Shown here: in pieces, positions 1-64,000 of the stretch | Layout: each line of letters starts with the position of its first letter | How positions within the stretch are numbered: position 1 is the first letter of the stretch | Assembly: GCF_000397205.1 (NCBI RefSeq) | Contig: NC_021237.1 | Coordinates: forward strand, 4,341,001-4,405,000 | Source: Pseudomonas protegens CHA0 | Lineage (GTDB): Bacteria; Pseudomonadota; Gammaproteobacteria; Pseudomonadales; Pseudomonadaceae | Direction of reading: 5' to 3' | DNA length: 64,000 nt | Program-made: the position numbers and the translations under genes | The notes under the pieces: generated by a model | The model's database searches: none | What the model was told of the DNA's origin: nothing | Seen by the model: the letters and a program-made list of their open reading frames with translations, nothing else

Positions 1-1
1 T

Positions 2-79
2 CCCCTGGATGAGCTGGAAGTCAGTACTTTCCCATTCGGCCCGGTGTTCCTGGCCTTCCGCGTCAGGCCTACGGCCTGA
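2..79 (+). CDS. Possible 3' end of a gene cut by the window edge
   Basis: An open frame runs from the window edge to a TGA at 77-79 and encodes about 25 residues ending in FRVRPTA. The stop lies inside a perfect hairpin and four bases from the end of the convergent HD-domain gene, a usual layout for two convergent genes. A second forward frame is also open here, so the frame assignment is not secure and no family can be recognised from so short a stretch. Confidence 0.25.
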   Translation, partial: PLDELEVSTFPFGPVFLAFRVRPTA

Positions 80-80
80 C
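62..80. terminator. Perfect 8-bp hairpin between convergent gene ends
   Basis: GTCAGGCC, a 3-base loop (TAC) and GGCCTGAC form a perfect stem between the rightward reading frame at the edge and the leftward HD gene. There is no T tract on either strand. It could act as a bidirectional terminator or a 3' stabilising hairpin. The inference rests only on position and symmetry. Confidence 0.35.
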
Positions 81-82
81 GA

Positions 83-739
83 TTAATCGGGAGCTCCGAT
101 CTCCTCCATGAATCCGTCCAGGAAATCCTTCAGGCGCGCATGCCTGACTGCCGCCAACCGCGCCCCTTCGACCGTCTGAAATCCGGAGGCAAGGGAGAGT
201 AGCTTGGTGTGGAAGTGCTCAATGGTAAAACGCTTGTCTTGATAGGGCCTGCCGATGGCGGTGGGGTTTGTGATGTCGTACAGCGCGGAGCCCATTCGCC
301 CAGCGATGTAGAAACAACGGGCGACTCCGATCATGCCGATGGCGTCCAGGCGGTCGCTGTCCTGAAGGATCCTGGCTTCCAGGGTGAGGGGTTCGACGCC
401 CGCGGAGAAGCTATGAGCCTGGACCGCGTGGGCAACAAGCTCAATACGCGGGGCAGGCCAGCCCATGCGCTGCAGAATAGACGCTGCTTTATTGGCCGAA
501 AGAGTGGATGCCTGCGACCGCAATGGCGAGTTTTTCTCGACGGCCACGCAATCGTGCAAGAGGGTTGCGGCAAGCAACGCCTCCAGGTCCCCACCTTCCT
601 TGTCCTGCAGGCGCCGAACATTCATCCAGACCCGATGAATATGAGAAAGATCGTGAGAGCCGTCCGTGCTGTCCTCAGGCAGGAAAGCGAGCAAGTCGGA
701 CGCCAGGCTCTGGTAAGGAAAAAACGGCTCTTCAAGCAT
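83..739 (-). CDS. HD-domain phosphohydrolase (YedJ-like)
   Basis: A 218-residue HD-superfamily protein, expected to be a cytoplasmic metal-dependent phosphohydrolase of unknown substrate. The metal-binding series is visible: H33/H35 early, the H62-D63 pair in LLHDCVAV, H104/H109 in the middle, and D127, D129 and D132 in the ILQDSDRLDAIG segment. Length and motif order match the E. coli YedJ type rather than GGDEF-linked HD-GYP proteins. It stands alone, ending at the hairpin at 62-80. The family is clear but the substrate is not. Confidence 0.8.
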   Translation of the reverse strand: MLEEPFFPYQSLASDLLAFLPEDSTDGSHDLSHIHRVWMNVRRLQDKEGGDLEALLAATLLHDCVAVEKNSPLRSQASTLSANKAASILQRMGWPAPRIELVAHAVQAHSFSAGVEPLTLEARILQDSDRLDAIGMIGVARCFYIAGRMGSALYDITNPTAIGRPYQDKRFTIEHFHTKLLSLASGFQTVEGARLAAVRHARLKDFLDGFMEEIGAPD

Positions 740-822
740 TTCGTGGCTCCATGGAAGTACTGATCCTGCAGCGTCGGCGAAACGACTCGAGCAGATATCT
801 CGGCGCTATAGAGAATCGGCGG

Positions 823-1172
823 CTAAGCAGAGAAGTACTTGAGCCAATAAGCATCCCGGCATTCATTGGTGAAGCTGATGTGAGCAGGGCGGATGATTTT
901 GTCGAGAGGTTGGCGAACCCCTTCATGGCAGATCCAGCCTTCGACGCAGGCTGCATCGCTGGGAAACCGCCCTGCTCTGCTAGCCGCTTGATGAGTGCCC
1001 TGTCATCGTCGGCGGTGACGGTGTCCCCCTGATCGAGCCGGCTTTCCTGACTCGCGTTGTCAAGTAGCGCGGTGCGAGGCGATGCAACTCCCAGGCTTGC
1101 ACTGACGTAGCTGGCAAGGTGGTCTGAATGAACCATGGACTGTGTCCGCAGGTGGATTAGGACGACTGACAA
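823..1172 (-). pseudogene. Probable frameshifted gene remnant
   Basis: On the minus strand one frame reads sensibly from about 1172 or 1136 down to about 960 (segment TADDDRALIKRLAEQGGFPA). It then deteriorates, while the neighbouring frame becomes protein-like and runs to a TAG at 823-825 (ends RDAYWLKYFSA, with Trp, Tyr and Cys in plausible places). This looks like one gene with a single frameshift near 950-975. No family was recognised. An open reading frame continues in the first frame to 732 but overlaps the start of the HD gene and has low-complexity content. Two unrelated overlapping frames by chance cannot be excluded. Confidence 0.3.
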
Positions 1173-1334
1173 GCACGCTGACGACGCGCTGGGACTTTAC
1201 CGATAAGGCGAGCCAATAGACAACCCTGGCCAATGCCACACGCTGTATCCGTTGCTCACCTGTAGCAGGAACCTTTTTCCAGAATGGCAATCAGTGCTGC
1301 ACGCTTTCCGATCAATCATTCAGTGGGCACCGGC

Positions 1335-1484
1335 ATGATCTTGAGAAAAACGGCTCTATACATGGCCTTGGTAATGGCAGGCGTCCTTATCGGCTACAGC
1401 ATCAAGCCCAGCAATGGGCTCCAGGTAACCGCAGGGCAACTTATAAGCTGCGGCAAGACCACCATTCCAACCATCGAGATGTGA
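1335..1484 (+). CDS. Possible small membrane or exported peptide
   Basis: A 49-residue frame starts with a basic residue pair (MILRK) followed by a hydrophobic segment of about 16 residues (ALYMALVMAGVLIGYS) and a short polar tail ending in TIPTIEM. That is the layout of a signal anchor. No convincing ribosome binding site precedes the ATG; an upstream ATG at 1284 is also in frame. The remaining DNA from 1173 to 1694 shows no other convincing gene. Its last 100 bases must hold the promoter of the acetyltransferase gene at 1695. Confidence 0.25.
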   Translation: MILRKTALYMALVMAGVLIGYSIKPSNGLQVTAGQLISCGKTTIPTIEM

Positions 1485-1694
1485 GGGCAGCGCAACAGCG
1501 CTCCCTCCCTGATTACACCCAGCCCTCACATAAACCGGCACTGGCCGCCCAGGCCGATCCCACCTCGCTTGAAGCGAACCTCCAGCATCTCCCGACACCT
1601 GCAGCAAGCTTGCTGGCCGAATAATCTCTAGTCTGAAAGAATCTTCGCGCCTGAAGATCGCACCCCAGGCTCGCCTCCAATCCAGGACCCTCCC

Positions 1695-2252
1695 ATGCAG
1701 CTCATTCCTTTGCTTGCTAGCAGCCCCACCGTTCAAGCCCAAGTGCGCGCGCTGCGCAACCAGCAGGAGGTGCGCAAATACATGTACACCTCCCATGAAA
1801 TCAGCGAACAGGAGCATGCAAACTGGCTGAGCAGCCTTCAAGGCAACCCGCGTCAGGAGGTGTTTGTCGCGGTCGATGCCGGGCAAGCCTTAGGGGTCGT
1901 GTCCCTGAACGCCATCAATGCCCTGCAGAAAACTGCCGACTGGGCGTTCTACCTGGACGCCGAGCTTCAAGGCAAAGGCCTGGGCAGTCTCATGGAGTTC
2001 TGGTTGCTCGACTATGCCTTCAATCAAGCCGCTCTGGACAAACTCAACTGCGAGGTGCTCGCAAGCAACACAGCGGTGATCAGGCTGCACCTGAAATTTG
2101 GATTCGTACAGGAAGGCCTGCGGCGCCAGAACATTCTGAAAGACGGCGAGCGAATCGACGTAGTGCTGCTAGGCATTACTCGCCAGGAGTGGCAGGACAA
2201 GCGTCCGGCCCTTGAAGGTTTGATCGCGCGGCTCGGTCAGCGAGAGTCCTAG
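1695..2252 (+). CDS. GNAT N-acetyltransferase, PseH-like
   Basis: A 185-residue GNAT-fold acetyltransferase. The acetyl-CoA pyrophosphate loop reads Q92-GKGLGS, followed by a helix, and the C-terminal half carries the pattern VLASNTAVIRLHLKFGF seen in PseH. PseH acetylates UDP-4-amino-4,6-dideoxy-N-acetyl-altrosamine on the way to pseudaminic acid. No other pse, flm or flagellar gene lies in the window, so this may be an orphan or act on another amino sugar. The coding strand opens directly with MQLIPLLAS after a promoter-containing gap. Family confidence is high; the exact substrate is inference. Confidence 0.75.
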   Translation: MQLIPLLASSPTVQAQVRALRNQQEVRKYMYTSHEISEQEHANWLSSLQGNPRQEVFVAVDAGQALGVVSLNAINALQKTADWAFYLDAELQGKGLGSLMEFWLLDYAFNQAALDKLNCEVLASNTAVIRLHLKFGFVQEGLRRQNILKDGERIDVVLLGITRQEWQDKRPALEGLIARLGQRES

Positions 2253-2280
2253 GCATAGGCAGCAACCCTGCCCCTCAGAC

Positions 2281-2360
2281 AAAAGAAAACCGGCGAATGA
2301 TCGCCGGCTCCTGTCACTCGCCGTTCAGCAGTGCGGAGGCCAGAACGGCCTCTGCACTGC
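2281..2360 (-). terminator. Terminator plus second hairpin after allE
   Basis: Reading leftward from allE, a long stem comes first (GCAGTGC and GAGGCC arms at 2328-2341, paired with 2347-2360). A compact stem follows (CCGGCGA at 2290-2296 with TCGCCGG at 2301-2307), and then a T-rich run (complement of 2281-2289). The second hairpin with its U tract fits a Rho-independent terminator for the leftward allE transcript and also separates it from the convergent acetyltransferase gene. Confidence 0.7.
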
Positions 2361-2367
2361 CGTCGGA

Positions 2368-3204
2368 TCAATGCGCTGCGTTGAGGGTCAGGCGCATCTG
2401 GCGGTTCACATCCTTGTACAGCAGGTAGCGGAAACGACCCGGGCCGCCGGAGTAGCAGGCCTGTGGGCAGAAGGCGCGCAGCCACATGAAGTCACCGGCC
2501 TCGACCTCGACCCAATCCTGGTTCAGGCGATACACCGCCTTGCCTTCCAGGACGTACAGGCCGTGCTCCATGACGTGGGTCTCGGCGAACGGAATCACGC
2601 CGCCCGGCTCGAAGTTGACGATGTTGACGTGCATGTCATGGCGCATGTCGCTCATGTCGACAAAACGCGTGGTGCTCCAGCGGCCTTCGGTATCGGGCAT
2701 GACCCGCGGCTCGATGTCCTGCTCGTTGGTGACGAAAGCGTCCGGGTATGGCACGCCATCGACTTTCTGGTAGTGCTTGCGGATCCAGTGGAAACGCGCC
2801 TCGGTGCCGCTGGTGTTGCGCAGCTTCCAGTCGGCAGCCGGTGGGATAAAGGCATAGCCGCCGGGTTTGAGGACATGCACCTGGCCTTGCAGGGTCAGGT
2901 TGACCTCGCCTTCGACGACGAACAGTACCGCTTCGGCGTTGGGGTCCTGCTCGGGCTTGTCGCTACCGCCATTGGCGCCGACTTCAACGATGTACTGGGA
3001 AAAGGTTTCGGCGAAACCCGACAGTGGACGAGCGATGACCCACATGCGCATGTTGTCCCAGTGCGGCAGGTGGCTGGTGACGATGTCGCGCATCACGCCC
3101 TTGGGGATCACGGCGTAGGCTTCGGTAAACATTGCGCGGTCGGTGAGCAGTTCGGTCTGTGCCGGGTGCCCGCCGTGAGGCGCGTAATAGGTGGTTTTGG
3201 ACAT
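2368..3204 (-). CDS. allE: (S)-ureidoglycine aminohydrolase
   Basis: A 278-residue bicupin enzyme of purine degradation. It releases ammonia from (S)-ureidoglycine, the allantoicase/allantoate amidohydrolase product, to give (S)-ureidoglycolate. The C-terminal cupin shows the manganese ligands of the family: E, H and H in PFAETHVMEHG and Q in FCPQACY. The N-terminal cupin is around residues 55-130. The start at 3204 (MSKTTYYAPHGG) is chosen because GAGGAG precedes it at good spacing and because the E. coli protein begins similarly; the frame remains open up to 3342 without homology. A LysR gene lies just upstream on the same strand and probably regulates it. Confidence 0.9.
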   Translation of the reverse strand: MSKTTYYAPHGGHPAQTELLTDRAMFTEAYAVIPKGVMRDIVTSHLPHWDNMRMWVIARPLSGFAETFSQYIVEVGANGGSDKPEQDPNAEAVLFVVEGEVNLTLQGQVHVLKPGGYAFIPPAADWKLRNTSGTEARFHWIRKHYQKVDGVPYPDAFVTNEQDIEPRVMPDTEGRWSTTRFVDMSDMRHDMHVNIVNFEPGGVIPFAETHVMEHGLYVLEGKAVYRLNQDWVEVEAGDFMWLRAFCPQACYSGGPGRFRYLLYKDVNRQMRLTLNAAH

Positions 3205-3390
3205 GGAGACTCTCCTCATTGTTGTTTTGCTGCCCCGCGCGGCAACGCCGCCAGGGTGAACAAACCTGCGGGTCGACGCGCCAGGGAAGCGGCGCGGACC
3301 GCTGCTGGCCACCACGATATCCAGCGTTACGCACATGCACAAATTAAATACTGGAATCCGCCGTATTCATTTATCGAATGCCTCGCGACT

Positions 3391-4275
3391 TCAGCCCTGA
3401 GTGTCCTGGGCCAGCACCCGCGACAAGACTCGCGCCAGCTCCTTGACCATGGGATCTGCCGCCGGGCGGTGCAGCAACGCCACCTCGAACACGTCCACCG
3501 AGGGCAGCCCGGTGCCTTTGGACAGGACCTGGTGGCCCGCCGTGACCGCACGCAATGGCAGCAGGCCTATGCCCATGCCATCGGCAATGGCCGACTGCAG
3601 GCCGCTGAGGCTGGAGCTGGTGAAGCTGATATGCCAGCGCCGGCCCACCGCCTCCAGGGCATTGATCATGGCATCGCGGTACACCCCGCGCGGCGGGAAG
3701 GTAACGATAGGCAGCGGGTCGAGATCGATGCAGGGGTTTTTCGCGCTATCCACCCATCGGGTCTTCTCCGGCCAGCAGGCCAGTGCCTCGCGGCTGTTGC
3801 GCAGTTGCTTGAGCACCACCAGGTCCAGTTCGCCACGGTCATAACTGGCGTTGAGGTCGCGACTCATGCCGCTGGTGACCTCCAGCTTGACCTGGGGATA
3901 GCGCCGGTTGAACGCAGCCAGTTGCTCGGTGGTGCGGCCGGCAGCGAAGTCGTCCGGCACGCCGATACGCACCGTCAGCACCACCGTGGCCCCGGACAGC
4001 GCCTCGAACATTTCATCGTTCAGTGCCAGCAGGCGCCGGGCATATCCCAGCAGGGTCTCGCCGGCATCGGTGGGCAACACATCGCGATTGCCGCGCTCAA
4101 GCAGGCGCTGCCCGACCATCTCCTCCAGGCGGCGGATCTTCTGGCTGATGGTGGATTGGGTGGAATGCAGGCGAGTGGCGGCCGTGGTGAAACTGCCGCA
4201 GTCGGCCACCGTGACAATGGCCCGCAGCAAGTCGAGGTCAAACAGGCGGCTATTGGGTTTCTCAATGTCGCTCAT
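3391..4275 (-). CDS. LysR-family regulator next to allE
   Basis: A 294-residue LysR-type transcriptional regulator. The N-terminal winged helix-turn-helix is clear (LDLLRAIVTVADCGSF then a TQSTISQKIRRLEE recognition helix), and a periplasmic-binding-protein-like effector domain follows. The start at 4275 gives the standard N-terminus MSDIEKPNSRLF. It is transcribed in the same direction as allE, with about 186 bases between the two genes that would hold the allE promoter. By position it is the likely controller of allE, perhaps responding to a purine catabolite, but the ligand cannot be read from sequence. Confidence 0.85.
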   Translation of the reverse strand: MSDIEKPNSRLFDLDLLRAIVTVADCGSFTTAATRLHSTQSTISQKIRRLEEMVGQRLLERGNRDVLPTDAGETLLGYARRLLALNDEMFEALSGATVVLTVRIGVPDDFAAGRTTEQLAAFNRRYPQVKLEVTSGMSRDLNASYDRGELDLVVLKQLRNSREALACWPEKTRWVDSAKNPCIDLDPLPIVTFPPRGVYRDAMINALEAVGRRWHISFTSSSLSGLQSAIADGMGIGLLPLRAVTAGHQVLSKGTGLPSVDVFEVALLHRPAADPMVKELARVLSRVLAQDTQG

Positions 4276-4498
4276 GCTGGTATCTGTTTTCTGAATGCGT
4301 TGCGCCTTTCTACCGGGTCTGGCCCGAGGACACAATTGCCCCCGCGGCGCTGAGCAGCCCCGTGCCAAGGCGGCATCCTGCAAGCACGGCAGATATTTTT
4401 TCCGGGCCCGCCTGATTGGCAATGTGTATCAACATGTAACAGCGTAGGATGAGGCTCCGGTTCGCTCTATCCCTGACCCTGCTCTGGAGATGCTGAAA

Positions 4499-4693
4499 AT
4501 GAAGTTGAACTGCCTCAAGGTATTGCTGATCGGCGCCACCCTTCTACTGGGCGCCTGCTCCAGCGCGACCACCCACCCCTGCTATTCGGACAAGTGCCGG
4601 CTTGGCGGTGGCGTGAGCAATCTGAATCTCAACGGCAACCGCGCATTGGGCAACAGCTTCAACGAGTACGGCTCGACCCTGCTGCACGACTGA
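4499..4693 (+). CDS. Small lipoprotein
   Basis: A 64-residue lipoprotein. It has a basic start (MKLNCLK), a hydrophobic core and a lipobox LLGAC followed by SSATTHPCYSDKC, so the mature protein would be about 45 residues with two further cysteines. An ATG three codons upstream (4490) abuts the GGAG motif, whereas the ATG at 4499 has it at proper spacing, so 4499 is preferred. The mature part is rich in Asn and Gly (GGVSNLNLNGNRALGNS). The function is unknown. It is probably anchored in the outer membrane because Ser, not Asp, follows the lipidated Cys. Confidence 0.7.
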   Translation: MKLNCLKVLLIGATLLLGACSSATTHPCYSDKCRLGGGVSNLNLNGNRALGNSFNEYGSTLLHD

Positions 4694-4773
4694 AAAACCT
4701 GCCCCCCATGCCTGGGTGCTGTCGAGAGTGGCTCGCTCCAGCAGCGCCTTGTCACTCCCGACAGCCCCCGCAC

Positions 4774-4923
4774 TCACCCCTTGTTCCGGTTCTTCGCCCC
4801 GCCCTGGCGAGCCTTGAAGCGCGGATTGGATTTGCAGATCACATAGATGCGACCGCGACGCTTGACGATCTGGCAGTCGCGGTGACGATTCTTGGCTTCT
4901 TTGAGGGACGACAGGACTTTCAT
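4774..4923 (-). CDS. ykgO: Zinc-independent ribosomal protein L36 paralog
   Basis: A 49-residue L36 of the YkgO (type B, C-minus) class beginning [18 protein letters not shown] and ending with a basic tail. Compared with the usual zinc-ribbon L36, the first Cys of the ribbon is replaced (HRDC instead of CxxC) and the C-terminal His ligand is Phe ([10 protein letters not shown]), so zinc cannot be bound normally. Such paralogs replace the zinc form during zinc limitation and are normally repressed by Zur. A Zur-like site lies 28 bases upstream, which supports this. Confidence 0.9.
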
Positions 4924-4951
4924 GGCAACGCTTCCTTGGGACTGAAATTAA

Positions 4952-4966
4952 TGTAATAACATATCA
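4952..4966 (-). promoter_or_regulatory. Putative Zur box of ykgO
   Basis: On the minus strand the site reads TGATATGTTATTACA, matching the gammaproteobacterial Zur core TGTTATANTATAACA at 11 of the 14 defined positions with dyad symmetry retained. It lies about 28 bases upstream of the ykgO start, where bound Zur would block transcription when zinc is plentiful. The family is known to be Zur regulated. The site itself is read by eye. Confidence 0.65.
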
Positions 4967-4976
4967 TATTCACCAA

Positions 4977-4991
4977 TGAGAATTATTATCA
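4977..4991. promoter_or_regulatory. Putative Fur box next to the Zur box
   Basis: TGAGAATTATTATCA matches the Fur 7-1-7 core TGATAATNATTATCA at all but one defined position. It sits 10 bases beyond the Zur-like site, on the promoter side of ykgO. The next gene on the right (TPM protein) ends at 5110 facing this way, so the only gene it can serve is ykgO. Co-occurrence of iron and zinc operators here is unusual. Confidence 0.55.
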
Positions 4992-5109
4992 ACCATCAAT
5001 TTCCGCCACCCTGACCGCTCAACGATTCTCCGCGCCGCCATCGGCCCGTTGCCCGGCCCCGCAGGCTTGGGAGAGCAGGACGGCTGCGTGATCATTACCG
5101 CGCCCAGCC

Positions 5110-6324
5110 TCACCAACTGCCCGACGCCCCGCCGCCGCCACTGGAACCGCCGCCCCCGGAGAAACCGCCACCCGAGCTTGAGCGGCCGCCACTGCTGCTG
5201 CCACCGCCACTGCTCCAGCGAAAGCCACTGCCGCCGGCAAACAGTATGAAACTCAGGAAATAGGCGAACGGCACGACCCTCAGCCAACGCTGAGCCGCCT
5301 GCCAGGCATCCACACCCAGGCCCATCAGTAGAACCAGCGTCAGCAACACGGCAAAGCGCCATAAAAAGCCCCGGGGGCTCTTGCGCCAGCTGTTGCGCAT
5401 CATCCAGTACAGCAGCCAATGGCCGCCCAGCACCAGCAGCACCCCCGCCGGCCAGGCCAGGCCGTAGAGGAAAGTCAAACGGCCCAGATACTGGCTGACC
5501 AGGGTCAGCAGGCCGATGTACAGCAGCAGCCCCAGCACCCCGTAGAACACCCGCCGCGCCTGCCACAGCCCGGCGAAGGTCGCACCGCCGATCAACATGC
5601 ACAGCGGCACCAGGAACAACTGCGCCAGCCACTCATGGCCGCCCACGGCTCCCACCAGCACCGCCATCAGCACCACTGCGCCCCCCAGCACCCGGCGCCA
5701 GTTCCAGCCGGCGGCCAGCATCACCCCCGCCACCGAGCCGAAAACGAACGCCAGCAGCAAGGCATAGGCTTCGAGCGGCACCGCCAGCCCCGCAGGCTCG
5801 GGCAACGAGCCCCCGTCCACCAGCAGGATCAAGTCATCCAGGGCACGGTCAATACCGCCGGCAAAGTCGCCCTGACGAAAGGCCGGGGTCAGGTCCTGGG
5901 CGATGATCTGCCCGGCCAGCAGGTCGGTGACCACCGGTTCCAGGCCATAACCGACCTCGATCCGCACCTTGTGGTCGTTCTTCGCCACCAGCAGCAGGAT
6001 GCCGTCGTCTACCCCCTTGCGCCCCAGCTTCCAGGCGCGAAACAACTGGTTGCTCAGGGCCTCGATGCTCTGCTGGCCCAGGTTGGGCAGCAGCATCACC
6101 GCGATCTGCGCGCCGCGGCGCTGCTCCAGCGCCTCCAGCTTGTGCACCATCCGCTCCTGGGTGGCGCTATCCAGGGTCGCGGTCAGGTCGATCACCCGCC
6201 GGTCCAGGGGCACCTTCACCAGCCCCGGCGGCGCCTCCTCGGCGTGCACCAGGGCCGGCAACAGCAGCCCGAGAAACAGCGCCAGCCACAGGCCACGCCC
6301 TTGTTGCAACCACACCTTGATCAT
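5110..6324 (-). CDS. TPM-domain membrane protein (YgcG family)
   Basis: About 404 residues. It has a signal peptide (MIKVWLQQGRGLWLALFLG...VHAEE) and a TPM domain of about 130 residues (VIDLTATLDSATQERMVHKLEALEQ... through VRIEVGYGLEPVVTDLLAGQII). About six membrane segments follow, and a Gly/Ser-rich tail ends SGGGGASGSW. Members are periplasmic domains tethered to the membrane; in plants the fold is a phosphatase linked to photosystem repair, and the bacterial role is unsettled. The start at 6324 has GGGAAG in front and gives a clean signal peptide; an in-frame ATG at 6348 is the alternative. The gene stands alone. Confidence 0.8.
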   Translation of the reverse strand: MIKVWLQQGRGLWLALFLGLLLPALVHAEEAPPGLVKVPLDRRVIDLTATLDSATQERMVHKLEALEQRRGAQIAVMLLPNLGQQSIEALSNQLFRAWKLGRKGVDDGILLLVAKNDHKVRIEVGYGLEPVVTDLLAGQIIAQDLTPAFRQGDFAGGIDRALDDLILLVDGGSLPEPAGLAVPLEAYALLLAFVFGSVAGVMLAAGWNWRRVLGGAVVLMAVLVGAVGGHEWLAQLFLVPLCMLIGGATFAGLWQARRVFYGVLGLLLYIGLLTLVSQYLGRLTFLYGLAWPAGVLLVLGGHWLLYWMMRNSWRKSPRGFLWRFAVLLTLVLLMGLGVDAWQAAQRWLRVVPFAYFLSFILFAGGSGFRWSSGGGSSSGGRSSSGGGFSGGGGSSGGGGASGSW

Positions 6325-6410
6325 CGGCCCGCTTCCCGCATCGTTCATCCTGAAGCGGCGAACTTTACCACTGCCCGTACCGCGACCGATTCACCGCACC
6401 TCACCGCCAG

Positions 6411-6448
6411 CAAAAAAACACCGGGCAGGTGACCAAACCTGCCCGGTG
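6411..6448 (-). terminator. Rho-independent terminator of the homoserine-type gene set
   Basis: A 12-bp perfect stem (CACCGGGCAGGT, loop of six, ACCTGCCCGGTG) is followed on the minus strand by seven T residues. It lies 33 bases after the stop of the aldehyde dehydrogenase gene and is a classic strong terminator closing the leftward gene set. Confidence 0.9.
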
Positions 6449-6480
6449 CCCGGCGACCTGTCGTGTTGCTGCAATCAGCC

Positions 6481-7887
6481 TCAGCCCAGGCGGTTGAGGC
6501 ACACCACCTTGGGCTGGGTCATTTCCTCATAGGCGAAACGCACCCCTTCTCGGCCCAGGCTGCCGTACTTGAAGCCGCCAAAGGGCATGGCATCGAAACG
6601 GTAATCGGAAGAGTCGTTGATCATCACCCCACCCGCCTCGATCCGCCGCGCGGCATCCATGGCGATACGCAGGTCATTGGTGAAGATCCCTGCATGCAGG
6701 CTGTATTCGGGCTGATTGGCCAAAGCGATGGCCTGATCCAGATCGTCGAACGGTTGCAAGACCACCACTGGCGCAAAGACCTCGTCCTGCCACAGGCGAC
6801 TGCCGTGGTCGACATTCTCCAGCACCGTGGCGGCGTAACAGGAACCCCGGCGCTGATGCCCACAGAGCAAACGCGCGCCCTGTTGCAGCGCTTCATCCAC
6901 GACCTTCTGCGCGTTCTGCGCCGCCTGCAGGCTGATCATCGGCCCGATGTCCGTGCTGCTGGCCAGCGGGTCGCCACTGACCTGCTCCCGAGCCAGGCGC
7001 ACAAAAGCCTCTCGAAACGCCTCATAGATCGAGGCCTGGACCAGCAGGCGCTGGGTGCCGATGCAGTTCTGCCCCGCCGCCCAGAAGGCCCCGGACACGC
7101 AGCTTTCCACCGTCGCCGCCAGGTCGCAGTCGGTCATCACGATCACCGGCGCATTGCCTCCCAGGTCCATGACCAGCTTTTTCAACCCGGCGCTGCGGGC
7201 GATCTGCTCACCGGTGACGAAGCCGCCGGTGAACGACACCATGCGCACCTCACGGGCTTCCACCAGGGCTTTGCCCAGGTCCGCACCACCAGTGGCCAGG
7301 GTCACCACCGAGGTCGGCAGGCCGGCATCGCGCAAGTAGTCCACCAGCTTGATCGCCGACAGCGGCGCCAGCTCCGAGGGCTTGAGAATCACCCCGTTGC
7401 CCCCGGCGATGGCCGGGCCCAGCTTGTGCGCCACCAGGTTCAACGGATCGTTGTAAGGCGTGATCGCCAGGATCAGCCCCAAGGGCTCGCGCGAAAACCA
7501 GCCCTGGCGGTTTTCCGAACCTTCATAGGCATCAAACGGCAGCACCTCGCCGGCATTGCGCTTGGCCTCTTCGGCCGACAGCTTGAGGGTGTTGATGCAG
7601 CGCTTGACCTCTTTCTGCGCCTGTTTCAGGGTCTTGCCCGCTTCATCGACGATCAACCGGGCGAAATGTTCGGCGTCGCGCTCGATGTTCAGGGCCGCCC
7701 GCTCCAGAATCCGTGCCCGCTGATAGCGCGGCAGCGCCGCGCAGTCGCTGACACCCTGGCGGGCTTGCTGCAACAGGTAGGGCACGGCACAGGCCTCAAG
7801 GCGTGGCACTGTCCCGATCAGCCGACCATCGAAGGGGCTGCAGACATCAATCGAATCGGCGGCCAGCGCCAGACGTGACAGGTTCAT
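6481..7887 (-). CDS. NAD(P)-dependent aldehyde dehydrogenase, last gene of the homoserine-type set
   Basis: A 468-residue aldehyde dehydrogenase. The catalytic Cys is C275 in [10 protein letters not shown], and the cofactor segments ITPYNDPLN and [10 protein letters not shown] are present. At the position of the usual general-base Glu (ELGG) this protein has Asp (D241 in [11 protein letters not shown]), a noticeable substitution. The start at 7887 is the second of two ATGs: AGGAG is correctly spaced for it but almost touches the first. It begins 10 bases after the homoserine dehydrogenase stop, so the two are surely cotranscribed. By context its substrate may be aspartate 4-semialdehyde made by that enzyme; this is inference. 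Confidence 0.85.
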
Positions 7888-7897
7888 GGGCATGCTC

Positions 7898-8941
7898 CTA
7901 GCGGGCCAAGCGCGACTGGTGGATGTGAATGATGTCCGAGAGCAAGGCAAAGGCGGTCTCGATGCGCCCAGCGCCCGGCCCGGACACCGTCACCGCGCCC
8001 AGCAGTTCGGTGTTGAACGACACCGCGTTGATCGCCCCGCCAATGCCCGCCAGCGGATGGGCCAGGGGCAACAGGCGCGGCTCGACACTGGCTTGCAGCG
8101 AGCCATCGGCCAGGCGTTGGGCCGAACCGATCAGCTTCCAGCGCGCGCCCTCGGCACGGGCCTGCTCCAGGTCCTTGGCCGTCAGGCCGGAGATACCCCG
8201 GCAACTGACATCACTGACGGTCAACTGCGCGTCGAGCAATTCGTTGGCCAGGATCACCACCTTCAAACGCACGTCAAAGCCTTCGACATCCGCGCTCGGA
8301 TCGGCCTCGGCATACCCCAGGGCCTGGGCCTCGGCCACCGCTTCGGCAAAGCCCAGGCCGGCCTCCATGCGGGTCAGCACAAAGTTGGAGGTGCCATTGA
8401 GAATGCCCTCGAACCCCAGTAGCCCACTGCCGGCCAGGGACTGCTTGGCCATGCGGATCACCGGGGTGCCGCTCATCACCGCGCCTTCGTATTCGAAGGC
8501 CGCCAGATTGCGCTGGGCCAGGGCCTTGAGCTCGGCGCTGTGCAGGGCAATGGGGCCCTTGTTGGTGGTCACCACGTGCTTGCCCTGCTCCAGGGCCCAA
8601 CGGCAGAAGGTACTCGCTGGCTCGCCGTCCACCGGGTTGGTGAAAGTGGCCTCGGCAATGATGTCGGCGCCGGAGTCCTTGATCACCTGTTCGTTGAGCG
8701 CCTCCACCTGGCCGCCCGGCAGTTGCGCCAAGGCGCCCTTGGTTGCCGGCAGCTTGCTCAGCAGACCGGCATCCAGCCCCTGGGGAGCGACGATGGAGCC
8801 CAGGAACAGATCGCTGATGCCAACGATCTTCAAGCTGAAACCCAGTTGTTTTTTCCACGTCTGATTGCGCTCGGCAATCAGTTGCGCCAGGGCCCGGTTG
8901 ACCCCGCCGAAGCCCACCAGGGCGATGTTGTATTCAGTCAT
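7898..8941 (-). CDS. Homoserine dehydrogenase-like enzyme without ACT domain
   Basis: A 347-residue homoserine dehydrogenase family protein that interconverts homoserine and aspartate 4-semialdehyde with NAD(P). The Rossmann loop is GFGGVNRAL, the family signature [19 protein letters not shown] is intact, and the catalytic Asp/Lys region reads [22 protein letters not shown]. It is shorter than the biosynthetic enzyme of pseudomonads (about 430 residues) because the C-terminal ACT regulatory domain is absent. That suggests freedom from threonine feedback and possibly a catabolic direction. Start 8941 ([10 protein letters not shown]) is the only sensible start. It is followed at once by the aldehyde dehydrogenase gene. 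Confidence 0.85.
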
Positions 8942-9119
8942 TTTTGTTGTGTTCCATCCGGGTTGAGAAGCTGATGGACACAAGGTTAGGGGTCGGGACC
9001 GGGCAGTGAAATATGCCGTTTTGCTGTATTTGCTGAGCATTTTGCCCAGCGCCGGTGACCACTGCCGAAGGCTGCGCTCACAGGCGCTGGCTACGCAAAA
9101 CCCGCAACCAAGACTGCCC

Positions 9120-9292
9120 CTGTAGCCGCTGCCGAAGGCTGCACCCGGCTCCGCAGGAGACGCTAACCCTGGCGGTGCGGTCCAACAGGACACCACACAG
9201 GGTTCCATTCATCGCAACATGCTGATTGACCGCGCAGGAAGGTCCTTCGGCCCTTTTCGCAGCCTCGCCAAAGGCTCGGCAGCGGCTACAGG
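9120..9292. repeat. REP-type inverted pair (GTAGCCGCTGCC family)
   Basis: TGTAGCCGCTGCCGAAGGC at 9121-9139 has an inverted partner at 9262-9291 (GCTCGGCAGCGGCTACAGG), and a degenerate copy precedes it at about 9051-9085. This is the same family as the pair at 24337-24460. The 375-base gap between the Lrp gene and the homoserine dehydrogenase gene holds only these repeats and the latter gene's upstream region. Confidence 0.65.
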
Positions 9293-9316
9293 AGGCCAGA
9301 AGATCCGGCTCTGCGC

Positions 9317-9754
9317 TCAGGCCACAGAGGACAAGACAAAGGACGTCACGGTGTTTTCCACCCCGGGCAAGGCGGCGATGTCATTCCACACCCGGTGCAC
9401 CCGCTCTACGCTGGCGGCGCTGACCCGCACCAGCACATCGAACTCGCCGCTGAGCACTTCGCACTGGATGATCTCCGGCATCGCGCGCAGCGCCTGCAAT
9501 ACATCGGCCCCGCGCATGCGGTCGTAGCGGTAGACGAAGATCAGCGCATTGATCCGGGTATCCGCCCCGCGCCCTTCGCCCACGCGAATGGTGTAGCCCT
9601 GGATCGCGCCGTCGCGCTCCAGGCGTTCGATGCGCTGGCGCACGGCATTGCGCGACAGGTTGACCTTGGCCGCCAGCTCGGCATGGGCCGCCCGGGCATT
9701 GCGGGTCAGCTCGGCGATGATGCGTTCGTCCAGTGGATCCAGGATCCGCTTCAT
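9317..9754 (-). CDS. Lrp/AsnC-family regulator
   Basis: A 145-residue Lrp/AsnC regulator. It has an N-terminal helix-turn-helix (LDERIIAELTRNARAAHAELAAKVNLSRNAVRQRIERLE) and a RAM/ACT-like effector domain (ALIFVYRYDR... VLSGEFDVLVRVSA). Such proteins respond to amino acids and often control the adjacent amino-acid operon. It starts 22 bases after the threonine synthase-like gene with a strong GAAGGAGG site and sits before the homoserine dehydrogenase gene. It is therefore a good candidate for controlling this set in response to homoserine, threonine or methionine (inference). Confidence 0.9.
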   Translation of the reverse strand: MKRILDPLDERIIAELTRNARAAHAELAAKVNLSRNAVRQRIERLERDGAIQGYTIRVGEGRGADTRINALIFVYRYDRMRGADVLQALRAMPEIIQCEVLSGEFDVLVRVSAASVERVHRVWNDIAALPGVENTVTSFVLSSVA

Positions 9755-9776
9755 GAAGCCTCCTTCGCGGTGCCCA

Positions 9777-11153
9777 TCACAGTGCCTTCAGGCAGTGCAG
9801 TACGGCGGCAAAATCATCCGCCGCCAGTGCCTGCCACTGCGCCGTGGAAGGCGCCGCGACTGGCTGTGGTGCCAGCCCGGGAATACCCAGCGAGCCCAGC
9901 AACCGAGCCGACTTGGCCGGCGCGATCTCCCCCAGGGTGACCATGGGCGCCACCAGGCTGCGGCGGTACAGGCGCGCCGCCAGGACACCGATGGCGGCAT
10001 GGGGGTCGATGATGTAGCCGGTGTCCCGATAGAGGCTGCTGATCTCCTTGCCGGTCTCTTCATCGCTCACCGAGTAGGAGTCGATGATCATCCGCGCCTG
10101 CAGCCAGAACTCGTTGCCCAGGGTCATCTCGCCACTGCCCTCAAACCGCTGCATCAGGCCCGCCACCGCATGCGGGTCCTGGCCATAGAGCTCCCAGACA
10201 AAGCGCTCCAGGTTGGCGAACAGTGACAGGTCCATGGCCGGCGACAGGCTCTGGCTGGCCTCGGCGCGGCAATAGCGGTTCTTCAGGAACAGCTGGTGCA
10301 GGGCGTCGTTGCGGTTGGTGGCGACAATCATCTGGGTGATGGGCAGGCCCATCTTCTGCACGATATAGCCGGCATAGACCTCGGCGAAGCTCGCTGCCGG
10401 CACGCTGAAGCCGATGGGCCGCTGGCCGCCCCCCAGTTGCAGCACGGCATGGAAATACAGCACCAGCTGGGCCATGACCCCGACCCAATTGCTGGAGTTG
10501 AAGCCGATCACCTCGCGCTCGGCCAGGGGCCATTGGCGCAGCAGGCGGGCCACCAGGGTCTGGCAGTCGTCGAAGCTGCCCTGCACGGCAAAGCGCCACA
10601 GCCCGGGGTTGTGTGCCGCCTGCAACTGCTGCCCTTGCTGCTCGGGCACGCCGTGCTGCGGATAGAACACCAGCACCTGGGTCTGCGGGCAGTCCTTGAA
10701 GGCGTCGATAGCCGCCAGCGCGGTATCGCCGTTGCTGGCCCCCACCAGCACCCCGTGGCGCTGCCGGCGCTGGAGGAAATAGCCCACCAGTTGCGCCTGC
10801 AACCGCGCGGCAAAATCCTTGGCCGAGCCTGTGGGCCCATGGAACAGTTCCAGCACCCATTCATTGCGGTCGATCTGTCGCAGGGGCGCCACCGCGCGGT
10901 GGCCAAAGCCACTGTAGGCGCGGCTGAGCAAGGCCTTGAAGTCCGCCTCGGGCAGGCAGTCGCCGACAAAGGGGCTGAGCACCCGGAAGGCCAGTTCGGG
11001 GTAATCCAGGGTCGACCAATTGGCGATCTCCTGGGGGCTGAAGCGTGGCAGCTCGGCAGGCACGTACAGCCCGCCATCGGCGGCCACGCCGGATAACACC
11101 ACGCTTTCGAAATCCACCTGCTCGGCGGTACTGCGGGTACTCACATAACGCAT
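9777..11153 (-). CDS. Divergent threonine synthase-like PLP enzyme
   Basis: A 458-residue fold-type II PLP enzyme of the threonine synthase family, opening with the family N-terminus MRYVSTR and keeping the PLP Lys (K112 in FHGPTGSAKDF). Several segments depart from the threonine synthase motifs as I remember them: GATSGDTGSAA is GASNGDTALAA, SVPTGNFGD is SVPAASFAE, and the TLGTAHPVKFP phosphate-contact segment is TLGEIAPAKSA. The fold is retained but substrate recognition has probably changed. A housekeeping thrC would sit beside a feedback-regulated hom elsewhere. Its gene begins 16 bases after the LysR stop. Confidence 0.8.
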   Translation of the reverse strand: MRYVSTRSTAEQVDFESVVLSGVAADGGLYVPAELPRFSPQEIANWSTLDYPELAFRVLSPFVGDCLPEADFKALLSRAYSGFGHRAVAPLRQIDRNEWVLELFHGPTGSAKDFAARLQAQLVGYFLQRRQRHGVLVGASNGDTALAAIDAFKDCPQTQVLVFYPQHGVPEQQGQQLQAAHNPGLWRFAVQGSFDDCQTLVARLLRQWPLAEREVIGFNSSNWVGVMAQLVLYFHAVLQLGGGQRPIGFSVPAASFAEVYAGYIVQKMGLPITQMIVATNRNDALHQLFLKNRYCRAEASQSLSPAMDLSLFANLERFVWELYGQDPHAVAGLMQRFEGSGEMTLGNEFWLQARMIIDSYSVSDEETGKEISSLYRDTGYIIDPHAAIGVLAARLYRRSLVAPMVTLGEIAPAKSARLLGSLGIPGLAPQPVAAPSTAQWQALAADDFAAVLHCLKAL

Positions 11154-11169
11154 GTTTGGCTCCGGCCAG

Positions 11170-12060
11170 TCATTTATGGCGATGGGCCTGCTCCACCAGC
11201 CAGGTGGAAAATTCCAGCGCATCGGGGTGTGGATCGGCCCCGGCGCCACGCACCAGGTAAAAGGATTCGCTGGCCTCGATGCGCTGACTGAAAGGCTCCA
11301 GCAAGCGCCCGTCGGCGAGCATCTGGTCGACCATGGAGGAACGGGCCAGAGCCACGCCCAGGCCCAGTTCGGCCATGCGCAAGGTGGAAATCAGGGTGTC
11401 GAACTGCATCCCCCGGGACGAATCCACTTGCTCGGCGCCGGCCCGCTGCAGCCAGTAGCCCCAGCCCTCTTCGTAGCCCAGCACATGCAGCAGCGGGTGC
11501 CGGGCCAGGTCCGCCGGCACCTCTAGCGGCGCCTTGTCCAGCAAGGCCGGGGCGCACACCGGGAACAGCGTGTCCCAAGTCAGGCGCTGGGCCACCAGCC
11601 CCGGCCAGTGGCCGTGGCCCCAACGAATTTCCAGGTCGTCTTCGCCGTCCAGCTCCTTGACCCAGATATTGCTGATGTAGCGGATATCCACCAGCGGGTG
11701 CCTGTGCTGAAAATCCGCCAGCTTGGGCGCCAGCCAGTGGACGAAAAACGCCAGGCTGCCGCGCACCTTGATCGGCCGGCGCTTGTGCTGGCCGAAAATT
11801 TCGTTGGTGCCCACCGCCAACCGGGTGATCGCGTCCTGCACCACCGGCAGGTAGGAGCGGCCCTCCTCGGTCAGGTCCAGGCCGCGGGGCAGGCGCTTGA
11901 ACAGCGCCACCCCGAGGTGGCTTTCCAGCTGGCGGATCTGTTGGCTGACCGCGCCCTGGGTGAGGAACAGTTCCTCGGCGGCGTGGGTGAAGTTAAGGCA
12001 ACGGGCGGACACCTCGAAGGCGCGCAGCCAGTTCAGCGGGGGCAAGCTTTTCTGCTTCAT
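11170..12060 (-). CDS. LysR-family regulator, GcvA-like
   Basis: A 296-residue LysR regulator of the GcvA type, beginning MKQKSLPPLNWLRAFEVSARCLNFTHAAEELFLTQGAVSQQIRQLE. This has the typical LRAFE start and TQGAVSQQI recognition helix. The C-terminal effector domain is complete. It lies between the permease and the threonine synthase-like gene, all leftward, 41 bases after the permease start codon's upstream neighbour ends. It is the second regulator in the set besides the Lrp protein. The ligand is unknown. Confidence 0.88.
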   Translation of the reverse strand: MKQKSLPPLNWLRAFEVSARCLNFTHAAEELFLTQGAVSQQIRQLESHLGVALFKRLPRGLDLTEEGRSYLPVVQDAITRLAVGTNEIFGQHKRRPIKVRGSLAFFVHWLAPKLADFQHRHPLVDIRYISNIWVKELDGEDDLEIRWGHGHWPGLVAQRLTWDTLFPVCAPALLDKAPLEVPADLARHPLLHVLGYEEGWGYWLQRAGAEQVDSSRGMQFDTLISTLRMAELGLGVALARSSMVDQMLADGRLLEPFSQRIEASESFYLVRGAGADPHPDALEFSTWLVEQAHRHK

Positions 12061-12101
12061 GGCCTGGCTCTCATGGACACCCTGGGCGCCGGGCGCACCC
12101 G

Positions 12102-13538
12102 TCAACCCTGCAGGGCATCGGAGGGCCGAGCCAGGGCTGCCAGGGACAGGCGCCGCTGGCGGCTACTGCGGGTAATGTAATACACCAGGTAGCACCAGGC
12201 GATGAAGGGCAGGCCGAAGTACAGGGCCACGCGCTGCTCGGGGTCGAAACCGATGCCGACACAGGCCAGGGTGCAGCACAACAGCGCCCCCAACGGCACC
12301 CAGGGGTAGCCACGAACACGGAATTTCAAGTCGCGCACGTCACCACCGTTGGCCACGAAGTGCCGGCGAAAGGCGATCTGGCTGGCGGCGATGCTCATCC
12401 ACACCACCACCACCGCCAGCCCGGAAATCGACACCAGGGCCAGGTAGATGGTGTCCGGGGCGAACACGCTGCTGAGCAGCGAGGCGGCGCCACCGGCCAT
12501 GCTCACGATGATCGCGTTGAGCGGCGTGCCCATGCGGGTCAGGGCCGAGAACTGCTTGGGCAGGTGCCCCTGGTCACTCAGGGTCCAGAGCATCCGCGAG
12601 GCGGCGTACAGCCCGGAGTTGGCGGCGGACAGCAACGCGCTGATGATCACAAAGTTCATGATGTCGGCCGAGTACGGAATGCCGATGTAGGTGAACACCG
12701 TGACGAACGGGCTTTCCACCAGGCCGGCCTGCTCCCGGGGCAACAGGGTGGCGAGGACGAAGATGGTGCCGACGAAGAAGATCGCCAGGCGCAGCACCGT
12801 GGTGCGGATCGCCCGTGGCACATTGCGTTGCGGGTCACGGGTTTCGCCAGCGGCGATGCCGATCAGTTCGGTGCCTGAGAAAGCGAAGGCCACCGCCAGT
12901 AGGGTCATGGCGATCGGCATGAAGCCGGTGGGGAATAGCCCCTCACGGGTGAAGTTGCTCAGGCCGATGCTGTGGGCCTGGTCGATGTGCAGAAGACCGA
13001 GAATCGCCCCGCCGCCCACCACCAGGAATGCCAGCACGGTGATCACCTTGACCAGCGACAGCCAGAACTCGGTCTCGGCGAACAGCCGCACCGACACCAC
13101 GTTGGACAAGAACACCACCATGGCGAACAGCGCGCTCCAGATCCACACCGGGGTCTCGGGGAACCAGCGGGCCATGAGGATCCCGGCGGCGGTGAATTCC
13201 GAGCCGATGGCCACGGTCCAGGTCAGCCAGTACAGCCAGGCCACGGTGTAGCCGGTGCCGGGGCCGAGAAAGCGCGTGGCGTAGGTGCTGAAGGAGCCGG
13301 TCTCGGGCATCTGCACCGCCAGCTCGCCGAGGCACATCATCACCAGGTACACCATCAGCGCGCCGATGATGTAGGCGATCACCGCACCCAGCGGGCCGGC
13401 CTGGTTCACCGTGTAGCCGGACGTGAGGAACAGCCCGGTGCCTATCACCCCGCCCAGGGCGAGCATGACAATGTGCCGGGTCTGCATTTCTTGCTTGAAG
13501 CCGCCGCGCAAGTCGGTCTGTTGTTCTTGTAGGGACAT
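12102..13538 (-). CDS. APC-family amino-acid permease
   Basis: A 478-residue amino-acid permease of the APC superfamily (AAT family) with about 12 membrane segments. The hallmark N-terminus is [21 protein letters not shown], and the conserved segment [25 protein letters not shown] follows. The closest known types are S-methylmethionine, lysine and general aromatic permeases. In this gene set it presumably imports the substrate, for example homoserine, cystathionine or a methionine derivative. Start 13538 (MSLQEQQ) is preferred; a second ATG lies four codons upstream. Family certain, substrate inferred. Confidence 0.88.
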
Positions 13539-13649
13539 GATGGTTCTCATGAAAGTTGTCAGGGCAAGTCTCAATTTCTGCGACTGTGGAAATGGGCAGA
13601 AAACAAATCGGATGCCACCAGGTTTTTATTGTTATTCCTCTTCATGAAG

Positions 13650-13676
13650 CCCCCACTGGCTGCCTTGCTGTGGGGG
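13650..13676 (-). other. Intercistronic hairpin before the permease gene
   Basis: A perfect 7-bp stem (CCCCCAC and GTGGGGG, 13-base loop) lies 16 bases after the stop of the cystathionine gamma-synthase-like gene. No T tract follows on the minus strand. It could stabilise or partly terminate the transcript between the first gene and the permease. The 153-base gap has no other gene. Confidence 0.35.
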
Positions 13677-13691
13677 TGTTGCGCGCTCTTT

Positions 13692-14966
13692 TCAGTGGGC
13701 GACCTCGGCCCGCGGGTCCTGGGATGGGATGGCGCCAGGCGCCGCATTCTGCTTGAGGGATTGGCGCAGCCAGGCGAAGGCCTGCTGCAGGTCGGCCAGC
13801 AGGTCATCGGTGTCTTCGATGCCCACCGAAATCCGCACCAGGCCTTCGGAAATGCCCAGGGCCTGGCGCTCTTCCAGGGTGTTCTCCACATGGCTGGTAG
13901 TGCGCGCCGGGCCGTAGATGGTTTCCACCGCCCCCAGGTTGCCGGCGCAGTGGGCATAGCGCAGGCGTGGCAACAGCTGCTTGACGCTGTCCATGCCACC
14001 CACCAGGACAAAGCTGACGATGGCGCCGAAACCGCGCATCTGCGCACAGGCCACGGCGTGGTTCGGGTGGTTGGGCAGGCCCGGGTAGTTCACGGCTTCC
14101 ACCAACGGCTCGTTGAGCAGGAACTGCGCCAGCTGCGCGGCGCTGTGCTGTTGCTGGCGCATGCGCAGGGCCAGGGTCTTGATCCCGCGAATGATCAGGT
14201 AGGCCGAGAACGGATCGAGGCTGGCACCGTTGATTTCCCGGTAGTGACGCACCTGGCTCATCAGCGCTTCGCTGCCGCAGGCCACGCCACCCAGCACATC
14301 GCCGTGACCGCTGAGGAACTTGGTAGCGCTGTGGATCACCACATCCACGCCCAGCGCCAGGGGGTTCTGATTCAGCGGCGTAGCGAAGGTGTTGTCCGCC
14401 ACCACCTGGGCGCCGACCTGTTTCGCCGCGGCGACCAGACGCTGGATATCGACGATCTTCAGGGTCGGATTGGTCGGCGTCTCCAGGTACAGCAGGTCGC
14501 AGCCCTTGGCGATCTCGGCCTCGATCTGCTGCTGGTCGAAGGTTTCGCAGAGGGTCACGGCCACGCCCATGCGCGGCAGGAATTCCTCGAAGATCTTGTT
14601 GGTACCACCGTAGCTGTCCTTGGTCGACACCACCCGCTGGCCGTGGCGCAGGAAGCTGTAGAGCACGCCGCTGATGGCTGCCATGCCGCTGCTGAAGGCC
14701 ACCGCCGATTCGGCGTTTTCCAGATCCTGCAGCTTGGCTTCCAGGGTTTGCACCGTGGGGTTGCTCATGCGGCTGTAGATAAAGCCCGGGGCCTTGCCCA
14801 GGGCCACGTCGTACCACTGGTCGATGTCGTCGTAGCCATAGGCGGCGCTGGCGACAATCGGGGGTTGCGTGGCGTTGTAGGGATGACGGACTTGCTCTCC
14901 GCCCCAGACCACCCGGGTAGCGGTCCCGGGGTTTTCCAGCCCTGTGCGTTCAGGTTTTTTATTCAT
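13692..14966 (-). CDS. Cystathionine gamma-synthase/lyase-family PLP enzyme
   Basis: A 424-residue Cys/Met-metabolism PLP enzyme. The PLP Lys is K216 in HSATKFLSGHGD, the pyridine-contact Asp is in VVADNTFATP, and Y65-SR plus the SSGMAAI loop bind phosphate. The residue after the active-site Tyr region is Gly (DSYGGT), where methionine gamma-lyases have Cys (YGCT), so cystathionine gamma-synthase or lyase type chemistry on homoserine esters or cystathionine is more likely. It is the first gene of the leftward set; its promoter lies right of 14966, shared with the divergent DinB gene. Confidence 0.85.
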   Translation of the reverse strand: MNKKPERTGLENPGTATRVVWGGEQVRHPYNATQPPIVASAAYGYDDIDQWYDVALGKAPGFIYSRMSNPTVQTLEAKLQDLENAESAVAFSSGMAAISGVLYSFLRHGQRVVSTKDSYGGTNKIFEEFLPRMGVAVTLCETFDQQQIEAEIAKGCDLLYLETPTNPTLKIVDIQRLVAAAKQVGAQVVADNTFATPLNQNPLALGVDVVIHSATKFLSGHGDVLGGVACGSEALMSQVRHYREINGASLDPFSAYLIIRGIKTLALRMRQQQHSAAQLAQFLLNEPLVEAVNYPGLPNHPNHAVACAQMRGFGAIVSFVLVGGMDSVKQLLPRLRYAHCAGNLGAVETIYGPARTTSHVENTLEERQALGISEGLVRISVGIEDTDDLLADLQQAFAWLRQSLKQNAAPGAIPSQDPRAEVAH

Positions 14967-15042
14967 TGCAACGGCTCACCATAAAGGGTGCGCGGCCTGT
15001 TGCCGCGCTGCATCTGGTGGCCAATATAGAGAAAAGCCCAAG

Positions 15043-15087
15043 CCCCGAGAAACGATGTTATCGGGGCCAAAGGGGCGGTTTTTTTAA
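15043..15087 (+). promoter_or_regulatory. Possible attenuator-like hairpins before the DinB gene
   Basis: GCCCCGA at 15043-15049 pairs with TCGGGGC at 15062-15068. A second GGGGC at 15073-15077, just before a run of seven T, could pair with the same first arm instead. Two mutually exclusive stems ending in a T tract is the arrangement of an attenuator on the plus strand, in the gap between the divergent cystathionine gamma-synthase-like and DinB genes. This is sequence geometry only. Confidence 0.25.
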
Positions 15088-15205
15088 TGGCTGCACAGCC
15101 CTGCAAACGGCCTGCGCACGAGGCTTTTGTGACGCCTCTTGCATTGCGGCACCGGGGCTTGCGAAGCTGCTGCGCGCCAGCCCGCAAACCCCGAAAGGAA
15201 CCGCA

Positions 15206-15742
15206 ATGAACCGCACCGAGCACCTGTGCCTGATGGCTCGCTACAACCAGTGGATGAACAGCAAGCTGTACAGCGCCGCCATGGGCCTGTCCGATGCGCA
15301 ACTGGCTCTGGACCGGCAGGCCTTTTTCGGCTCGATCCTCGGCACCCTCAATCATTTGCTGGCCGGCGACACCATCTGGCTCAAGCGCTTTGCCCAGCAC
15401 CCGGCGCGGTTTGCGGCCCTGGCGCCGCTGCAGCAGGTGGCCCTGCCACAGGACCTCAAGACCCTGCTGTTCCCAAACCTGGGCGGGCTCTGGCAGCAGC
15501 GTCAGTGGCTGGACCAGTTGATCCTCGATTTCAGCCAGTCCCTGAGCGACGCAGACCTGGACAGCAGCCTGCATTACGCCAACACCCGGGGCGTGGTCGC
15601 CGAGCGCGATTTCTATAGCCTGCTGGTGCATTTCTTCAACCACCAGACCCACCACCGCGGCCAGGCCAGCACCCTGCTGACCCAGGCCGGGGTGGATATC
15701 GGCGATACCGACCTGCTTATGCTGATACCCAGCGATATCTGA
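15206..15742 (+). CDS. DinB-family protein
   Basis: A 178-residue DinB/YfiT-like four-helix-bundle protein. The expected His triad for a metal site is visible: H50 in LNHLLAGD, and H146 and H150 in FFNHQTHHRGQ. Such proteins are thiol-dependent S-transferase relatives or damage-inducible proteins of unknown reaction. Start 15206 has AAGGA at good spacing; the frame is open upstream to 14966 but lacks homology there. The stop abuts the stop of the convergent gene at 15743. Confidence 0.85.
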   Translation: MNRTEHLCLMARYNQWMNSKLYSAAMGLSDAQLALDRQAFFGSILGTLNHLLAGDTIWLKRFAQHPARFAALAPLQQVALPQDLKTLLFPNLGGLWQQRQWLDQLILDFSQSLSDADLDSSLHYANTRGVVAERDFYSLLVHFFNHQTHHRGQASTLLTQAGVDIGDTDLLMLIPSDI

Positions 15743-16111
15743 TCAGGCTCGAGCCCAACGGGCGCACAACAGGGGCAGGCCGCGCTCGTGCCAGAAGCCC
15801 ATGGAAATCCCGCCGCTGGACATGCCGCCATGGGCAAAGGCCTCGACGAAGAAGTGCCCTGCCGAGCTCCAGGCCCTGCCGGTCAGTTGCTCGAAGGCCT
15901 GGACGATCAGGGCTTCCAACTGCTGCGCCGTGGCCGGCCAGGGCGTGTGGGCCAGATGCGTGGCCATGGCTCGCCACAAATAGGGGTCACCCCGCAGCCC
16001 CCAGGACAGCGGTTCCTCGGCGAACAGCCGTGCGACGCTGCGCTCTCCCTCCATCGAACCCTCCCGGCACTGCGCCCAGTATTTATTCAGCGCCCAATCT
16101 AGCGTCTGCAT
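15743..16111 (-). CDS. Conserved hypothetical protein
   Basis: A 122-residue protein with normal Pseudomonas codon use and an amino-acid mix typical of a soluble globular protein (LRGDPYLWRAMATHL, then GHFFVEAFAHGGMSSGGISMGFW). No domain is recognised with confidence. It is convergent with the DinB gene (stops adjacent) and divergent from the lipoprotein genes that follow. It begins MQTLDWALNKYW. Confidence 0.6.
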   Translation of the reverse strand: MQTLDWALNKYWAQCREGSMEGERSVARLFAEEPLSWGLRGDPYLWRAMATHLAHTPWPATAQQLEALIVQAFEQLTGRAWSSAGHFFVEAFAHGGMSSGGISMGFWHERGLPLLCARWARA

Positions 16112-16164
16112 CGGGCTTCTGCGACCATGCGCGCGGAAAAACCCGCTTGCTAAGGAATGGCGCC

Positions 16165-16455
16165 ATCAAAGCCCTCAATGCTCTGTTCGTTGTGTCCCTG
16201 CTGTCCCTGCTGTCCCTGGTGGGCTGCGGCACCCTGATCGCCCGTACCCCCAATTCCCATACCAGCTACGACTACTACAAAGGCACCCAGGCCAATATCG
16301 AACTGCTGACCATGCGCGGAGCCAGCGGCTACGACGGCTACGTCACGCTGTTCTGCTGGATGAGCATTGTCTGCCCGGTGGTGGCCATCGTCAGCCTGCC
16401 GGTGGACGCCGTGGCCGACACCGCGCTGCTGCCCTATGACGCGATGAAGCCCTGA
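16165..16455 (+). CDS. YceK-type lipoprotein, apparent ATC start
   Basis: A 96-residue lipoprotein related to E. coli YceK/YidQ. It has lipobox SLVGC, then a GTLIARTP... segment, and the family ending VDAVADTALLPYDAMKP. There is no ATG, GTG or TTG at a sensible position. The signal peptide with a proper basic residue begins at an ATC codon (16165) preceded by AAGGA eight bases upstream. A GTG deeper in the signal sequence would remove the n-region, and an upstream TTG at about 16148 lies before the ribosome site. A tandem paralog at 16499 has the same feature. An unannotated frameshift or sequencing error is an alternative. Confidence 0.65.
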   Translation: MKALNALFVVSLLSLLSLVGCGTLIARTPNSHTSYDYYKGTQANIELLTMRGASGYDGYVTLFCWMSIVCPVVAIVSLPVDAVADTALLPYDAMKP

Positions 16456-16498
16456 GCCGCGCCCCCCCCCTGCCAATGGCCTGAATGGAAGAGCGATC

Positions 16499-16909
16499 AT
16501 CCGAATCATCAATTACCTGTTGCTGCTCAACACCCTGCTGCTGTCCGGCTGCGGCACCTACATGACTCGCGGCAATGCCTTGGACTTTCGCGACGACCGC
16601 TACTACCGCAGCGTCAAGACCAACGCCCAAGTGCTCACCGGCTATGACATGGGCTACGCACGCATGATCACCGGCGGCTGCTGGGTGATGGTGGTGTGCC
16701 CGATCCTGATGATCGCCAGCCTGCCCCTGGACGCGGCGCTCGACACCGTGCTGCTGCCCTACGACGCGCTCCAGCCGGAGCGGCCCAAGCGCAACATGCA
16801 CGTGGATATGAAGGAGATTCCCGAGCAAGACCTGCAGGCATTGCCCATCAGTGCCGAGGTGCAAGACCCGACGGCCCACACCCCGCCCATCACCCCGCAG
16901 GCTGATTGA
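16499..16909 (+). CDS. YceK-type lipoprotein, second copy, apparent ATC start
   Basis: A 136-residue paralog of the preceding gene. It has signal sequence IRIINYLLLLNTLLLSGC, the core segment MTRGNALDFRDDRYYRSVKTNAQVLTGYDMGYARMITGG, the family motif LPLDAALDTVLLPYDALQPERP and an extra C-terminal tail. Two adjacent ATC codons (16496 and 16499) follow GGAAGAG at ribosome-site distance. The first canonical candidate is a TTG at 16520, which would delete the only positively charged residue of the signal peptide. The two genes are only about 40 bases apart and likely cotranscribed. Confidence 0.65.
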   Translation: MRIINYLLLLNTLLLSGCGTYMTRGNALDFRDDRYYRSVKTNAQVLTGYDMGYARMITGGCWVMVVCPILMIASLPLDAALDTVLLPYDALQPERPKRNMHVDMKEIPEQDLQALPISAEVQDPTAHTPPITPQAD

Positions 16910-16936
16910 ACCCCTTCAGGCGGGCATGCACCCGGG

Positions 16937-17710
16937 CTACGCCTGATCCGGCGTGCACAGCTGGGGCGCCCGCTGCGCCAGGCGGCAACGTCGCCCCAGG
17001 CGATCCACCTGGGGGCGGCCGAACAGGTAGCCCTGCCCCCACTCGCCACCACAGGCCGTGGCCAGGCCCTGGTCGGTGGCAGTCTCCACCCCTTCGATGA
17101 TCACGCAGGGCGCCAGGGTCTTGCACAGTTGCACCAGGTGGCTGAGGGTCTGGGCGCTGTTGAGTTCGCTGCGGGCGCGCTGGATGTAGCCCTTGTCGAT
17201 CTTGACGATGTCCGGCCGGGTCTGGCGGATGAACTCCAGGGTGCCCAGGCCCGCGCCGAAATCGTCGATGGCCACCCGGCAGCCCAGTTCGCGCAGGCAC
17301 AGGACAAACTCGCTGGCCGCCTCGATGCTCGGTGGCGTGGCGCTTTCGGTGATCTCGATGACCAGCCGCGCGGCCACGCCGGGAAAGTCCCGCAACTGCT
17401 GGACAATGGGGTACCAGAATGAATCGATGATCGCGCTCTGGGCCGAGATATTGCACCCCAGGCGCAGGCGTTCGTCCCGTTGCAGGCTGTCGATCACACA
17501 GAGCACCACACTGCGGTCCAGCTCGCGCATCACCTGGTGTTTTTCCAGTAGCGCCAGGGGGTAGACATCCCCGCCCTGGGCATCGACATGGCGCAGCAAC
17601 CCTTCGTGGTAGAGCACCCGGCTGCTGTCGGGCAGCCACACCACCGGCTGGAATGCCAGCATCAAATGGCCCTCGGCCAATTCACGATAAAAGTCTTTGA
17701 TGCTTTGCAT
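16937..17710 (-). CDS. EAL-domain cyclic-di-GMP phosphodiesterase
   Basis: A 257-residue stand-alone EAL domain that hydrolyses c-di-GMP. All catalytic elements can be seen: E36 in HEGLLR (EGL variant of EAL), N87 in CNISAQS, E119 in VIEITES, D149-D150 in IDDFGAG, K170 in VKIDKGYI and E206 in EGVET. It is therefore probably active. There is no sensor domain or membrane segment. Start 17710 (MQSIKDFYRELAEG) is typical of this subgroup; the frame is open upstream without homology. It diverges from the AraC gene at 17957. Confidence 0.88.
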   Translation of the reverse strand: MQSIKDFYRELAEGHLMLAFQPVVWLPDSSRVLYHEGLLRHVDAQGGDVYPLALLEKHQVMRELDRSVVLCVIDSLQRDERLRLGCNISAQSAIIDSFWYPIVQQLRDFPGVAARLVIEITESATPPSIEAASEFVLCLRELGCRVAIDDFGAGLGTLEFIRQTRPDIVKIDKGYIQRARSELNSAQTLSHLVQLCKTLAPCVIIEGVETATDQGLATACGGEWGQGYLFGRPQVDRLGRRCRLAQRAPQLCTPDQA

Positions 17711-17956
17711 GACAGATCCATAGGCAAGCCAACGACGCACCCTCGAACGTGGCACGACGAGCCCGCCGCCGCACTCGCCCAAGGGTCCCTGCCCAACCAT
17801 GATCGACCCTGCCCGGGCCACCCGGAAGTGTTCCCGGATACCTTTCGCTTGTCCTCGGAAACCTGGGCCGGTGCTTATTCGTCTGTGGCCTTTTGTTTAT
17901 TGCAATCATGCAAAAGGCCTCATCGATATCATTTAGCCACTAGTCCAGGAAGACCT

Positions 17957-18958
17957 ATGCACAGAATGACCAGCGCCAGCTTTCGGGTGCTTGCCGATGT
18001 CATGAGAGAAGGCGGCGCGAATGTCGACGCCCTGCTCAGAACCTTCGGCAGCAGCATCCAGGACGTTGAGGAAAATCCCAAGGGCGTGAGGCTGGAACTG
18101 GTCTATCAAGTAATGCGCGAAGCCACCCGCCGCACCGGCAACCCGGACCTCGGGCTGCTGGCCTACAGCAAGGCCCACCCGGCCAACCTGGAGGCCCTGG
18201 GCTATGCGGTGATGTCTTGCGCGACCCTGGGGGCAGCGCTGCAGCGCCTGGTGGATTACCAGGCGCTGACCAGCAACGGCTTCTGCATGTGCCTGGAACG
18301 CAAGCCCGACGCGTTGCAACTGATCGGTTTCGACGTCACCGCCGAGCCTTCGCTGATCCCCCGGGCGGTGATCGACGCCGGCGCCGCCCAGACCCTGGGC
18401 CTGCTGCACTGGCTGCTGCCCCAGCACAAGCCGCGGCCGCTGGTGGCGGCCTTCACCTACCCCGAGCCTGCGGACACGCGCATGCTGCGCCGGCTGATGG
18501 GCGACAACCTGCAGTTCTGCGCGCCCCACAACAGCCTGACCTTCAGCAGCCAGGACTGCGCCATCGCCCTGCCCACCGCCGACCCGGCGCTGGATGTGCT
18601 GCACATGGAATACGCCCGCAACCGCCTCAATGTGCTGCTCAGCGGCTCGATGACTGCGCGGGTGCGCCGCGCCCTGTCCGAATCCCTGGCCCAGGGCGCG
18701 CCCAGCGACCTGCCGCATATCGCCCAGGCAGTGGGGGTCAGCACCCGCAGCCTGCAACGCAGCCTGGGCCATGAAGACGTGCACTTTTCGGCGCTGCAGG
18801 ACGAGGCGCGGCTGATGCTGGCTCACAGTTTTCTGCGCAACTCCATGCGCAGCGTCAAGTACATCGGCGCCCTGTTGGGCTTTCGCGACCAGAGCAGCTT
18901 TCACAAGGCCTGCCTGCGCTGGTTCGGCATGACCCCGGGGCGCTACCGCGAGCAGTGA
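17957..18958 (+). CDS. AraC-family regulator (OruR-like)
   Basis: A 333-residue AraC regulator with an N-terminal arabinose-binding-type ligand domain of the DUF4880-free OruR/ArgR-like class (residues about 20-205). The C-terminal double helix-turn-helix has IAQAVGVSTRSLQRSLGHEDVHF and IGALLGFRDQSSFHKACLRWFGMTPGRYR. ATG 17957 is preceded by AGGAAG. The frame extends upstream to 17588 across the divergent EAL gene, which is not real coding. The target is unknown; the adjacent EAL gene is a candidate. Confidence 0.85.
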   Translation: MHRMTSASFRVLADVMREGGANVDALLRTFGSSIQDVEENPKGVRLELVYQVMREATRRTGNPDLGLLAYSKAHPANLEALGYAVMSCATLGAALQRLVDYQALTSNGFCMCLERKPDALQLIGFDVTAEPSLIPRAVIDAGAAQTLGLLHWLLPQHKPRPLVAAFTYPEPADTRMLRRLMGDNLQFCAPHNSLTFSSQDCAIALPTADPALDVLHMEYARNRLNVLLSGSMTARVRRALSESLAQGAPSDLPHIAQAVGVSTRSLQRSLGHEDVHFSALQDEARLMLAHSFLRNSMRSVKYIGALLGFRDQSSFHKACLRWFGMTPGRYREQ

Positions 18959-19004
18959 CAGCAACGCCGAGCAAAGGCTCAGCGCAAGGCGACAGGAGCC
19001 TGGA

Positions 19005-19526
19005 TCAGTGGCTGGCTTGCAACTGCGGCTGCACTTGCGGCATGGCCGAAGAGTGGTGGTTGAGGATTTTCCACTGCCCGCCCAGGCGCTCGTAGAGAAA
19101 GGTGTAACGGGCCTGGACCTGCTGTTTCTTGCCGTCGGCGGCAGTCAGGGTGAAGGTGTAGACGCCGCTGTCCATGGCCGCATCCGGGCCAAGGTGACGA
19201 ATCTCCCGGTAGTTGATCTGGCCCACCGGCCGCGAGGCCATGAAGTGCTCGAAGTAGTCCTGAATCTGCGCGTGGGTGCTGCGCACCTGGTTGGAGACCG
19301 TGGGTTGCAGCACTGCATTGGCCGCATAGAGGCTGACCACGGCTTGCGGGTTGCCGGTCTGCAGGGCGCTGTTCCAGCGGTCGAAGAGACCGGCGATTTC
19401 CCGGTCCTGCAGGTTCTGCGGCTGCTCGGCCACGGTGCGGTACACGTAAGGGGTGGCTTCCAGGGCCTGAGCCAGTGGCGTGCTCAGCACGAAGAACAGG
19501 GCCAGGGCGGTGCTTTTCAGTTTCAT
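19005..19526 (-). CDS. Exported SnoaL/DUF4440-like (CaMKII-association fold) protein
   Basis: A 173-residue protein with a signal peptide (MKLKSTALALFFVLSTPLAQA) and a nuclear-transport-factor-2-like domain. It has an early ...IAGLFDRWNSALQTGNPQAVVSLYAANAVLQPT segment, a middle HAQIQDYFEHFMASRP and a closing YTFLYERLGGQWKILNHHSSAMP. This is the pattern of the SgcJ/EcaC or calcium/calmodulin kinase II association families. It is periplasmic by prediction. The reaction, if any, is unknown. It stands alone and diverges from the sensor kinase gene at 19700. Confidence 0.75.
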   Translation of the reverse strand: MKLKSTALALFFVLSTPLAQALEATPYVYRTVAEQPQNLQDREIAGLFDRWNSALQTGNPQAVVSLYAANAVLQPTVSNQVRSTHAQIQDYFEHFMASRPVGQINYREIRHLGPDAAMDSGVYTFTLTAADGKKQQVQARYTFLYERLGGQWKILNHHSSAMPQVQPQLQASH

Positions 19527-19699
19527 TCACGGACTCCAGTGGGTTTCAATGAGCCCCACTGTGCCCCGGGCCGTCGCCCCTGCCATCGGCCAACTGGAGC
19601 CTGCGGCCTATGCCATTTGGCAGATAGGCGCGATACCGGGCACGGGGGTCTAATACCCTGCCCCGAGCCACTGCACCGCCCCCACCCTGGAGTTTCCCG

Positions 19700-20860
19700 A
19701 TGCCCAGCCCGCCCCTCGATCCCGCCAGCGCCCTGGCCCTGCGCAGCCAGTACCGGCAGTCGCAAAGCCGCGCCGCGCGCCTGCGGCTGCTGGTGGACAC
19801 CGGCCAGGAGCTGCTGCAACTGCCCCCCGGACAGATGCGCCAGCGGGTGGTGCAGCGGGCCTGCGCCTTTGTCGCCATGGACCAGGGGCTGTTGCTGGAA
19901 TGGAGCAGCGACGGCGTGGCCCACGCCAGCGCCGAACAGGGCCACGGCGAATGCCTGCAAGCCCTGCGCGCCGTGGCCGGGCAGGCCCAGTGGCTGGAGC
20001 GCCCGCTTGCGCAAACCGGGGTGCTGCGCGTACTGCTGCACCGCGCCGACGGCCAGCCCTTCGGCGCCCTGCTGCTGGCCAACAGTGTGCCCATCAGCGC
20101 GCCGGACAGCGAAGACCTGGAATCCCTGCAACTGCTGGCCACGCTGTTGGCCACGCACCTGGAAAACCAGCGCCTGCTGCAGGACCTGCAAGCCCGGGAG
20201 CGCAGTATGTCGGAGCTGGTGCAGCGCCTGTTCAGCGCCCAGGAGGATGAGCGCAAGCGCGTCGCCTACGACCTGCACGACGGCCTGGCGCAAACCCTGG
20301 CCGGGTTGCACCAGCGCCTGCAGGGTTTCGCCGGGCGCTGCCCGCCGCTGCCGGAGCACCTGCACGATGAACTGCAGACCATCCTGCAACTGGCCCAGGG
20401 CTGCGTCGGCGAAGGCCGGCAACTGATCGGCGGCCTGCGCCCCCATGTGCTGGACGACTTCGGCCTGTTGCGGGCCATCGACCGCGAGGCCGACCGCCTG
20501 CGCGACGCCGGGCTGGCGGTGCACTGGCAGCAGCGCTACCCGGAGCGCCTGCCGGCGGCCCTGGAAATCGCCCTGTTCCGCATCGCCCAGGAAGCCATCA
20601 ACAACATCCTCAAGCATGCCCGGGCCCACAGCGTCAGCCTGAACCTGGCCCTGGAAGCAGGCCAGGCGGTGCTCGGCATCAGCGACGACGGCGCAGGTTT
20701 CCAGCCGGCATCCGGCCAGGGCATCGAACAGTTGGGCCAGGTGGCCATGCAGGAACGCGCCCATTTGCTGGGCGGGCGTTTCACCTGCCACAGCCGGCCC
20801 GGCAGCGGCACGCGGATTCTCGCCCGCGTCCCCGTCCCCTCCCTGGAGCACGCGGTATGA
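19700..20860 (+). CDS. Sensor histidine kinase with GAF-like input (NarL-partner type)
   Basis: A 386-residue soluble histidine kinase: GAF-like sensory region (about 35-160), coiled linker, HisKA_3 dimerisation domain with phospho-His H193 in EDERKRVAYDLHDGLAQTL, and HATPase with the N box ALFRIAQEAINNILKHA and G box SDDGAGF. This subclass pairs with LuxR-type response regulators. The gene overlaps the response-regulator gene by four bases (ATGA), so the pair is translationally coupled. No membrane segment is present, so the signal is cytoplasmic. Confidence 0.9.
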   Translation: MPSPPLDPASALALRSQYRQSQSRAARLRLLVDTGQELLQLPPGQMRQRVVQRACAFVAMDQGLLLEWSSDGVAHASAEQGHGECLQALRAVAGQAQWLERPLAQTGVLRVLLHRADGQPFGALLLANSVPISAPDSEDLESLQLLATLLATHLENQRLLQDLQARERSMSELVQRLFSAQEDERKRVAYDLHDGLAQTLAGLHQRLQGFAGRCPPLPEHLHDELQTILQLAQGCVGEGRQLIGGLRPHVLDDFGLLRAIDREADRLRDAGLAVHWQQRYPERLPAALEIALFRIAQEAINNILKHARAHSVSLNLALEAGQAVLGISDDGAGFQPASGQGIEQLGQVAMQERAHLLGGRFTCHSRPGSGTRILARVPVPSLEHAV

Positions 20861-21515
20861 CAGCGGTGATACGCCTGGTCCTGGCGGACGATCATGAAGT
20901 CACCCGCACCGGCTTCATCGCCCTGCTGGCGGGCAACCCGGAGTTCGAGGTGGTGGGGCAAGCCAGGGATGGCGAGCAAGCCCTGGCCCTGTGCGAGCAA
21001 CTGCGCCCGGACCTGGCCATCCTCGATATCCGCATGCCCCTGCTCAACGGCCTGGGGGCCGCGCGCCTGCTGCAACAGCGCCAGCCCGAGGTCAAGGTGG
21101 TGATCTTCACCATGGACGACAGCCCCGATCACCTGGAAGCCGCCATGGCCGCCGGCGCCGTGGGCTACCTGCTCAAGGACGCCAGCCGCGAAGAGGTGCT
21201 CGACGCCCTGCAGCGTGTGGCCCGCGGCGAAGAGGCGCTCAACAGTGCAGTCAGCGCCCGCCTGCTGCGGCGCATGAGCGAGCGCGGCAACGGCCAGGCG
21301 CCCCAGGCTCAGGCCCTGACTGCCCGCGAGCGCCAGGTGCTGGGGCTGGTGGCCGGCGGCTTCAGCAACCGCGAGATCGGTGAAAAGCTGGGCATCACCA
21401 CCGGCACCGCCAAGGCCCATGTGGAACGAGTGATCGGCAAGCTCGGCGCCGCCGACCGCACCCAGGCCGCGGTGCGCGGCATGGCCTTGGGGCTGGTGGC
21501 GCAACCTGCCGGGCA

Positions 21516-21525
<10 letters not shown>
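20857..21525 (+). CDS. LuxR/NarL-family response regulator
   Basis: A 222-residue response regulator: receiver domain with D57 in PDLAILDIRMP as the phosphoacceptor and the acidic pair D11-D12, then a LuxR-type helix-turn-helix (LTARERQVLGLVAGGFSN... TAKAHVERVIGKLG). It overlaps the sensor kinase gene upstream and the hybrid kinase gene downstream, so all are one operon. It is the presumed DNA-binding output for the upstream kinase. Confidence 0.9.
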
Positions 21526-23845
<2,320 letters not shown>

Positions 23846-23849
<4 letters not shown>

Positions 23850-24298
23850 CTGCCGATCTGCGCATCCTCATCATCGATGACCAGCGCCCCAACCTCGACC
23901 TGATGGAACAGCTGCTGGCCCGCGAAGGGCTGCACAACGTCCTCAGCAGCACCCAGCCGCTGCGCAGCCTGGAGCTGTTCAACAGCTTCGAGCCGGACCT
24001 GGTGATCCTCGACCTGCACATGCCCGAGTTCGATGGCTTTGCGGTACTGGAACAGCTCAACCGACGGATCCCGGCCAACGACTACCTGCCGATCCTGGTA
24101 CTCACCGCCGACGCCACCCGCGACACCCGCCTGCGGGCGCTGGCCCTGGGCGCCCGGGACTTCATCAGCAAGCCCCTGGATGCCCTGGAAACCCTGCTGC
24201 GGATCTGGAACCTGCTGGAGACCCGGGCCCTGTACAAGACCCTGCGCACCCTGGTGCCGCCGGAGCGCATCGAACTGCTGCGCCCACCAAGAACCTGA
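23846..24298 (+). CDS. Stand-alone receiver-domain response regulator
   Basis: A 150-residue single receiver domain with D11-D12, phosphoacceptor D56 in LVILDLHMPEFDG and the Lys of the KPLDALE loop, plus a short tail without DNA-binding or enzyme domain. It overlaps the hybrid kinase gene by ATGA. It is either a phosphate relay or sink for the hybrid kinase, or acts by protein contact. The operon contains no Hpt domain, so a relay would need one from elsewhere. Confidence 0.88.
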
Positions 24299-24336
24299 CC
24301 TGCCGCACCTATCGCACCTGGCCCCACCACCGCCCC

Positions 24337-24460
24337 CTGTAGCCGCTGCCGCAGGCTGCGAACGGTCGCGCAGCGACCGCCGGGCGGGCGCCGCGCAGGG
24401 CCAGGAACCCGGTTCGGGTCTGCTGCGCAGCCCATCGCAGCCTGGGGCAGCGGCTACAGG
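24337..24460. repeat. REP inverted pair (GTAGCCGCTGCC family)
   Basis: CTGTAGCCGCTGCCGCAGG at the left is mirrored by CCTGGGGCAGCGGCTACAG at the right, with internal palindromic segments (GGTCGCGCAGCGACC). It lies between the end of the signalling operon and the convergent AraC gene. It belongs to the same family as 9120-9292. Confidence 0.75.
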
Positions 24461-24472
24461 AAGCTCGGGGTG

Positions 24473-25270
24473 TCAGAGGTCGCGGAAGAACTCCCCCGGG
24501 GTGGCGTCGAACTGCTGGCGAAAGGCGGCGATAAATGCCGAGGTCGAGTCATAACCACAGGCCAGCGCCACATCAGTGACCCGCTCGCCCTGCTCCAGGG
24601 GAGTCAGGGCGCCCAGCAGGCGCAGGCGCTGGCGCCAGGCACGGAAGGTCAGCCCGGTGTCCTTGAGGAACAGGCGGCTGAGGGTCTTCTCCGTCACCCC
24701 GAGCTTCTGGCTCCACTGGCCCAGCGTCGTGGCCTGCTCCGGGTGCGCCTGCAGGCTGCGGTAGATCGCCCGCAGGCGCACGTCGTGGGGCAGCGGCAGC
24801 ATCAGGTCCAACTGCGGCGCGGCGGCCAACTGGTCCAGCAGCACCTGGGCCAGGCGCCCGTCGGCGCTGTCCTCGACATATTCCACCGGCAATTCACTGA
24901 AGGCGCGGATCAACTCCCGCAGCAGGCTGCTGACCGCCAGCACCTGGCAGCTGTCCGGCGCCGCCCAGGTGGTAACGCTGCAATCGAGGTACAGGCTGCG
25001 CATCTCGGTGCGCGGCGAGCTGAACACCCGGTGCGGCACCCCGGCGGGAATCCACACTGCCCGTTGCGGCGGGGCGATAAAGCGCCCGCCGCTGGTCTGG
25101 ATCTCCAGCACCCCGGCAATGGCGTAGGACAATTGCACCCACGGGTGGCTGTGACGCCGGGTCAAGGCGCGATTGGGCAAGGATTCGGTGCGCCCGTACA
25201 CCGGCCGCGGCAGGCTGGGCAAACCGGGAATACTGCGCCGGACGATCTTTTCATGTCCTTTAGGCGGCAT
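24473..25270 (-). CDS. AraC-family regulator
   Basis: A 265-residue AraC regulator: N-terminal cupin (RRHSHPWVQLSYAIAGVLEIQTSGGRFIAPPQRAVWIPAGVPH) and C-terminal double helix-turn-helix (LGQWSQKLGVTEKTLSRLFLKDTGLTFRAWRQR, VTDVALACGYDSTSAFIAAFRQQFDATPGEFFR). It belongs to the NimR-like cupin group, which usually represses or activates a neighbouring divergent transporter. Here the divergent gene at 25356 encodes a transporter only 85 bases away, so that is the likely target. Start 25270 gives MPPKGHEKIVRRS; the longer frame is non-homologous. Confidence 0.85.
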   Translation of the reverse strand: MPPKGHEKIVRRSIPGLPSLPRPVYGRTESLPNRALTRRHSHPWVQLSYAIAGVLEIQTSGGRFIAPPQRAVWIPAGVPHRVFSSPRTEMRSLYLDCSVTTWAAPDSCQVLAVSSLLRELIRAFSELPVEYVEDSADGRLAQVLLDQLAAAPQLDLMLPLPHDVRLRAIYRSLQAHPEQATTLGQWSQKLGVTEKTLSRLFLKDTGLTFRAWRQRLRLLGALTPLEQGERVTDVALACGYDSTSAFIAAFRQQFDATPGEFFRDL

Positions 25271-25355
25271 TAACTGGCTCCTTGGCGTTAGTCGGTAAAA
25301 CGCAGCCACGTTAGAGTCGCCCCACCGCACTTGGCAACCCCCGGATGATCCCGCT

Positions 25356-26354
25356 ATGACTCGCTCGCGTCTTTTGCCCGACAACTTCACCCTGACCCTG
25401 ATCGGCGTGGTGCTGCTGGCCAGTTTCCTTCCGGCCAGCGGCCAGGTGGCCATAGGTTTCGGCTGGCTGACCAACATCGCCATCGGCCTGCTGTTCTTCC
25501 TCCACGGCGCCAAGCTCTCGCGCGAGGCGATCATTGCAGGGGCCGGCCACTGGCGCCTGCACCTGCTGGTGTTCAGCCTGACCTTCATCCTCTTTCCCGT
25601 GTTGGGCCTGGCGCTCAAGCCGCTGCTGTCACCGCTGGTGGGCAACGACCTGTACATGGGCATGCTGTATCTGTGCGCCCTGCCGGCCACGGTGCAATCG
25701 GCGATCGCCTTCACCTCCCTGGCCCGGGGCAATATCCCGGCGGCCATCTGCAGCGCCGCGGCGTCGAGCCTGTTCGGGATCTTCCTCACCCCGCTCTTGG
25801 TGACCCTGCTGCTGAACGTGCACGGCGAAGGCGGCTCGACCCTGGACGCCATCCTCAAGATCAGCGTGCAGTTGCTGCTGCCCTTTATCGCCGGGCAGAT
25901 CGCTCGACGCTGGATCGGCGCCTGGGTCGGGCGCAACAAGAACTGGCTGCGCTTCGTCGACCAGGGCTCGATCCTGCTGGTGGTCTACGGCGCCTTCAGC
26001 GAAGCGGTGAACGAAGGCATCTGGCACCAGATCCCGCTGTGGGAACTGGCCGGCCTGGTGGTGGCCTGCTGCGTCCTCCTGGCGCTGGTGCTGCTGGCGT
26101 CGAGCTTTCTCGGCAAGCTGTTCGGCTTCGACCAGGAAGACCGCATCACCATCCTCTTCTGCGGCTCGAAAAAGAGCCTGGCCACCGGCGTGCCCATGGC
26201 CCAGGTGCTGTTTGCCGGCAGCACCATGGGCGTGCTGATTCTGCCCCTGATGCTGTTCCACCAGATCCAGCTGATGGTCTGCGCGGTGCTGGCCCAGCGC
26301 TACGCCAAGCGCCCGGAATCGGTGGCCGAGCTGATGGGCCAGGTCGACCCGTAG
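25356..26354 (+). CDS. Bile acid:sodium symporter family transporter (YfeH-like)
   Basis: A 332-residue membrane protein with about 9-10 hydrophobic segments, matching the SBF-like/YfeH branch of the bile acid:sodium symporter family. Recognisable segments include NIAIGLLFFLHGAKLSREAI, CALPATVQSAIAFTSLARGN and FCGSKKSLATGVPMAQVLFAG. The physiological substrate in bacteria is unknown. It is divergent from the cupin-AraC regulator with a shared promoter region. Confidence 0.85.
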   Translation: MTRSRLLPDNFTLTLIGVVLLASFLPASGQVAIGFGWLTNIAIGLLFFLHGAKLSREAIIAGAGHWRLHLLVFSLTFILFPVLGLALKPLLSPLVGNDLYMGMLYLCALPATVQSAIAFTSLARGNIPAAICSAAASSLFGIFLTPLLVTLLLNVHGEGGSTLDAILKISVQLLLPFIAGQIARRWIGAWVGRNKNWLRFVDQGSILLVVYGAFSEAVNEGIWHQIPLWELAGLVVACCVLLALVLLASSFLGKLFGFDQEDRITILFCGSKKSLATGVPMAQVLFAGSTMGVLILPLMLFHQIQLMVCAVLAQRYAKRPESVAELMGQVDP

Positions 26355-26458
26355 CCTTTCCTGCAAGGCGGCCCGGCGGCTGGCCGGGCCTGCGCGCAGA
26401 TGGCGGTGAAGATCGCGCAATGGCATGATGCCGCGGCGAAAATCATCAAGGACCGCTG

Positions 26459-27487
26459 ATGTTTCCCCATCGAATTCAAGCCCCCAGCCAGGCCGACCTG
26501 GAACTGCAGGTTAGCGCCCGGCTGGAGGCCGATGACCAGGCCCAGGTCATCGTCCAGTTCGCCAAGGCCGAACAGTACGACGGCGAACTGCTGAGTCAGC
26601 TCGACACGCTCTGCGCCCGTTTCGGCGAGCGCCTCAATGTGCGTTTCTATAGCCATTATCCGGGCAGCGCGTTCGATGCCCGGGTGTTGCTGGCCCTGCC
26701 CCATGTGCAGTCCCTGAGCCTGGACTGCCTCGACACCCTGGATCACTACGAGGCCATCGGCCGCCTGCCCCTGCTTCGGGAGTTTGCCCTGCAGGTGATC
26801 AGCGCCGACCTGCCTGAACTGCTCAGCATGCCCAATCTGGAGCAACTGCGCAGCCTGCGGCTGTCCATGGACAATGGGCCGGCGATTGAACTGGCGCCGA
26901 TTGGCTGGATGCCCGAGTTGCACAGCCTGAGCATCAGCGTGCAGAGCCATCAGCTGGATGTGCTGAGCCAGTGCCCGAGCATCAGGCACCTGAGCCTGCA
27001 TCGCCTGCCGGCCAAGACCACCCTGGGCATGGTGGCCGGCATGGCCGGGCTGCGCAGCCTGGCGCTGAGTTTTGGCAGCCGCGAGAGCATGCCGGAGTTG
27101 CGCAACCCCCAGGTCACGGATCTGGAGATCCTGCGGGTGCGCGGCCTCCACCAACTGCAACTGGATGGCTTTCCACAGCTTGAGGTACTGAAGATCGAAG
27201 ACCAGGCGCAACTGCGCCGGCTGGATTTCGCCGGGCTGGCGCGGCTGCACCAGCTGAGCCTGATCAACCTCAAGAGCCTGGGGGAACTCAGCGGCCTGCA
27301 AACCTCGAACATCGCTGATCTGCGCATCATCAAGGCCCCACAGATGGATCTGCTGACACTGATCGACAGCCAGCTACCGCCCAGCGTGCAGCACCTCAAG
27401 CTCATCAGTGGCAAACGCGCCGTGGACAAACAGCTCGACGCCCGGCAACAGCAGCTGGGCATTCCTGAACCCCGCGGCCCCTATTGA
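26459..27487 (+). CDS. Leucine-rich-repeat-like protein
   Basis: A 342-residue protein whose central two thirds is a run of degenerate leucine-rich repeats of about 22-24 residues (for example LEQLRSLRLSMDN, MPELHSLSISVQS, CPSIRHLSLHRLP, LRSLALSFGS, FPQLEVLKIED, LARLHQLSLINLKS). There is no signal peptide or membrane segment, so it is probably a cytoplasmic protein-interaction scaffold. It may belong to the group of bacterial LRR proteins found near immunity or polymorphic loci, but no such partner is adjacent. Confidence 0.7.
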   Translation: MFPHRIQAPSQADLELQVSARLEADDQAQVIVQFAKAEQYDGELLSQLDTLCARFGERLNVRFYSHYPGSAFDARVLLALPHVQSLSLDCLDTLDHYEAIGRLPLLREFALQVISADLPELLSMPNLEQLRSLRLSMDNGPAIELAPIGWMPELHSLSISVQSHQLDVLSQCPSIRHLSLHRLPAKTTLGMVAGMAGLRSLALSFGSRESMPELRNPQVTDLEILRVRGLHQLQLDGFPQLEVLKIEDQAQLRRLDFAGLARLHQLSLINLKSLGELSGLQTSNIADLRIIKAPQMDLLTLIDSQLPPSVQHLKLISGKRAVDKQLDARQQQLGIPEPRGPY

Positions 27488-27499
27488 CCGCCGCCCTCT

Positions 27500-27600
27500 C
27501 GTAGGAGCGAGCTTGCTCGCGAAGGACGTCAACGATAACGCGCACTTGCAGGGAACAGGCGGCGCTTTGGAAATCATCGCGAGCAAGCTCGCTCCTACAG
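27500..27600. repeat. REP inverted pair (GTAGGAGCGAGC family)
   Basis: CGTAGGAGCGAGCTTGCTCG at the left end is mirrored by GCGAGCAAGCTCGCTCCTAC at the right end, each itself containing a GCGAGC/GCTCGC stem. It lies directly between the LRR gene and the next gene's ribosome site and may limit readthrough. Confidence 0.8.
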
Positions 27601-27625
27601 ATCGGTGTTATTCCTTGGAGATCCC

Positions 27626-28270
27626 ATGTCCTTTGTCCGTGAATTTGCCCCGTTCCTGCTAAACCACCTAAAAGAAGAGCGCCAGCACATCCTCAAGTCC
27701 ATCGCAGTCAGCGTCGCTGCCGAGCTATGGCTGAGCCTGGAGTCAGCGGCGCTGCTGGATATCAACCGCGACCAGTTCGGCCTCGGCGGCCAGCTGGATG
27801 AACGCCGCAACGTACCTCGCTGGCTGATCGCTGCCGAACGCCGCAAGGTGGATATCTGGGTTGAAGACAGCTACGGCGAACATCCCTCCACCGCTATCGA
27901 ATTCAAAGTGATACACAACAACAAGAATGCGTATGACAAGATTCGGCAAATTCGCAAGGACCTGATCAAGCCCATTCCCCACACCGCGCCTGACGAACAC
28001 ATCGAACGCTGGGGCATCGTGCTGCTGACCTACTCGCGCTTCTACAGCGACCAACGAGGCAACTATGTCTACGGCAAGTTCGCCAACCGTGATGCCTTTC
28101 TCCAAGCCTTCAGGCATGCACTGAGCGATGACGCTGACCGTTACACGGGTACCCCTGAGCTGGAGCTGGCGATGGAGCCGATTCAGGTCGCCGATCTGGA
28201 AGGCGCCCACTACGTCGAACCGAAGAAAGAGGCCGGGGTGTATCTGGCGCTGGTCAAGCGCAAAGGCTGA
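27626..28270 (+). CDS. Hypothetical protein with PD-(D/E)XK-like motif
   Basis: A 214-residue protein. A D...ExK arrangement is visible in RKVDIWVEDSYGEHPSTAIEFKVIHN, preceded by a helix with a conserved-looking Glu (AELWLSLESAALL), which is the layout of the restriction-endonuclease-like nuclease core. The rest (RWGIVLLTYSRFYSDQRGNY) would be the following strand. No named family is certain. ATG 27626 follows TTGGAG. It is followed by a CPBP protease gene and then a second small PD-(D/E)XK-like gene. Confidence 0.55.
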   Translation: MSFVREFAPFLLNHLKEERQHILKSIAVSVAAELWLSLESAALLDINRDQFGLGGQLDERRNVPRWLIAAERRKVDIWVEDSYGEHPSTAIEFKVIHNNKNAYDKIRQIRKDLIKPIPHTAPDEHIERWGIVLLTYSRFYSDQRGNYVYGKFANRDAFLQAFRHALSDDADRYTGTPELELAMEPIQVADLEGAHYVEPKKEAGVYLALVKRKG

Positions 28271-28364
28271 ATGCCCTTTGCAAGCGCCACCTGAAAGCGG
28301 TTCCCGGCGGTCGACGATAGTGGCACTATGCCGCCCCCGTTTATCCCGCATTCATGGAGTGACT

Positions 28365-29087
28365 GTGACTCATCTGTTTTCCCCGCCTGGGGTCTGCGCC
28401 CCTGAGCGTTCTACCTACCGGTTCTTTCCCAGGGTCGGCCTGTTTATTCTGGCCACCCTGTTATACATCCTGGCGGGAATACCCGGCATCCTGCTGGTGC
28501 CGCCACAGATGCAAACCTATCTGATATTCATCAGCACCCAGGGCCTGGGCATGCTGCTCTTGCTCGGCCTGTTCTGGCTGCAGTACCGCCAGCATTTCAG
28601 CGCCGCCTGGCGCGGACGGGTAATACGCCATCCTCTGGGCATAGGCGCTGCATGCATGGTGGCCGCCTATGTGCTGTGCGGGGTCGCCATCCTCATGCTC
28701 GGATCTCCTGAAGAGGCGTTCATGGCCGAATTGCTGGCGGGCCTGAACGGCTGGCAAACCCTGATCAAGATCGCCTCACTGATGGTGCTGCCCCCCATCG
28801 TTGAGGAGTTGTTTTTCCGCCATTACCTGCTGCGCCTGTTTCCGTATGAAAACAGCCAAGTCTGGAAATGGATCGCCGTTATCGTCAGTGCGGCCATCTT
28901 CGCCGGGCTTCACACCCAGTACGGCAACGGCACGACAATGGCCCTGATCTTTGCCAGTGGCTGCATTTTCGCGGTCGCCAGAATAGTCAGTGGCGGCCTT
29001 CTGGTTCCGATCCTCCTGCATTCAATGGCCGAGGTTCTCGGGATGTCCCTGGACACGCTGTTCAGAATGGCAGGGCTGTTCGGCTGA
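28365..29087 (+). CDS. CPBP-family intramembrane glutamic endopeptidase
   Basis: A 240-residue membrane protein of the CPBP (CAAX protease/bacteriocin-processing, ABI) family. The catalytic signature EExxxR is visible in PPIVEELFFRHYLLR, followed by FAGLHTQYG and HSMAEVLG, the three motifs expected. About seven membrane segments are present. The GTG at 28365 is chosen because GGAG precedes it and because the longer frame upstream lies over the previous gene. Such proteases often process or give immunity to small peptides. It sits between two small nuclease-like proteins. Confidence 0.85.
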   Translation: MTHLFSPPGVCAPERSTYRFFPRVGLFILATLLYILAGIPGILLVPPQMQTYLIFISTQGLGMLLLLGLFWLQYRQHFSAAWRGRVIRHPLGIGAACMVAAYVLCGVAILMLGSPEEAFMAELLAGLNGWQTLIKIASLMVLPPIVEELFFRHYLLRLFPYENSQVWKWIAVIVSAAIFAGLHTQYGNGTTMALIFASGCIFAVARIVSGGLLVPILLHSMAEVLGMSLDTLFRMAGLFG

Positions 29088-29100
29088 GGAGCCGCAGTGT

Positions 29101-29124
29101 CAGGACGAATGATCATTCGTCCTG
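29101..29124. terminator. Perfect 12-bp palindrome after the CPBP gene
   Basis: CAGGACGAATGA and TCATTCGTCCTG form an uninterrupted palindrome 13 bases after the stop of the protease gene. No T run follows. It is probably a 3' hairpin; alternatively it could be an operator for the gene at 29201. Confidence 0.45.
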
Positions 29125-29200
29125 ATGGCCCAAGGCCAGAAACTGCCTCAAGCAATTAGCACCGACCTTCCTTTGTCCTACCCGCCCTCAGGCAAACCCA

Positions 29201-29602
29201 ATGACACGCAAAATCGAAGACCTGGCTAGGCACTACCTGCTCAATCAGTTCACCCATGCCGATTATCGCTTTCATCCCAAGGAGCCGGGAGACCGTGGCT
29301 TTGATCTGTGGCTGGAACAGAACGGCGAACCCCGGCAAAAGGTCGAACTCAAGGCCACCAAAGCCAGGTACCTCAGACCCAGTAACATCTTCGCGCAGCT
29401 GGTGTTCAACGCCAAAATCGAAAGGCAGTTGTTCGAAAGTGGCGAAACAGTGATTGTCAGGGTCTTTATGGGCTCCTCGCCACCGCAGGTTTTCATTGTC
29501 ACCAACGCTGTTCTCTCCAGCGGAGCACGGTTGAAGGAAGAGGCCAGGTACGTACTGTGTGGCAAGCTCAACTATGAGGACTCGATTACCAGCCTCGGTT
29601 GA
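29201..29602 (+). CDS. Small PD-(D/E)XK-like hypothetical protein
   Basis: A 133-residue protein. Helix EDLARHYLLNQFTHADYRF, then GFDLWLEQNGEPRQKVELKATKARY, gives a D...ExK pair on adjacent strands, the core of DUF4365/Holliday-junction-resolvase-like nucleases. The following IFAQLVFNAKIERQLFESGETVIVRVF fits the remaining alpha-beta elements. It may be a small nuclease or a nuclease-fold sensor. The start at 29201 (MTRKIEDL) is the only reasonable one. Confidence 0.6.
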   Translation: MTRKIEDLARHYLLNQFTHADYRFHPKEPGDRGFDLWLEQNGEPRQKVELKATKARYLRPSNIFAQLVFNAKIERQLFESGETVIVRVFMGSSPPQVFIVTNAVLSSGARLKEEARYVLCGKLNYEDSITSLG

Positions 29603-29686
29603 GTATCCAGTGTACGAGCGCAGCATCAGGCCCTCAGGCCACTTACCGGTCCCTTTTTAACCTGTGCCCCTAACTCCGGAGCCCCC

Positions 29687-30307
29687 ATGTCCATCACTGA
29701 GAATCTCCTGGCCTTCACCCTGGCCGCCACGCTGCTGACCTTGACCCCGGGCCTGGACACCGCCCTGGTGCTGCGCACCGCCACGGTGGAAGGCCGGCGG
29801 CAGGCGCTGCGCGCGGCGTTGGGCATCAATGCCGGCTGCCTGATCTGGGGCGCGGCTGTGGCCTTCGGCCTGGGGGCCTTGATAGCGGTGTCGGAACTGG
29901 CCTTCAACCTGTTGAAGTACTGCGGCGCCGCCTACCTCGCCTGGCTGGGACTGAACATGCTGCTGCGCCCGCGCCACTCGTTTGCTCCCACAGGCGCGAA
30001 CAGCGACCCCGGCACCAACTGGTTTCTCAAGGGCATGCTGGGCAATGTGCTCAACCCCAAGGTGGGAGTGTTCTACGTGTCCTTTCTGCCGCAGTTCATT
30101 CCCCAGGGCCAGCCGTTGGTGGCCTGGACCTTCGGCCTGGTGAGCATTCACGTGGTGCTGGGGCTGGGCTGGTCGCTACTGCTGATCGCCGCCACCCGGC
30201 CCCTGGCCGGTGTGCTGCAGCGGGAAAAGGTGATCCAGTGGATGGACCGCACCACAGGGATGATCTTCGTACTGTTTGCCGCTCGATTGGCCTTGAGCAG
30301 GCGCTGA
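29687..30307 (+). CDS. LysE/RhtB-family exporter
   Basis: A 206-residue LysE-superfamily amino-acid exporter. The N-terminal signature LTPGLDTALVLRTATVEGRRQALRAALGINAGCLIW and the later GMLGNVLNPKVGVFYVSFLPQFIP are diagnostic, with six membrane helices. The RhtB branch exports homoserine, homoserine lactone, threonine and related amino acids. No partner regulator is adjacent. It is far from the homoserine-type set, so linkage to it is only speculative. Confidence 0.9.
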   Translation: MSITENLLAFTLAATLLTLTPGLDTALVLRTATVEGRRQALRAALGINAGCLIWGAAVAFGLGALIAVSELAFNLLKYCGAAYLAWLGLNMLLRPRHSFAPTGANSDPGTNWFLKGMLGNVLNPKVGVFYVSFLPQFIPQGQPLVAWTFGLVSIHVVLGLGWSLLLIAATRPLAGVLQREKVIQWMDRTTGMIFVLFAARLALSRR

Positions 30308-30371
30308 GAAGCCGCTCCCAGCCACTGCCAACGCCCCCGACAAACTCACGAGATCACGCCAAGGCCGCCAC

Positions 30372-30614
30372 TCAGGCTTGCGCCTCGCTCCTAAACTGTT
30401 GCCACTGTTCCCAGCAGTTCTCGGCCACCAGATCGCGGTAACCCCGCTGGTTTTCCATGCTCAGCGCCACGGCCACCGGCAACGCGATACAGGCGGCGTT
30501 ATCACGAATCTCCAGCACTTCGGCCTCGGTCAGGGGCATGCCCTTGGTGTTTTCGGCATTCAGCAGCAAGGCCACCAACGCAGGTACGAATACCAGGCAA
30601 AGCTGATCGGTCAT
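30372..30614 (-). CDS. Small conserved hypothetical protein
   Basis: An 80-residue protein: hydrophobic start (LCLVFVPALVALLLNAENTKGMPLTEAEVLEIRDNAACIALP) and a Trp-containing tail (YRDLVAENCWEQWQQFRSE). The MPLTEAEVLEIRD motif recurs, in my recollection, in small Pseudomonas proteins of unknown role. It is convergent with the LysE-type gene. No signal-peptide cleavage site is obvious. Confidence 0.55.
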   Translation of the reverse strand: MTDQLCLVFVPALVALLLNAENTKGMPLTEAEVLEIRDNAACIALPVAVALSMENQRGYRDLVAENCWEQWQQFRSEAQA

Positions 30615-30760
30615 GGCTCAGTGTCCAGGGGTTAGGCAAGGGCCGAAAAGCCTACACACATCGGCCCTGCGCAGCCATTGCACAAGGACATTAATGGCTG
30701 CCGGGGGCGCTTTCGCACACAACGGCTGGACAGCACAGGCGATCTGCCCGCCCCCGCCAT

Positions 30761-31651
30761 TCACCCCTCGGCCAGCACCACGCCCCGCGCTTCCAGCAGC
30801 TTCACGAAACTGCTCAGGCTTTGCGACACGGTGCCGCGCCGCCAGACCAGCCAGGTGCGCAGGAAGCGAAAACGCGGGGACAACGGCCAGACGCTGACCG
30901 TGGCGCAGCCGGGCATGCTTTCCAACATGCTGCGGGGCATCAGCGCCAGCCCGGCGCCGGCGCTGACGCAGGCCAGCATGCCGTGGTAGGACTCCATTTC
31001 ATGGATCTTGCCCGGCACCGCGGCGTCCTGGGTGAACCAGCTTTCAAAGTGATGACGGTAGGAGCAGTTGGCGCGAAAGGCATAGATGCTTTCGCCGTTG
31101 ACCTCCCGCGCCCGGGTAATCGGCGCATGCCCCAGCGGGGCGATCAGCACCATTTCCTCCTCGAACACCGGCAGCCCTTCCAGAGCCGGGTGGCGCACCG
31201 GGCCGTCGACGAAGGCGGCCACCAGGCGGCCGGACAGCACGCCGTCGATCATGGTCCCGGAGGGTCCGGTGGACAGGTCCAGTTCCACCTTGGCGTACTG
31301 CTGGTTGTAGGCCGCGAGCAGCGCCGGGATGCGTACCGCCGCCGTGCTTTCCAGCGAGCCCAGGGCGAACGGTCCCTGAGGCTCCTCGCCGGCCACGGTC
31401 AGACGCGCCTCGGCCACCAGGTCGAGAATGCGCCGGGCGTAGTCGAGGAAATTCCAGCCGGCGGGGGACAGGCGCATGCGGCTCTTCTCGCGGATAAACA
31501 GCTCCACCCCCAGGTCCTGCTCCAGTTGCTTGATCCTGGTGGTCAGGTTCGACGGCACCCGGTGGATCAGTTGCGCGGCGGCGCTGATGCTGCCCTGCTC
31601 GGCAACGGCCTTGAAAATTTCCAGCTGGACCAGATCCACGGCATTCTCCAA
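30761..31651 (-). CDS. LysR-family regulator divergent from succinate-semialdehyde dehydrogenase
   Basis: A 296-residue LysR regulator. The DNA-binding region is [42 protein letters not shown], using VPSNLTTRI as recognition helix (PgrR/GltR-like subgroup), and the effector domain is complete. It is divergent from the aldehyde dehydrogenase gene with about 90 bases between starts. It therefore very likely controls that gene. Confidence 0.88.
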
Positions 31652-31740
31652 ACGTGAACGACTTGCTCAATATTATTCAGTTTTCAGCAAAGATCCAGCA
31701 CCGTAACCTGCCGCCATTCCCACCCGAGCAGGACGGTGCC

Positions 31741-33132
31741 ATGAGCCTTGTTTCCAGCCACACCCACGCCTTGTCGATCAACCCCGCCACTGGCGAGCAG
31801 ATCGGCGCCTACCCCTACCAGTCCGAGGCTGAGCAGGACGCCGCGCTGAGCCGTGCCGCCGCTGGTTTCGCCCAGTGGAAACGCCAGAGCATCGCCGAGC
31901 GCGCCAGCCGCCTGAACGCACTGGCCCAGGCCCTGCGGGACAACAGCGAGGCCATGGCCCGCATGATCAGCCTGGAAATGGGCAAGCCCCTGCCCCAGGC
32001 CCGCGGTGAAATCGAGAAGTGCGCCCAGCTGTGCCTGTGGTACGCCGAGCACGGCCCAGCCATGCTGGCCCCGGAAGCAACCCTGGTGGAGAACGACAAG
32101 GCGCGCATCGAGTACCGGCCCCTGGGCCCGCTCCTGGCGGTGATGCCGTGGAACTTCCCGATCTGGCAGGTGCTGCGCGGCGCGGTGCCGGCGCTGCTGG
32201 CGGGCAACACCTACGTGCTCAAGCACGCCCCGAATGTCATGGGCAGCGCCTACCTGCTGCTGGACGCCATGCAGCGCGCCGGTTTCCCTGAAGGGGTGTT
32301 CGAGCTGCTCAACGTCACCCCGGACGGCGTATCCAGCGCCATCGCCGACCGCCGCATCGCCGCTGTGACCCTCACCGGCAGCGTGCGCGCCGGCATCGCC
32401 ATCGGCGCCCAGGCCGGCGCCGCGCTGAAGAAATGCGTGCTGGAACTGGGCGGCTCCGACCCCTTTATCGTGCTCAACGACGCCGACCTGGACCAAGCGG
32501 TCAAGGCCGCGGTGATCGGCCGCTACCAGAACACCGGCCAGGTCTGCGCCGCCGCCAAGCGCCTGATCATCGAGCAAGGGGTGGTCGCGGAGTTCACCCG
32601 CAAATTCGTCGAAGCCACCCGCGCCCTGGTCATGGGCGACCCGCTGGCCAGCGACACCTACATCGGCCCCATGGCCCGCTTCGACCTGCGTGACGAGCTG
32701 CACCAGCAGGTCCAGGCGACCCTGGCCGAAGGCGCCACCCTGCTGCTGGGCGGCGACAAGGTCGAAGGCGCCGGCAACTATTACCAACCCACGGTGCTGG
32801 CCAACGTCACCGAGCAGATGACCGCCTTCAAGCAGGAACTGTTCGGCCCGGTGGCCGCCATCATCAGCGCCCGGGATGCGCAACACGCCCTGGAACTGGC
32901 CAACGACAGCGAGTTCGGCCTCACCGCCACGATCTTCACCCAGGACCTGGAACGGGCCCGGCAGATGACCGACGAGCTGGAAACCGGCGGCGTGTTCATC
33001 AACGGCTATAGCGCCAGCGACCCCCGGGTGACCTTCGGCGGAGTGAAAAAAAGCGGCTTCGGGCGCGAGCTGTCGCACTTTGGCGTACGCGAATTCTGCA
33101 ATGCGCAGACGGTGTGGCTGGATCGCCGTTGA
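31741..33132 (+). CDS. NAD-dependent succinate-semialdehyde dehydrogenase (Sad/YneI-like)
   Basis: A 463-residue aldehyde dehydrogenase that oxidises succinate semialdehyde to succinate, as the E. coli Sad (YneI) enzyme of nearly identical length does. The catalytic Cys is C269 in NTGQVCAAAKR, the general-base Glu is in CVLELGGSDP and the cofactor loop is VTLTGSVRAG. Start 31741 (MSLVSSHTHALSINPATGEQ) fits the family; the frame is open upstream over the promoter. It is divergent from a LysR gene and ends before a strong terminator. Confidence 0.88.
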   Translation: MSLVSSHTHALSINPATGEQIGAYPYQSEAEQDAALSRAAAGFAQWKRQSIAERASRLNALAQALRDNSEAMARMISLEMGKPLPQARGEIEKCAQLCLWYAEHGPAMLAPEATLVENDKARIEYRPLGPLLAVMPWNFPIWQVLRGAVPALLAGNTYVLKHAPNVMGSAYLLLDAMQRAGFPEGVFELLNVTPDGVSSAIADRRIAAVTLTGSVRAGIAIGAQAGAALKKCVLELGGSDPFIVLNDADLDQAVKAAVIGRYQNTGQVCAAAKRLIIEQGVVAEFTRKFVEATRALVMGDPLASDTYIGPMARFDLRDELHQQVQATLAEGATLLLGGDKVEGAGNYYQPTVLANVTEQMTAFKQELFGPVAAIISARDAQHALELANDSEFGLTATIFTQDLERARQMTDELETGGVFINGYSASDPRVTFGGVKKSGFGRELSHFGVREFCNAQTVWLDRR

Positions 33133-33170
33133 GGCTCGGTGACCACGTCATAGGCTGAACGACCCCGGTG

Positions 33171-33201
33171 AAAAGCGGACCTGAATCAGGTCCGCTTTTT
33201 A
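33171..33201 (+). terminator. Rho-independent terminator
   Basis: A long perfect stem (AAAAGCGGACCTGA paired with TCAGGTCCGCTTTT) ends in a T run, 39 bases after the dehydrogenase stop. It is a classic strong terminator. Confidence 0.92.
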
Positions 33202-33348
33202 ATCGGATTAGAGGCCGGTTCTGGTGCGAATCAGAACTTTCCTAATGAAAAATCGTCGTTTTTTTCATTCTTTTAAGAATTTTCTTGAAGCAAGCAAGCC
33301 TGCCTCATTCTTATGATGCTGCTCTTTGGCATTACTCTGAGGTCCGCT

Positions 33349-33627
33349 ATGTGCTCCTCCCTGCAAAAGTTCATCGTTCGTCTTCCAGGCGACCTGCACA
33401 ACCAGCTCAAACACATTGCCAAACGAGAAAACCGCAGCATGAACAATGAAATCGTCGACCGCCTGGAAAAGTCCCTGGTCGTCGATGAAACCCGTGAGAT
33501 GAATGAGAAACTCATCAGCCTGCTGCTGCGCAAGGTCGATTCCATGGAGGAGCGGATCAAGTGCCTGCAGATGGGCCACCCGGAGCCCGAGCAGGATTGC
33601 CCACCGCCGTGTTACGCAAGGACTTGA
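33349..33627 (+). CDS. Arc-type ribbon-helix-helix DNA-binding protein
   Basis: A 92-residue ribbon-helix-helix protein: strand LQKFIVRLPGDLHNQLKHIAKRENRSMNNEIVDRLEKSL matches the Arc repressor family. A coiled tail (MNEKLISLLLRKVDSMEERIKCLQ) and a Cys/Pro-rich end follow. ATG 33349 follows GAGG; an ATG at 33313 is in frame but less likely. It has no toxin neighbour. An AT-rich stretch just upstream (about 33250-33290) contains TTCTTTTAAGAA symmetry and may be its own operator (inference). Confidence 0.75.
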   Translation: MCSSLQKFIVRLPGDLHNQLKHIAKRENRSMNNEIVDRLEKSLVVDETREMNEKLISLLLRKVDSMEERIKCLQMGHPEPEQDCPPPCYART

Positions 33628-33858
33628 AGCGGCGACTCCCGCCACGCGATCTTCTACCTTTCCCGCCTTTACCCCCTCGCTGCAGCTTGTATGATGGCGC
33701 CTGCCCGACAGTACCCAGCGGCAACCGCCAGGCCCCGGCCTGATGCTCGCAGGGCTCCCCCGCTGTTCCTCACTACACACGCAGGTCGACGCTCCTAGCC
33801 TTCCCAGGAACCTCCTCCGGCTTCTGCCATGGGGCCGCGTCGCCTTCTAGGATTGTTC

Positions 33859-36042
33859 ATGAGCCGGATTCACCCGACTGCCCCCGCGCGCACCTGCAGC
33901 TCAGCTTTGCCCCTCAACCGCCTGACCCTGGGCCTGCTGCTGGCCGGCAGCAGCGCCGTGGCCAACGCCGCGGGCACCCAGTTGCCGACCCAGACGGTCA
34001 GCGGCGAAGAGCCCTACGGCTATCGCGTCGACAGCGCCTCGGTGGGTGGTTTCAGCGAAGCGCCCTTGCTGGATACCCCGGCCTCCATCAGCGTGATCAA
34101 TGAAGACATGATCCTCGACCAGCAGGCCCGACTGCTCAGCGACGTGCTGAAGAACGATGCCTCGGTGGGCCAGAGCTACGCGCCGGTGGGCTACTACGAA
34201 AACTTCGAAGTGCGCGGCTTCTCGCTGAATGCCGCCAGCAGCTACAAGATCAACAACCGCACCATCACCGGCGAGCAGAACGTCGCCCTGGAAAACAAGC
34301 AGCGGGTGGAATTGCTCAAGGGCCTTTCCGGCCTGCAAAGCGGGGTCAGCGAGCCCGGCGGGTTGATCAACTATGTGACCAAGCGGCCCACGGACATTCG
34401 TTCGGTGACCGTTTCCACCGACGACCGCGGCAGCGGCTACCTGGCCACCGATGTCGGCGGCTGGTTCGGCAGCGAACAGCAGTTCGGCCTGCGTGCCAAC
34501 CTGGCCCATGAAGACCTGCACTCCTACGTCGAGCACACCAATGGCCAGCGCGACTTCGCCTCCCTGGCCCTGGACTGGAACATCAGCCCCGACGCCCTGC
34601 TGCAACTGGACATCGAATACCAGAACAAGCAGCAGCGCTCGGCACCGGGCTATCAACTGCTGGGGGGCTCCAGCCTGCCCCACCACGCCTCGCCGAAAAA
34701 ACTCCTGGGGCACCAGAGCGGGTCAAAGCCGGTGACCAATGAATCGCTGAACATCGGCGGCAACTTCGAGTACCGCTTCAACGATGACTGGAAGGGCAAC
34801 CTCAGTGCGTCGCGCAGCAAGGTGGTGATCGATGACTACAGTTCGTTTGCCTGGGGCGGCTGTACCACCGGCTGCATCAATGCCAACGGCAACTACTTCA
34901 GCCCCGAAGGCAACTACGACATCTACGACTTCCGCAGCCCCGACGACACCCGGCGCAACGATGAAGTGCAGGCTGTGCTCAATGGCCGCTTCGACGCCGC
35001 AGGCCTGGGCCATGAGTTGAGCGTGGGGACCAGTGCGTTTCGTCGTGTGGTGAACAAGCGTGAAGCGATCAATGAGTCATTCGGTAGTGGAAACATCAAC
35101 AACGAACCGGAAGATCATCCTCGCTCCACTGAAGACCTGCGTGACTCCCACAAACGCCTGGACAGCCGCCAATACGGCCTGTTCCTCAGCGACCGCATCA
35201 GCTTCAACGAACAGTGGCAGACCGTCCTCGGCGGGCGCGAAGTACGCCTGGACGAAGAGAGCTTCGACAAGGACGGCGTGCGCGATCGCCACACCCAACG
35301 CTATGTATTCCTGCCCCAGGCCGCGCTGATCTACAAACCGATCAACAACATTTCGCTGTACACCCAGTACAGCAAGGGCCTGTCCCTCGGTGGCCAGGCC
35401 CCCTGGTTCGCCAGCAACAATGGCGAGACCCTCGCCCCCACCGTCTCGCGCCAAATCGAAACCGGGATCAAATATGACTGGCAGCGCATGAGTTTTACCG
35501 CCGCCCTGTTCCAGATGCGCCAGGCCTACCAGTACTCGCGCCCCGACGCTGCCGGCGGTTTCACCTACGTCCAGCAGGGCCAGCAAAAGAACACTGGCCT
35601 GGAGCTCTCCGCCAACGGCTGGGCCACCCAGCGCCTGCAGATTGCCGCCAGCGTCGCGGCAATTCGCTCCCGGGTGGAGGGCACCGGTACCCCGGCCTAC
35701 GAGGGGCACCAGACCCTCAACGTCCCGCGCCTGCGAGCCAGCCTGCAGGGCGACTACGCCCTGCCCTGGCTCGACGGCCTGGCCCTGCTGGGCGGCATGC
35801 AATACAGCGGCAGCCAATACGCCGACCGCCAGGGCAACGTCGCCACCGGCGCCTACGCCATCTTCAACATCGGCAGCCGCTACAGCACCCGTATCGATGG
35901 CTACGACACCGTGTTCCGCCTGACCGTGGACAACCTGTTCGACAAGCGCTACTGGCGCGACACCGGGGAATACATGGGCGACGACTACCTGTTCCAGGGC
36001 GCGCCGCTGACGGCTCGGTTGAGTGCTTCGGTGAATTTCTGA
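33859..36042 (+). CDS. TonB-dependent siderophore receptor
   Basis: A 727-residue outer-membrane receptor. It has a signal peptide ending AVANAA and a TonB-box region near TQTVSG. The plug domain is YGYRVDSASVGGFSEAPLLDTPASISVINEDMI... VELLKGLSGLQSGVSEPGGLINYVTKRP, followed by a 22-strand barrel ending in the C-terminal Phe (LSASVNF). There is no N-terminal signalling (STN) domain, so it is not of the FecA/FpvA regulatory type. Start 33859 has AGGA upstream; an ATG ten codons earlier is possible. The preceding 33628-33858 region is GC rich and I found no Fur box or riboswitch consensus in it. Ligand unknown. Confidence 0.88.
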   Translation: MSRIHPTAPARTCSSALPLNRLTLGLLLAGSSAVANAAGTQLPTQTVSGEEPYGYRVDSASVGGFSEAPLLDTPASISVINEDMILDQQARLLSDVLKNDASVGQSYAPVGYYENFEVRGFSLNAASSYKINNRTITGEQNVALENKQRVELLKGLSGLQSGVSEPGGLINYVTKRPTDIRSVTVSTDDRGSGYLATDVGGWFGSEQQFGLRANLAHEDLHSYVEHTNGQRDFASLALDWNISPDALLQLDIEYQNKQQRSAPGYQLLGGSSLPHHASPKKLLGHQSGSKPVTNESLNIGGNFEYRFNDDWKGNLSASRSKVVIDDYSSFAWGGCTTGCINANGNYFSPEGNYDIYDFRSPDDTRRNDEVQAVLNGRFDAAGLGHELSVGTSAFRRVVNKREAINESFGSGNINNEPEDHPRSTEDLRDSHKRLDSRQYGLFLSDRISFNEQWQTVLGGREVRLDEESFDKDGVRDRHTQRYVFLPQAALIYKPINNISLYTQYSKGLSLGGQAPWFASNNGETLAPTVSRQIETGIKYDWQRMSFTAALFQMRQAYQYSRPDAAGGFTYVQQGQQKNTGLELSANGWATQRLQIAASVAAIRSRVEGTGTPAYEGHQTLNVPRLRASLQGDYALPWLDGLALLGGMQYSGSQYADRQGNVATGAYAIFNIGSRYSTRIDGYDTVFRLTVDNLFDKRYWRDTGEYMGDDYLFQGAPLTARLSASVNF

Positions 36043-36094
36043 TGCAGCGCCAACCGCCCAGCGAGAATACGCCTCTCAAGTTAGCCGCTGTATT

Positions 36095-36152
36095 GTAGGA
36101 GCCGGCTTGCCGGCGAAGGCGGTCTCAAGGACACCTTCGCTGGCAAACCAGT
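36095..36152. repeat. REP inverted pair (GTAGGAGCCGGC family)
   Basis: GTAGGAGCCGGCTTGCCGGC at the left and ACCTTCGCTGGCAAACCAGTG at the right (one arm degenerate) follow the receptor gene. It is the commonest REP class in this window, also seen at 57.8, 59.4 and 62.6 kb. Confidence 0.7.
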
Positions 36153-36229
36153 GACTATGCGAATCTGTCAGGCATGCACAAAAAAGCCGGTCATCAAGAC
36201 CGACTTGTCAGCGCCTGGTCTACTCGCCA

Positions 36230-36514
36230 TCAAACCGGCTGCAAAGCCCGCAAGGCTTCAGGGTACTGGCTGGCCACACGCAGCAGCGTTTGAGCCGCGC
36301 CTGTCGGCTGGCGCCGGCCTTGCTCCCAATCCTGCAGTGTACGCAGGCTGACCCCCAACAGCGTGGCAAACGCACTCTGAGAGAGCCCCACCTTAGCCCG
36401 GGCCTCTGCCGCCCCGGACAGTTTTACCACCGTTGCACGCGCCGCCTTGCCGGCTTTCATCTGGCCCACCGAAGTCAGCAAATCCTTCTGAAACTGCTGC
36501 AGTTCATGGTCCAT
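36230..36514 (-). CDS. HigA-type antitoxin
   Basis: A 94-residue protein with an XRE-type helix-turn-helix at residues about 40-75 (ARAKVGLSQSAFATLLGVSLRTLQDWEQGRRQPTGAAQTLL). That is the signature of antitoxins paired with RelE/HigB toxins in reversed order (toxin gene first). Its start overlaps the stop of the toxin gene by 11 bases. It would neutralise the toxin and repress the pair by binding the promoter. Confidence 0.8.
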   Translation of the reverse strand: MDHELQQFQKDLLTSVGQMKAGKAARATVVKLSGAAEARAKVGLSQSAFATLLGVSLRTLQDWEQGRRQPTGAAQTLLRVASQYPEALRALQPV

Positions 36515-36821
36515 GACTGATTCCCTCTTTCAATTGATTCAGAAAGCCGATGGGCAGATTGTCTAACTTCGCCTTGGTGTAGACGATCAGCAACCAAATA
36601 AGACCTTCCGAAAGCAGGTTGTAGTAGATGACTCGTGTGCCGCCGCGCTTGCCGATGCCACTGCAAGACCAGCGCACCTTGCGCAGCCCTCCGGTACCGG
36701 GGATGACGTCTCCAACCCATGGGTCTGCGACCAACCAGGTGATGAATTCCAAGCGCTCGGCGTCATTCCAGATAGGCTCGGCGTAGCGCTTGAAGACCTC
36801 GGTTTCGATAACGGTATACAT
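36504..36821 (-). CDS. RelE/HigB-family toxin
   Basis: A 105-residue toxin of the RelE superfamily (HigB-2-like, DUF1044-type). Its segments are MYTVIETEVFKRYAEPIWNDAERLEFITWLVADPWVGDVIPGTGGLRKVRWSC, GKRGGTRVIYYN and LIWLLIVYTKAKLDNL. The RWSCSGIGKRGGTRVIYY block carries the basic RNase-site residues. It is expected to cleave mRNA on the ribosome. Start 36821 follows GGTGGAG. It is the first gene of a two-gene operon with the antitoxin. The 36918-37156 gap downstream of the next gene has no visible gene, only a degenerate REP-like segment near 37020. Confidence 0.82.
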   Translation of the reverse strand: MYTVIETEVFKRYAEPIWNDAERLEFITWLVADPWVGDVIPGTGGLRKVRWSCSGIGKRGGTRVIYYNLLSEGLIWLLIVYTKAKLDNLPIGFLNQLKEGISHGP

Positions 36822-37156
36822 GGCTCCACCATCTACGGCAAGGCCGTACAGACGAACAGACAGGCATTCGTCCGACACAACCTGCTGGCGCTGGAAAGAC
36901 CAATACCCCTGCCGCAACCAGGCATCGCAAGGGGTGGACGTTTGATCTACTCATCACCGAGGGTGGCCGCAATCATCGAGGGCAGCCACTGCTTACCGAA
37001 AATACAGATTTGCCTTACAGGCTCGGAGCCGATTTACCGGCGAAGGTGTCCTCAAGAGAGCCGTGGTAAACCAAGGCGCGTCACTCTGCAATGACTCGAA
37101 GCTGCCAACCTGCTTGATCGGTTACTTGGTCGCTCTGGCTCCAGCTCCAAGGATGA

Positions 37157-37639
37157 TCAAACGTCCAACCACCAGTTCAACAGCGTCTCGTCCTCATCGT
37201 CATCGAGGTTTTTATAGACATTGGCGTAGTACCACTCAATCCCAGTTCTCTCGCGGAAGCGATCGAACACCGCATTGATACGGTCCATGCCATTCCTCGC
37301 AGGAACAGCGAATGAAAGGTTCCCCTCGAACAGCCCATCCAGGGTTCCGCCCAACTCACCAGCAACCTCGCTTTCAAGCGCACTGATCACCGCCGGATCA
37401 ATGTAGTCGGCATAGATCTGAATGCAGAAATTCCCGCCCCGCTTCAGCACTTGCGCCGGCGCATCGGGATTGCGGATGGAAACGATATCGCCCCGCGCCA
37501 GGTTCTGCGCCAGGCCCGGCGAGGACAGCAACTCGTAGGTATGCTCATCAATCTGCCGCGCCAACAGCTCCTCGCGAACGGCGCCATCGTCATCGGCCAT
37601 GTACACCTGAATCAGCACAGGGGATTGCTTGTCATCCAT
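37157..37639 (-). CDS. DUF4265-like hypothetical protein
   Basis: A 160-residue acidic soluble protein beginning MDDKQSPVLIQVYMADDDGAVREELLARQIDEHTYELLSSPGLAQNLARGDIVSI and ending DDDEDETLLNWWLDV. The N-terminal half resembles DUF4265 proteins, whose role is unknown; they often occur near secreted-effector or immunity genes. The start at 37639 is the first Met before the conserved part. No partner is evident. Confidence 0.6.
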   Translation of the reverse strand: MDDKQSPVLIQVYMADDDGAVREELLARQIDEHTYELLSSPGLAQNLARGDIVSIRNPDAPAQVLKRGGNFCIQIYADYIDPAVISALESEVAGELGGTLDGLFEGNLSFAVPARNGMDRINAVFDRFRERTGIEWYYANVYKNLDDDEDETLLNWWLDV

Positions 37640-37709
37640 ACGGGGCTCCACAGTTTCCACGTTCAACACCTGACCCTTGTTCTGTTACCCAGCGCTTCCA
37701 TCCCCTGCC

Positions 37710-38396
37710 TCAGGGCAACGGCTCAAAGCGCCCACTGCCCGTATTCCACGCAAACCCCGGCAACGTGCAGTCCTGAAAGCCGATCCGCAATTGCTCCCCC
37801 TCAGCCTGCACCTGCAAGGTATCCACCCCCAGGTTGCGACACCCCGGCGCCGCAACCGCCAGGCTCTGCAGCAACTTGCCATTGGCCTTGTCCATCACCT
37901 CCACCGTCGTGATCCGCTGATCATTGCCCGGCATCGGCACCTGGAAATACCAGCGCTTGGTGGAAGCACTTTGCAGCAGCGTGGTGACCGGCTGCGGCCA
38001 CGAGCGATCCGAATCCACCAGGCCCACCAGCTTCAGCGCAATGGGCAAGGTCTTGCCCGTGCGATAACTGGTCCAGGTGCCGCGCACCTGCTCCTGCTGG
38101 CGGGAGTTCAGCAAGTCATTGAACTGCAGACGCGCCACCGGCAAGCCCTGCTCGTCCAGCTCATCCATGGCCAGCGTCTTGTTGCTGTAGCTGAAGGTCG
38201 GCTTGAGGCGGATCGGCGTGCGATAGCGCTGATAGGCATAGGTGCCCTGGTAGACCGCATTCTGGCTGCCCAGGGTCAAGACAACCGCCTGCTTGCCCAC
38301 CGTGCCCTCATACACCCCGTGGGACGCCTGCGCCGGCAACAGCCACAGCGCCAACACCAGCACCGCCAGCCCCCGAGCAACATCAAACCCACGCAT
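37710..38396 (-). CDS. Exported hypothetical protein, second of a paralogous pair
   Basis: A 228-residue exported protein with signal peptide ending LPAQASHG and a beta-rich mature part (VYEGTVGKQAVVLTLGSQNAVYQGTYAYQRYRTPIRL). It shares the opening pattern x-YxGTxGxxxVxLxL and the overall plan (short-strand repeats, xMxxTTGK-like closing segment, one Cys pair near the end) with the gene upstream. The start codon overlaps the upstream stop by one base, so they are translated as a pair. Periplasmic; function unknown. Confidence 0.65.
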   Translation of the reverse strand: MRGFDVARGLAVLVLALWLLPAQASHGVYEGTVGKQAVVLTLGSQNAVYQGTYAYQRYRTPIRLKPTFSYSNKTLAMDELDEQGLPVARLQFNDLLNSRQQEQVRGTWTSYRTGKTLPIALKLVGLVDSDRSWPQPVTTLLQSASTKRWYFQVPMPGNDQRITTVEVMDKANGKLLQSLAVAAPGCRNLGVDTLQVQAEGEQLRIGFQDCTLPGFAWNTGSGRFEPLP

Positions 38397-39364
38397 CAGA
38401 AACGCTCCTCGCCCGACGACAGATATTCCAGCCGATCAGGGCTGATCACCCGGTAATAATCCCAACGCCGAGTGCGCTGGTCGTAATTGATGAAGTCCTG
38501 CTTGCTGAACTCCATCTGGCCACCGGGGGAAAAGCGCAGATCCCCCTCCACCGCGAACTGCTCCAACTGCGGATGGCGCCGGTATTCCCGGCGCTCACGG
38601 TTGTACAGGTAGTACTGAGTGGGCGAGCACCACAGCCGGCCATCCGACTCCGCCAGGCGATAGCCCTGGGCCTGAAAATCAATCCGCGCCTCGGCCTGGA
38701 AATGCCCGAAAGTCAGCGTCCTGGTACCGACCGACGACATGCACCACTGCCCACTGATCTCCTGCACCCGCCGCCCGGTGGTGCGGCTCATGACTCGAAT
38801 ACTGTCCACCTGCGCCACCTCCTCCCCGGCCTTGCGCGCGGCATGCACACTGAAATAGAAATCCCGATCGAACACCGGCTGCAACAACTCCCCCTCAAAC
38901 GCCTCCCGCTGACTGTCGCCAAAGCGCATCACCCGCTGCAACTGCAACGGCTGCTGCGTGCCCGTGCGCAAATCCACCAGACTGCCCTGCAACGCCTGCG
39001 CCCCCTCGGCGAACGGCTGCAACGACACCGCCGTTGCGGGCAGGGTCGGGTTGTCCATGATGTTGATCAACAGCGCGGAGCCAGGATGGAAAGGGGTGGA
39101 CTCCAACGCCATCGGCAGGCGCTCGGACTCGGAAAACCAATAGCCGGACATACCGCCGCCGTATTGGGAGTCGTAGGTGAGCGCCAGTTCAACCGGAGTG
39201 TCGCCGAGGGTGCCGCGGTAGGTGGTGGTGGGGTTGGCTTGGGCGGTTGGAGTGATTAGCCCGAGGCCGAGCAAGAGCGCTGCGGTCAGGCGCAAAAGGA
39301 GGTGTGGCAGGTGACGCTGTTGGCCAGCCCTTGTTTGTGAACTGCTGCCAATGGGCTGGGTCAT
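38396..39364 (-). CDS. Exported hypothetical protein, first of a paralogous pair
   Basis: A 322-residue exported protein: long signal sequence (LLLRLTAALLLGLGLITPTAQA) and a mature part opening TTTYRGTLGDTPVELALTYDSQYGGGMSGYWFSES, with a C-terminal extension rich in Tyr and Arg (YYLYNRERREYRRHPQ). The paralogy to the following gene is seen in YRGTLGDTPVELAL against YEGTVGKQAVVLTL. No named domain was recognised. The start may be at 39364 or slightly downstream. Confidence 0.65.
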   Translation of the reverse strand: MTQPIGSSSQTRAGQQRHLPHLLLRLTAALLLGLGLITPTAQANPTTTYRGTLGDTPVELALTYDSQYGGGMSGYWFSESERLPMALESTPFHPGSALLINIMDNPTLPATAVSLQPFAEGAQALQGSLVDLRTGTQQPLQLQRVMRFGDSQREAFEGELLQPVFDRDFYFSVHAARKAGEEVAQVDSIRVMSRTTGRRVQEISGQWCMSSVGTRTLTFGHFQAEARIDFQAQGYRLAESDGRLWCSPTQYYLYNRERREYRRHPQLEQFAVEGDLRFSPGGQMEFSKQDFINYDQRTRRWDYYRVISPDRLEYLSSGEERF

Positions 39365-39674
39365 GCCTGCGCTCCTTGCGGTGGGGAAAAGGGGCGCAGG
39401 ATAGCAAAAACATTTTGATTTACGCGTAAAGAAGCGGATTCCTACAGCGGCGCCATTAGCTGTCCCGAAACTCCCTAGCCATACGCCATACCTCAGAAAA
39501 TAGAAATGGTTTTTTCCTCAATGCCTATAGCCAGACAGTCCCAGCATGAGTGATTCCAAAACAGTGGCGCACCTTCGTTTTTTGGCGAATGATGGGAGCC
39601 GAATTGATTGATCGCACTGCAACTTATGGCGCATTCGTTTACCTTTTCATAAAAACGCTGGCAGGGAGGCCTCG

Positions 39675-41477
39675 ATGTGGGCTGACGTCGACACAAAGCA
39701 AGATTTTCTTAACTATTCCGAGGTCGCAGATCTCGTTATCGATGTAATACGTGATCCCAACATGAGGCCAGTAACCGTTGGGGTATTTGGATCCTGGGGC
39801 ACTGGTAAATCGACGCTTTTGAACCTAATCGAAGACGGGCTGAATCCAATTGAGGACCACACTGACTTCGTTGTCGTTCGCTTCGACGCATGGTTGTATC
39901 AAGGATTCGATGATTCGCGTGCAGCACTCATGGAGGTGATCGCATCCACCTTAATGGATGCCACTAGGTCATCCGAAACCCTCTTCGAAAAAGCTAAGAA
40001 ACTGTTCTCCCGAGTCAGGAAAATGCGGTTGCTGGGCCTGATGGCTGAGGGCGGCGCACTCGCTGCTGGTGTGCCTGCTTTTGGGCTTGGTGCAAAGAGC
40101 ATGGACGCCATCGGAAACTTGTTTTCCGGCGAAGTCGACGCTAATGCCGTGTCTGTCTTGAGAGAAGATGGAGCTAAGGCAAAAGCACATTTCACGGATT
40201 TGTTAGCAGACGAAAAGCAAAGCACTCCCCCTAAGCAAATAGCAGCCTTCAGGGCGGAGTTTGCCGATGTATTGGAGGGACTGAACAAGACGCTAGTTGT
40301 ATTCGTAGATAATTTGGATCGATGCCTGCCGGCCCAGACTATTCACACTCTAGAGGCACTACGGCTTTTCCTCTTCATGGGGCACACAGCTTTCGTGGTT
40401 GCTGCTGACGAGGACATGGTTCGGCACTCGGTCAGTCAGCACTTCAAAGATCCAGGTGATAGGCATGTAACTGACTACCTAGACAAGTTGATCCAAGTTC
40501 CGGTCCGGGTACCTAAGTTGGGCGTTCAAGAGGTAAGGGCATATCTATTTCTGCTCTTTGCATCTGCTGGCGGTCAAGCAGACTCCGAAAGCTTTGAGCG
40601 TCTAAGAACAGGTCTTGAGGCAAACCTTCGTGAGGCTTGGAAGGATGAGCCCATTAGCACAGAGAAAGCATTAAGCCTCATGGGCGTAAACCCGCCCGCA
40701 GAGGTCGCCGAGGCTTTCCCAATAGCTGATCGCATCGCATCAATGCTTGCGACGTCGACCTCAGTTTCCGGAAATCCTCGAATAGTTAAACGGATGCTCA
40801 ATGTGATCCGAATGCGGTCTCGCGTTGCCAAAGTCCGGAAAATGCCTGTCAACGAAGCCCTCATAGCAAAGATCGCTCTCTTCGAGCGATGCATGGAAGA
40901 AAAGGCGATTGCACATTTGTACTCCGTCATCAATATCGCAGCTGGTGGCAAGCCGGAGATCATAGCGGTGCTCGAAGCTCTTCTAGAGGATCCAGAAAAG
41001 TTCAAAGCAGCATGCCCTGATGTGTGGAAAGAGAAGAGTGAGTTATTGCGTGAGTGGCTTACGTTGGAGCCCTCACTTGCTCCAATCGATCTTCGCCCAA
41101 TTGTTTACTTGAGCAGAGAAACGACGCCGTTGCGAGTGCTACGCGCGGGCCTATCGGCGGATGCTGCAAACGCCCTTGGGATCTTAAAGCGAACAATCAA
41201 CACGTCCTCTCCCGCGGCTATATCAGCCATAAAGACTATTCCGGCATCAGAACGAAGTCTTGTCATGGCCCAGCTAATTGAGTCAATGCGGTCGCATTCT
41301 GATTGGTCTGTAAGGGCCCCAGGTTTCGAGGGCGCGCAGTTGCTTGCAGAAAACTCGTCTGATGCGGGAAGTGTCCTTTCTGACTTCATCCACACGGTAA
41401 TGCCCGGCAAACTCAAGCCATGGCTCAGCGCAAAGGTGCGTGGTGCTAAGTGGTTCAAACAGAAAGAGTTGAAATGA
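39675..41477 (+). CDS. qatA: KAP-family P-loop NTPase QatA (anti-phage system)
   Basis: A 600-residue KAP-type ATPase, the QatA component of the QatABCD defence system. Walker A is GSWGTGKST (residues 39-47) and Walker B is VVFVDNLDR (208-216). A long helical insertion at 105-160 contains a hydrophobic segment (LGLMAEGGALAAGVPAFGLGA), as KAP proteins have. Start 39675 has GGGAGG six bases upstream. It is the first gene of qatA-qatB-qatC, with the next start one base after its stop. DNA here is visibly AT richer than the flanks and codon use differs, which indicates horizontal transfer. Confidence 0.85.
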   Translation: MWADVDTKQDFLNYSEVADLVIDVIRDPNMRPVTVGVFGSWGTGKSTLLNLIEDGLNPIEDHTDFVVVRFDAWLYQGFDDSRAALMEVIASTLMDATRSSETLFEKAKKLFSRVRKMRLLGLMAEGGALAAGVPAFGLGAKSMDAIGNLFSGEVDANAVSVLREDGAKAKAHFTDLLADEKQSTPPKQIAAFRAEFADVLEGLNKTLVVFVDNLDRCLPAQTIHTLEALRLFLFMGHTAFVVAADEDMVRHSVSQHFKDPGDRHVTDYLDKLIQVPVRVPKLGVQEVRAYLFLLFASAGGQADSESFERLRTGLEANLREAWKDEPISTEKALSLMGVNPPAEVAEAFPIADRIASMLATSTSVSGNPRIVKRMLNVIRMRSRVAKVRKMPVNEALIAKIALFERCMEEKAIAHLYSVINIAAGGKPEIIAVLEALLEDPEKFKAACPDVWKEKSELLREWLTLEPSLAPIDLRPIVYLSRETTPLRVLRAGLSADAANALGILKRTINTSSPAAISAIKTIPASERSLVMAQLIESMRSHSDWSVRAPGFEGAQLLAENSSDAGSVLSDFIHTVMPGKLKPWLSAKVRGAKWFKQKELK

Positions 41478-41478
41478 T

Positions 41479-42234
41479 ATGGGGACGTCGACATCGAGTA
41501 AGGGGCCAGGGGGAAATTCTCCCTACGTGCCTGGATGGGTTGACACTGATGGTCAACCGCCAATACCTGAGGCACCTCCGCAGCGCTTCAAGGACTTCCG
41601 CACTAACCTGGGAAAGTTTGTCGCCAGTGGCGACCGTGAATATCTTCGATCGGCCGTAAGCAGCTATGCAGGTGCAGCAACCGGTGGTAGCGCGATCGGC
41701 GCGGCAAGATTTGGATCTATGGCTGGGGCCGGGGGAGCGCTCTTTGGAGCAATGGCCGCTTTTCGGGAAGGTCAATCGATACCAGGACTGGATTTGGCAA
41801 CACTCAATGGCCAGGACACCGATTTAGCAATCAGCGCTATTGTCGAAGTTCTGGCAACTGAGGATGGCGACTCTGACCGTGTTCGCGTAGCAATGAATGA
41901 AGCGCTCTCAGAATGCCTTCAGGGGTACGACGAATTCGACTTTTCTAGCATCACGGATGAAATGCTTGTCCAAATGATGTTGGTTTACGTGACGAATTGT
42001 GTATTCAGCCAAGTCGTTTTGGATTCGAATGATGCATTCGCGAAAACAAACTCAGCAGGTCAAGTGGAGCAAGCGGAGAAGGATCTACATTCGTTGGTTG
42101 AGTCGGTCACTGACAAGCATATGCGGCCTTTACTGAGTGGAGATTTGAAATCATTTACCTCTGTCCGCGTTGAACAGGTCCAGCTTTTAGTAATTAAGGA
42201 AGTTTGGAGTGAGTGGGAGAGCTACGAACAGTGA
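41479..42234 (+). CDS. qatB: QatB-like protein
   Basis: A 251-residue protein without a known enzymatic domain. It has a Gly/Pro-rich N-terminus (MGTSTSSKGPGGNSPYVPGWVDTDGQPPIP). A small-residue hydrophobic stretch follows (AVSSYAGAATGGSAIGAARFGSMAGAGGALFGAMAAF), then an acidic helical C-terminal half. This fits QatB in position, size and the GGNSPYVPxW opening I associate with that family. It begins right after qatA and its end overlaps qatC. The molecular role is unknown. Confidence 0.8.
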   Translation: MGTSTSSKGPGGNSPYVPGWVDTDGQPPIPEAPPQRFKDFRTNLGKFVASGDREYLRSAVSSYAGAATGGSAIGAARFGSMAGAGGALFGAMAAFREGQSIPGLDLATLNGQDTDLAISAIVEVLATEDGDSDRVRVAMNEALSECLQGYDEFDFSSITDEMLVQMMLVYVTNCVFSQVVLDSNDAFAKTNSAGQVEQAEKDLHSLVESVTDKHMRPLLSGDLKSFTSVRVEQVQLLVIKEVWSEWESYEQ

Positions 42235-43538
42235 CAACCCTTATTTTTCAACATGAAATGCATCTGCTACCCCCTCCATCAAATGGCTTAATACCAGTGC
42301 TCATGTACGGAGCGCGGCCTCCGGCTCGAGGAACATGCTCCATCGGGGGGCCGGTCAGAGATGCGGTTCGGCGGCTGGGTGCGCCAGTTAGTAGAGCTGG
42401 ATTCGATCTGTTAACCATTGCTATGGCGGTCACCGCCGCTGACACCTTTGTCGATAAAGCAGAGTCGGATGATGGGTGGGCACGGGTTCTACGTTTATCG
42501 ATTCCAATAGCAGACCCGGACCTTTGGAATCCTGCCGTCCCGACTCTTCAGAAAGCTTTGCATTTTCTGAGCGGAGATATTTGGGAAATCACATTGATGC
42601 CAGATGGGCCACGTCAGTTGCCAGCACAGAAGCGTGGGCATATCACTGTCATGGCAGGTCATGATTGCGTTAGCCTTTTTTCGGGAGGGATGGATAGCGG
42701 TATCGGTGCACTTGATCTTTTAGCCAAAGGTCGTCGTCCTCTTTTGATCAGCCATTCCTACCGAGGTGACTCAGAAAAGCAGATATCAATTCGCGACCAA
42801 CTCCCTGTGAATGTATCGAGATTCGCTGCGGTTGCGCACCCGATCTCCTGGCTGGGAACACAGACTGATGTGCAAATGCGTACCCGCAGTTTTAATTTCC
42901 TTGCGTACGGCACTCTTGTTGGTGCGACCCTAGCTCAGCTCCGCGTGGCTGGCCCGCCTGTTGAGCTTTTCGTTCCTGAAAACGGCTTAATCGCGCTCAA
43001 CCCTCCAATGACACGAAGACGAATAGGTGCGCTGAGTACACGAACTACTCACCCTCATTTCCTCCGGCTCTTCCAACAGGTTTTAGATACCGTTGGTCTC
43101 CCTGTGAAGGTCATAAATCCTTATTCACTGAAAACAAAGGGGGAGATGCTGATTGAGTGCCTAGACCAAAATTCTCTCAATCTTCTGGTATCAGAGACCG
43201 TCTCGTGTGGCAAATGGAAGAGGACTCATGTTCAGTGTGGCAAATGCGTCCCATGCATAATACGTAGGGCATCGTTCCATGCAGCAGGCATGACTGATAC
43301 CACCCAGTACGGAAGAGGGCAAGATCTGAGTTCAGTGATGAACGACAGCAAAGCACGGGATGACCTAATGGCTATGATTCTTGCCTCTAGAAGATTGCCA
43401 CATGCTGATGCTGCAAGATGGGTTCCCCAGGCAGGACCGCTGCCTTCGGGGCGTCAAGCTAGGGATGATTTGGTGGCCGTGGCAACAAGAGGAATGAAAG
43501 AGGTAGGGACGTATTTGGCAAGCCTCAACCTTCTTTGA
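42231..43538 (+). CDS. qatC: QueC-like PP-loop protein QatC
   Basis: A 435-residue QueC-like protein, the C component of Qat. The PP-loop is SGGMDS at 151-156. The zinc-site cysteines of QueC are kept as C326, C336, C339 and C342 (CGKWKRTHVQCGKCVPCIIRR), so both ATP-pyrophosphatase and zinc sites look intact. It has an N-terminal extension of about 140 residues not found in QueC. The GTG at 42231 overlaps the qatB stop (GTGA) and is preferred to the GTG at 42213. In known systems a TatD-like nuclease gene (qatD) follows; none is found here. Confidence 0.85.
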   Translation: MTTLIFQHEMHLLPPPSNGLIPVLMYGARPPARGTCSIGGPVRDAVRRLGAPVSRAGFDLLTIAMAVTAADTFVDKAESDDGWARVLRLSIPIADPDLWNPAVPTLQKALHFLSGDIWEITLMPDGPRQLPAQKRGHITVMAGHDCVSLFSGGMDSGIGALDLLAKGRRPLLISHSYRGDSEKQISIRDQLPVNVSRFAAVAHPISWLGTQTDVQMRTRSFNFLAYGTLVGATLAQLRVAGPPVELFVPENGLIALNPPMTRRRIGALSTRTTHPHFLRLFQQVLDTVGLPVKVINPYSLKTKGEMLIECLDQNSLNLLVSETVSCGKWKRTHVQCGKCVPCIIRRASFHAAGMTDTTQYGRGQDLSSVMNDSKARDDLMAMILASRRLPHADAARWVPQAGPLPSGRQARDDLVAVATRGMKEVGTYLASLNLL

Positions 43539-44089
43539 GGCCGGGGCGTTTCTCATTCAAATATCTAGCGCTACAAGATAGGCTTCCTGAGCCTCGGTGG
43601 GTCGAAAGACCGGTTGCTGGCGATTTTGACCTGTTGCGTTGCAACTTAAGCGCACGATGCCGAAAGCCCACTATTGGCCGAACCTGTCGAAAATCGTTTT
43701 ATAAACTGGTAAGAAATAAATCGCTGGAAACGACGTTTTAGTAAGCTCCTAAGTAAAATCCGAGTCCGAAAGTATCTGCACATATTCAGGACCTCAATCT
43801 TAGGAGCTTGCTTTTCTTCTGTGTAAATCAGAGTGGACTTTTTTCAACAGACTCGTCTGTTGCCTACCCATAAAGAGCAAAAGCCAACTCAAAAATCGAT
43901 CATTCAAAATAGGCCTACAAAAACAGAGCCCACTCAAAACGATGAACAGTTGGGACCACTCGCTTTACCAGATGCCACTATTTCCCCTCAAATTTTCTTC
44001 CCATAAAACCGAAAACTCCTACAATCATCTCTTCGAATTCCCACACGGCTCCCCTTCATGCCTGCTGTGGTCAACCAAGAGGCGAGATC
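43539..44089. other. AT-rich gap where qatD would be expected; inverted repeat
   Basis: No convincing gene on either strand; the longest frame (43535-43741) has no recognisable pattern. AAGCTCCTAAG at 43743-43753 is perfectly complementary to CTTAGGAGCTT at 43799-43809, leaving a 45-base loop, so a long stem-loop RNA or a bounded element is possible. The stretch 43840-44050 is especially AT rich and presumably holds the promoter of the next module. It could be the scar of a lost qatD gene or of a recombination joint. Confidence 0.5.
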
Positions 44090-44473
44090 GTGGACACCGC
44101 TGTTGACTCCCCTGCCCCACTGCTCAACACCACCCGTCTTGCAGAAGCGCTGCAGCGCTTCGCAGACGATCGCGACTGGCAGCAATTCCACTCCCCCAAA
44201 AACCTGCTCCTAGCTCTAACCGGTGAAACCGGTGAGCTCTGCGAAATTTTCCAGTGGATGAGCGAAGCCGACGCCAAGGATGCAGCCATGCGTCCAGAAA
44301 CCGCTCAAGCCGTGAAAGATGAATTGGCCGACGTACTCATGTACCTCGTGCGATTAAGCACGGTGCTGGGCGTCGATCTAAACGAGGCGGTGACAAACAA
44401 ACTCGCGTTGAACGGCCAGAAGTACCCCGTCGACAAAGCCAAAAGCACCAGCAAGAAGTACGACCAACTCTGA
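44090..44473 (+). CDS. MazG-like nucleotide pyrophosphohydrolase
   Basis: A 127-residue all-alpha NTP pyrophosphatase of the MazG/RS21-C6 class. Metal-binding residues are in order: E46xxE49xxE52 in TGETGELCEIFQW and E78xxD81 in VKDELADVLMYLVRL. It would hydrolyse a nucleoside triphosphate to the monophosphate. GTG 44090 follows GAGGCGAGATC. The gene ends 24 bases before the nuclease-helicase gene, with which it forms a two-gene unit. Enzymes of this fold serve house-cleaning or, in defence loci, nucleotide depletion or signal degradation. Confidence 0.82.
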   Translation: MDTAVDSPAPLLNTTRLAEALQRFADDRDWQQFHSPKNLLLALTGETGELCEIFQWMSEADAKDAAMRPETAQAVKDELADVLMYLVRLSTVLGVDLNEAVTNKLALNGQKYPVDKAKSTSKKYDQL

Positions 44474-44497
44474 CCCCCTGGGCTCTAAGGACCACTT

Positions 44498-46372
44498 GTG
44501 ATCGTTTACTCGGCGACCAAACAACAATTCCTCGACGTTTGCGACAACAACGATATTGAAGAGGTGATCCTCAAGCACTTCAAAGAGGCCACTGGCAAGA
44601 AAGTGGCGGCTTCAGAGATCCGATCTTGGCAGGGATCGCTCACTTACATGGCCAAGGTCCTAAGAGACAAGGACCTGCCGGAGGATGCCGGAGTAGCCAT
44701 TGAGCTACATATTCCGCAATCCATGAAACGTATCGATTTCTTGCTGACAGGCCACGACCAGCACCAGGGTAAAAATGCCGTGTTGGTGGAACTGAAGCAA
44801 TGGAGCAAAGCCAGCGCCACCAGTAAAGATGCGATCGTAAAAACCGCGCTGGGTGGCAGTCATGTTGAAACCATTCATCCTTCCTATCAGGTGTGGTCTT
44901 ACGCCACTTTGCTGGAAGGCTTCAATGAAGCCGTCTATGACCAAGGCATCAAAGTACACCCATGCGCTTACCTGCATAACTATGTCAGCGATGGTGTTAT
45001 CAACTCGGCTCACTACGACGCCTATACCAGCAAGGCACCTTTGTTCCTAAAAGGTCCTGACGAGTTGACGAAACTGAGAAGTTTCCTCAAACAGCACATC
45101 TATTACGGCGACAACCAAGACGTTCTTTACGAGCTTTCTAGCGGTAAGAGCCGCCCCTCCAAAGCTTTGGCTGAAGCTCTAACTGGGCTAATGGAAGGCA
45201 AGCCTGAGTTCGTTCTGATTGATGATCAAAAGACCGTCTTCGAGTCAGTACTTGCGGCGGTCGCAGAGGCCTCTGCCGATGCTCCGAAGGTGCTGATCAT
45301 TGAGGGTGGCCCTGGTACCGGAAAGACAGTAGTAGCCATCAACCTGTTGGTCAGGCTCACGGCCTTACGCCTGATGAGCAGGTATGTCTCAAAAAATGCC
45401 GCCCCACGTGCCGTGTACGAGAAGAAACTGGTCGGCACTGTCAAGCCCACCAAGTTCTCCAGTCTGTTCTCCGGCTCGGGGGCCTATACCGATATCAAGC
45501 CTGACTTTTACGACGCGCTGATCATTGATGAAGCCCACAGGCTGAATGAGAAAAGCGGCTTTTATGGCAACGAGGGTGAAAACCAGATCAAAGAACTAAT
45601 TGGGTCCGCTAAATGCTCAGTGTTCTTTATCGACGAGGATCAACGCGTAACCCTTAAGGATATTGGCAGCAAACAAGCAATCCGAGAGTTTGCTGAGGCC
45701 CGAGGGGCAACGGTGGAGGAATACACCTTGTCTTCCCAGTTCCGTTGCAGTGGCTCCGATGGTTACTTGGCATGGCTAGATGACGTGCTGGGCATTCGCA
45801 AAACCGCGAACCCAATACTCGATGCCAGTGAGTACGAGTTCAAAGTGTTCGACTCGCCACAAGCAATGCATGAGGCAATCGAACAAAAGAACCACGGAAA
45901 CAAGGCGCGTGTCGTCGCAGGTTACTGCTGGCCATGGAGCAGCAAGAAAGACCCTAAAGCCAAAGACATTGAAATCGGTGAACACTACGCCCGCCAATGG
46001 AACCTGGATCAAGACGGCAGTCTGTGGATCATCGCGGATAAATCCGTGGATCAGGTCGGCTGTATTCACACCTGCCAAGGATTAGAGGTGGATTATATCG
46101 GTGTGATCATCGGGCCAGATTTGATCGTGCGCGATGGAAAAGTAGTGACATCCCCCAAAGCGCGAGACAAATACGACAAGACGATTCGTGGTTGGAAAAG
46201 GCTGATGAAGGAACAACCCGACTTCGCACAGCAAGAGACTGATCTCATCATCAAGAACACCTACCGGACCTTGATGACCCGAGGAATGAAGGGCTGCTAC
46301 TTGTACTGTACCGACCCAGAGACGGCGCAATATTTTGCCAACCGACTGGCAGAAGGCGAGTCAGCTTTGTAG
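44498..46372 (+). CDS. Nuclease-helicase fusion (DUF2075, Schlafen group 3-like)
   Basis: A 624-residue protein. The N-terminal part carries a PD-(D/E)XK-type pattern, with D80 in KRIDFLLTG and E98-x-K100 in VLVELKQW. The second half is a superfamily 1-like helicase of the DUF2075 family, with Walker A GGPGTGKT at 270-277, DEAH at 344-347 in LIIDEAHRLN, an sensor-like FIDEDQRV, an SSQFRCSGSDGYLAWL motif and the late CIHTCQGLEVDYIGVIIG and TRGMKGCYLYC motifs. GTG start, right behind the MazG-like gene. The DNA is AT richer than the core genome. I infer a phage- or plasmid-defence role for the pair; it is not demonstrated. Confidence 0.82.
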   Translation: MIVYSATKQQFLDVCDNNDIEEVILKHFKEATGKKVAASEIRSWQGSLTYMAKVLRDKDLPEDAGVAIELHIPQSMKRIDFLLTGHDQHQGKNAVLVELKQWSKASATSKDAIVKTALGGSHVETIHPSYQVWSYATLLEGFNEAVYDQGIKVHPCAYLHNYVSDGVINSAHYDAYTSKAPLFLKGPDELTKLRSFLKQHIYYGDNQDVLYELSSGKSRPSKALAEALTGLMEGKPEFVLIDDQKTVFESVLAAVAEASADAPKVLIIEGGPGTGKTVVAINLLVRLTALRLMSRYVSKNAAPRAVYEKKLVGTVKPTKFSSLFSGSGAYTDIKPDFYDALIIDEAHRLNEKSGFYGNEGENQIKELIGSAKCSVFFIDEDQRVTLKDIGSKQAIREFAEARGATVEEYTLSSQFRCSGSDGYLAWLDDVLGIRKTANPILDASEYEFKVFDSPQAMHEAIEQKNHGNKARVVAGYCWPWSSKKDPKAKDIEIGEHYARQWNLDQDGSLWIIADKSVDQVGCIHTCQGLEVDYIGVIIGPDLIVRDGKVVTSPKARDKYDKTIRGWKRLMKEQPDFAQQETDLIIKNTYRTLMTRGMKGCYLYCTDPETAQYFANRLAEGESAL

Positions 46373-46396
46373 GTGTCATTAGTCACGTTTCCTCTA

Positions 46397-46430
46397 CCAG
46401 TGATGACGTACTCAATCCTGCCATCACTGG
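46397..46430 (+). terminator. Hairpin after the nuclease-helicase gene
   Basis: CCAGTGATG and CATCACTGG form a perfect 9-bp stem 24 bases after the stop. No T run follows, so it may act as a Rho-dependent or stabilising 3' hairpin closing the two-gene unit. Confidence 0.45.
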
Positions 46431-46701
46431 ATGGCTAACGAAGACTAACCACCTTCATCTCTACTCTTCAGGTGCCATATTCCCTACTCAGTTCACAGCT
46501 CCTTGTAAGGCTAGTCCCTTTCTATTGAGCGACTTTTCCTAGAGAATCCAACCCGCTTGCGCCTGATACTTCGGCTGGCTAGGCTCGGTTCATCACTGCA
46601 TATCAGTGATCGGGTTTAGCAGCTCGAAACATCACATTGGGCGCATCGACGTCACCTATCGGCAGATTTTTCTTCTGCTCTTTATGGTGGCTGTGCGCAG
46701 G

Positions 46702-46807
46702 GCACCTTCGGGTGCGCCGGTTTCCAATGTGACCGGTCTGCTAACCTGCGTACAGCTGCCACTCCTTCGTTTAGCAGCGATAGCTGGCAGCTCCATTCAC
46801 ATTGGAG
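46702..46807 (+). promoter_or_regulatory. Nested-stem structured leader covering the ribosome site
   Basis: Three stems are visible. GCACC/GGTGC closes a TTCG tetraloop (46702-46715). An outer stem pairs CCAATGTGA (46724-46732) with TCACATTGG (46797-46805). An inner stem pairs AGCTGCCA (46754-46761) with TGGCAGCT (46785-46792). The 3' arm of the outer stem includes the GG of the GGAG ribosome site (46804-46807), seven bases before the ATG at 46815. The fold would hide the ribosome site, so a translational switch is plausible. Both the structure and its role are inferred from complementarity. Confidence 0.5.
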
Positions 46808-46814
46808 ATGCACC

Positions 46815-47198
46815 ATGAAAAAGCTCGTTCCCGATCCCCCCCTGTCCTTACCTGGACAATTCAGAATCCCCGAACACGATATCGACACCCAGCGCATTCG
46901 CTTGGCCTTGGCGGCGCATAGCGCTGAAACCTCGATCCTCAACAACCTGAAAGACACCGTGTCTACGTCCGTAGGTCATCAATCCATGTTTAGTGTCCGC
47001 CCCGGCATCAATGCCGAAGAAGCGTTGGTGCATGTGTCGTTGCTGCTGGACTGTGCGGTACAGGTCAGCGATGAAATTACCGAGCGCGCCAGCGGTGTGG
47101 AGCGTGGGTTGATTTGGTCGATGATCCATTCGGTGGAGATGGCTAGAGCGGTGGTGGATTCGTTGCTAGATGCCAATAAACCAGCGCAGCCTCGGTAA
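46815..47198 (+). CDS. DUF3077/DUF6124-type small protein
   Basis: A 127-residue protein beginning MKKLVPDPPLSLPGQF, with a helical remainder (ALVHVSLLLDCAVQVSDEITERASGVERGLIWSMIHSVEMARAVVDSLL). The MKKxVPDPP opening and this helical region match small Pseudomonas proteins classed under DUF3077/DUF6124, which occur in many copies per genome. The function is unknown. It is preceded by the folded leader described separately. The 46431-46701 region before the leader shows no gene. Confidence 0.7.
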   Translation: MKKLVPDPPLSLPGQFRIPEHDIDTQRIRLALAAHSAETSILNNLKDTVSTSVGHQSMFSVRPGINAEEALVHVSLLLDCAVQVSDEITERASGVERGLIWSMIHSVEMARAVVDSLLDANKPAQPR

Positions 47199-47270
47199 TC
47201 GACTAGATACTCAGGTCCGAAAAATATGGAAACGGGGTGAAGACTGATTTGTCCCGTTTCTGTTAGGTCG

Positions 47271-47297
47271 CTTTCGCTGGCAAGCCAGCTCCTACAG
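47271..47297. repeat. Single REP element
   Basis: CTTTCGCTGGCAAGCCAGCT followed by CCTACAG is a solitary half of the GTAGGAGCCGGC family pairs. Nearly identical singles occur at about 48347-48373 and 50659-50687, at equivalent places of the two duplicated units. Confidence 0.65.
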
Positions 47298-47503
47298 ATG
47301 CTGTAGCCCTTCGATATTGCTTAAGCTCTCTCACTGCCCAGCCACGGCCATAGACACGTGGTGAGAGGCAACGCGTCCCTCCCCTGCTACGTCCCCTTTC
47401 ATATTCACTACTGAACTCCCAAACCAGTTGCGAAAAGAATATCCTTACGGCCTCTTACGCTGTTTCGTACAGCGAATCGGGAAACCTACGGATAGCCCCC
47501 CGC

Positions 47504-48271
47504 ATGACCTCTGCACCTATCAGCAATCAATCCAACCCTGCTTGGAGCCGCGACGAGCTCGTTCTTGCCCTGAACTTGTACCTCCTTCACCGCAACGGTT
47601 TACCCGGTGTGAATCATCCGGATGTTTTGGCGTTATCGCAGTCTCTTAATCTCATCGGCAATGCCACCGGGGTGAGCAAGAATCAGAGCTTTCGCAATGC
47701 CAACGGTGTGTGCATGAAGCTCAACAACTTCCGGCGTTGGGACCCGAGCTACACCAACAATGGGCGTACGGGGCTTGCAAAAGGCAATAAGGATGAGCAG
47801 TTGGTGTGGCTGGAATTTGCCAATGACCCGGAGCGTCTTGCTGAGGTTGTGGCGGCGATCAATGCCAACGTTCAGACGATTCCAGCTAGCCCTATCGATT
47901 TAAGTGCAGCGGATGACCCGGGCTTCTTCGAAGCAGAGGAAGGCAAAGTGCTCACTCGGGTGCATCGGGTACGGGAAAGAGACAAGAAAATCGTTAAGCG
48001 CAAAAAGGAAGAGGCACTGAAGCAGCATGGGGCACTGCAGTGTGAGGCGTGTGGTTTTAACTTCAGCCAAACCTATGGTGCAGATGTGGAGGGGGTGATT
48101 GACGTCCACCACACTAAACCTCTGCACACGCTCCAGCCGGGTGACAAAACTAAGCTCGCTGATTTGGCGTTGTTGTGTGCCAATTGCCATCGGGTGGTGC
48201 ATTCGCAACGTAAGTGGCTGAGTGTGGCTGAAGTGAAAGAGCGGTATCAGGCCAATCTGAAGCAGACGTAA
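47504..48271 (+). CDS. HNH endonuclease, complete copy
   Basis: A 255-residue protein. The N-terminal domain (residues 10-130, [25 protein letters not shown]... GVCMKLNNFRRWDP) resembles the DNA-recognition part of McrA-like enzymes. The C-terminal HNH domain has zinc-site C180/C183, the catalytic HH in IDVHHTKPL (H202-H203) and C225/C228 with H229 and H233 (LCANCHRVVHS). It is probably a restriction-type or McrA-like nuclease acting on modified DNA. ATG 47504 opens MTSAPISNQSNPAW. The gene has been duplicated downstream. Confidence 0.85.
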   Translation: MTSAPISNQSNPAWSRDELVLALNLYLLHRNGLPGVNHPDVLALSQSLNLIGNATGVSKNQSFRNANGVCMKLNNFRRWDPSYTNNGRTGLAKGNKDEQLVWLEFANDPERLAEVVAAINANVQTIPASPIDLSAADDPGFFEAEEGKVLTRVHRVRERDKKIVKRKKEEALKQHGALQCEACGFNFSQTYGADVEGVIDVHHTKPLHTLQPGDKTKLADLALLCANCHRVVHSQRKWLSVAEVKERYQANLKQT

Positions 48272-48402
48272 ATGTGATGTTGTGACTCCCTGGTTTAGGG
48301 GGTCAGAGTGGCTGGTTGGACAGTTTGGTGGCGATCTTGCGGCCGCCTTCGCTGGCAAGCCAGCTCCTACACGGGCTGGCGTCAACCGATGGCTGTGCGG
48401 TG

Positions 48403-48918
48403 TCAGCGAACATTCCGATAAAGCATCAACCGCGCCACCTCATGCATCCCCCGGGTCAACTCCAGCAACCGTTCAAACTCCCGCGGATGCTCCTGCGCCA
48501 CATCCTCACGCGGTGTGTTTGACGCTAGGTCATGCAACGTCGCGCCACTACCGTCGTGCTGCATCTGCAACAAAAAGTCCTTGGTCACGCCGCCAATCAC
48601 CGGAAAGGTCCCTTCCCTCAATACCAGCGGCACCACCCGCTCCCCCTCCGGCGCTGGCTGCTGAATGTCCCGCCCCATGGCGCCATTGGTGAAGGGCATC
48701 CCGGCCATGCCGGCTACGGTGGGCAGCAGGTCGGCGAGGCCGACGGCTTCTACGATCACCTTGGGCTGCAACATCCCCGGGGCATGGATCAGCAGCGGTA
48801 CGTTGTTGCTTTCCAGCCCTAGCTGTTCAAAGGCGGGGGCCATGTGGGGGATCTGGCTGATACGGGTGTTGTGGCCGCCCAGCCGGCGTTGCCGCCGATC
48901 AGGTAGAGCTTGTGGTAC
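48403..48918 (-). pseudogene. 3' fragment of the sulfatase gene, internally deleted
   Basis: Its C-terminal 150 or so codons match the sulfatase gene at 50718-51189 closely (same ending ARLMLYRNVR, same TNGAMGRDIQQPAPEGERVV block). At about 48875 the homology jumps to the sequence at about 51577, removing about 385 bases. It then runs to about 48916 out of frame and stops at the duplication junction. It lacks the nucleophile, membrane domain and start, so it is a dead fragment left by the segmental duplication. Confidence 0.85.
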
Positions 48919-49109
48919 TCGATATTGCTTAAGCACTCTCAATGATCTGCCACACCCGTGGCCGCGTAGTGAGAGCATCCCGTCCCTCCCCTGCTCGCCT
49001 CCCTTTCCTACTCACTACTGAACTCCCAAACTAGTTGGGAAAAGAATATCCTTACGGCCTCTTACGCTGTGTCGTACAGCGAATCGGGAAACCTACGGAT
49101 AGCTCCCGC

Positions 49110-49216
49110 ATGCCCCCTGCACCTACCCGCAATCAATCCAACCCTGTTTGGAGCCGCGACGAGCTCGTTCTTGCCCTGAACCGGTATCTCCTTCACCGCG
49201 ACGGTTTACCCGGTAA
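49110..49216 (+). pseudogene. 5' remnant of second HNH gene
   Basis: The first 36 codons match the HNH gene at 47504 with few changes ([28 protein letters not shown]). Homology ends abruptly after the codons for LPG at 49216, and the frame then closes in unrelated sequence at 49256. The ribosome-site region upstream is also conserved, so a short truncated peptide may still be made. Confidence 0.8.
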
Positions 49217-49327
49217 GCGCCAACCTGATTTGAAGATGGATACCTGCCCATCGTGACTGCCTGACGCCGACGTTGCTCGCTTGGTGCTCCGGTGCTGGCT
49301 TTCCAGCAACCCATTAGAGAAATCCAT

Positions 49328-50089
49328 ATGAACCCCAATCCGACAATCGATAACGTATTACGCGTCGCCTTGGTTACAGGATCCACTTCCGGTATCGGCG
49401 CAGCCATTGCACGTGTACTAAGCCAGGCAGGCTATGCGGTGGTGCTCCATTCGCGAAACTCTGCGGATACGGGACGCGCTATGGCTGCCGAAATGCAGCA
49501 GGCGATTTACGTGCAGGCTGATCTTGCTGTCGAAGCTGACAGGGTCAGGCTTATTAACGAGGCGATCGCCGCGTGGGGGCAGCTCGACGTATTGGTCAAT
49601 AACGCCGGTATTAGCAAAGTGATTCCCCACGGCGACCTTGCCTCGGCCAACTCGACGGTGTGGCACGAACTTAACGAGGTGAATGTCGTGGCGCCGTTCC
49701 ACCTCGTCACTTTGGCCGAGTCGGCATTGCGCGATGCCGCCCGTTACCGTCGAGCAGGTTGCGTCGTAAATATCAGTTCCCATGCCGGTATTCGTCCTAA
49801 AGGTGCATCGATTCCCTATGCGGTCAGTAAAGCCGCGCTTAATCACATGACCCGCTTGCTCGCGTTATCCCTGGGGCCAGATATTCGCGTAAACGCTGTG
49901 GCGCCTGGCTTGGTCGACACGCCTATGACCGCAGAGTGGACGGGTGCCCAAGAGCTATGGCGAACTCGCGCCCCTATGCGCAGGGCCGCTAGCCCAGACG
50001 ACATCGCAAAAGCTGTTGTAATGCTGGTCGAGTCGGACTACTTGACCGGCGAGATACTCCTCTCAGACGGCGGGTTGAATCTGACCTAG
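49328..50089 (+). CDS. Short-chain dehydrogenase/reductase inside the split HNH gene
   Basis: A 253-residue SDR oxidoreductase using NAD(P). The cofactor loop is TGSTSGIG near residues 18-25, NNAG is in [10 protein letters not shown], and the catalytic Ser, Tyr and Lys are in NISSHAG and the YAVSKAAL (YxxxK) motif. It ends SDGGLNLT, as classical SDRs do. Start 49328 (MNPNPTIDN) has AGAGA upstream; an ATG at 49292 is in frame. It is the only gene on the 989-base segment that replaced the middle of the second HNH gene. Substrate unknown. Confidence 0.87.
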
Positions 50090-50205
50090 GTTTAGCGTGC
50101 TCCGGTGTAGCAGGTGAGTAGACGAGTCACTCTGTTTCACCGACTCGCCCAAAGGATGGACATCATAGTTTTCAGAGCGGGCTAGAGGACACCGGCGGGC
50201 GGATA

Positions 50206-50587
50206 CCCTATCGATTTAAGTGCGGCGGATGACCCGGGCCTCTTCGAGGCAGAGGAAGGCAAAGTGCTCACCCGGGTGCATCGGGTACGGGAAAGAGACA
50301 AGAGAATCGTTAAGCGCAAAAAGGAAGAGGCGCTGAAGCAACATGGAGCGCTGCAGTGTGAGGCGTGTGGTTTTAACTTCAGCCAAACCTATGGTGCAGA
50401 TGTGGAGGGGGTGATTGACGTCCACCACACTAAACCTCTGCACACGCTGCAGCCGGGTGACAAAACTAAGCTCGCCGATTTGGCGTTGTTGTGTGCCAAT
50501 TGCCATCGGGTGGTGCATTCGCAACGCAAGTGGCTGAGCGTGGCTGAAGTGAAGGAGCGGTATCAGGCCAATCTGAAGCAGACGTAA
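50206..50587 (+). pseudogene. 3' part of second HNH gene, HNH domain intact
   Basis: It resumes HNH homology at the codons for PIDLSAADDPG and runs to the same stop as copy A (QANLKQT). A GTG at 50264 opens a 107-residue frame that keeps the entire HNH nuclease domain (CEACGFNFSQ, DVHHTKPL, CANCHRVVH) without the N-terminal recognition domain. It could still produce a small nuclease-domain protein, but no clear ribosome site was seen, so remnant is the safer call. Confidence 0.75.
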
Positions 50588-50717
50588 ATGTGATGTTGTG
50601 ACTCCCTGGTTTAGGGGTCAGAGTGGCTGGTTGGACAGTTTGGTGGCGATCTTTCGGCCACCTTCGCTGGCAAGCCAGCTCCTACACGGGCTGGCGTCAA
50701 CCGATGACTACGCGGTG

Positions 50718-52754
50718 TCACCGCACATTCCGATAAAGCATCAACCGCGCCCCCTCATGCATCCCCCGCGTCAACTCCAGCAACCTCTCAAACTCCTGCG
50801 GATGCTCCTGCGCCCCATCCTCACGCGGGGTGCTCGACGCTAAATCATGCAAGGTCGCACCACTGCCGTCGTGTTGCATCTGCAACAAAAAATCCTTGGT
50901 CACACCGCCAATCACCGGGAAGGTTCCTTCCCTCAACACCAACGGCACCACCCGCTCCCCTTCCGGTGCAGGCTGTTGAATATCCCGCCCCATGGCGCCA
51001 TTGGTGAAGGGCATCCCGGCCATGCCGGCTACGGTGGGTAGCAGGTCGGCGAGGCCGACGGCTGCTTCGATCACTCTGGGCTGCAACATCCCCGGGGCAT
51101 GGATCAGCAGCGGTACGTTGTTGCTTTCCAGCCCTAGCTGTTCAAAGGCGGGGGCCATGTGGGGGATCTGGCTGATGCGGGTGTTGTGGTCGCCGAAGAA
51201 CACGAAAATCGTGTTGTCGTAGTAGCCGCCCGCTTTGGCGATCTCCATTAGGCGGCCGATGTTGAAGTCCAGCAGGCGCACGGCGTTGTATTGCGCCAGG
51301 CTGCGGGAACCCGCGGCCTGGACTTGTTCCAGGGGCAGGTCCTGGGCTTGGAAGCCGTCGTTGTCCTTGGGGATGGTGAACGGGCGGTGGTTGCCGGAAG
51401 TTTGCAGGTAGGCGAAGAACGGCTGGTCCTGGGGGATGGCGCGCAGCAGGCGGTCGCTTTCCTTGAACAGGTCAAGGTCGGAGATGCCCCAGACGTCCAC
51501 CTGGGGCGATTGCCAGTGGCTTTCGTCGTACAGGCGCACGTTGTCGATGCTCTGGCGGATCAGGCCGTTGATGTTGGCCCAGCCGGCGTTGCCGCCGATC
51601 AGGTAGAGCTTGTGGTAGTCGCTGAAGGCGTTGATCAGGCTGTGTTGGCGGGTGATCAGGGGCTGGCGGGTGGCGGTCTCTTGGCGGGTGACGTCGGGCA
51701 CGCCGGTGATGCTGGCCCAAACGGTTTTGGCGGTGCCGGTGACCGGGACGTAGAAGTGTTTGAAGAACCAGCTCTGGCGGGCCAGGCGGTCGAGGTTGGG
51801 GGTGGGGTTGAGCGGGTTGCCGTAGGCGCCCACGGCGCTGGTGCCGAGGGATTCGAGCATGACGAAGATGACGTTGGGCGGCCGTGGGCGGTCGATGCGG
51901 TACGGCTGCACGCCTTGTTGGCGGGTGAAGCTCAGGCGCTGCGGGTCCGGGTGGTCGACGCCGAGGTAGCGGGCCAGGGCCGGGTAATGTTGGCGCACCT
52001 GGGCTTCGTCGTACTGGGCCTCGCCGGCCTTGAGGGTGTCGTAGAAGAACAGCACGGGGTTCAGGCCCAGGGCGGCGATCTGGCTGTTGCCGGAGAAGTA
52101 GGCGTCGCTCCAGCGCAGGGGGACGGGGTTTTCCAGGTTGAGGTTTTCTACCCGGCCCAGCAGGCCGAGGAACACGGCGGCGATGCCCAGGACGCTGACG
52201 CTGGCCAGGGACCAGCGGCCCAGGGGTTGCGCCGGGCGGTCGAGGGTCCGGCGTTCCAGGCGCAGCAAGGCGTAGCAGCACAGGGCCAGGGCGCTGCCCC
52301 AGGCGAGGACGATCCACAGCACCGGGTAGCTTTCCCAGAGCATTTGCCGGGAGATCTGTGCGTCGTCCAGGTAGCGCAGCACGGTGGCGTTGATGCGCAC
52401 GCCGAGGTAGGCGTAGTGGCCGAAGTCGATGATGTACAGCAGCCCTACCCCGCCCAGTACAAGCAGCAGGTAGGCCCGGGCCAGCCAGCGCAAAGTTGGC
52501 AGCCGCAGCAGGTTCCAGCGCGGCAGCCAGGCCAGCAGGGCCAGGGGCAGCAGTAGCAGCAGGGTCAGGCGCAGGTCGAAGCGCAGACCGATGCCGAGGG
52601 TCTGCAGAATGGCCTCGCGCTGGTCGGCGGCACTCAGGTCCACTCCGGAAAACCCCACGGCGAACAGCAGCCGCAGCAGTGCCAGCAAGCCGAATACCAG
52701 CCCAATTGCGCCCACGCCGTAGCGCAGGCGGCGTGATTGCAACCCGCCCATCAT
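50718..52754 (-). CDS. LTA synthase-like membrane sulfatase
   Basis: A 678-residue inner-membrane protein with about five N-terminal membrane helices and an alkaline-phosphatase-superfamily domain facing the periplasm. The nucleophile Thr is in PVTGTAKTVWAS, and metal motifs are in VIFVMLESLG, GNHRPFTIP and FFGDHNTRI. Such enzymes transfer phosphoglycerol or phosphoethanolamine groups onto envelope glycans or lipids. Start 52754 follows AGAGG. It is the last gene of a three-gene leftward unit with a membrane protein and a sialidase-like protein, and its 3' half is partly duplicated at 48403-48918. Confidence 0.85.
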   Translation of the reverse strand: MMGGLQSRRLRYGVGAIGLVFGLLALLRLLFAVGFSGVDLSAADQREAILQTLGIGLRFDLRLTLLLLLPLALLAWLPRWNLLRLPTLRWLARAYLLLVLGGVGLLYIIDFGHYAYLGVRINATVLRYLDDAQISRQMLWESYPVLWIVLAWGSALALCCYALLRLERRTLDRPAQPLGRWSLASVSVLGIAAVFLGLLGRVENLNLENPVPLRWSDAYFSGNSQIAALGLNPVLFFYDTLKAGEAQYDEAQVRQHYPALARYLGVDHPDPQRLSFTRQQGVQPYRIDRPRPPNVIFVMLESLGTSAVGAYGNPLNPTPNLDRLARQSWFFKHFYVPVTGTAKTVWASITGVPDVTRQETATRQPLITRQHSLINAFSDYHKLYLIGGNAGWANINGLIRQSIDNVRLYDESHWQSPQVDVWGISDLDLFKESDRLLRAIPQDQPFFAYLQTSGNHRPFTIPKDNDGFQAQDLPLEQVQAAGSRSLAQYNAVRLLDFNIGRLMEIAKAGGYYDNTIFVFFGDHNTRISQIPHMAPAFEQLGLESNNVPLLIHAPGMLQPRVIEAAVGLADLLPTVAGMAGMPFTNGAMGRDIQQPAPEGERVVPLVLREGTFPVIGGVTKDFLLQMQHDGSGATLHDLASSTPREDGAQEHPQEFERLLELTRGMHEGARLMLYRNVR

Positions 52755-52800
52755 TGACCTCTGTGTGGTGTTGTCGAAGGCCGCGGCGCGGCCTGTTGGT

Positions 52801-53412
52801 TTACCCGGCAAGGGGCTGCCCGCGGCTGCGCAGGGCAAAGCGGCGCCACAGCCACAGCAGCAGCGCGCCGCTGCCGGCGATCAGGCAGTAGCCCGCCAGC
52901 AGCGGGTCCAGCAGGTAGTCCCAGTAGTTTTCCGAAGGCTTCAGACGCAGGGCAAAGGCCAGGGTCCCGGCCGCCAGCATCAGTACCCCCAGCAGGTTGC
53001 GCTGCCACAGCAGCACCAGCGCCGCCAGGCCCATCAGCACGATCATCGGCCGTGGGTTGTAGCCCCAGCGGTAGGGGTCGAGGTAGGTCAGGCCCAGGGT
53101 CGCGGGGTACAGGCTCAGGGTCAGGCCGATAAACAGCAGCAAAACCTGCACTCGGTGTTTGGCTGGCAAGGGCGCAATCACCCCCAAGTGCCGCAGGCTG
53201 ACCCAGCCCAGCAGCACCAGGGTGCTGATGGCCAGGTCATCGGTGAAGCTGCGCACATAGGCCGCCAGCGGCAGCTGGTTCAGTGGAATAAAGCTGACCA
53301 GGGCCAGCACGGGCAGCAGCCAGGGCCGCCAGGGCGCGGTCAGGCGCAGGCTGCCGAGCAGCACGAAGCCCAGGAGGATAAAACTCAGGTGTGCTTGCCA
53401 TAGCGACAGCAT
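52801..53412 (-). CDS. Multi-pass membrane protein
   Basis: A 203-residue, very hydrophobic protein with about six membrane segments (AHLSFILLGFVLLGSLRL, WLLPVLALVSFIP, LAISTLVLLGWVSL, VQVLLLFIGLTLSL, MIVLMGLAALVLLW, GYCLIAGSGALLLWLW). Its ATG at 53412 overlaps the stop of the sialidase-like gene (TGATG), so translation is coupled. No family recognised; it is probably a partner of the flanking envelope enzymes. Confidence 0.75.
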   Translation of the reverse strand: MLSLWQAHLSFILLGFVLLGSLRLTAPWRPWLLPVLALVSFIPLNQLPLAAYVRSFTDDLAISTLVLLGWVSLRHLGVIAPLPAKHRVQVLLLFIGLTLSLYPATLGLTYLDPYRWGYNPRPMIVLMGLAALVLLWQRNLLGVLMLAAGTLAFALRLKPSENYWDYLLDPLLAGYCLIAGSGALLLWLWRRFALRSRGQPLAG

Positions 53413-54707
53413 CACAAGCGCTCCGCCAGCCACGCCGCGTTGAAGCTGACGTGCTTGATAAAGGTGTTGTTCCAGGAATAGACCAGGTGGTACAGGCCGT
53501 CCGCCCCGCGGCTGAAGTAGGGGTATTCGTACTCGAAGTCGCAGCCCTGGGGCTTGCACACCCGGTAGTCGAGGTTGCTCAGGAAGCGCTGTTCCAGGGG
53601 CAGACGCCGGGCGCCGCTGGAGGCACGAAAGCCTTCGCCGATGATGTCCTTGTAGGCCTCGTGGGAAAACGGCTGGCCCAGGGGATCGGGGGACTGGTCC
53701 AGTTCCACCAGGGGCCGCCATTGGCTGAGGCCGGCATCGGTGCCGTACAGGCTGAGTTTGAAGCGTCCGTCCTGCAGGTCGTTGAGGGCCACCAGCAGGC
53801 CCTGGTCGTCGGTGCCCACCGCCGCCAGCGATGAGTTGGGGTTGGACGGTTGCAGCGGATAGGGCTCGCTCCAGGTCTGCCCGGCGTCTTCGGTGCGGCT
53901 GGCCAGGACCTTGTGGTGGGTGTCGCCGGCGTAGCGCAGCATGGCCACGGCGCGGCGTTCGTCCAGGGGCACGATGGTCGGTTGCAGGGAGTGCTTGCCA
54001 CGGCTGATGCGGAATTTGTCGATCACCGCGCCGTCGGCGCTCAGGTACAGGTACTCGGCGAACTTGCCCATGAACTCGTGGTACACCGGCAGGCCGATCG
54101 CGCCGTCGGCATGGAACACCGGCGCGGCGCGCACCAGGGTGCTGATGTTGAAGAACGGCGAGGTAATCAGTTGCCGCGGCGCCGACCAACTGCGCCCCAG
54201 GTCATCGGAAACCATCAGGTTGATGGCGCTGGTGGCCCAGCCGCCCACCGACACCGAGACGTAGAACATCCACAGGCGCTGGTCCGGGCCCAGGGCGATC
54301 ACCGGGTTGCCGAGCTTGCGGATATAGCGCCCGGTGCCGTCACGGGTCGATTCGCGGGTGGCCAGTACTTGCTCGGCGCCCCACTCGCCGCTCTGGGCGT
54401 CAAAGCGTGCGCTGCGCACCTGGACGTCGGCGGCGCCTTCCCGGGAGCCGGCGAACCACACGGCCATCAGGTCGCCGCCGGGCAAGGCGGTCACCGAGGA
54501 GGAATGCACGAAGTCATCCAGGTCCGAAGAGACGAAGCGGCTGTTGTATTGCGGCGTGCTGTTGGCTTTAGCCGCATCGCTGCCGACGGCGGCCTGGGCG
54601 AACGGCGCCAGTTGGTGAGGCGGATGGCTGCGCCAGGCGGCGATAAAGACGACGGCCAACAGCAGGCTGCCGCAGAGGAAGATCAGGCGAAAGGACAGCG
54701 CACGCAT
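53412..54707 (-). CDS. Membrane-anchored sialidase-family (BNR) glycosidase-like protein
   Basis: A 431-residue protein with an N-terminal signal anchor (LIFLCGSLLLAVVFIAAW) and a six-bladed propeller typical of sialidases. Two Asp-box repeats are visible (VSDDLGRSWSAP and TEDAGQTWSEP), and Arg residues are positioned in YIRKLGNP and VRAAPVF. It is annotated in pseudomonads as exo-alpha-sialidase-like; sialic acid hydrolysis itself is not certain. First gene of the unit with the membrane protein and the sulfatase-like enzyme, suggesting envelope or exopolysaccharide modification. Confidence 0.8.
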   Translation of the reverse strand: MRALSFRLIFLCGSLLLAVVFIAAWRSHPPHQLAPFAQAAVGSDAAKANSTPQYNSRFVSSDLDDFVHSSSVTALPGGDLMAVWFAGSREGAADVQVRSARFDAQSGEWGAEQVLATRESTRDGTGRYIRKLGNPVIALGPDQRLWMFYVSVSVGGWATSAINLMVSDDLGRSWSAPRQLITSPFFNISTLVRAAPVFHADGAIGLPVYHEFMGKFAEYLYLSADGAVIDKFRISRGKHSLQPTIVPLDERRAVAMLRYAGDTHHKVLASRTEDAGQTWSEPYPLQPSNPNSSLAAVGTDDQGLLVALNDLQDGRFKLSLYGTDAGLSQWRPLVELDQSPDPLGQPFSHEAYKDIIGEGFRASSGARRLPLEQRFLSNLDYRVCKPQGCDFEYEYPYFSRGADGLYHLVYSWNNTFIKHVSFNAAWLAERL

Positions 54708-54752
54708 ACAAGAGCCCGTGGCAAATACAGGGTGGGAACAAGGGAAAAACCA

Positions 54753-55298
54753 TTAGCGCTTATCACTGCCCGGCAAGGGCCGGCGGCGGCCGGTGAGCAT
54801 CGACAACGGCAGATTGTCGCGCACCTGCAGGCTTTCAAAAATCGCCGCGCACAGGTGCAGCAGCACCAGCCCCAGCAGCACATCGGCGCTGGTCTCATGC
54901 ACTTGCAGCGGCCAGTCGGCGCCCCACAGGGCATCGACCTCTTGCATCAGGAAACCGCTGATGCCGATCAGCAACAGGGCCAGCAGCATCAGCAACATCA
55001 CCAAAGCCCCGAGGGGCGAATGCCCCAGGCGATGCTCGGGACGCCCGGCCAGCAACGAGCGCAGGTGCCGCGCCAGCCGGGCCCGGGTCGGCCAGAAGTC
55101 GGACCAGCGCGCACTGGGCGGCCCGACAAATCCCCAGACTGTGCGCAACAGCAGCCAGGCCATGGCGTAGTAGCCGAGCCAGACGTGCCAGTCGTCACCG
55201 GCTTCATTGAAGAAGTAGTTGCCGATAAAGACCCCGGCGATGGACAGGTGAAACAGTCGCACCAGCGGGTCCCACAGCCGCAGGGAAGCGTGCGGCAT
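54753..55298 (-). CDS. Cytochrome b561 family membrane protein
   Basis: A 181-residue di-heme cytochrome b561-type protein with four membrane segments. Heme-ligand His residues are likely in LVRLFHLSIAG (first helix), DDWHVWLGYYA, DWPLQVHETSADVLL and LLHLCAAI. It moves electrons across the inner membrane, usually to a periplasmic partner. Its ATG overlaps the stop of the PepSY gene, so the two are an operon divergent from the two-component system at 55735. Confidence 0.85.
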   Translation of the reverse strand: MPHASLRLWDPLVRLFHLSIAGVFIGNYFFNEAGDDWHVWLGYYAMAWLLLRTVWGFVGPPSARWSDFWPTRARLARHLRSLLAGRPEHRLGHSPLGALVMLLMLLALLLIGISGFLMQEVDALWGADWPLQVHETSADVLLGLVLLHLCAAIFESLQVRDNLPLSMLTGRRRPLPGSDKR

Positions 55299-55564
55299 CA
55301 GCCTTTGATCTCGGTCTTCACCGCCTTGCCGGTGACCGGGTCGTGGTAGATCTCGACCTTGCGCTTGTCCTTGTCGAAGCCGTAGATCTCGTAGCAGTTG
55401 CCGTCGGTGACCTTGAACTTGCTGATCTGGTAGCCCTGGGCCTTGAGCTGTTCCTGAAAGGCCTTCTGATCCTGCCATTGCGAGCGTTCGGCGGTGGTGC
55501 ATTGCGGGCCGGCGAGGGCCAGGGGGCTGGCGAGAACCAGGGACAGCAGGAGGATCTTGCGCAT
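55298..55564 (-). CDS. Periplasmic PepSY-domain protein
   Basis: An 88-residue protein: signal peptide MRKILLLSLVLASPLALA and a single PepSY domain (QKAFQEQLKAQGYQISKFKVTDGNCYEIYGFDKDKRKVEIYHDPVTGKAV) with two Cys. It belongs to the group usually next to cytochrome b561 and an OmpR-type two-component pair, as here. Start 55564 has GGAG eight bases upstream. It may be the periplasmic sensor or partner of the cytochrome. Confidence 0.85.
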   Translation of the reverse strand: MRKILLLSLVLASPLALAGPQCTTAERSQWQDQKAFQEQLKAQGYQISKFKVTDGNCYEIYGFDKDKRKVEIYHDPVTGKAVKTEIKG

Positions 55565-55734
55565 GGAAAACGCTCCGGTGATGGGGGAGATTCCACTGTG
55601 CAAAACCAAGCTTAGTGAAAGCTTAGTTGGCAACGCGCGGTAACATTTTCCCCGCTAAAAACCCCTGCCGACGGACCCTGGCCGGCGTCATCATGCGCCC
55701 CTTCCCTGCCCCCTCGCCCGACCGAGAACCGCCC

Positions 55735-56397
55735 ATGCGCCTGCTGCTTGTCGAAGATGATCGTGCCCTCGGCCAGGGCATCCGCGTGGCCCTGAGCGCC
55801 GAAGGCTACACCCTGGACTGGCTGCAGGACGGTGCCAGCGCCCTGCACGCCCTGCGCACCGAAAGCTTCGACCTGTTGCTGTTGGACCTGGGCCTGCCGC
55901 GGCTCGACGGCCTGGAGTTGTTGCAGCAATTGCGCGCCGCCCAGCAGGACCTGCCAGTGCTGATCCTCACCGCCCGCGACGGCACCGCCGAACGCATCGC
56001 CGGGCTGGATGCCGGGGCCGACGACTACCTGGTCAAGCCCTTCGATGTCGAGGAATTCAAGGCCCGGGTCCGCGCCCTGCTGCGCCGCAGCCAGGGTCGT
56101 GCCCAGCCGCTGCTGGAACACGCCGGTATCCGCCTCGACCCGGCCAACCAGCAGGTGCAGTACCACGACGCCGAGGTGGTGCTGACGCCCATGGAATACC
56201 AGTTGCTGCACCAGCTGATGGTGCGCCCGGGCAAGGTGGTGACCCGCGAGCGCCTGTCCCGGGCGCTGTACGGCTGGCAGGACCGGGTCGAGAGCAACAC
56301 CCTGGAAGTGCTGATCCATAACCTGCGCAAGAAGCTCTGCAGCGAGCTGATCCGCACTGTGCGCGGCGTCGGTTACGTGCTGGCGCTCAAGCCATGA
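55735..56397 (+). CDS. OmpR-family response regulator (QseB/PmrA-like)
   Basis: A 220-residue response regulator: receiver with the acidic pair EDD, phosphoacceptor Asp in LLLLDLGLPRLDG and Lys in LVKPFDVEEF, then an OmpR-type winged helix (LTPMEYQLLHQLMVRPGKVVTRERLSRALYG... LEVLIHNLRKKL). It overlaps the sensor gene by ATGA. It is divergent from the PepSY-cytochrome genes, which are its likely targets. Confidence 0.9.
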   Translation: MRLLLVEDDRALGQGIRVALSAEGYTLDWLQDGASALHALRTESFDLLLLDLGLPRLDGLELLQQLRAAQQDLPVLILTARDGTAERIAGLDAGADDYLVKPFDVEEFKARVRALLRRSQGRAQPLLEHAGIRLDPANQQVQYHDAEVVLTPMEYQLLHQLMVRPGKVVTRERLSRALYGWQDRVESNTLEVLIHNLRKKLCSELIRTVRGVGYVLALKP

Positions 56398-57776
56398 ACT
56401 CGGTGCGCACGCGGATTCTGCTACCGGTCCTGGTCCTGGTGCTGCTGGGGGATTTGCTGATCAGCTGGCTGGTGCTGCGCGACAGCCACCACGAAATCGA
56501 AGAGGTCTACGACGCCCAGCTGGCCCAGAGCGCGCGCCTGCTGCAAGGGGTGCTGCGCCAGCGCGACCCGGCTCAAAAGCCGGACGCGGCGGACTGGGAG
56601 CGCCTGCACCAGGCCTTCGACCAGGCCATGAGCCGGGTCGGCGTGGCAGGCGCGGCCCACCCTTATGAAACCCGCCTGACCTTCCAGGTCTGGCGCGACG
56701 ATGGCCAGTTGCTGATGCGCTCCGCCGAGGCCCCGCTGCTGGAGGCGCCGCCCACCACCCTGGGGGCCCACGACATCCTGGAAAACGGCAAGGACTGGTG
56801 CGCCTTCCTGCTGGCCGACCCACAGCAGGGCTTGCTGATCTGGGTTGGCGAGCGCGATGACATCCGCCAGGACCTGATCCAGCGCATCGTGCGCCATACC
56901 CTGTGGCCGACCCTGATCGGCGTGCCGCTGCTGGCGTTGCTGATCTGGCTGACCATCGGCTGGGGCCTGGCGCCGCTGCGGGCCATGGCCCGGGCCATTC
57001 GCGGACGCAGCAGCGACACCTTGCAGCCGCTCGGGCTCAAGCCCCTGCCCCAGGACCTGGAGCCAATGCAGACCGCCCTCAACCAGTTGTTGGCCCAGAT
57101 AGACAGCCTGCTGGAGCGCGAGCGGCGCTTTATCGCCGACGCTGCCCATGAACTGCGCACGCCCCTGGCGATCCTGCGGATTCATGCGCAGAACGCCCAG
57201 AGTGCCGGCAACCCGGAGCAGCGCCGGGAAGCCCTGGATTTTCTGGTGAGCGGCGTCGACCGCGCCACCCGCATCGGCAGCCAGTTGCTGACCATGGCCC
57301 GCATCGAACCGCAGCTGAACAGCCCGCGTCTGAGCCGCATCGACCTCAGCGCCCTGGTGCGCGAAGAGCTGGCGGAACTGACGCCCCTGGCCCTGGAGAA
57401 AGACGTCGAACTGGTGCTGGAAGGCGACGAAGGCTGCCTGATCGCTACCGACCCGGTGGCCCTGGCCATCGCCCTGCAGAACCTGGTGACCAACGCCCTG
57501 AACTTTGCCCCAGCGGGCAGCGAGGTACGGGTCGGCCTGCGGCCCCAGGCGGACGGCGCGATGCACCTGTGTGTGGAAGATGCGGGGCCGGGTATCGACG
57601 AGCAGCAGCGCGAGCGTTTGCTGGAGCGCTTCTACAGCCAGGGCAACGCCAATGGCGCCGGGCTGGGGCTGGCAATCGTGCAGATGATCGTCAGCAAGAT
57701 CGGCGGTCGCCTGGAGTTGCGCAATCGGCCTGAGGGCGGGCTGTGTGCATTGTTGTTGCTGGGACCGGCGCTTTAG
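56394..57776 (+). CDS. Sensor histidine kinase (QseC/PmrB-like)
   Basis: A 460-residue membrane histidine kinase: TM1 near 8-27, a periplasmic region to about 160, TM2 near 170-190, HAMP, HisKA with the phospho-His in FIADAAHELRTPLAIL, and HATPase (ALQNLVTNALNFAP, EDAGPGIDE, GAGLGLAIVQ). It is the partner of the overlapping OmpR-type regulator. Signal unknown; the operon opposite (PepSY and cytochrome b561) suggests a redox or metal cue. Confidence 0.9.
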   Translation: MNSVRTRILLPVLVLVLLGDLLISWLVLRDSHHEIEEVYDAQLAQSARLLQGVLRQRDPAQKPDAADWERLHQAFDQAMSRVGVAGAAHPYETRLTFQVWRDDGQLLMRSAEAPLLEAPPTTLGAHDILENGKDWCAFLLADPQQGLLIWVGERDDIRQDLIQRIVRHTLWPTLIGVPLLALLIWLTIGWGLAPLRAMARAIRGRSSDTLQPLGLKPLPQDLEPMQTALNQLLAQIDSLLERERRFIADAAHELRTPLAILRIHAQNAQSAGNPEQRREALDFLVSGVDRATRIGSQLLTMARIEPQLNSPRLSRIDLSALVREELAELTPLALEKDVELVLEGDEGCLIATDPVALAIALQNLVTNALNFAPAGSEVRVGLRPQADGAMHLCVEDAGPGIDEQQRERLLERFYSQGNANGAGLGLAIVQMIVSKIGGRLELRNRPEGGLCALLLLGPAL

Positions 57777-57837
57777 TCGGCGGCGCGAAGGGCCTATCCT
57801 GTGCGCCGCTCGGGAATGGGGGCGGCCTTGCGGGCGT

Positions 57838-57899
57838 ATTCGCTGGCAAGCCAGCGCCTACACAAGCACGCCCCCGTAGGAGCCGGCTTGCCGGCGAAA
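57838..57899. repeat. REP inverted pair (GTAGGAGCCGGC family)
   Basis: ATTCGCTGGCAAGCCAGCGC on the left and GTAGGAGCCGGCTTGCCGGC on the right, in opposite orientation, separate the sensor kinase gene from the next gene. A further degenerate copy continues to about 57940. Confidence 0.75.
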
Positions 57900-57966
57900 G
57901 CGTCCGTAAGATCGCCTTCGTCGGCAGCCGACTCTTACAAACGAAATGACAATCAGGGAGACACCC

Positions 57967-58509
57967 ATGGCCATGCCGGAACGGCTGAAACCAACACCCG
58001 CCACGCCGAAAATACGTGCGCTGATGAAGGGCTTGCTGAAGCAGATCCTCGACCGCATCTGGGACAACCAGGAACGGGAAAGCCCCGAGATCAATGCACT
58101 GATCCAGCAGTGGAACAGCCACGCCGGCCGGCCTTTCGAGTTCCACGAATTTCGCGATATGCACAGCCATACCAGCGCGGCGAACTTTCTGCGCACGGCC
58201 TTTCATCAGGAGCGCTACGTTGACGACCTGAGCTTCGCCGAGGCCTGCGCCCTGGCGGATTTCATCTGCCAGTGCGAAGGCACGGAATCTGATACGGACT
58301 ACGCCCTGAGCCTGCTGGAAACCAACTTCCCCGAGGCCAATGCCTCGGACCTGATCTTCTGGCCCAACGAGTGGTTTGGCGATCAAGATATGTTGCATAT
58401 CGAGCTGAGCTCGGCGCAGATCATCGGTTATCTGATGGCGCAGTCTTCGCGGCAACTGCAGGATGCACCGCCGATCACCTTGCCCTACCCCATTCCACCG
58501 CAGCCATAG
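57967..58509 (+). CDS. Conserved hypothetical protein
   Basis: A 180-residue acidic cytoplasmic protein: MPERLKPTPATPKIRALMKGLLKQILDRIWDNQ at the start, a mid segment FEFHEFRDMHSHTSAANFLRTAFHQERYVDDLSFAEACALADFI, and SLLETNFPEANASDLIFWPNEWFGD later. No domain recognised. Start 57967 follows GGGAG at six bases; an in-frame ATG at 57946 precedes the ribosome site. It is convergent with benD. Confidence 0.6.
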   Translation: MAMPERLKPTPATPKIRALMKGLLKQILDRIWDNQERESPEINALIQQWNSHAGRPFEFHEFRDMHSHTSAANFLRTAFHQERYVDDLSFAEACALADFICQCEGTESDTDYALSLLETNFPEANASDLIFWPNEWFGDQDMLHIELSSAQIIGYLMAQSSRQLQDAPPITLPYPIPPQP

Positions 58510-58584
58510 AGGCCATCGGGCTGGCCAGCTGCATAAGCACCGCCGTGGCCAGCCACAGGTAGGGGCGTCCAGTTCGCCCCTCGT

Positions 58585-59358
58585 TCAGCCCTGATCGCCG
58601 CCGCCCACCGGCAGCACCGTGCCGGTGATGTAGGAGGCTTCGTCGGAGGCCAGGAACAGGATCGCCGCCGCCTGCTCGTCAACGCTGCCGTAGCGGTGCA
58701 TCAGGCTGCTATCCAGGGTCTGGTCGACGATCTGCTGGTACCAGGCCTGCTCTTCGGTACTGGGCTCGGCGCTGTTGCGCGGAATGCGCCGCGGCGGTGC
58801 CTCGGTGCCGCCGGGAGCGGTGGCGTTGACCCGCACGCCGCGGCCGGCGGTTTCAAACGCCAGGCACGCAGTGAGTGCGTTGATGCCGCCCTTGGCCGCG
58901 CCGTAGGGTACGCGGTTGAGGCTGCGGGTGGCGATGGAGGAAACATTGACGATGGCGCCGCGGCCCTGCTCCAGCATCTGCGGCAAGGCGGCGTGGCAGC
59001 ACCACAAGGTGGGGAACAATGAGCGGCGCACTTCGGCTTCGATCTGCGCCGGCTCGTAGTGCTCGAAAGGCTTGGCCCAGATGGTGCCGCCGACGTTGTT
59101 GATGAGGATGTCGAGGCGGCCGAAGTGGTCGATGGCGGCGGCCATGATGCGGCTGCATTCGCTGTACTGCTCCAGGTCGGCGGTGAGGGCCAGGATCGGG
59201 TAGCGGGGGTCGAGTTCAGCGGCCAGTTCGAAGACCAGTTCCGAGCGGTCCACCAGCACCACGCGGGCGCCCTCTTCGGCCAGGCGTTCGGCAACGCGAC
59301 GGCCGATGCCCTGGGCGGCGCCGGTGACCAGGGCGACTTGGTTGTGGAAACGGTTCAT
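58585..59358 (-). CDS. benD: Benzoate diol dehydrogenase BenD
   Basis: A 257-residue SDR, 1,6-dihydroxycyclohexa-2,4-diene-1-carboxylate dehydrogenase. It oxidises and decarboxylates the cis-diol made by BenABC to catechol with NAD. The cofactor loop is VTGAAQGIGRR, NNVGG is in the middle, the catalytic Ser is in NVSSIATRSLN and the YGAAKGG motif provides Tyr and Lys. Its position as fourth gene after benA-benB-benC supports the assignment. About 250 bases with two REP pairs separate it from benC. Confidence 0.9.
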   Translation of the reverse strand: MNRFHNQVALVTGAAQGIGRRVAERLAEEGARVVLVDRSELVFELAAELDPRYPILALTADLEQYSECSRIMAAAIDHFGRLDILINNVGGTIWAKPFEHYEPAQIEAEVRRSLFPTLWCCHAALPQMLEQGRGAIVNVSSIATRSLNRVPYGAAKGGINALTACLAFETAGRGVRVNATAPGGTEAPPRRIPRNSAEPSTEEQAWYQQIVDQTLDSSLMHRYGSVDEQAAAILFLASDEASYITGTVLPVGGGDQG

Positions 59359-59402
59359 GGAAACCTCGTAAATGCAAAAAGATAGGGAGAACACCACCCG
59401 AC

Positions 59403-59594
59403 GTAGGAGCCGGCTTGCCGGCGAAGAGGCCCTTGAGCCTAGCAGCGCTCTTGTGGACGCCTTCGCTGGCAAGCCAGCTCCTACAACGTTATGCCTTGCC
59501 GTGTGGGATTCCGTAGGAGCCGGCTTGCCGGCGAAGAGGCCCTCGAGCCTTGCACGCCCTTGTGGACGCCTTCGCTGGCAAGCCAGCTCCTACA
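59403..59594. repeat. Two tandem REP inverted pairs between benC and benD
   Basis: Two near-identical units (59403-59484 and 59512-59594), each with GTAGGAGCCGGCTTGCCGGC then CTTCGCTGGCAAGCCAGCTC in opposite orientation, fill the gap inside the ben operon. Such elements can reduce or stabilise expression of the distal gene. Confidence 0.85.
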
Positions 59595-59609
59595 GCGGCG
59601 GGGCGCTCT

Positions 59610-60623
59610 TCAGGCGGCGCTGGCGGCGAACTTCTCGTAGTAGAAATTCGCCGGGGCGATGCCCTGTTCGCGGATGAACTGGCTCACCGCCTCCACCATT
59701 GGCGGCGGCCCGCACAGGTAGACGTCCACATCGCCCTGGTTGAGGTGCGCCGGTTCGATGTGCTGGGTCACGTAGCCCTTGCGCGGGTACTGGCTTTCGG
59801 GGTTGGCCACGCAGGCGCTGAAGCTGAACTGCGGGATACGCGCGGCAAAGTCTTCCAGGCGCTCCAGTTCCACCAGGTCGAAGTCGTTGGTCACGCCGTA
59901 GATCAAATGCAACGGGTGCTCACTGCCCTGCTCGGCAATCTTCTCCAGCATCGCGGTGAACGGCGCCAGCCCGGTGCCACCGGCCAGCAACAGCAAGGGT
60001 CGGCGGATGTCCCGCAGGTAGAAGCTGCCCAGGGGCCCGGCCAGGGTCATGCTGTCGCCGGCTTTGGCGAGACTGGTGAGGAAGCTGCTCATCAGGCCGC
60101 CGGGCACATTGCGGATCAGGAAACTGACCTCGCCATCGCGCTGCAGGGAGCTGAAGGAATAGGCGCGGGTCTGCTCGCTGCCAGGCACGCCGAGGTTGAC
60201 GTACTGCCCCGGCAGGAACGCCAGCTGGTTCAGGGCCTCGCCCTTGATCGACAGGGCGATGGTGCTGTCGGACAGCTGGCGCACCGCGCTGATGCTGGCC
60301 TGGAAGGTGGCCTGGCCGGCCCGGCAGACCTGGGACGAGGCCGGCACCCGTACCACACAGTCGCTCAAGGCGCGCATCTGGCAGGTGAGGACAAACCCCT
60401 GCTCGGCCTCATCCGCGCTCAGCGCGTCTTCGATGTAGTCCTCCCCCAGCTCGTAGCGCCCCGCCTCGGCCAGGCACTTGCAGGTGCCGCAGGCGCCGTC
60501 GCGGCAGTCCAGGGGAATATTGATGCCCTGGCGGTAGGCGGCGTCGGCCACGGTTTCGCCCGGGTTGGCGTTGACGAAGCGGGTCACGCCGTCTTCGAAA
60601 TTGAGTGCGATTTGATGGCTCAT
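59610..60623 (-). CDS. benC: Benzoate 1,2-dioxygenase electron-transfer component BenC
   Basis: A 337-residue reductase passing electrons from NADH through FAD and a plant-type [2Fe-2S] centre to BenAB. The ferredoxin domain has the Cys series in DCRDGACGTCKCLAEAG with a later Cys in FVLTCQM. The FAD motif is TRAYSFSS and the NAD motif is LLAGGTGLAPF. Length and order match the family. It lies 10 bases after benB. Confidence 0.95.
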   Translation of the reverse strand: MSHQIALNFEDGVTRFVNANPGETVADAAYRQGINIPLDCRDGACGTCKCLAEAGRYELGEDYIEDALSADEAEQGFVLTCQMRALSDCVVRVPASSQVCRAGQATFQASISAVRQLSDSTIALSIKGEALNQLAFLPGQYVNLGVPGSEQTRAYSFSSLQRDGEVSFLIRNVPGGLMSSFLTSLAKAGDSMTLAGPLGSFYLRDIRRPLLLLAGGTGLAPFTAMLEKIAEQGSEHPLHLIYGVTNDFDLVELERLEDFAARIPQFSFSACVANPESQYPRKGYVTQHIEPAHLNQGDVDVYLCGPPPMVEAVSQFIREQGIAPANFYYEKFAASAA

Positions 60624-60633
60624 GGCAGTCGCC

Positions 60634-61122
60634 TCAGAGGTGGTAGATATCGACGACCTGGCGAACGTAATCGTTCTTCAGGATGACTTTCTTGGCCAGG
60701 ATCAGCGGGTTTTCGCCGCGCACATCCAGGGTGTAGAAGCTGCAGCCGAAGTAGCTGTCCACGGTCTTGTAACGAAAGCTCAGGGTGTGCCAGTTGAAGC
60801 GCAGCTTGCACTGGCCGTCGCCCTGCTCCAGCAGCTCGATATTGCTCAGGTTGTGGGAGGTGCGGGTGTCGGGAATGCTGGCGCTGGAGCGCTCGGTCTT
60901 GATGCGGAACACCCGGTCTTCCAGGCCGCTGCGGTTGCCGTACCAGATCAGCGAGATTTCCCGCTGCGGGTCTTCGGTCAACTGGTCGCTGTCGTCCCAG
61001 GAGGGCATCCAGAAGGTGGCGTCCGGGGCGTAGAGTTCCAGCCAGCTGTCCCACTCCTTGTCGTCCAGGTAGCGAGCTTCGCGATACAGGAAATCGCGCA
61101 CGACGTCGTAGGAAATGGTCAT
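60634..61122 (-). CDS. benB: Benzoate 1,2-dioxygenase small (beta) subunit BenB
   Basis: A 162-residue ring-hydroxylating dioxygenase beta subunit (NTF2-like fold), structural in the alpha3-beta3 complex. It opens [40 protein letters not shown], the typical family start. Its ATG overlaps the benA stop by four bases (ATGA), giving coupled translation of the two subunits. Confidence 0.95.
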
Positions 61123-62483
61123 TGCACGGCCTCCACGTCGATCCGGCGAGAGGCTTCAAGCTCCAGGGCCGCGAGCAGGGTTTGCTGCCAGTACTTGTGC
61201 TGCATCACGAACAGGCCTTCGTCCTCGGTGCGCACCCCGCTGAGGATCGGTTGCAGGTCGATTTCTTTCGCTGCGTCGTCCGCGCCCTGGACCCAATGCT
61301 CGGCGCCGCGGGACATGTCGTTCCAGGCCGTGGTGCTGCCCTGGTAGCCGAGCTGGCAGGAGCGGAATTCCTCCAGGTCGTCGGGGGTGGCCATGCCGCT
61401 GACGTTGAAGAAGTCTTCGTACTGGCGGATGCGCCGGGCCCGGGCTTCGTCGCTCTCGCCCTTGGGGGCGATGCAGTAGATGGTGATTTCGGTGCGGTCC
61501 ACGGAGATCGGCCGGGCGATGCGGATCTGCGAGCTGAACTGGTCCATCAGGTAGAGGTTCGGATACAGGCACAGGTTGCGCGAGTTCTCGATCATCCAGT
61601 CGGCGCGGGCCTGGCCAAAGTCCCGGGCCAGCTCGTCGCGGCGCTCGTAGAGCGGGCGGTCTTCGGGGTTGGACCAGCGGGTCCAGAGCAGCATGTGGCC
61701 CTTATCAAAGGAGTAGAAACCGCCGCCCTGCTTGGCCCAGCTGCCGGCGCTCATGGTGCGGATGTCTTCCCCGGCCTCGCGCTGCTTGCGCTGGTTCTGG
61801 GTGGCGGCGTAGTTCCAGTGCACCGAGCTGACGTGGTAGCCGTCGGCGCCGTTCTCGGCGGTGAGCTTCCAGTTGCCTTCGTAGATGTAGCTGGAGGAGC
61901 CGCGCAGCACTTCCAGGCCGTCGGCGGACTGGTCGACGATCATGTCGATGATCTTCGCCGACTCCCCCAGGTGCTCCACCAGCGGCAGCACGTCGGGGTT
62001 GAGGCTGCCGAACAGGAAGCCACGGTAGGACTCGAAGCGCGCGACGCGGGTCAGGTCGTGGGAGCCTTCGCAGTTGAAGCTGGCCGGGTAGCCGGCGGCG
62101 GCCGGGTCCTTGACCTTGAGCAGCTTGCCGGTGTTGTTGAAGGTCCAGCCGTGGAACGGGCAGGTGAAGGAGGCCTTGTTGCCGGTCTTGTGCCGGCAAA
62201 GCATGGCGCCGCGATGGCTGCAGGCGTTGATGAAGGCGTTGAGCTCGCCGTTCTTGTTGCGGGCAATGAAGATCGATTGCCGGCCCATGGTGGTGCTGTA
62301 GTAGTCGTTGGGATTGGGGATCTGGCTGTCGTGGGCCAGGTACAGCCAGTTGCCTTCGAAGATGTGCTGCATCTCCAGGTCGAACAGCCGGGGGTCGGTG
62401 AACATCTCCCGCTTGCAGCGGTAGACGCCCTGGTCGGGGTCTTCTTCAAGCAGGGAATGCAGGTATTCGGGTCGCAGGGACAT
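61119..62483 (-). CDS. benA: Benzoate 1,2-dioxygenase large (alpha) subunit BenA
   Basis: A 454-residue Rieske oxygenase subunit converting benzoate, O2 and NADH-derived electrons to the cis-1,2-diol carboxylate. The Rieske ligands are C88 and H90 (ACSHRG) and C108 and H111 (CPFHGW). The mononuclear iron site is in [17 protein letters not shown]. Start 62483 ([11 protein letters not shown]) has GGAGG nine bases upstream. First gene of the operon, with the BenR operator just upstream. Confidence 0.96.
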
Positions 62484-62546
62484 GGCCGCCGCCTCCATTG
62501 TTTTTATTCAGGCAGGGCCATGCTAGGGCGGGCTTGGAACGGGCAA

Positions 62547-62582
62547 TAGCCAATGCGTGCAGACCTGTATCCGTTTTCTGCA
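62547..62582 (-). promoter_or_regulatory. BenR/XylS operator of the ben promoter
   Basis: On the minus strand two direct repeats match the XylS/BenR box TGCA-N6-GGNTA: TGCAGAAAACGGATA (62582 to 62568) and, six bases further, TGCACGCATTGGCTA (62561 to 62547). Repeat structure and six-base spacing are those of the Pm and Pben operators. The proximal repeat would overlap the -35 position of the benA promoter. This makes activation by BenR with benzoate very likely. Confidence 0.9.
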
Positions 62583-62602
62583 AAAGCACCGACGGTGGGT
62601 TG

Positions 62603-62686
62603 TGTAGGAGCCGGCTTGCCGGCGAAGAGGCCCCTGGGTGGGGCGCTGAGCCTGCCAACCCCTTCGCTGGCAAGCCAGCTCCTACA
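62603..62686. repeat. REP inverted pair between benA and benR
   Basis: GTAGGAGCCGGCTTGCCGGC and CTTCGCTGGCAAGCCAGCTC in opposite orientation lie just upstream of the operator and after the benR stop, insulating the two transcripts. Confidence 0.8.
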
Positions 62687-62705
62687 AGAGGCCGATGCCA
62701 GAGGA

Positions 62706-63662
62706 TCAGTGCCGACGCTTGAGGGTGTCGGAGGGCAGTTCGCCGTATTGCTGGCGGTAGCTTTGGGCAAAACGCCCAAGGTGCAGGAAGCCGAAATCCA
62801 GGGCCAGTTCGGTGACGTTGCGCACCGGGCTGTGCGGGTCGCTGAGGCAGGCGTGCACCCGTTGCAGTTTCTGCTGGCGGATGTAGTTCTTCGGCGTGGT
62901 GCGGGCGTTGCGCTCGAACAGCGCGTACAACGAGCGCAGGCTCATGCGCGCCTGTTGCGCCAGTTCTTCGCAGCCGATGTCGTGCTTGAGGTTGCGTTCG
63001 ATGTAGTCGGCAATCCGTTCGAAGGTCGCCGCCGAGGCGCCCAGGGCACCGCGCTGCACGTTGGTCTGCATCAGCCCCAGCAGTTTGCCCACCAGGATGT
63101 GCGCGTAGTGCTCCTGGACCTTGGGCATGCTTTCCAGGGCTTCGGCTTCCTGGCACAGCAGGCTCAGCAAGGGCACGAAGCCTTCCAGTTCCTGCAGTTG
63201 GTAGCGCTGGCGCAGAAAGCGCACGCCCTGCCCCGGGTACTGCCAGCGCTGTTCCTGGCAGGCGTTTTCCAGCAGGCGGGTGGGAATCTTGATGATGAAT
63301 TTTTCGCAGTCGTCGGAATAGGTCAGGTCCACCGGGTCGTCGGGGTTGATCAGCAGCAGTTCCCCCGGGGCGAAGTAGTGCTCCTGGCCCGGGCCACGCC
63401 ACCGGCAGTGGCCCCGCAGCAGTACTTGCAGGTGGTAGATGCTTTCCAGGGCCGGCGAGGTGACGCGCACGCTGGCGCCGTAGCTGATGCTGCACAAATC
63501 CAGGCTGGCCAGGGCCCGGTGCTGCAGGCTGGCCTGGGGATGGCCGGCCCGGGGCAGGCGGATGCAGTGGCTGCCCACGTGCTGATTGACGTAACCGGAT
63601 ACGGCATAGGGATCGGCTTGAACAAACACGCTGCTGCGCTCACTCAACAGATGCATCTGCAT
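62706..63662 (-). CDS. benR: Benzoate-responsive activator BenR
   Basis: A 318-residue AraC-family activator of the XylS/BenR type. The N-terminal ligand-binding half includes FAPGELLLINPDDPVDLTYSDDCEKFIIKIPTRLLE. The C-terminal double helix-turn-helix has GCEELAQQARMSLRSLYALFERNARTTPKNYIRQQKL and VTELALDFGFLHLGRFAQSYRQQYGELPSDTLK, close to XylS. It lies upstream of benA in the same direction, and its target repeats are present at 62547-62582. Confidence 0.92.
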   Translation of the reverse strand: MQMHLLSERSSVFVQADPYAVSGYVNQHVGSHCIRLPRAGHPQASLQHRALASLDLCSISYGASVRVTSPALESIYHLQVLLRGHCRWRGPGQEHYFAPGELLLINPDDPVDLTYSDDCEKFIIKIPTRLLENACQEQRWQYPGQGVRFLRQRYQLQELEGFVPLLSLLCQEAEALESMPKVQEHYAHILVGKLLGLMQTNVQRGALGASAATFERIADYIERNLKHDIGCEELAQQARMSLRSLYALFERNARTTPKNYIRQQKLQRVHACLSDPHSPVRNVTELALDFGFLHLGRFAQSYRQQYGELPSDTLKRRH

Positions 63663-63740
63663 GATCGGGTCACTCTGATGGTTCTTATTGGGTCTGCGCT
63701 TCAGGCACGCAACGCAGTCTCGTCAGGCCCGGCATAACGG

Positions 63741-63775
63741 CAAAAGCCACGGGCACCTGGTCGGTGCTCCGTGGC
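63741..63775 (-). terminator. Rho-independent terminator of the gene at the right edge
   Basis: GCCACGG (63746-63752) pairs with CCGTGGC (63769-63775), extended by GCACC/GGTGC inside, and the minus strand continues with TTTTG. It follows the stop at 63798 and separates that gene from benR. Confidence 0.85.
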
Positions 63776-63797
63776 CGGGCCAGGCACGGTCGGCGCT

Positions 63798-64000
63798 TCA
63801 GTCCTCCAGGGCGCGGACCCGCTCGTGGCGCTGCTGCTCTTGCGGCTGGGCCGAAGATTGCAGGGTGAAGTCGAACTCGATCTCGGCAAAGCGCCCGCTG
63901 ACCCCCAGGGCCTTGGCCCGAGCCTGGTCTTCGCTGAAGGTGATCTGGGCGATCAGCTCGTCGCGAGTGGCGTAGGCAAAATCGTCGTGCAGGTACTGGT
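63798..64000 (-). CDS. C-terminal end of an unidentified protein (cut by window edge)
   Basis: The minus-strand frame, open to the edge, ends in TGA at 63798-63800 and encodes about 66 residues including QYLHDDFAYATRDELIAQITFSEDQARAKALGVSGRF, followed by a charged tail ending ERVRALED. The codon pattern is natural and a terminator follows, so it is a real gene end. Family not recognised. Confidence 0.6.
   Translation of the reverse strand, partial: QYLHDDFAYATRDELIAQITFSEDQARAKALGVSGRFAEIEFDFTLQSSAQPQEQQRHERVRALED

Follow-up and report, generated by a model that had tools for sequence, protein, structure and literature searches.

When a MazG-type gene lies directly upstream of a nuclease-helicase gene, as it does in the 64,000-nucleotide stretch of DNA analysed here (the window), the question arises whether the two form a functional unit, and whether that unit serves in defence against phages and mobile DNA. 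A preliminary description had proposed a two-gene module in an AT-rich island beside Qat and an HNH nuclease, and this layout was borne out. Both open reading frames (ORFs) start with GTG and are separated by a 24-base spacer, and the GC content drops to 0.475-0.543 in each of the nine kilobases between positions 39 and 48 kb, versus 0.569-0.710 in the remaining kilobases of the window. The ORF list (at least 70 aa) holds no plus-strand ORF between QatC and MazG. The features are as follows.

39675..43538, + strand: QatA, QatB and QatC genes, a separate defence system outside the module (PADLOC)
44090..44473, + strand: MazG-type nucleotide pyrophosphohydrolase, dCTP-pyrophosphatase-1-like, 127 aa (ORF list, Pfam, PDB match to DCTPP1)
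44225..44332, + strand: MazG metal site E46, E49 ... E78, D81 (alignment)
44498..46372, + strand: nuclease-helicase, type A, 624 aa (ORF list, Pfam, alignment)
44498..45187, + strand: N-terminal PD-(D/E)XK-like head, residues 1-230 (invariant motif residues, profile match)
44702..44902, + strand: putative catalytic motif span E69 ... RxD80 ... E98xK100 ... Q131xxxY135 (alignments)
45287..46315, + strand: Schlafen group 3 / DUF2075 helicase domain, residues 264-606 (PF09848, E 6.1e-102)
45305..45328, + strand: Walker A GGPGTGKT, residues 270-277 (sequence, alignment)
45527..45538, + strand: Walker B DEAH, residues 344-347 (sequence, alignment)
47504..48271, + strand: HNH endonuclease, a non-required neighbour (PF01844)

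The window MazG matches the Pfam families MazG-like (E 8.9e-17) and MazG (E 4.5e-7) above cut-off, and carries the ExxE ... ExxD metal-binding motif of the all-alpha NTP pyrophosphohydrolases (MazG-like/DCTPP1 group), with all four residues invariant in 18 aligned sequences including the window copy, in agreement with the proposed NTP pyrophosphatase with an intact metal site. Its nearest solved relative in a PDB search is dCTP pyrophosphatase 1 (DCTPP1, E 6.5e-29), an affinity that goes beyond the preliminary description, and in the alignment of this match E46/E49/E78/D81 correspond to DCTPP1 E63/E66/E95/D98. Following the descriptions of DCTPP1 metal-site and pocket residues in PMC4491611, where His38, Trp47, Trp73 and Tyr102 form the dCTP-type base pocket, 7/8 DCTPP1 pocket residues are matched in a comparison within the paired MazGs: W30, E46, E49, E78 and D81 are present in 18/18 partners, W56 in 17 and Y85 in 16, with Phe in the other two. 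W30, W56 and Y85 of the base pocket are present in the window MazG, and the equivalent of the cytosine-contacting His38 is absent and not conserved. Under the defence reading given below, the substrate would most likely be dCTP and 5-substituted dCTPs.

The second protein scores 341.9 bits with PF09848 (SLFN-g3_helicase; gathering cut-off 24) and has both Walker motifs, so the assignment as a Schlafen group 3-like DUF2075 helicase stands. For the head, the proposed PD-(D/E)XK-like nuclease was upheld at the level of residues. Across an alignment of 24 sequences, the window's among them, D80, E98 and K100 never vary, nor do E69, R78, Q131 and Y135, and the D ... (D/E)xK motif with QxxxY, which we take to be of the PD-(D/E)XK, RecB-like kind, is invariant in 17 N-termini and found at the aligned places in nine PDC-S41-type N-termini. 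A profile comparison also links the head to the N-terminus of PDC-S41-type proteins (probability 96.8%, E 2.6e-10). Pfam gave nothing over cut-off among the 17 N-termini, with sub-threshold matches to eight weak families in all (NERD in 3/17, DUF2726 in 2/17, MTES_1575 in 1/17), and a PDB search with the head profile gave no sequence relative; the label of a putative PD-(D/E)XK-like nuclease therefore rests on motifs and profile comparison, fold aside.

We compared the neighbours of type A proteins, in which the PD-(D/E)XK-like head is joined to the helicase, with those of type B, which have a GIY-YIG head instead, and of type D (PDC-S41). A MazG gene adjoins 16 of the 20 type-A and 5/5 type-B proteins in the sampled Pseudomonadota genomes, versus 0/18 of type D (counts leaving out two remnants, G073 and G121, and one partial hit, G303), so the pairing suggested by the window is conserved elsewhere. 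The 398-genome sample alone gave adjacency in 9/9 cases, with 0/11 among proteins of types D and C (Fisher p 6e-6), and its ten type-D genomes have no MazG of the paired group anywhere at E ≤ 1e-15. Pairs were also found in the archaeon Halalkalicoccus, in Priestia, Lactiplantibacillus, Ligilactobacillus, Marivirga and Halomonas, and in a Microcystis phage, which extends them beyond the Pseudomonadota to an archaeon, Bacillota, Bacteroidota and a cyanophage. MazG lies downstream of the nuclease-helicase in G194, Halomonas and Ligilactobacillus, and the linkage therefore outlasts reordering, and at three type-B loci, L019, L027 and L028, the two genes share a stop/start overlap of four bases.

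MazG is not an obligatory partner, since 4/20 Pseudomonadota type-A loci and 7/14 plasmid or phage loci examined (Hymenobacter twice, Methanosphaera, Streptomyces, Paenibacillus, Lysinibacillus and Enterococcus) have none adjacent; G059, G091 and G144 carry intact-frame copies without MazG, in genomes with only the ordinary MazG copy of their genus. In a MazG tree, from which L124, L125 and L141 (open frames far longer than MazG) had been removed beforehand, type-A pairing needs six label changes, of which strong branch support makes at least two unavoidable, and type-A and type-B partners occur side by side within one supported group. The distribution is patchy and shows decay: of 149 genomes from the genus of the window, 16 are positive, one of them with a frameshifted copy and two with remnants. 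The protein search scored at least about 8000 relatives, paired or not. A comparison of complete E. coli genomes with the DNA of the window pair gave no match, and four low-sensitivity scans of viral contigs yielded one weak fragment.

Many relatives with either a PD-(D/E)XK-like or a GIY-YIG head, for example in Cobetia and Marinobacterium, carry a C-terminal LexA/UmuD-type (S24) domain, in which the Ala597-Gly598 site and the Ser/Lys dyad (Ser633, Lys675) are present in 33/33 aligned sequences, and the possession of this site and dyad suggests a DNA-damage-linked switch. Both the S24 tail on such nuclease-helicases and the GIY-YIG sister architecture are new relative to the preliminary description. 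The 624-aa window protein has no S24 match in Pfam and is a short form, and the five Bacillota GIY-YIG proteins examined (553-587 aa) are too short for the domain. When the 300 bp upstream of 23 loci were searched for LexA boxes against shuffled sequences, the best match was unremarkable in 22, and none stood out upstream of the window pair; at L050, a type-B locus, a site resembling a LexA box reached p about 0.007, uncorrected, where chance would give 0.15 such loci among 23. SOS transcriptional control was rejected on these 22 regions, leaving L050 as the one locus to which it could apply.

The neighbourhoods of the pair are rich in defence genes, in line with the proposed defence-island placement: 67 PADLOC families, including ZorB, ZorE, ThsB, AbiEi, beta and cll, were matched among 113 neighbour ORFs, versus four among 137 control ORFs. 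HNH genes are frequent neighbours in Pseudomonas-family loci, and at 9/18 loci one of two types lies no more than about 1.3 kb from the pair, versus 0/14 control stretches; an obligatory third gene was rejected, as only half the loci have it and the two types are alike just in their HNH part. A related locus, L004, shares the left flank, the pair and the HNH gene with the window, and nothing in it matches the Qat genes at the DNA level, so the Qat neighbour is probably incidental and membership of the pair in a Qat operon was rejected, and Qat is absent from the 25 neighbour families listed out of 67.

Because it recurs in very different microbes, often among anti-virus genes, the pair is probably an unnamed defence system, and the best explanation, to which we give a probability of about one half, is a phage or mobile-DNA defence module joining predicted nucleotide hydrolysis and DNA attack. 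The two-gene defence module originally envisaged is thus partly supported, by conserved linkage, defence-rich neighbourhoods and the lack of a full PADLOC match, and two of the outcomes named beforehand as refuting it, a pair unlinked in other genomes and absence from defence islands, did not occur; abortive infection and the nuclease, helicase and pyrophosphatase activities stay predictions. We infer the catalytic activities, substrate, trigger and anti-phage effect as follows: upon infection or replication stress the nuclease-helicase would translocate on DNA and cut, MazG would act on dCTP-type nucleotides in the pool, and both proteins together would starve and damage phage replication, with self-cleavage tying activation to RecA filaments or DNA damage in S24-bearing relatives and the window's short form being switched by other means. 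More tentatively, and as a possibility we hold below the defence reading itself, the pair may stand for an unnamed immune module of wide occurrence: its nuclease-helicase, in many lineages with S24 self-cleavage, would sense RecA filaments on damaged or phage DNA and cut, its dCTP-type pyrophosphatase would drain or filter dCTP, so that the genome and its precursors come under attack at once, and nuclease heads and MazG partners would be interchangeable, with the window holding a switch-less form.

Two other functions are unlikely, to a similar degree. The nuclease-helicase could be a type IV-like restriction effector that attacks DNA with unusual cytosines, with MazG keeping the host's own nucleotides free of modified or damaged dCTP and so sparing host DNA, which would fit the place of MazG in the dCTP/5-methyl-dCTP pyrophosphatase group (PDB match, PMC4491611), the genes annotated MutT or (d)NTP pyrophosphohydrolase beside the pair in Priestia and Lactiplantibacillus, the HNH gene often close by, and the acceptance of MazGs of several clades, which is expected if only chemistry matters. 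The intact-frame copies in G059, G091 and G144, whose genomes offer only an ordinary MazG, argue against such protection. Alternatively the pair might serve DNA repair and mutation avoidance rather than defence, with MazG sanitising the pool and a damage-controlled nuclease-helicase processing stalled forks or damaged DNA; MazG enzymes are house-cleaning enzymes, a GIY-YIG nuclease is also found in UvrC, and the LexA/UmuD-type domain of relatives and the site at L050 point the same way, whereas presence in about a tenth of genus genomes, with remnants, defence-rich neighbourhoods, occurrence on plasmids and in a phage record, and the lack of an evident LexA box at the other 22 loci speak against it.

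That the nuclease-helicase is a toxin neutralised by direct binding of MazG is far less probable: gene adjacency and the overlap in three type-B loci would suit it, but the MazG-less intact copies show that the partner is not obligatory for carriage, partners are mixed between MazG clades, and gene order is reversed in some loci. Coincidental co-location in islands without functional linkage has hardly any claim, even though MazG genes of the paired group are no rarity, with 66 hits across the 398 genomes, given the adjacency contrast within that same sample and the recurrence in two architectures; the PDC-S41 control and the cross-phylum pairs led us to reject it.

If the defence reading is correct, a large nuclease-helicase defence family lies outside PADLOC 2023, a single genetic unit combines nucleotide metabolism with DNA attack, and the LexA-type tail of relatives would be a sensor for an effector class with mostly unknown triggers. 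Known systems cover the pair only in part: PADLOC-DB 2.0.0 gave no family at E ≤ 1e-3 for MazG and partial matches only for the helicase protein, so a known PADLOC system was rejected, NCBIfam gave no match above cut-off for the pair or the relatives tried, and no named system was found in the literature searched, as the preliminary description had supposed. The PADLOC candidate PDC-S41 is homologous in both its helicase and its N-terminal domain, where the E-RxD-ExK-QxxxY motif recurs, but forms a separate clade (branch support 100/100) with no MazG at 18/18 loci examined. Two type-D proteins match its profile at full length (E 1e-207 and 2e-289), whereas the window protein matches in part (E 7e-15, best stretch 391-603), and we did not count it as a member. 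Nhi and AbiO, defence systems of the nuclease-helicase or helicase kind, are single-gene systems not known to include MazG, and their helicase similarity to the window protein (E 2e-10 and 2e-11) covers only about 180 residues, all within the ATPase core. Burroughs et al. reportedly predicted MazG-containing systems in 2015.

DefensePredictor lists MazG among predicted, unvalidated defence domains (PMC13092281); its section 8 mentions no partner helicase of the Schlafen type, and neither helicase, Schlafen nor DUF2075 occurs as a word in its main text, to which this comparison applies, and the pair may overlap with the MazG-containing systems predicted there. If the defence reading is correct, MazG would gain a concrete, testable partner. 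Human and mouse DCTPP1 (RS21-C6) shares family, metal site and most pocket residues with the window MazG, which differs in being bacterial, in His38 and in having a nuclease-helicase partner. Schlafen (SLFN) group 3 proteins share the helicase domain family PF09848 with the window protein, which by Pfam has no Schlafen RNase core and carries the PD-(D/E)XK-like head instead, replaced by GIY-YIG in the sister type.

The two genes lie as the preliminary description had claimed, on the same strand and 24 bases apart in the ORF list and the sequence, with AAGGA standing ahead of the GTG start of the second; the window that holds them is part of a one-contig 6.87-Mb genome:

44090-44473, + strand, MazG pyrophosphohydrolase gene (ORF; Pfam MazG-like / MazG)
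44498-46372, + strand, nuclease-helicase gene (ORF; Pfam SLFN-g3_helicase)
39675-43538, + strand, QatA, QatB and QatC genes (PADLOC)

Several types were distinguished among the full-length SLFN-g3 helicases found: type A, which includes the window protein, with a PD-(D/E)XK-like head; type B, with a GIY-YIG head (PF01541 above the cut-off in locus L019 and below it in L027; all of 33 sequences have Y41, Y52, G54, R62 and E95); type D, the PADLOC candidate PDC-S41, for which two proteins were scanned and the rest assigned from the N-terminus; and two more divergent types, each found singly. A 34-row helicase tree, rooted by midpoint only and with long branches flagged, separated type D as a single clade (support 100/100) from both A and B and placed type B, likewise one clade (100/100), among type-A rows.

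The association of MazG with these types was followed through three genome samples. Within the window's genus the helicase protein was matched in 16 of 149 genomes, comprising 13 type-A loci, with a frameshift in that of G050, plus a single type-B locus and two remnants left out of the pairing counts; MazG adjoins ten of the 13 type-A loci and the type-B locus, and is not adjacent in those of G059, G091 and G144. Among strong full-length matches in 398 Pseudomonadota genomes, MazG accompanied all six type-A genes (one being the window itself) and all three type-B genes (the MazG of G181 is broken) vs none of ten type-D genes and one type-C copy, i.e. 9/9 vs 0/11 (Fisher p 6e-6); type-D loci in this sample include only ~0.8 kb of upstream and 1.4 kb of downstream sequence, and a search of the same genomes found no MazG genome-wide at E ≤ 1e-15 in the ten type-D genomes. 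In 369 genomes of the class, three matching genomes recurred from earlier samples and only new loci were counted: MazG was present at 1/2 type-A, 1/1 type-B and 0/8 type-D loci (one of the eight broken), and absent from one locus of another type. With totals over distinct loci of 16/20 for type A and 5/5 for type B vs 0/18 for type D, the conserved pairing that had been proposed holds, and it is real, selective and widespread. Named genome contigs, which may overlap the sampled genomes, add 4/4 with the pair (L001-L004).

Plasmid and phage records were sampled at 14 places, drawn from 40, 4 and 39 matched records with two overlapping plasmid lists. MazG was found at seven (Halomonas, Marivirga, Halalkalicoccus, Priestia, a Microcystis phage, Lactiplantibacillus and Ligilactobacillus) and not at the other seven (two Hymenobacter plasmids, Methanosphaera, a divergent Streptomyces protein, Paenibacillus, Lysinibacillus and Enterococcus). 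The gene order is reversed, with MazG downstream, in G194 (L026), Halomonas and Ligilactobacillus. At three type-B loci (L019, L027 and L028) the reading frames of the pair share four bases.

Some of these loci have features of their own. Two Bacteroidota plasmid loci (L052, 6001-9987; L054, 6001-9736) carry two different nuclease-helicases of the family in tandem, by segment ~46-55% (first copy) and ~30-38% (second copy) identical to the window protein, and the Marivirga copies are apparently broken by frame changes. A Lactiplantibacillus plasmid operon (L145, 1-5180) is annotated as encoding consecutively a (deoxy)nucleoside triphosphate pyrophosphohydrolase, a DEAD/DEAH helicase, MazG and a GIY-YIG helicase. 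The 22-kb record of Microcystis phage Mwe-JY31 (L059) holds, at 5657-7863, MazG and a type-A partner annotated as hypothetical proteins, its MazG grouping with those of type-B partners. In the archaeon Halalkalicoccus jeotgali (L055, 5648-9051) an endonuclease/exonuclease/phosphatase-family gene follows ~20 bases after the pair and is a possible third member.

In a 42-row MazG tree, many inner branches of which are weak, the type-A-paired MazGs need six label changes (bootstrap 4-7), at least two of them forced by well-supported branches, and one supported group (99/97) unites three MazGs with type-B partners, two with type-A partners and one unpaired. This pattern suggests that MazG partners were probably exchanged or recruited more than once; a need for MazG chemistry would fit such exchange better than a tightly co-evolved complex.

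With regard to that chemistry, the best solved relatives of the window MazG are dCTP pyrophosphatase 1 chains (DCTPP1 / RS21-C6; E 6.5e-29 against PDB sequences). Aligned with DCTPP1, it has seven of the eight pocket residues described for that enzyme (PMC4491611), namely W30, E46, E49, W56, E78, D81 and Y85, and lacks the equivalent of His38. An alignment of 18 paired MazGs, among them that of the window and an archaeal one, shows W30, E46, E49, E78, D81, K104 and N108 to be invariant; W56 is Phe in the archaeal protein and Y85 is Phe in two. Judged from sequence, this signature indicates a likely chemistry; tabulated for paired MazGs, it says nothing on being special to the pair.

In the partner protein, the SLFN-g3_helicase match covers residues 264-606, and residues 1-230 had no Pfam match above the cut-off and no PDB sequence match. 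E69, R78, D80, E98, K100, Q131 and Y135 are nevertheless invariant in 17/17 N-termini, and the same motif set in 9/9 of the PDC-S41 type, the two domains aligning by profile comparison (probability 96.8%, E 2.6e-10). RecB-like PD-(D/E)XK nucleases have the motif order E..RxD..ExK..QxxxY. Weak Pfam matches to NERD (3/17), DUF2726 (2/17) and MTES_1575 (1/17) point the same way, towards a predicted PD-(D/E)XK-like head, whereas five other weak families in the list do not.

Some relatives carry a further C-terminal domain, Peptidase_S24, found by Pfam in the type-B L019 and L027 and the long type-A L026; by our count PF00717 is present in 112 of the best 120 relatives of L019 and 108 of the best 120 of L026, and absent from the best 120 of the window protein, which stops shortly past the helicase domain. 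All of 33 type-B proteins in an alignment have Ala597-Gly598, Ser633 (GESMN) and Lys675, a set that resembles in spacing and motif that of LexA/UmuD self-cleavage. At 553-587 aa, five Bacillota GIY-YIG proteins are too short for this domain, and no LexA box is prominent upstream in 22/23 loci, the other being the S24-bearing type-B L050, with a LexA-box-like site 266 bases upstream of MazG (p ~0.007 vs shuffles, before correction for 23 loci). DNA-damage sensing is therefore predicted for some forms, and would only by extension apply to the whole family.

The setting of the pair is that of defence genes. In 14 of 20 fetched loci with room for a control (one stretch of the same genome each), 113 neighbour ORFs at distances of up to 5 kb gave matches to 67 PADLOC families (E ≤ 1e-15) vs 4 (three RtcR models, one mad3) for 137 control ORFs, bearing out the proposed defence island; these are counts of families, related models match one ORF, and the ratio thus overstates gene number. 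The first 25 of the 67 listed include ZorB, ZorE, ThsB, AbiEi, beta, cll, NsnA, HEC-01A and methyltransferases; restriction-modification neighbours are annotated in Hymenobacter (without MazG), Priestia and Ligilactobacillus, and ordinary genes such as cytochrome bd oxidase subunits (Pfam) also occur near pairs. Of 18 Pseudomonas-family type-A loci, nine have an HNH gene, belonging to either of two types, no more than ~1.3 kb away, compared with 0/14 control stretches. In the window, GC is as low as 0.475-0.543 between 39 and 48 kb (0.569-0.710 in other kilobases), as expected of the AT-rich island described. Since L004 (2641-10821) shares the window's left flank, pair and HNH gene and has no DNA match to the Qat genes, two other genes preceding MazG there instead, the window is one arrangement of an exchangeable island. 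No + strand ORF of at least 70 aa lies between QatC and MazG, neither of two ORFs tested directly 3' of the pair is TatD-like by Pfam, and the Qat system may be without QatD. Further along, 47311-51194 is locally duplicated (47890-48879 vs 50206-51194, 990 bp, 94% identical; 47311-47608 vs 48919-49214, 89%), leaving a full HNH gene next to a truncated one and a truncated sulfatase-like gene, so named from our reading of the sequence, next to a full one.

Taken together, we favour a defence-type role (probability about 0.7), a figure covering jointly a mechanism in which MazG would hydrolyse the nucleotide pool and its partner attack DNA, and self-protection, in which MazG would clear modified dCTP from the host pool. 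For the former mechanism specifically, pool hydrolysis with DNA attack, we would give even odds. No paper in the PMC literature searched joined DUF2075 with MazG or with anti-phage activity, the PMC papers on DUF2075 were by titles and abstract openings not about defence, and nothing recognised as the pair stood among the papers listed by broader searches. The source cited by DefensePredictor for MazG as a defence domain is work by Burroughs from 2015. The pair was not met in the main text of DefensePredictor (PMC13092281) and may be among the predictions in its figures or supplement; that text places MazG among its predicted, unvalidated defence domains.
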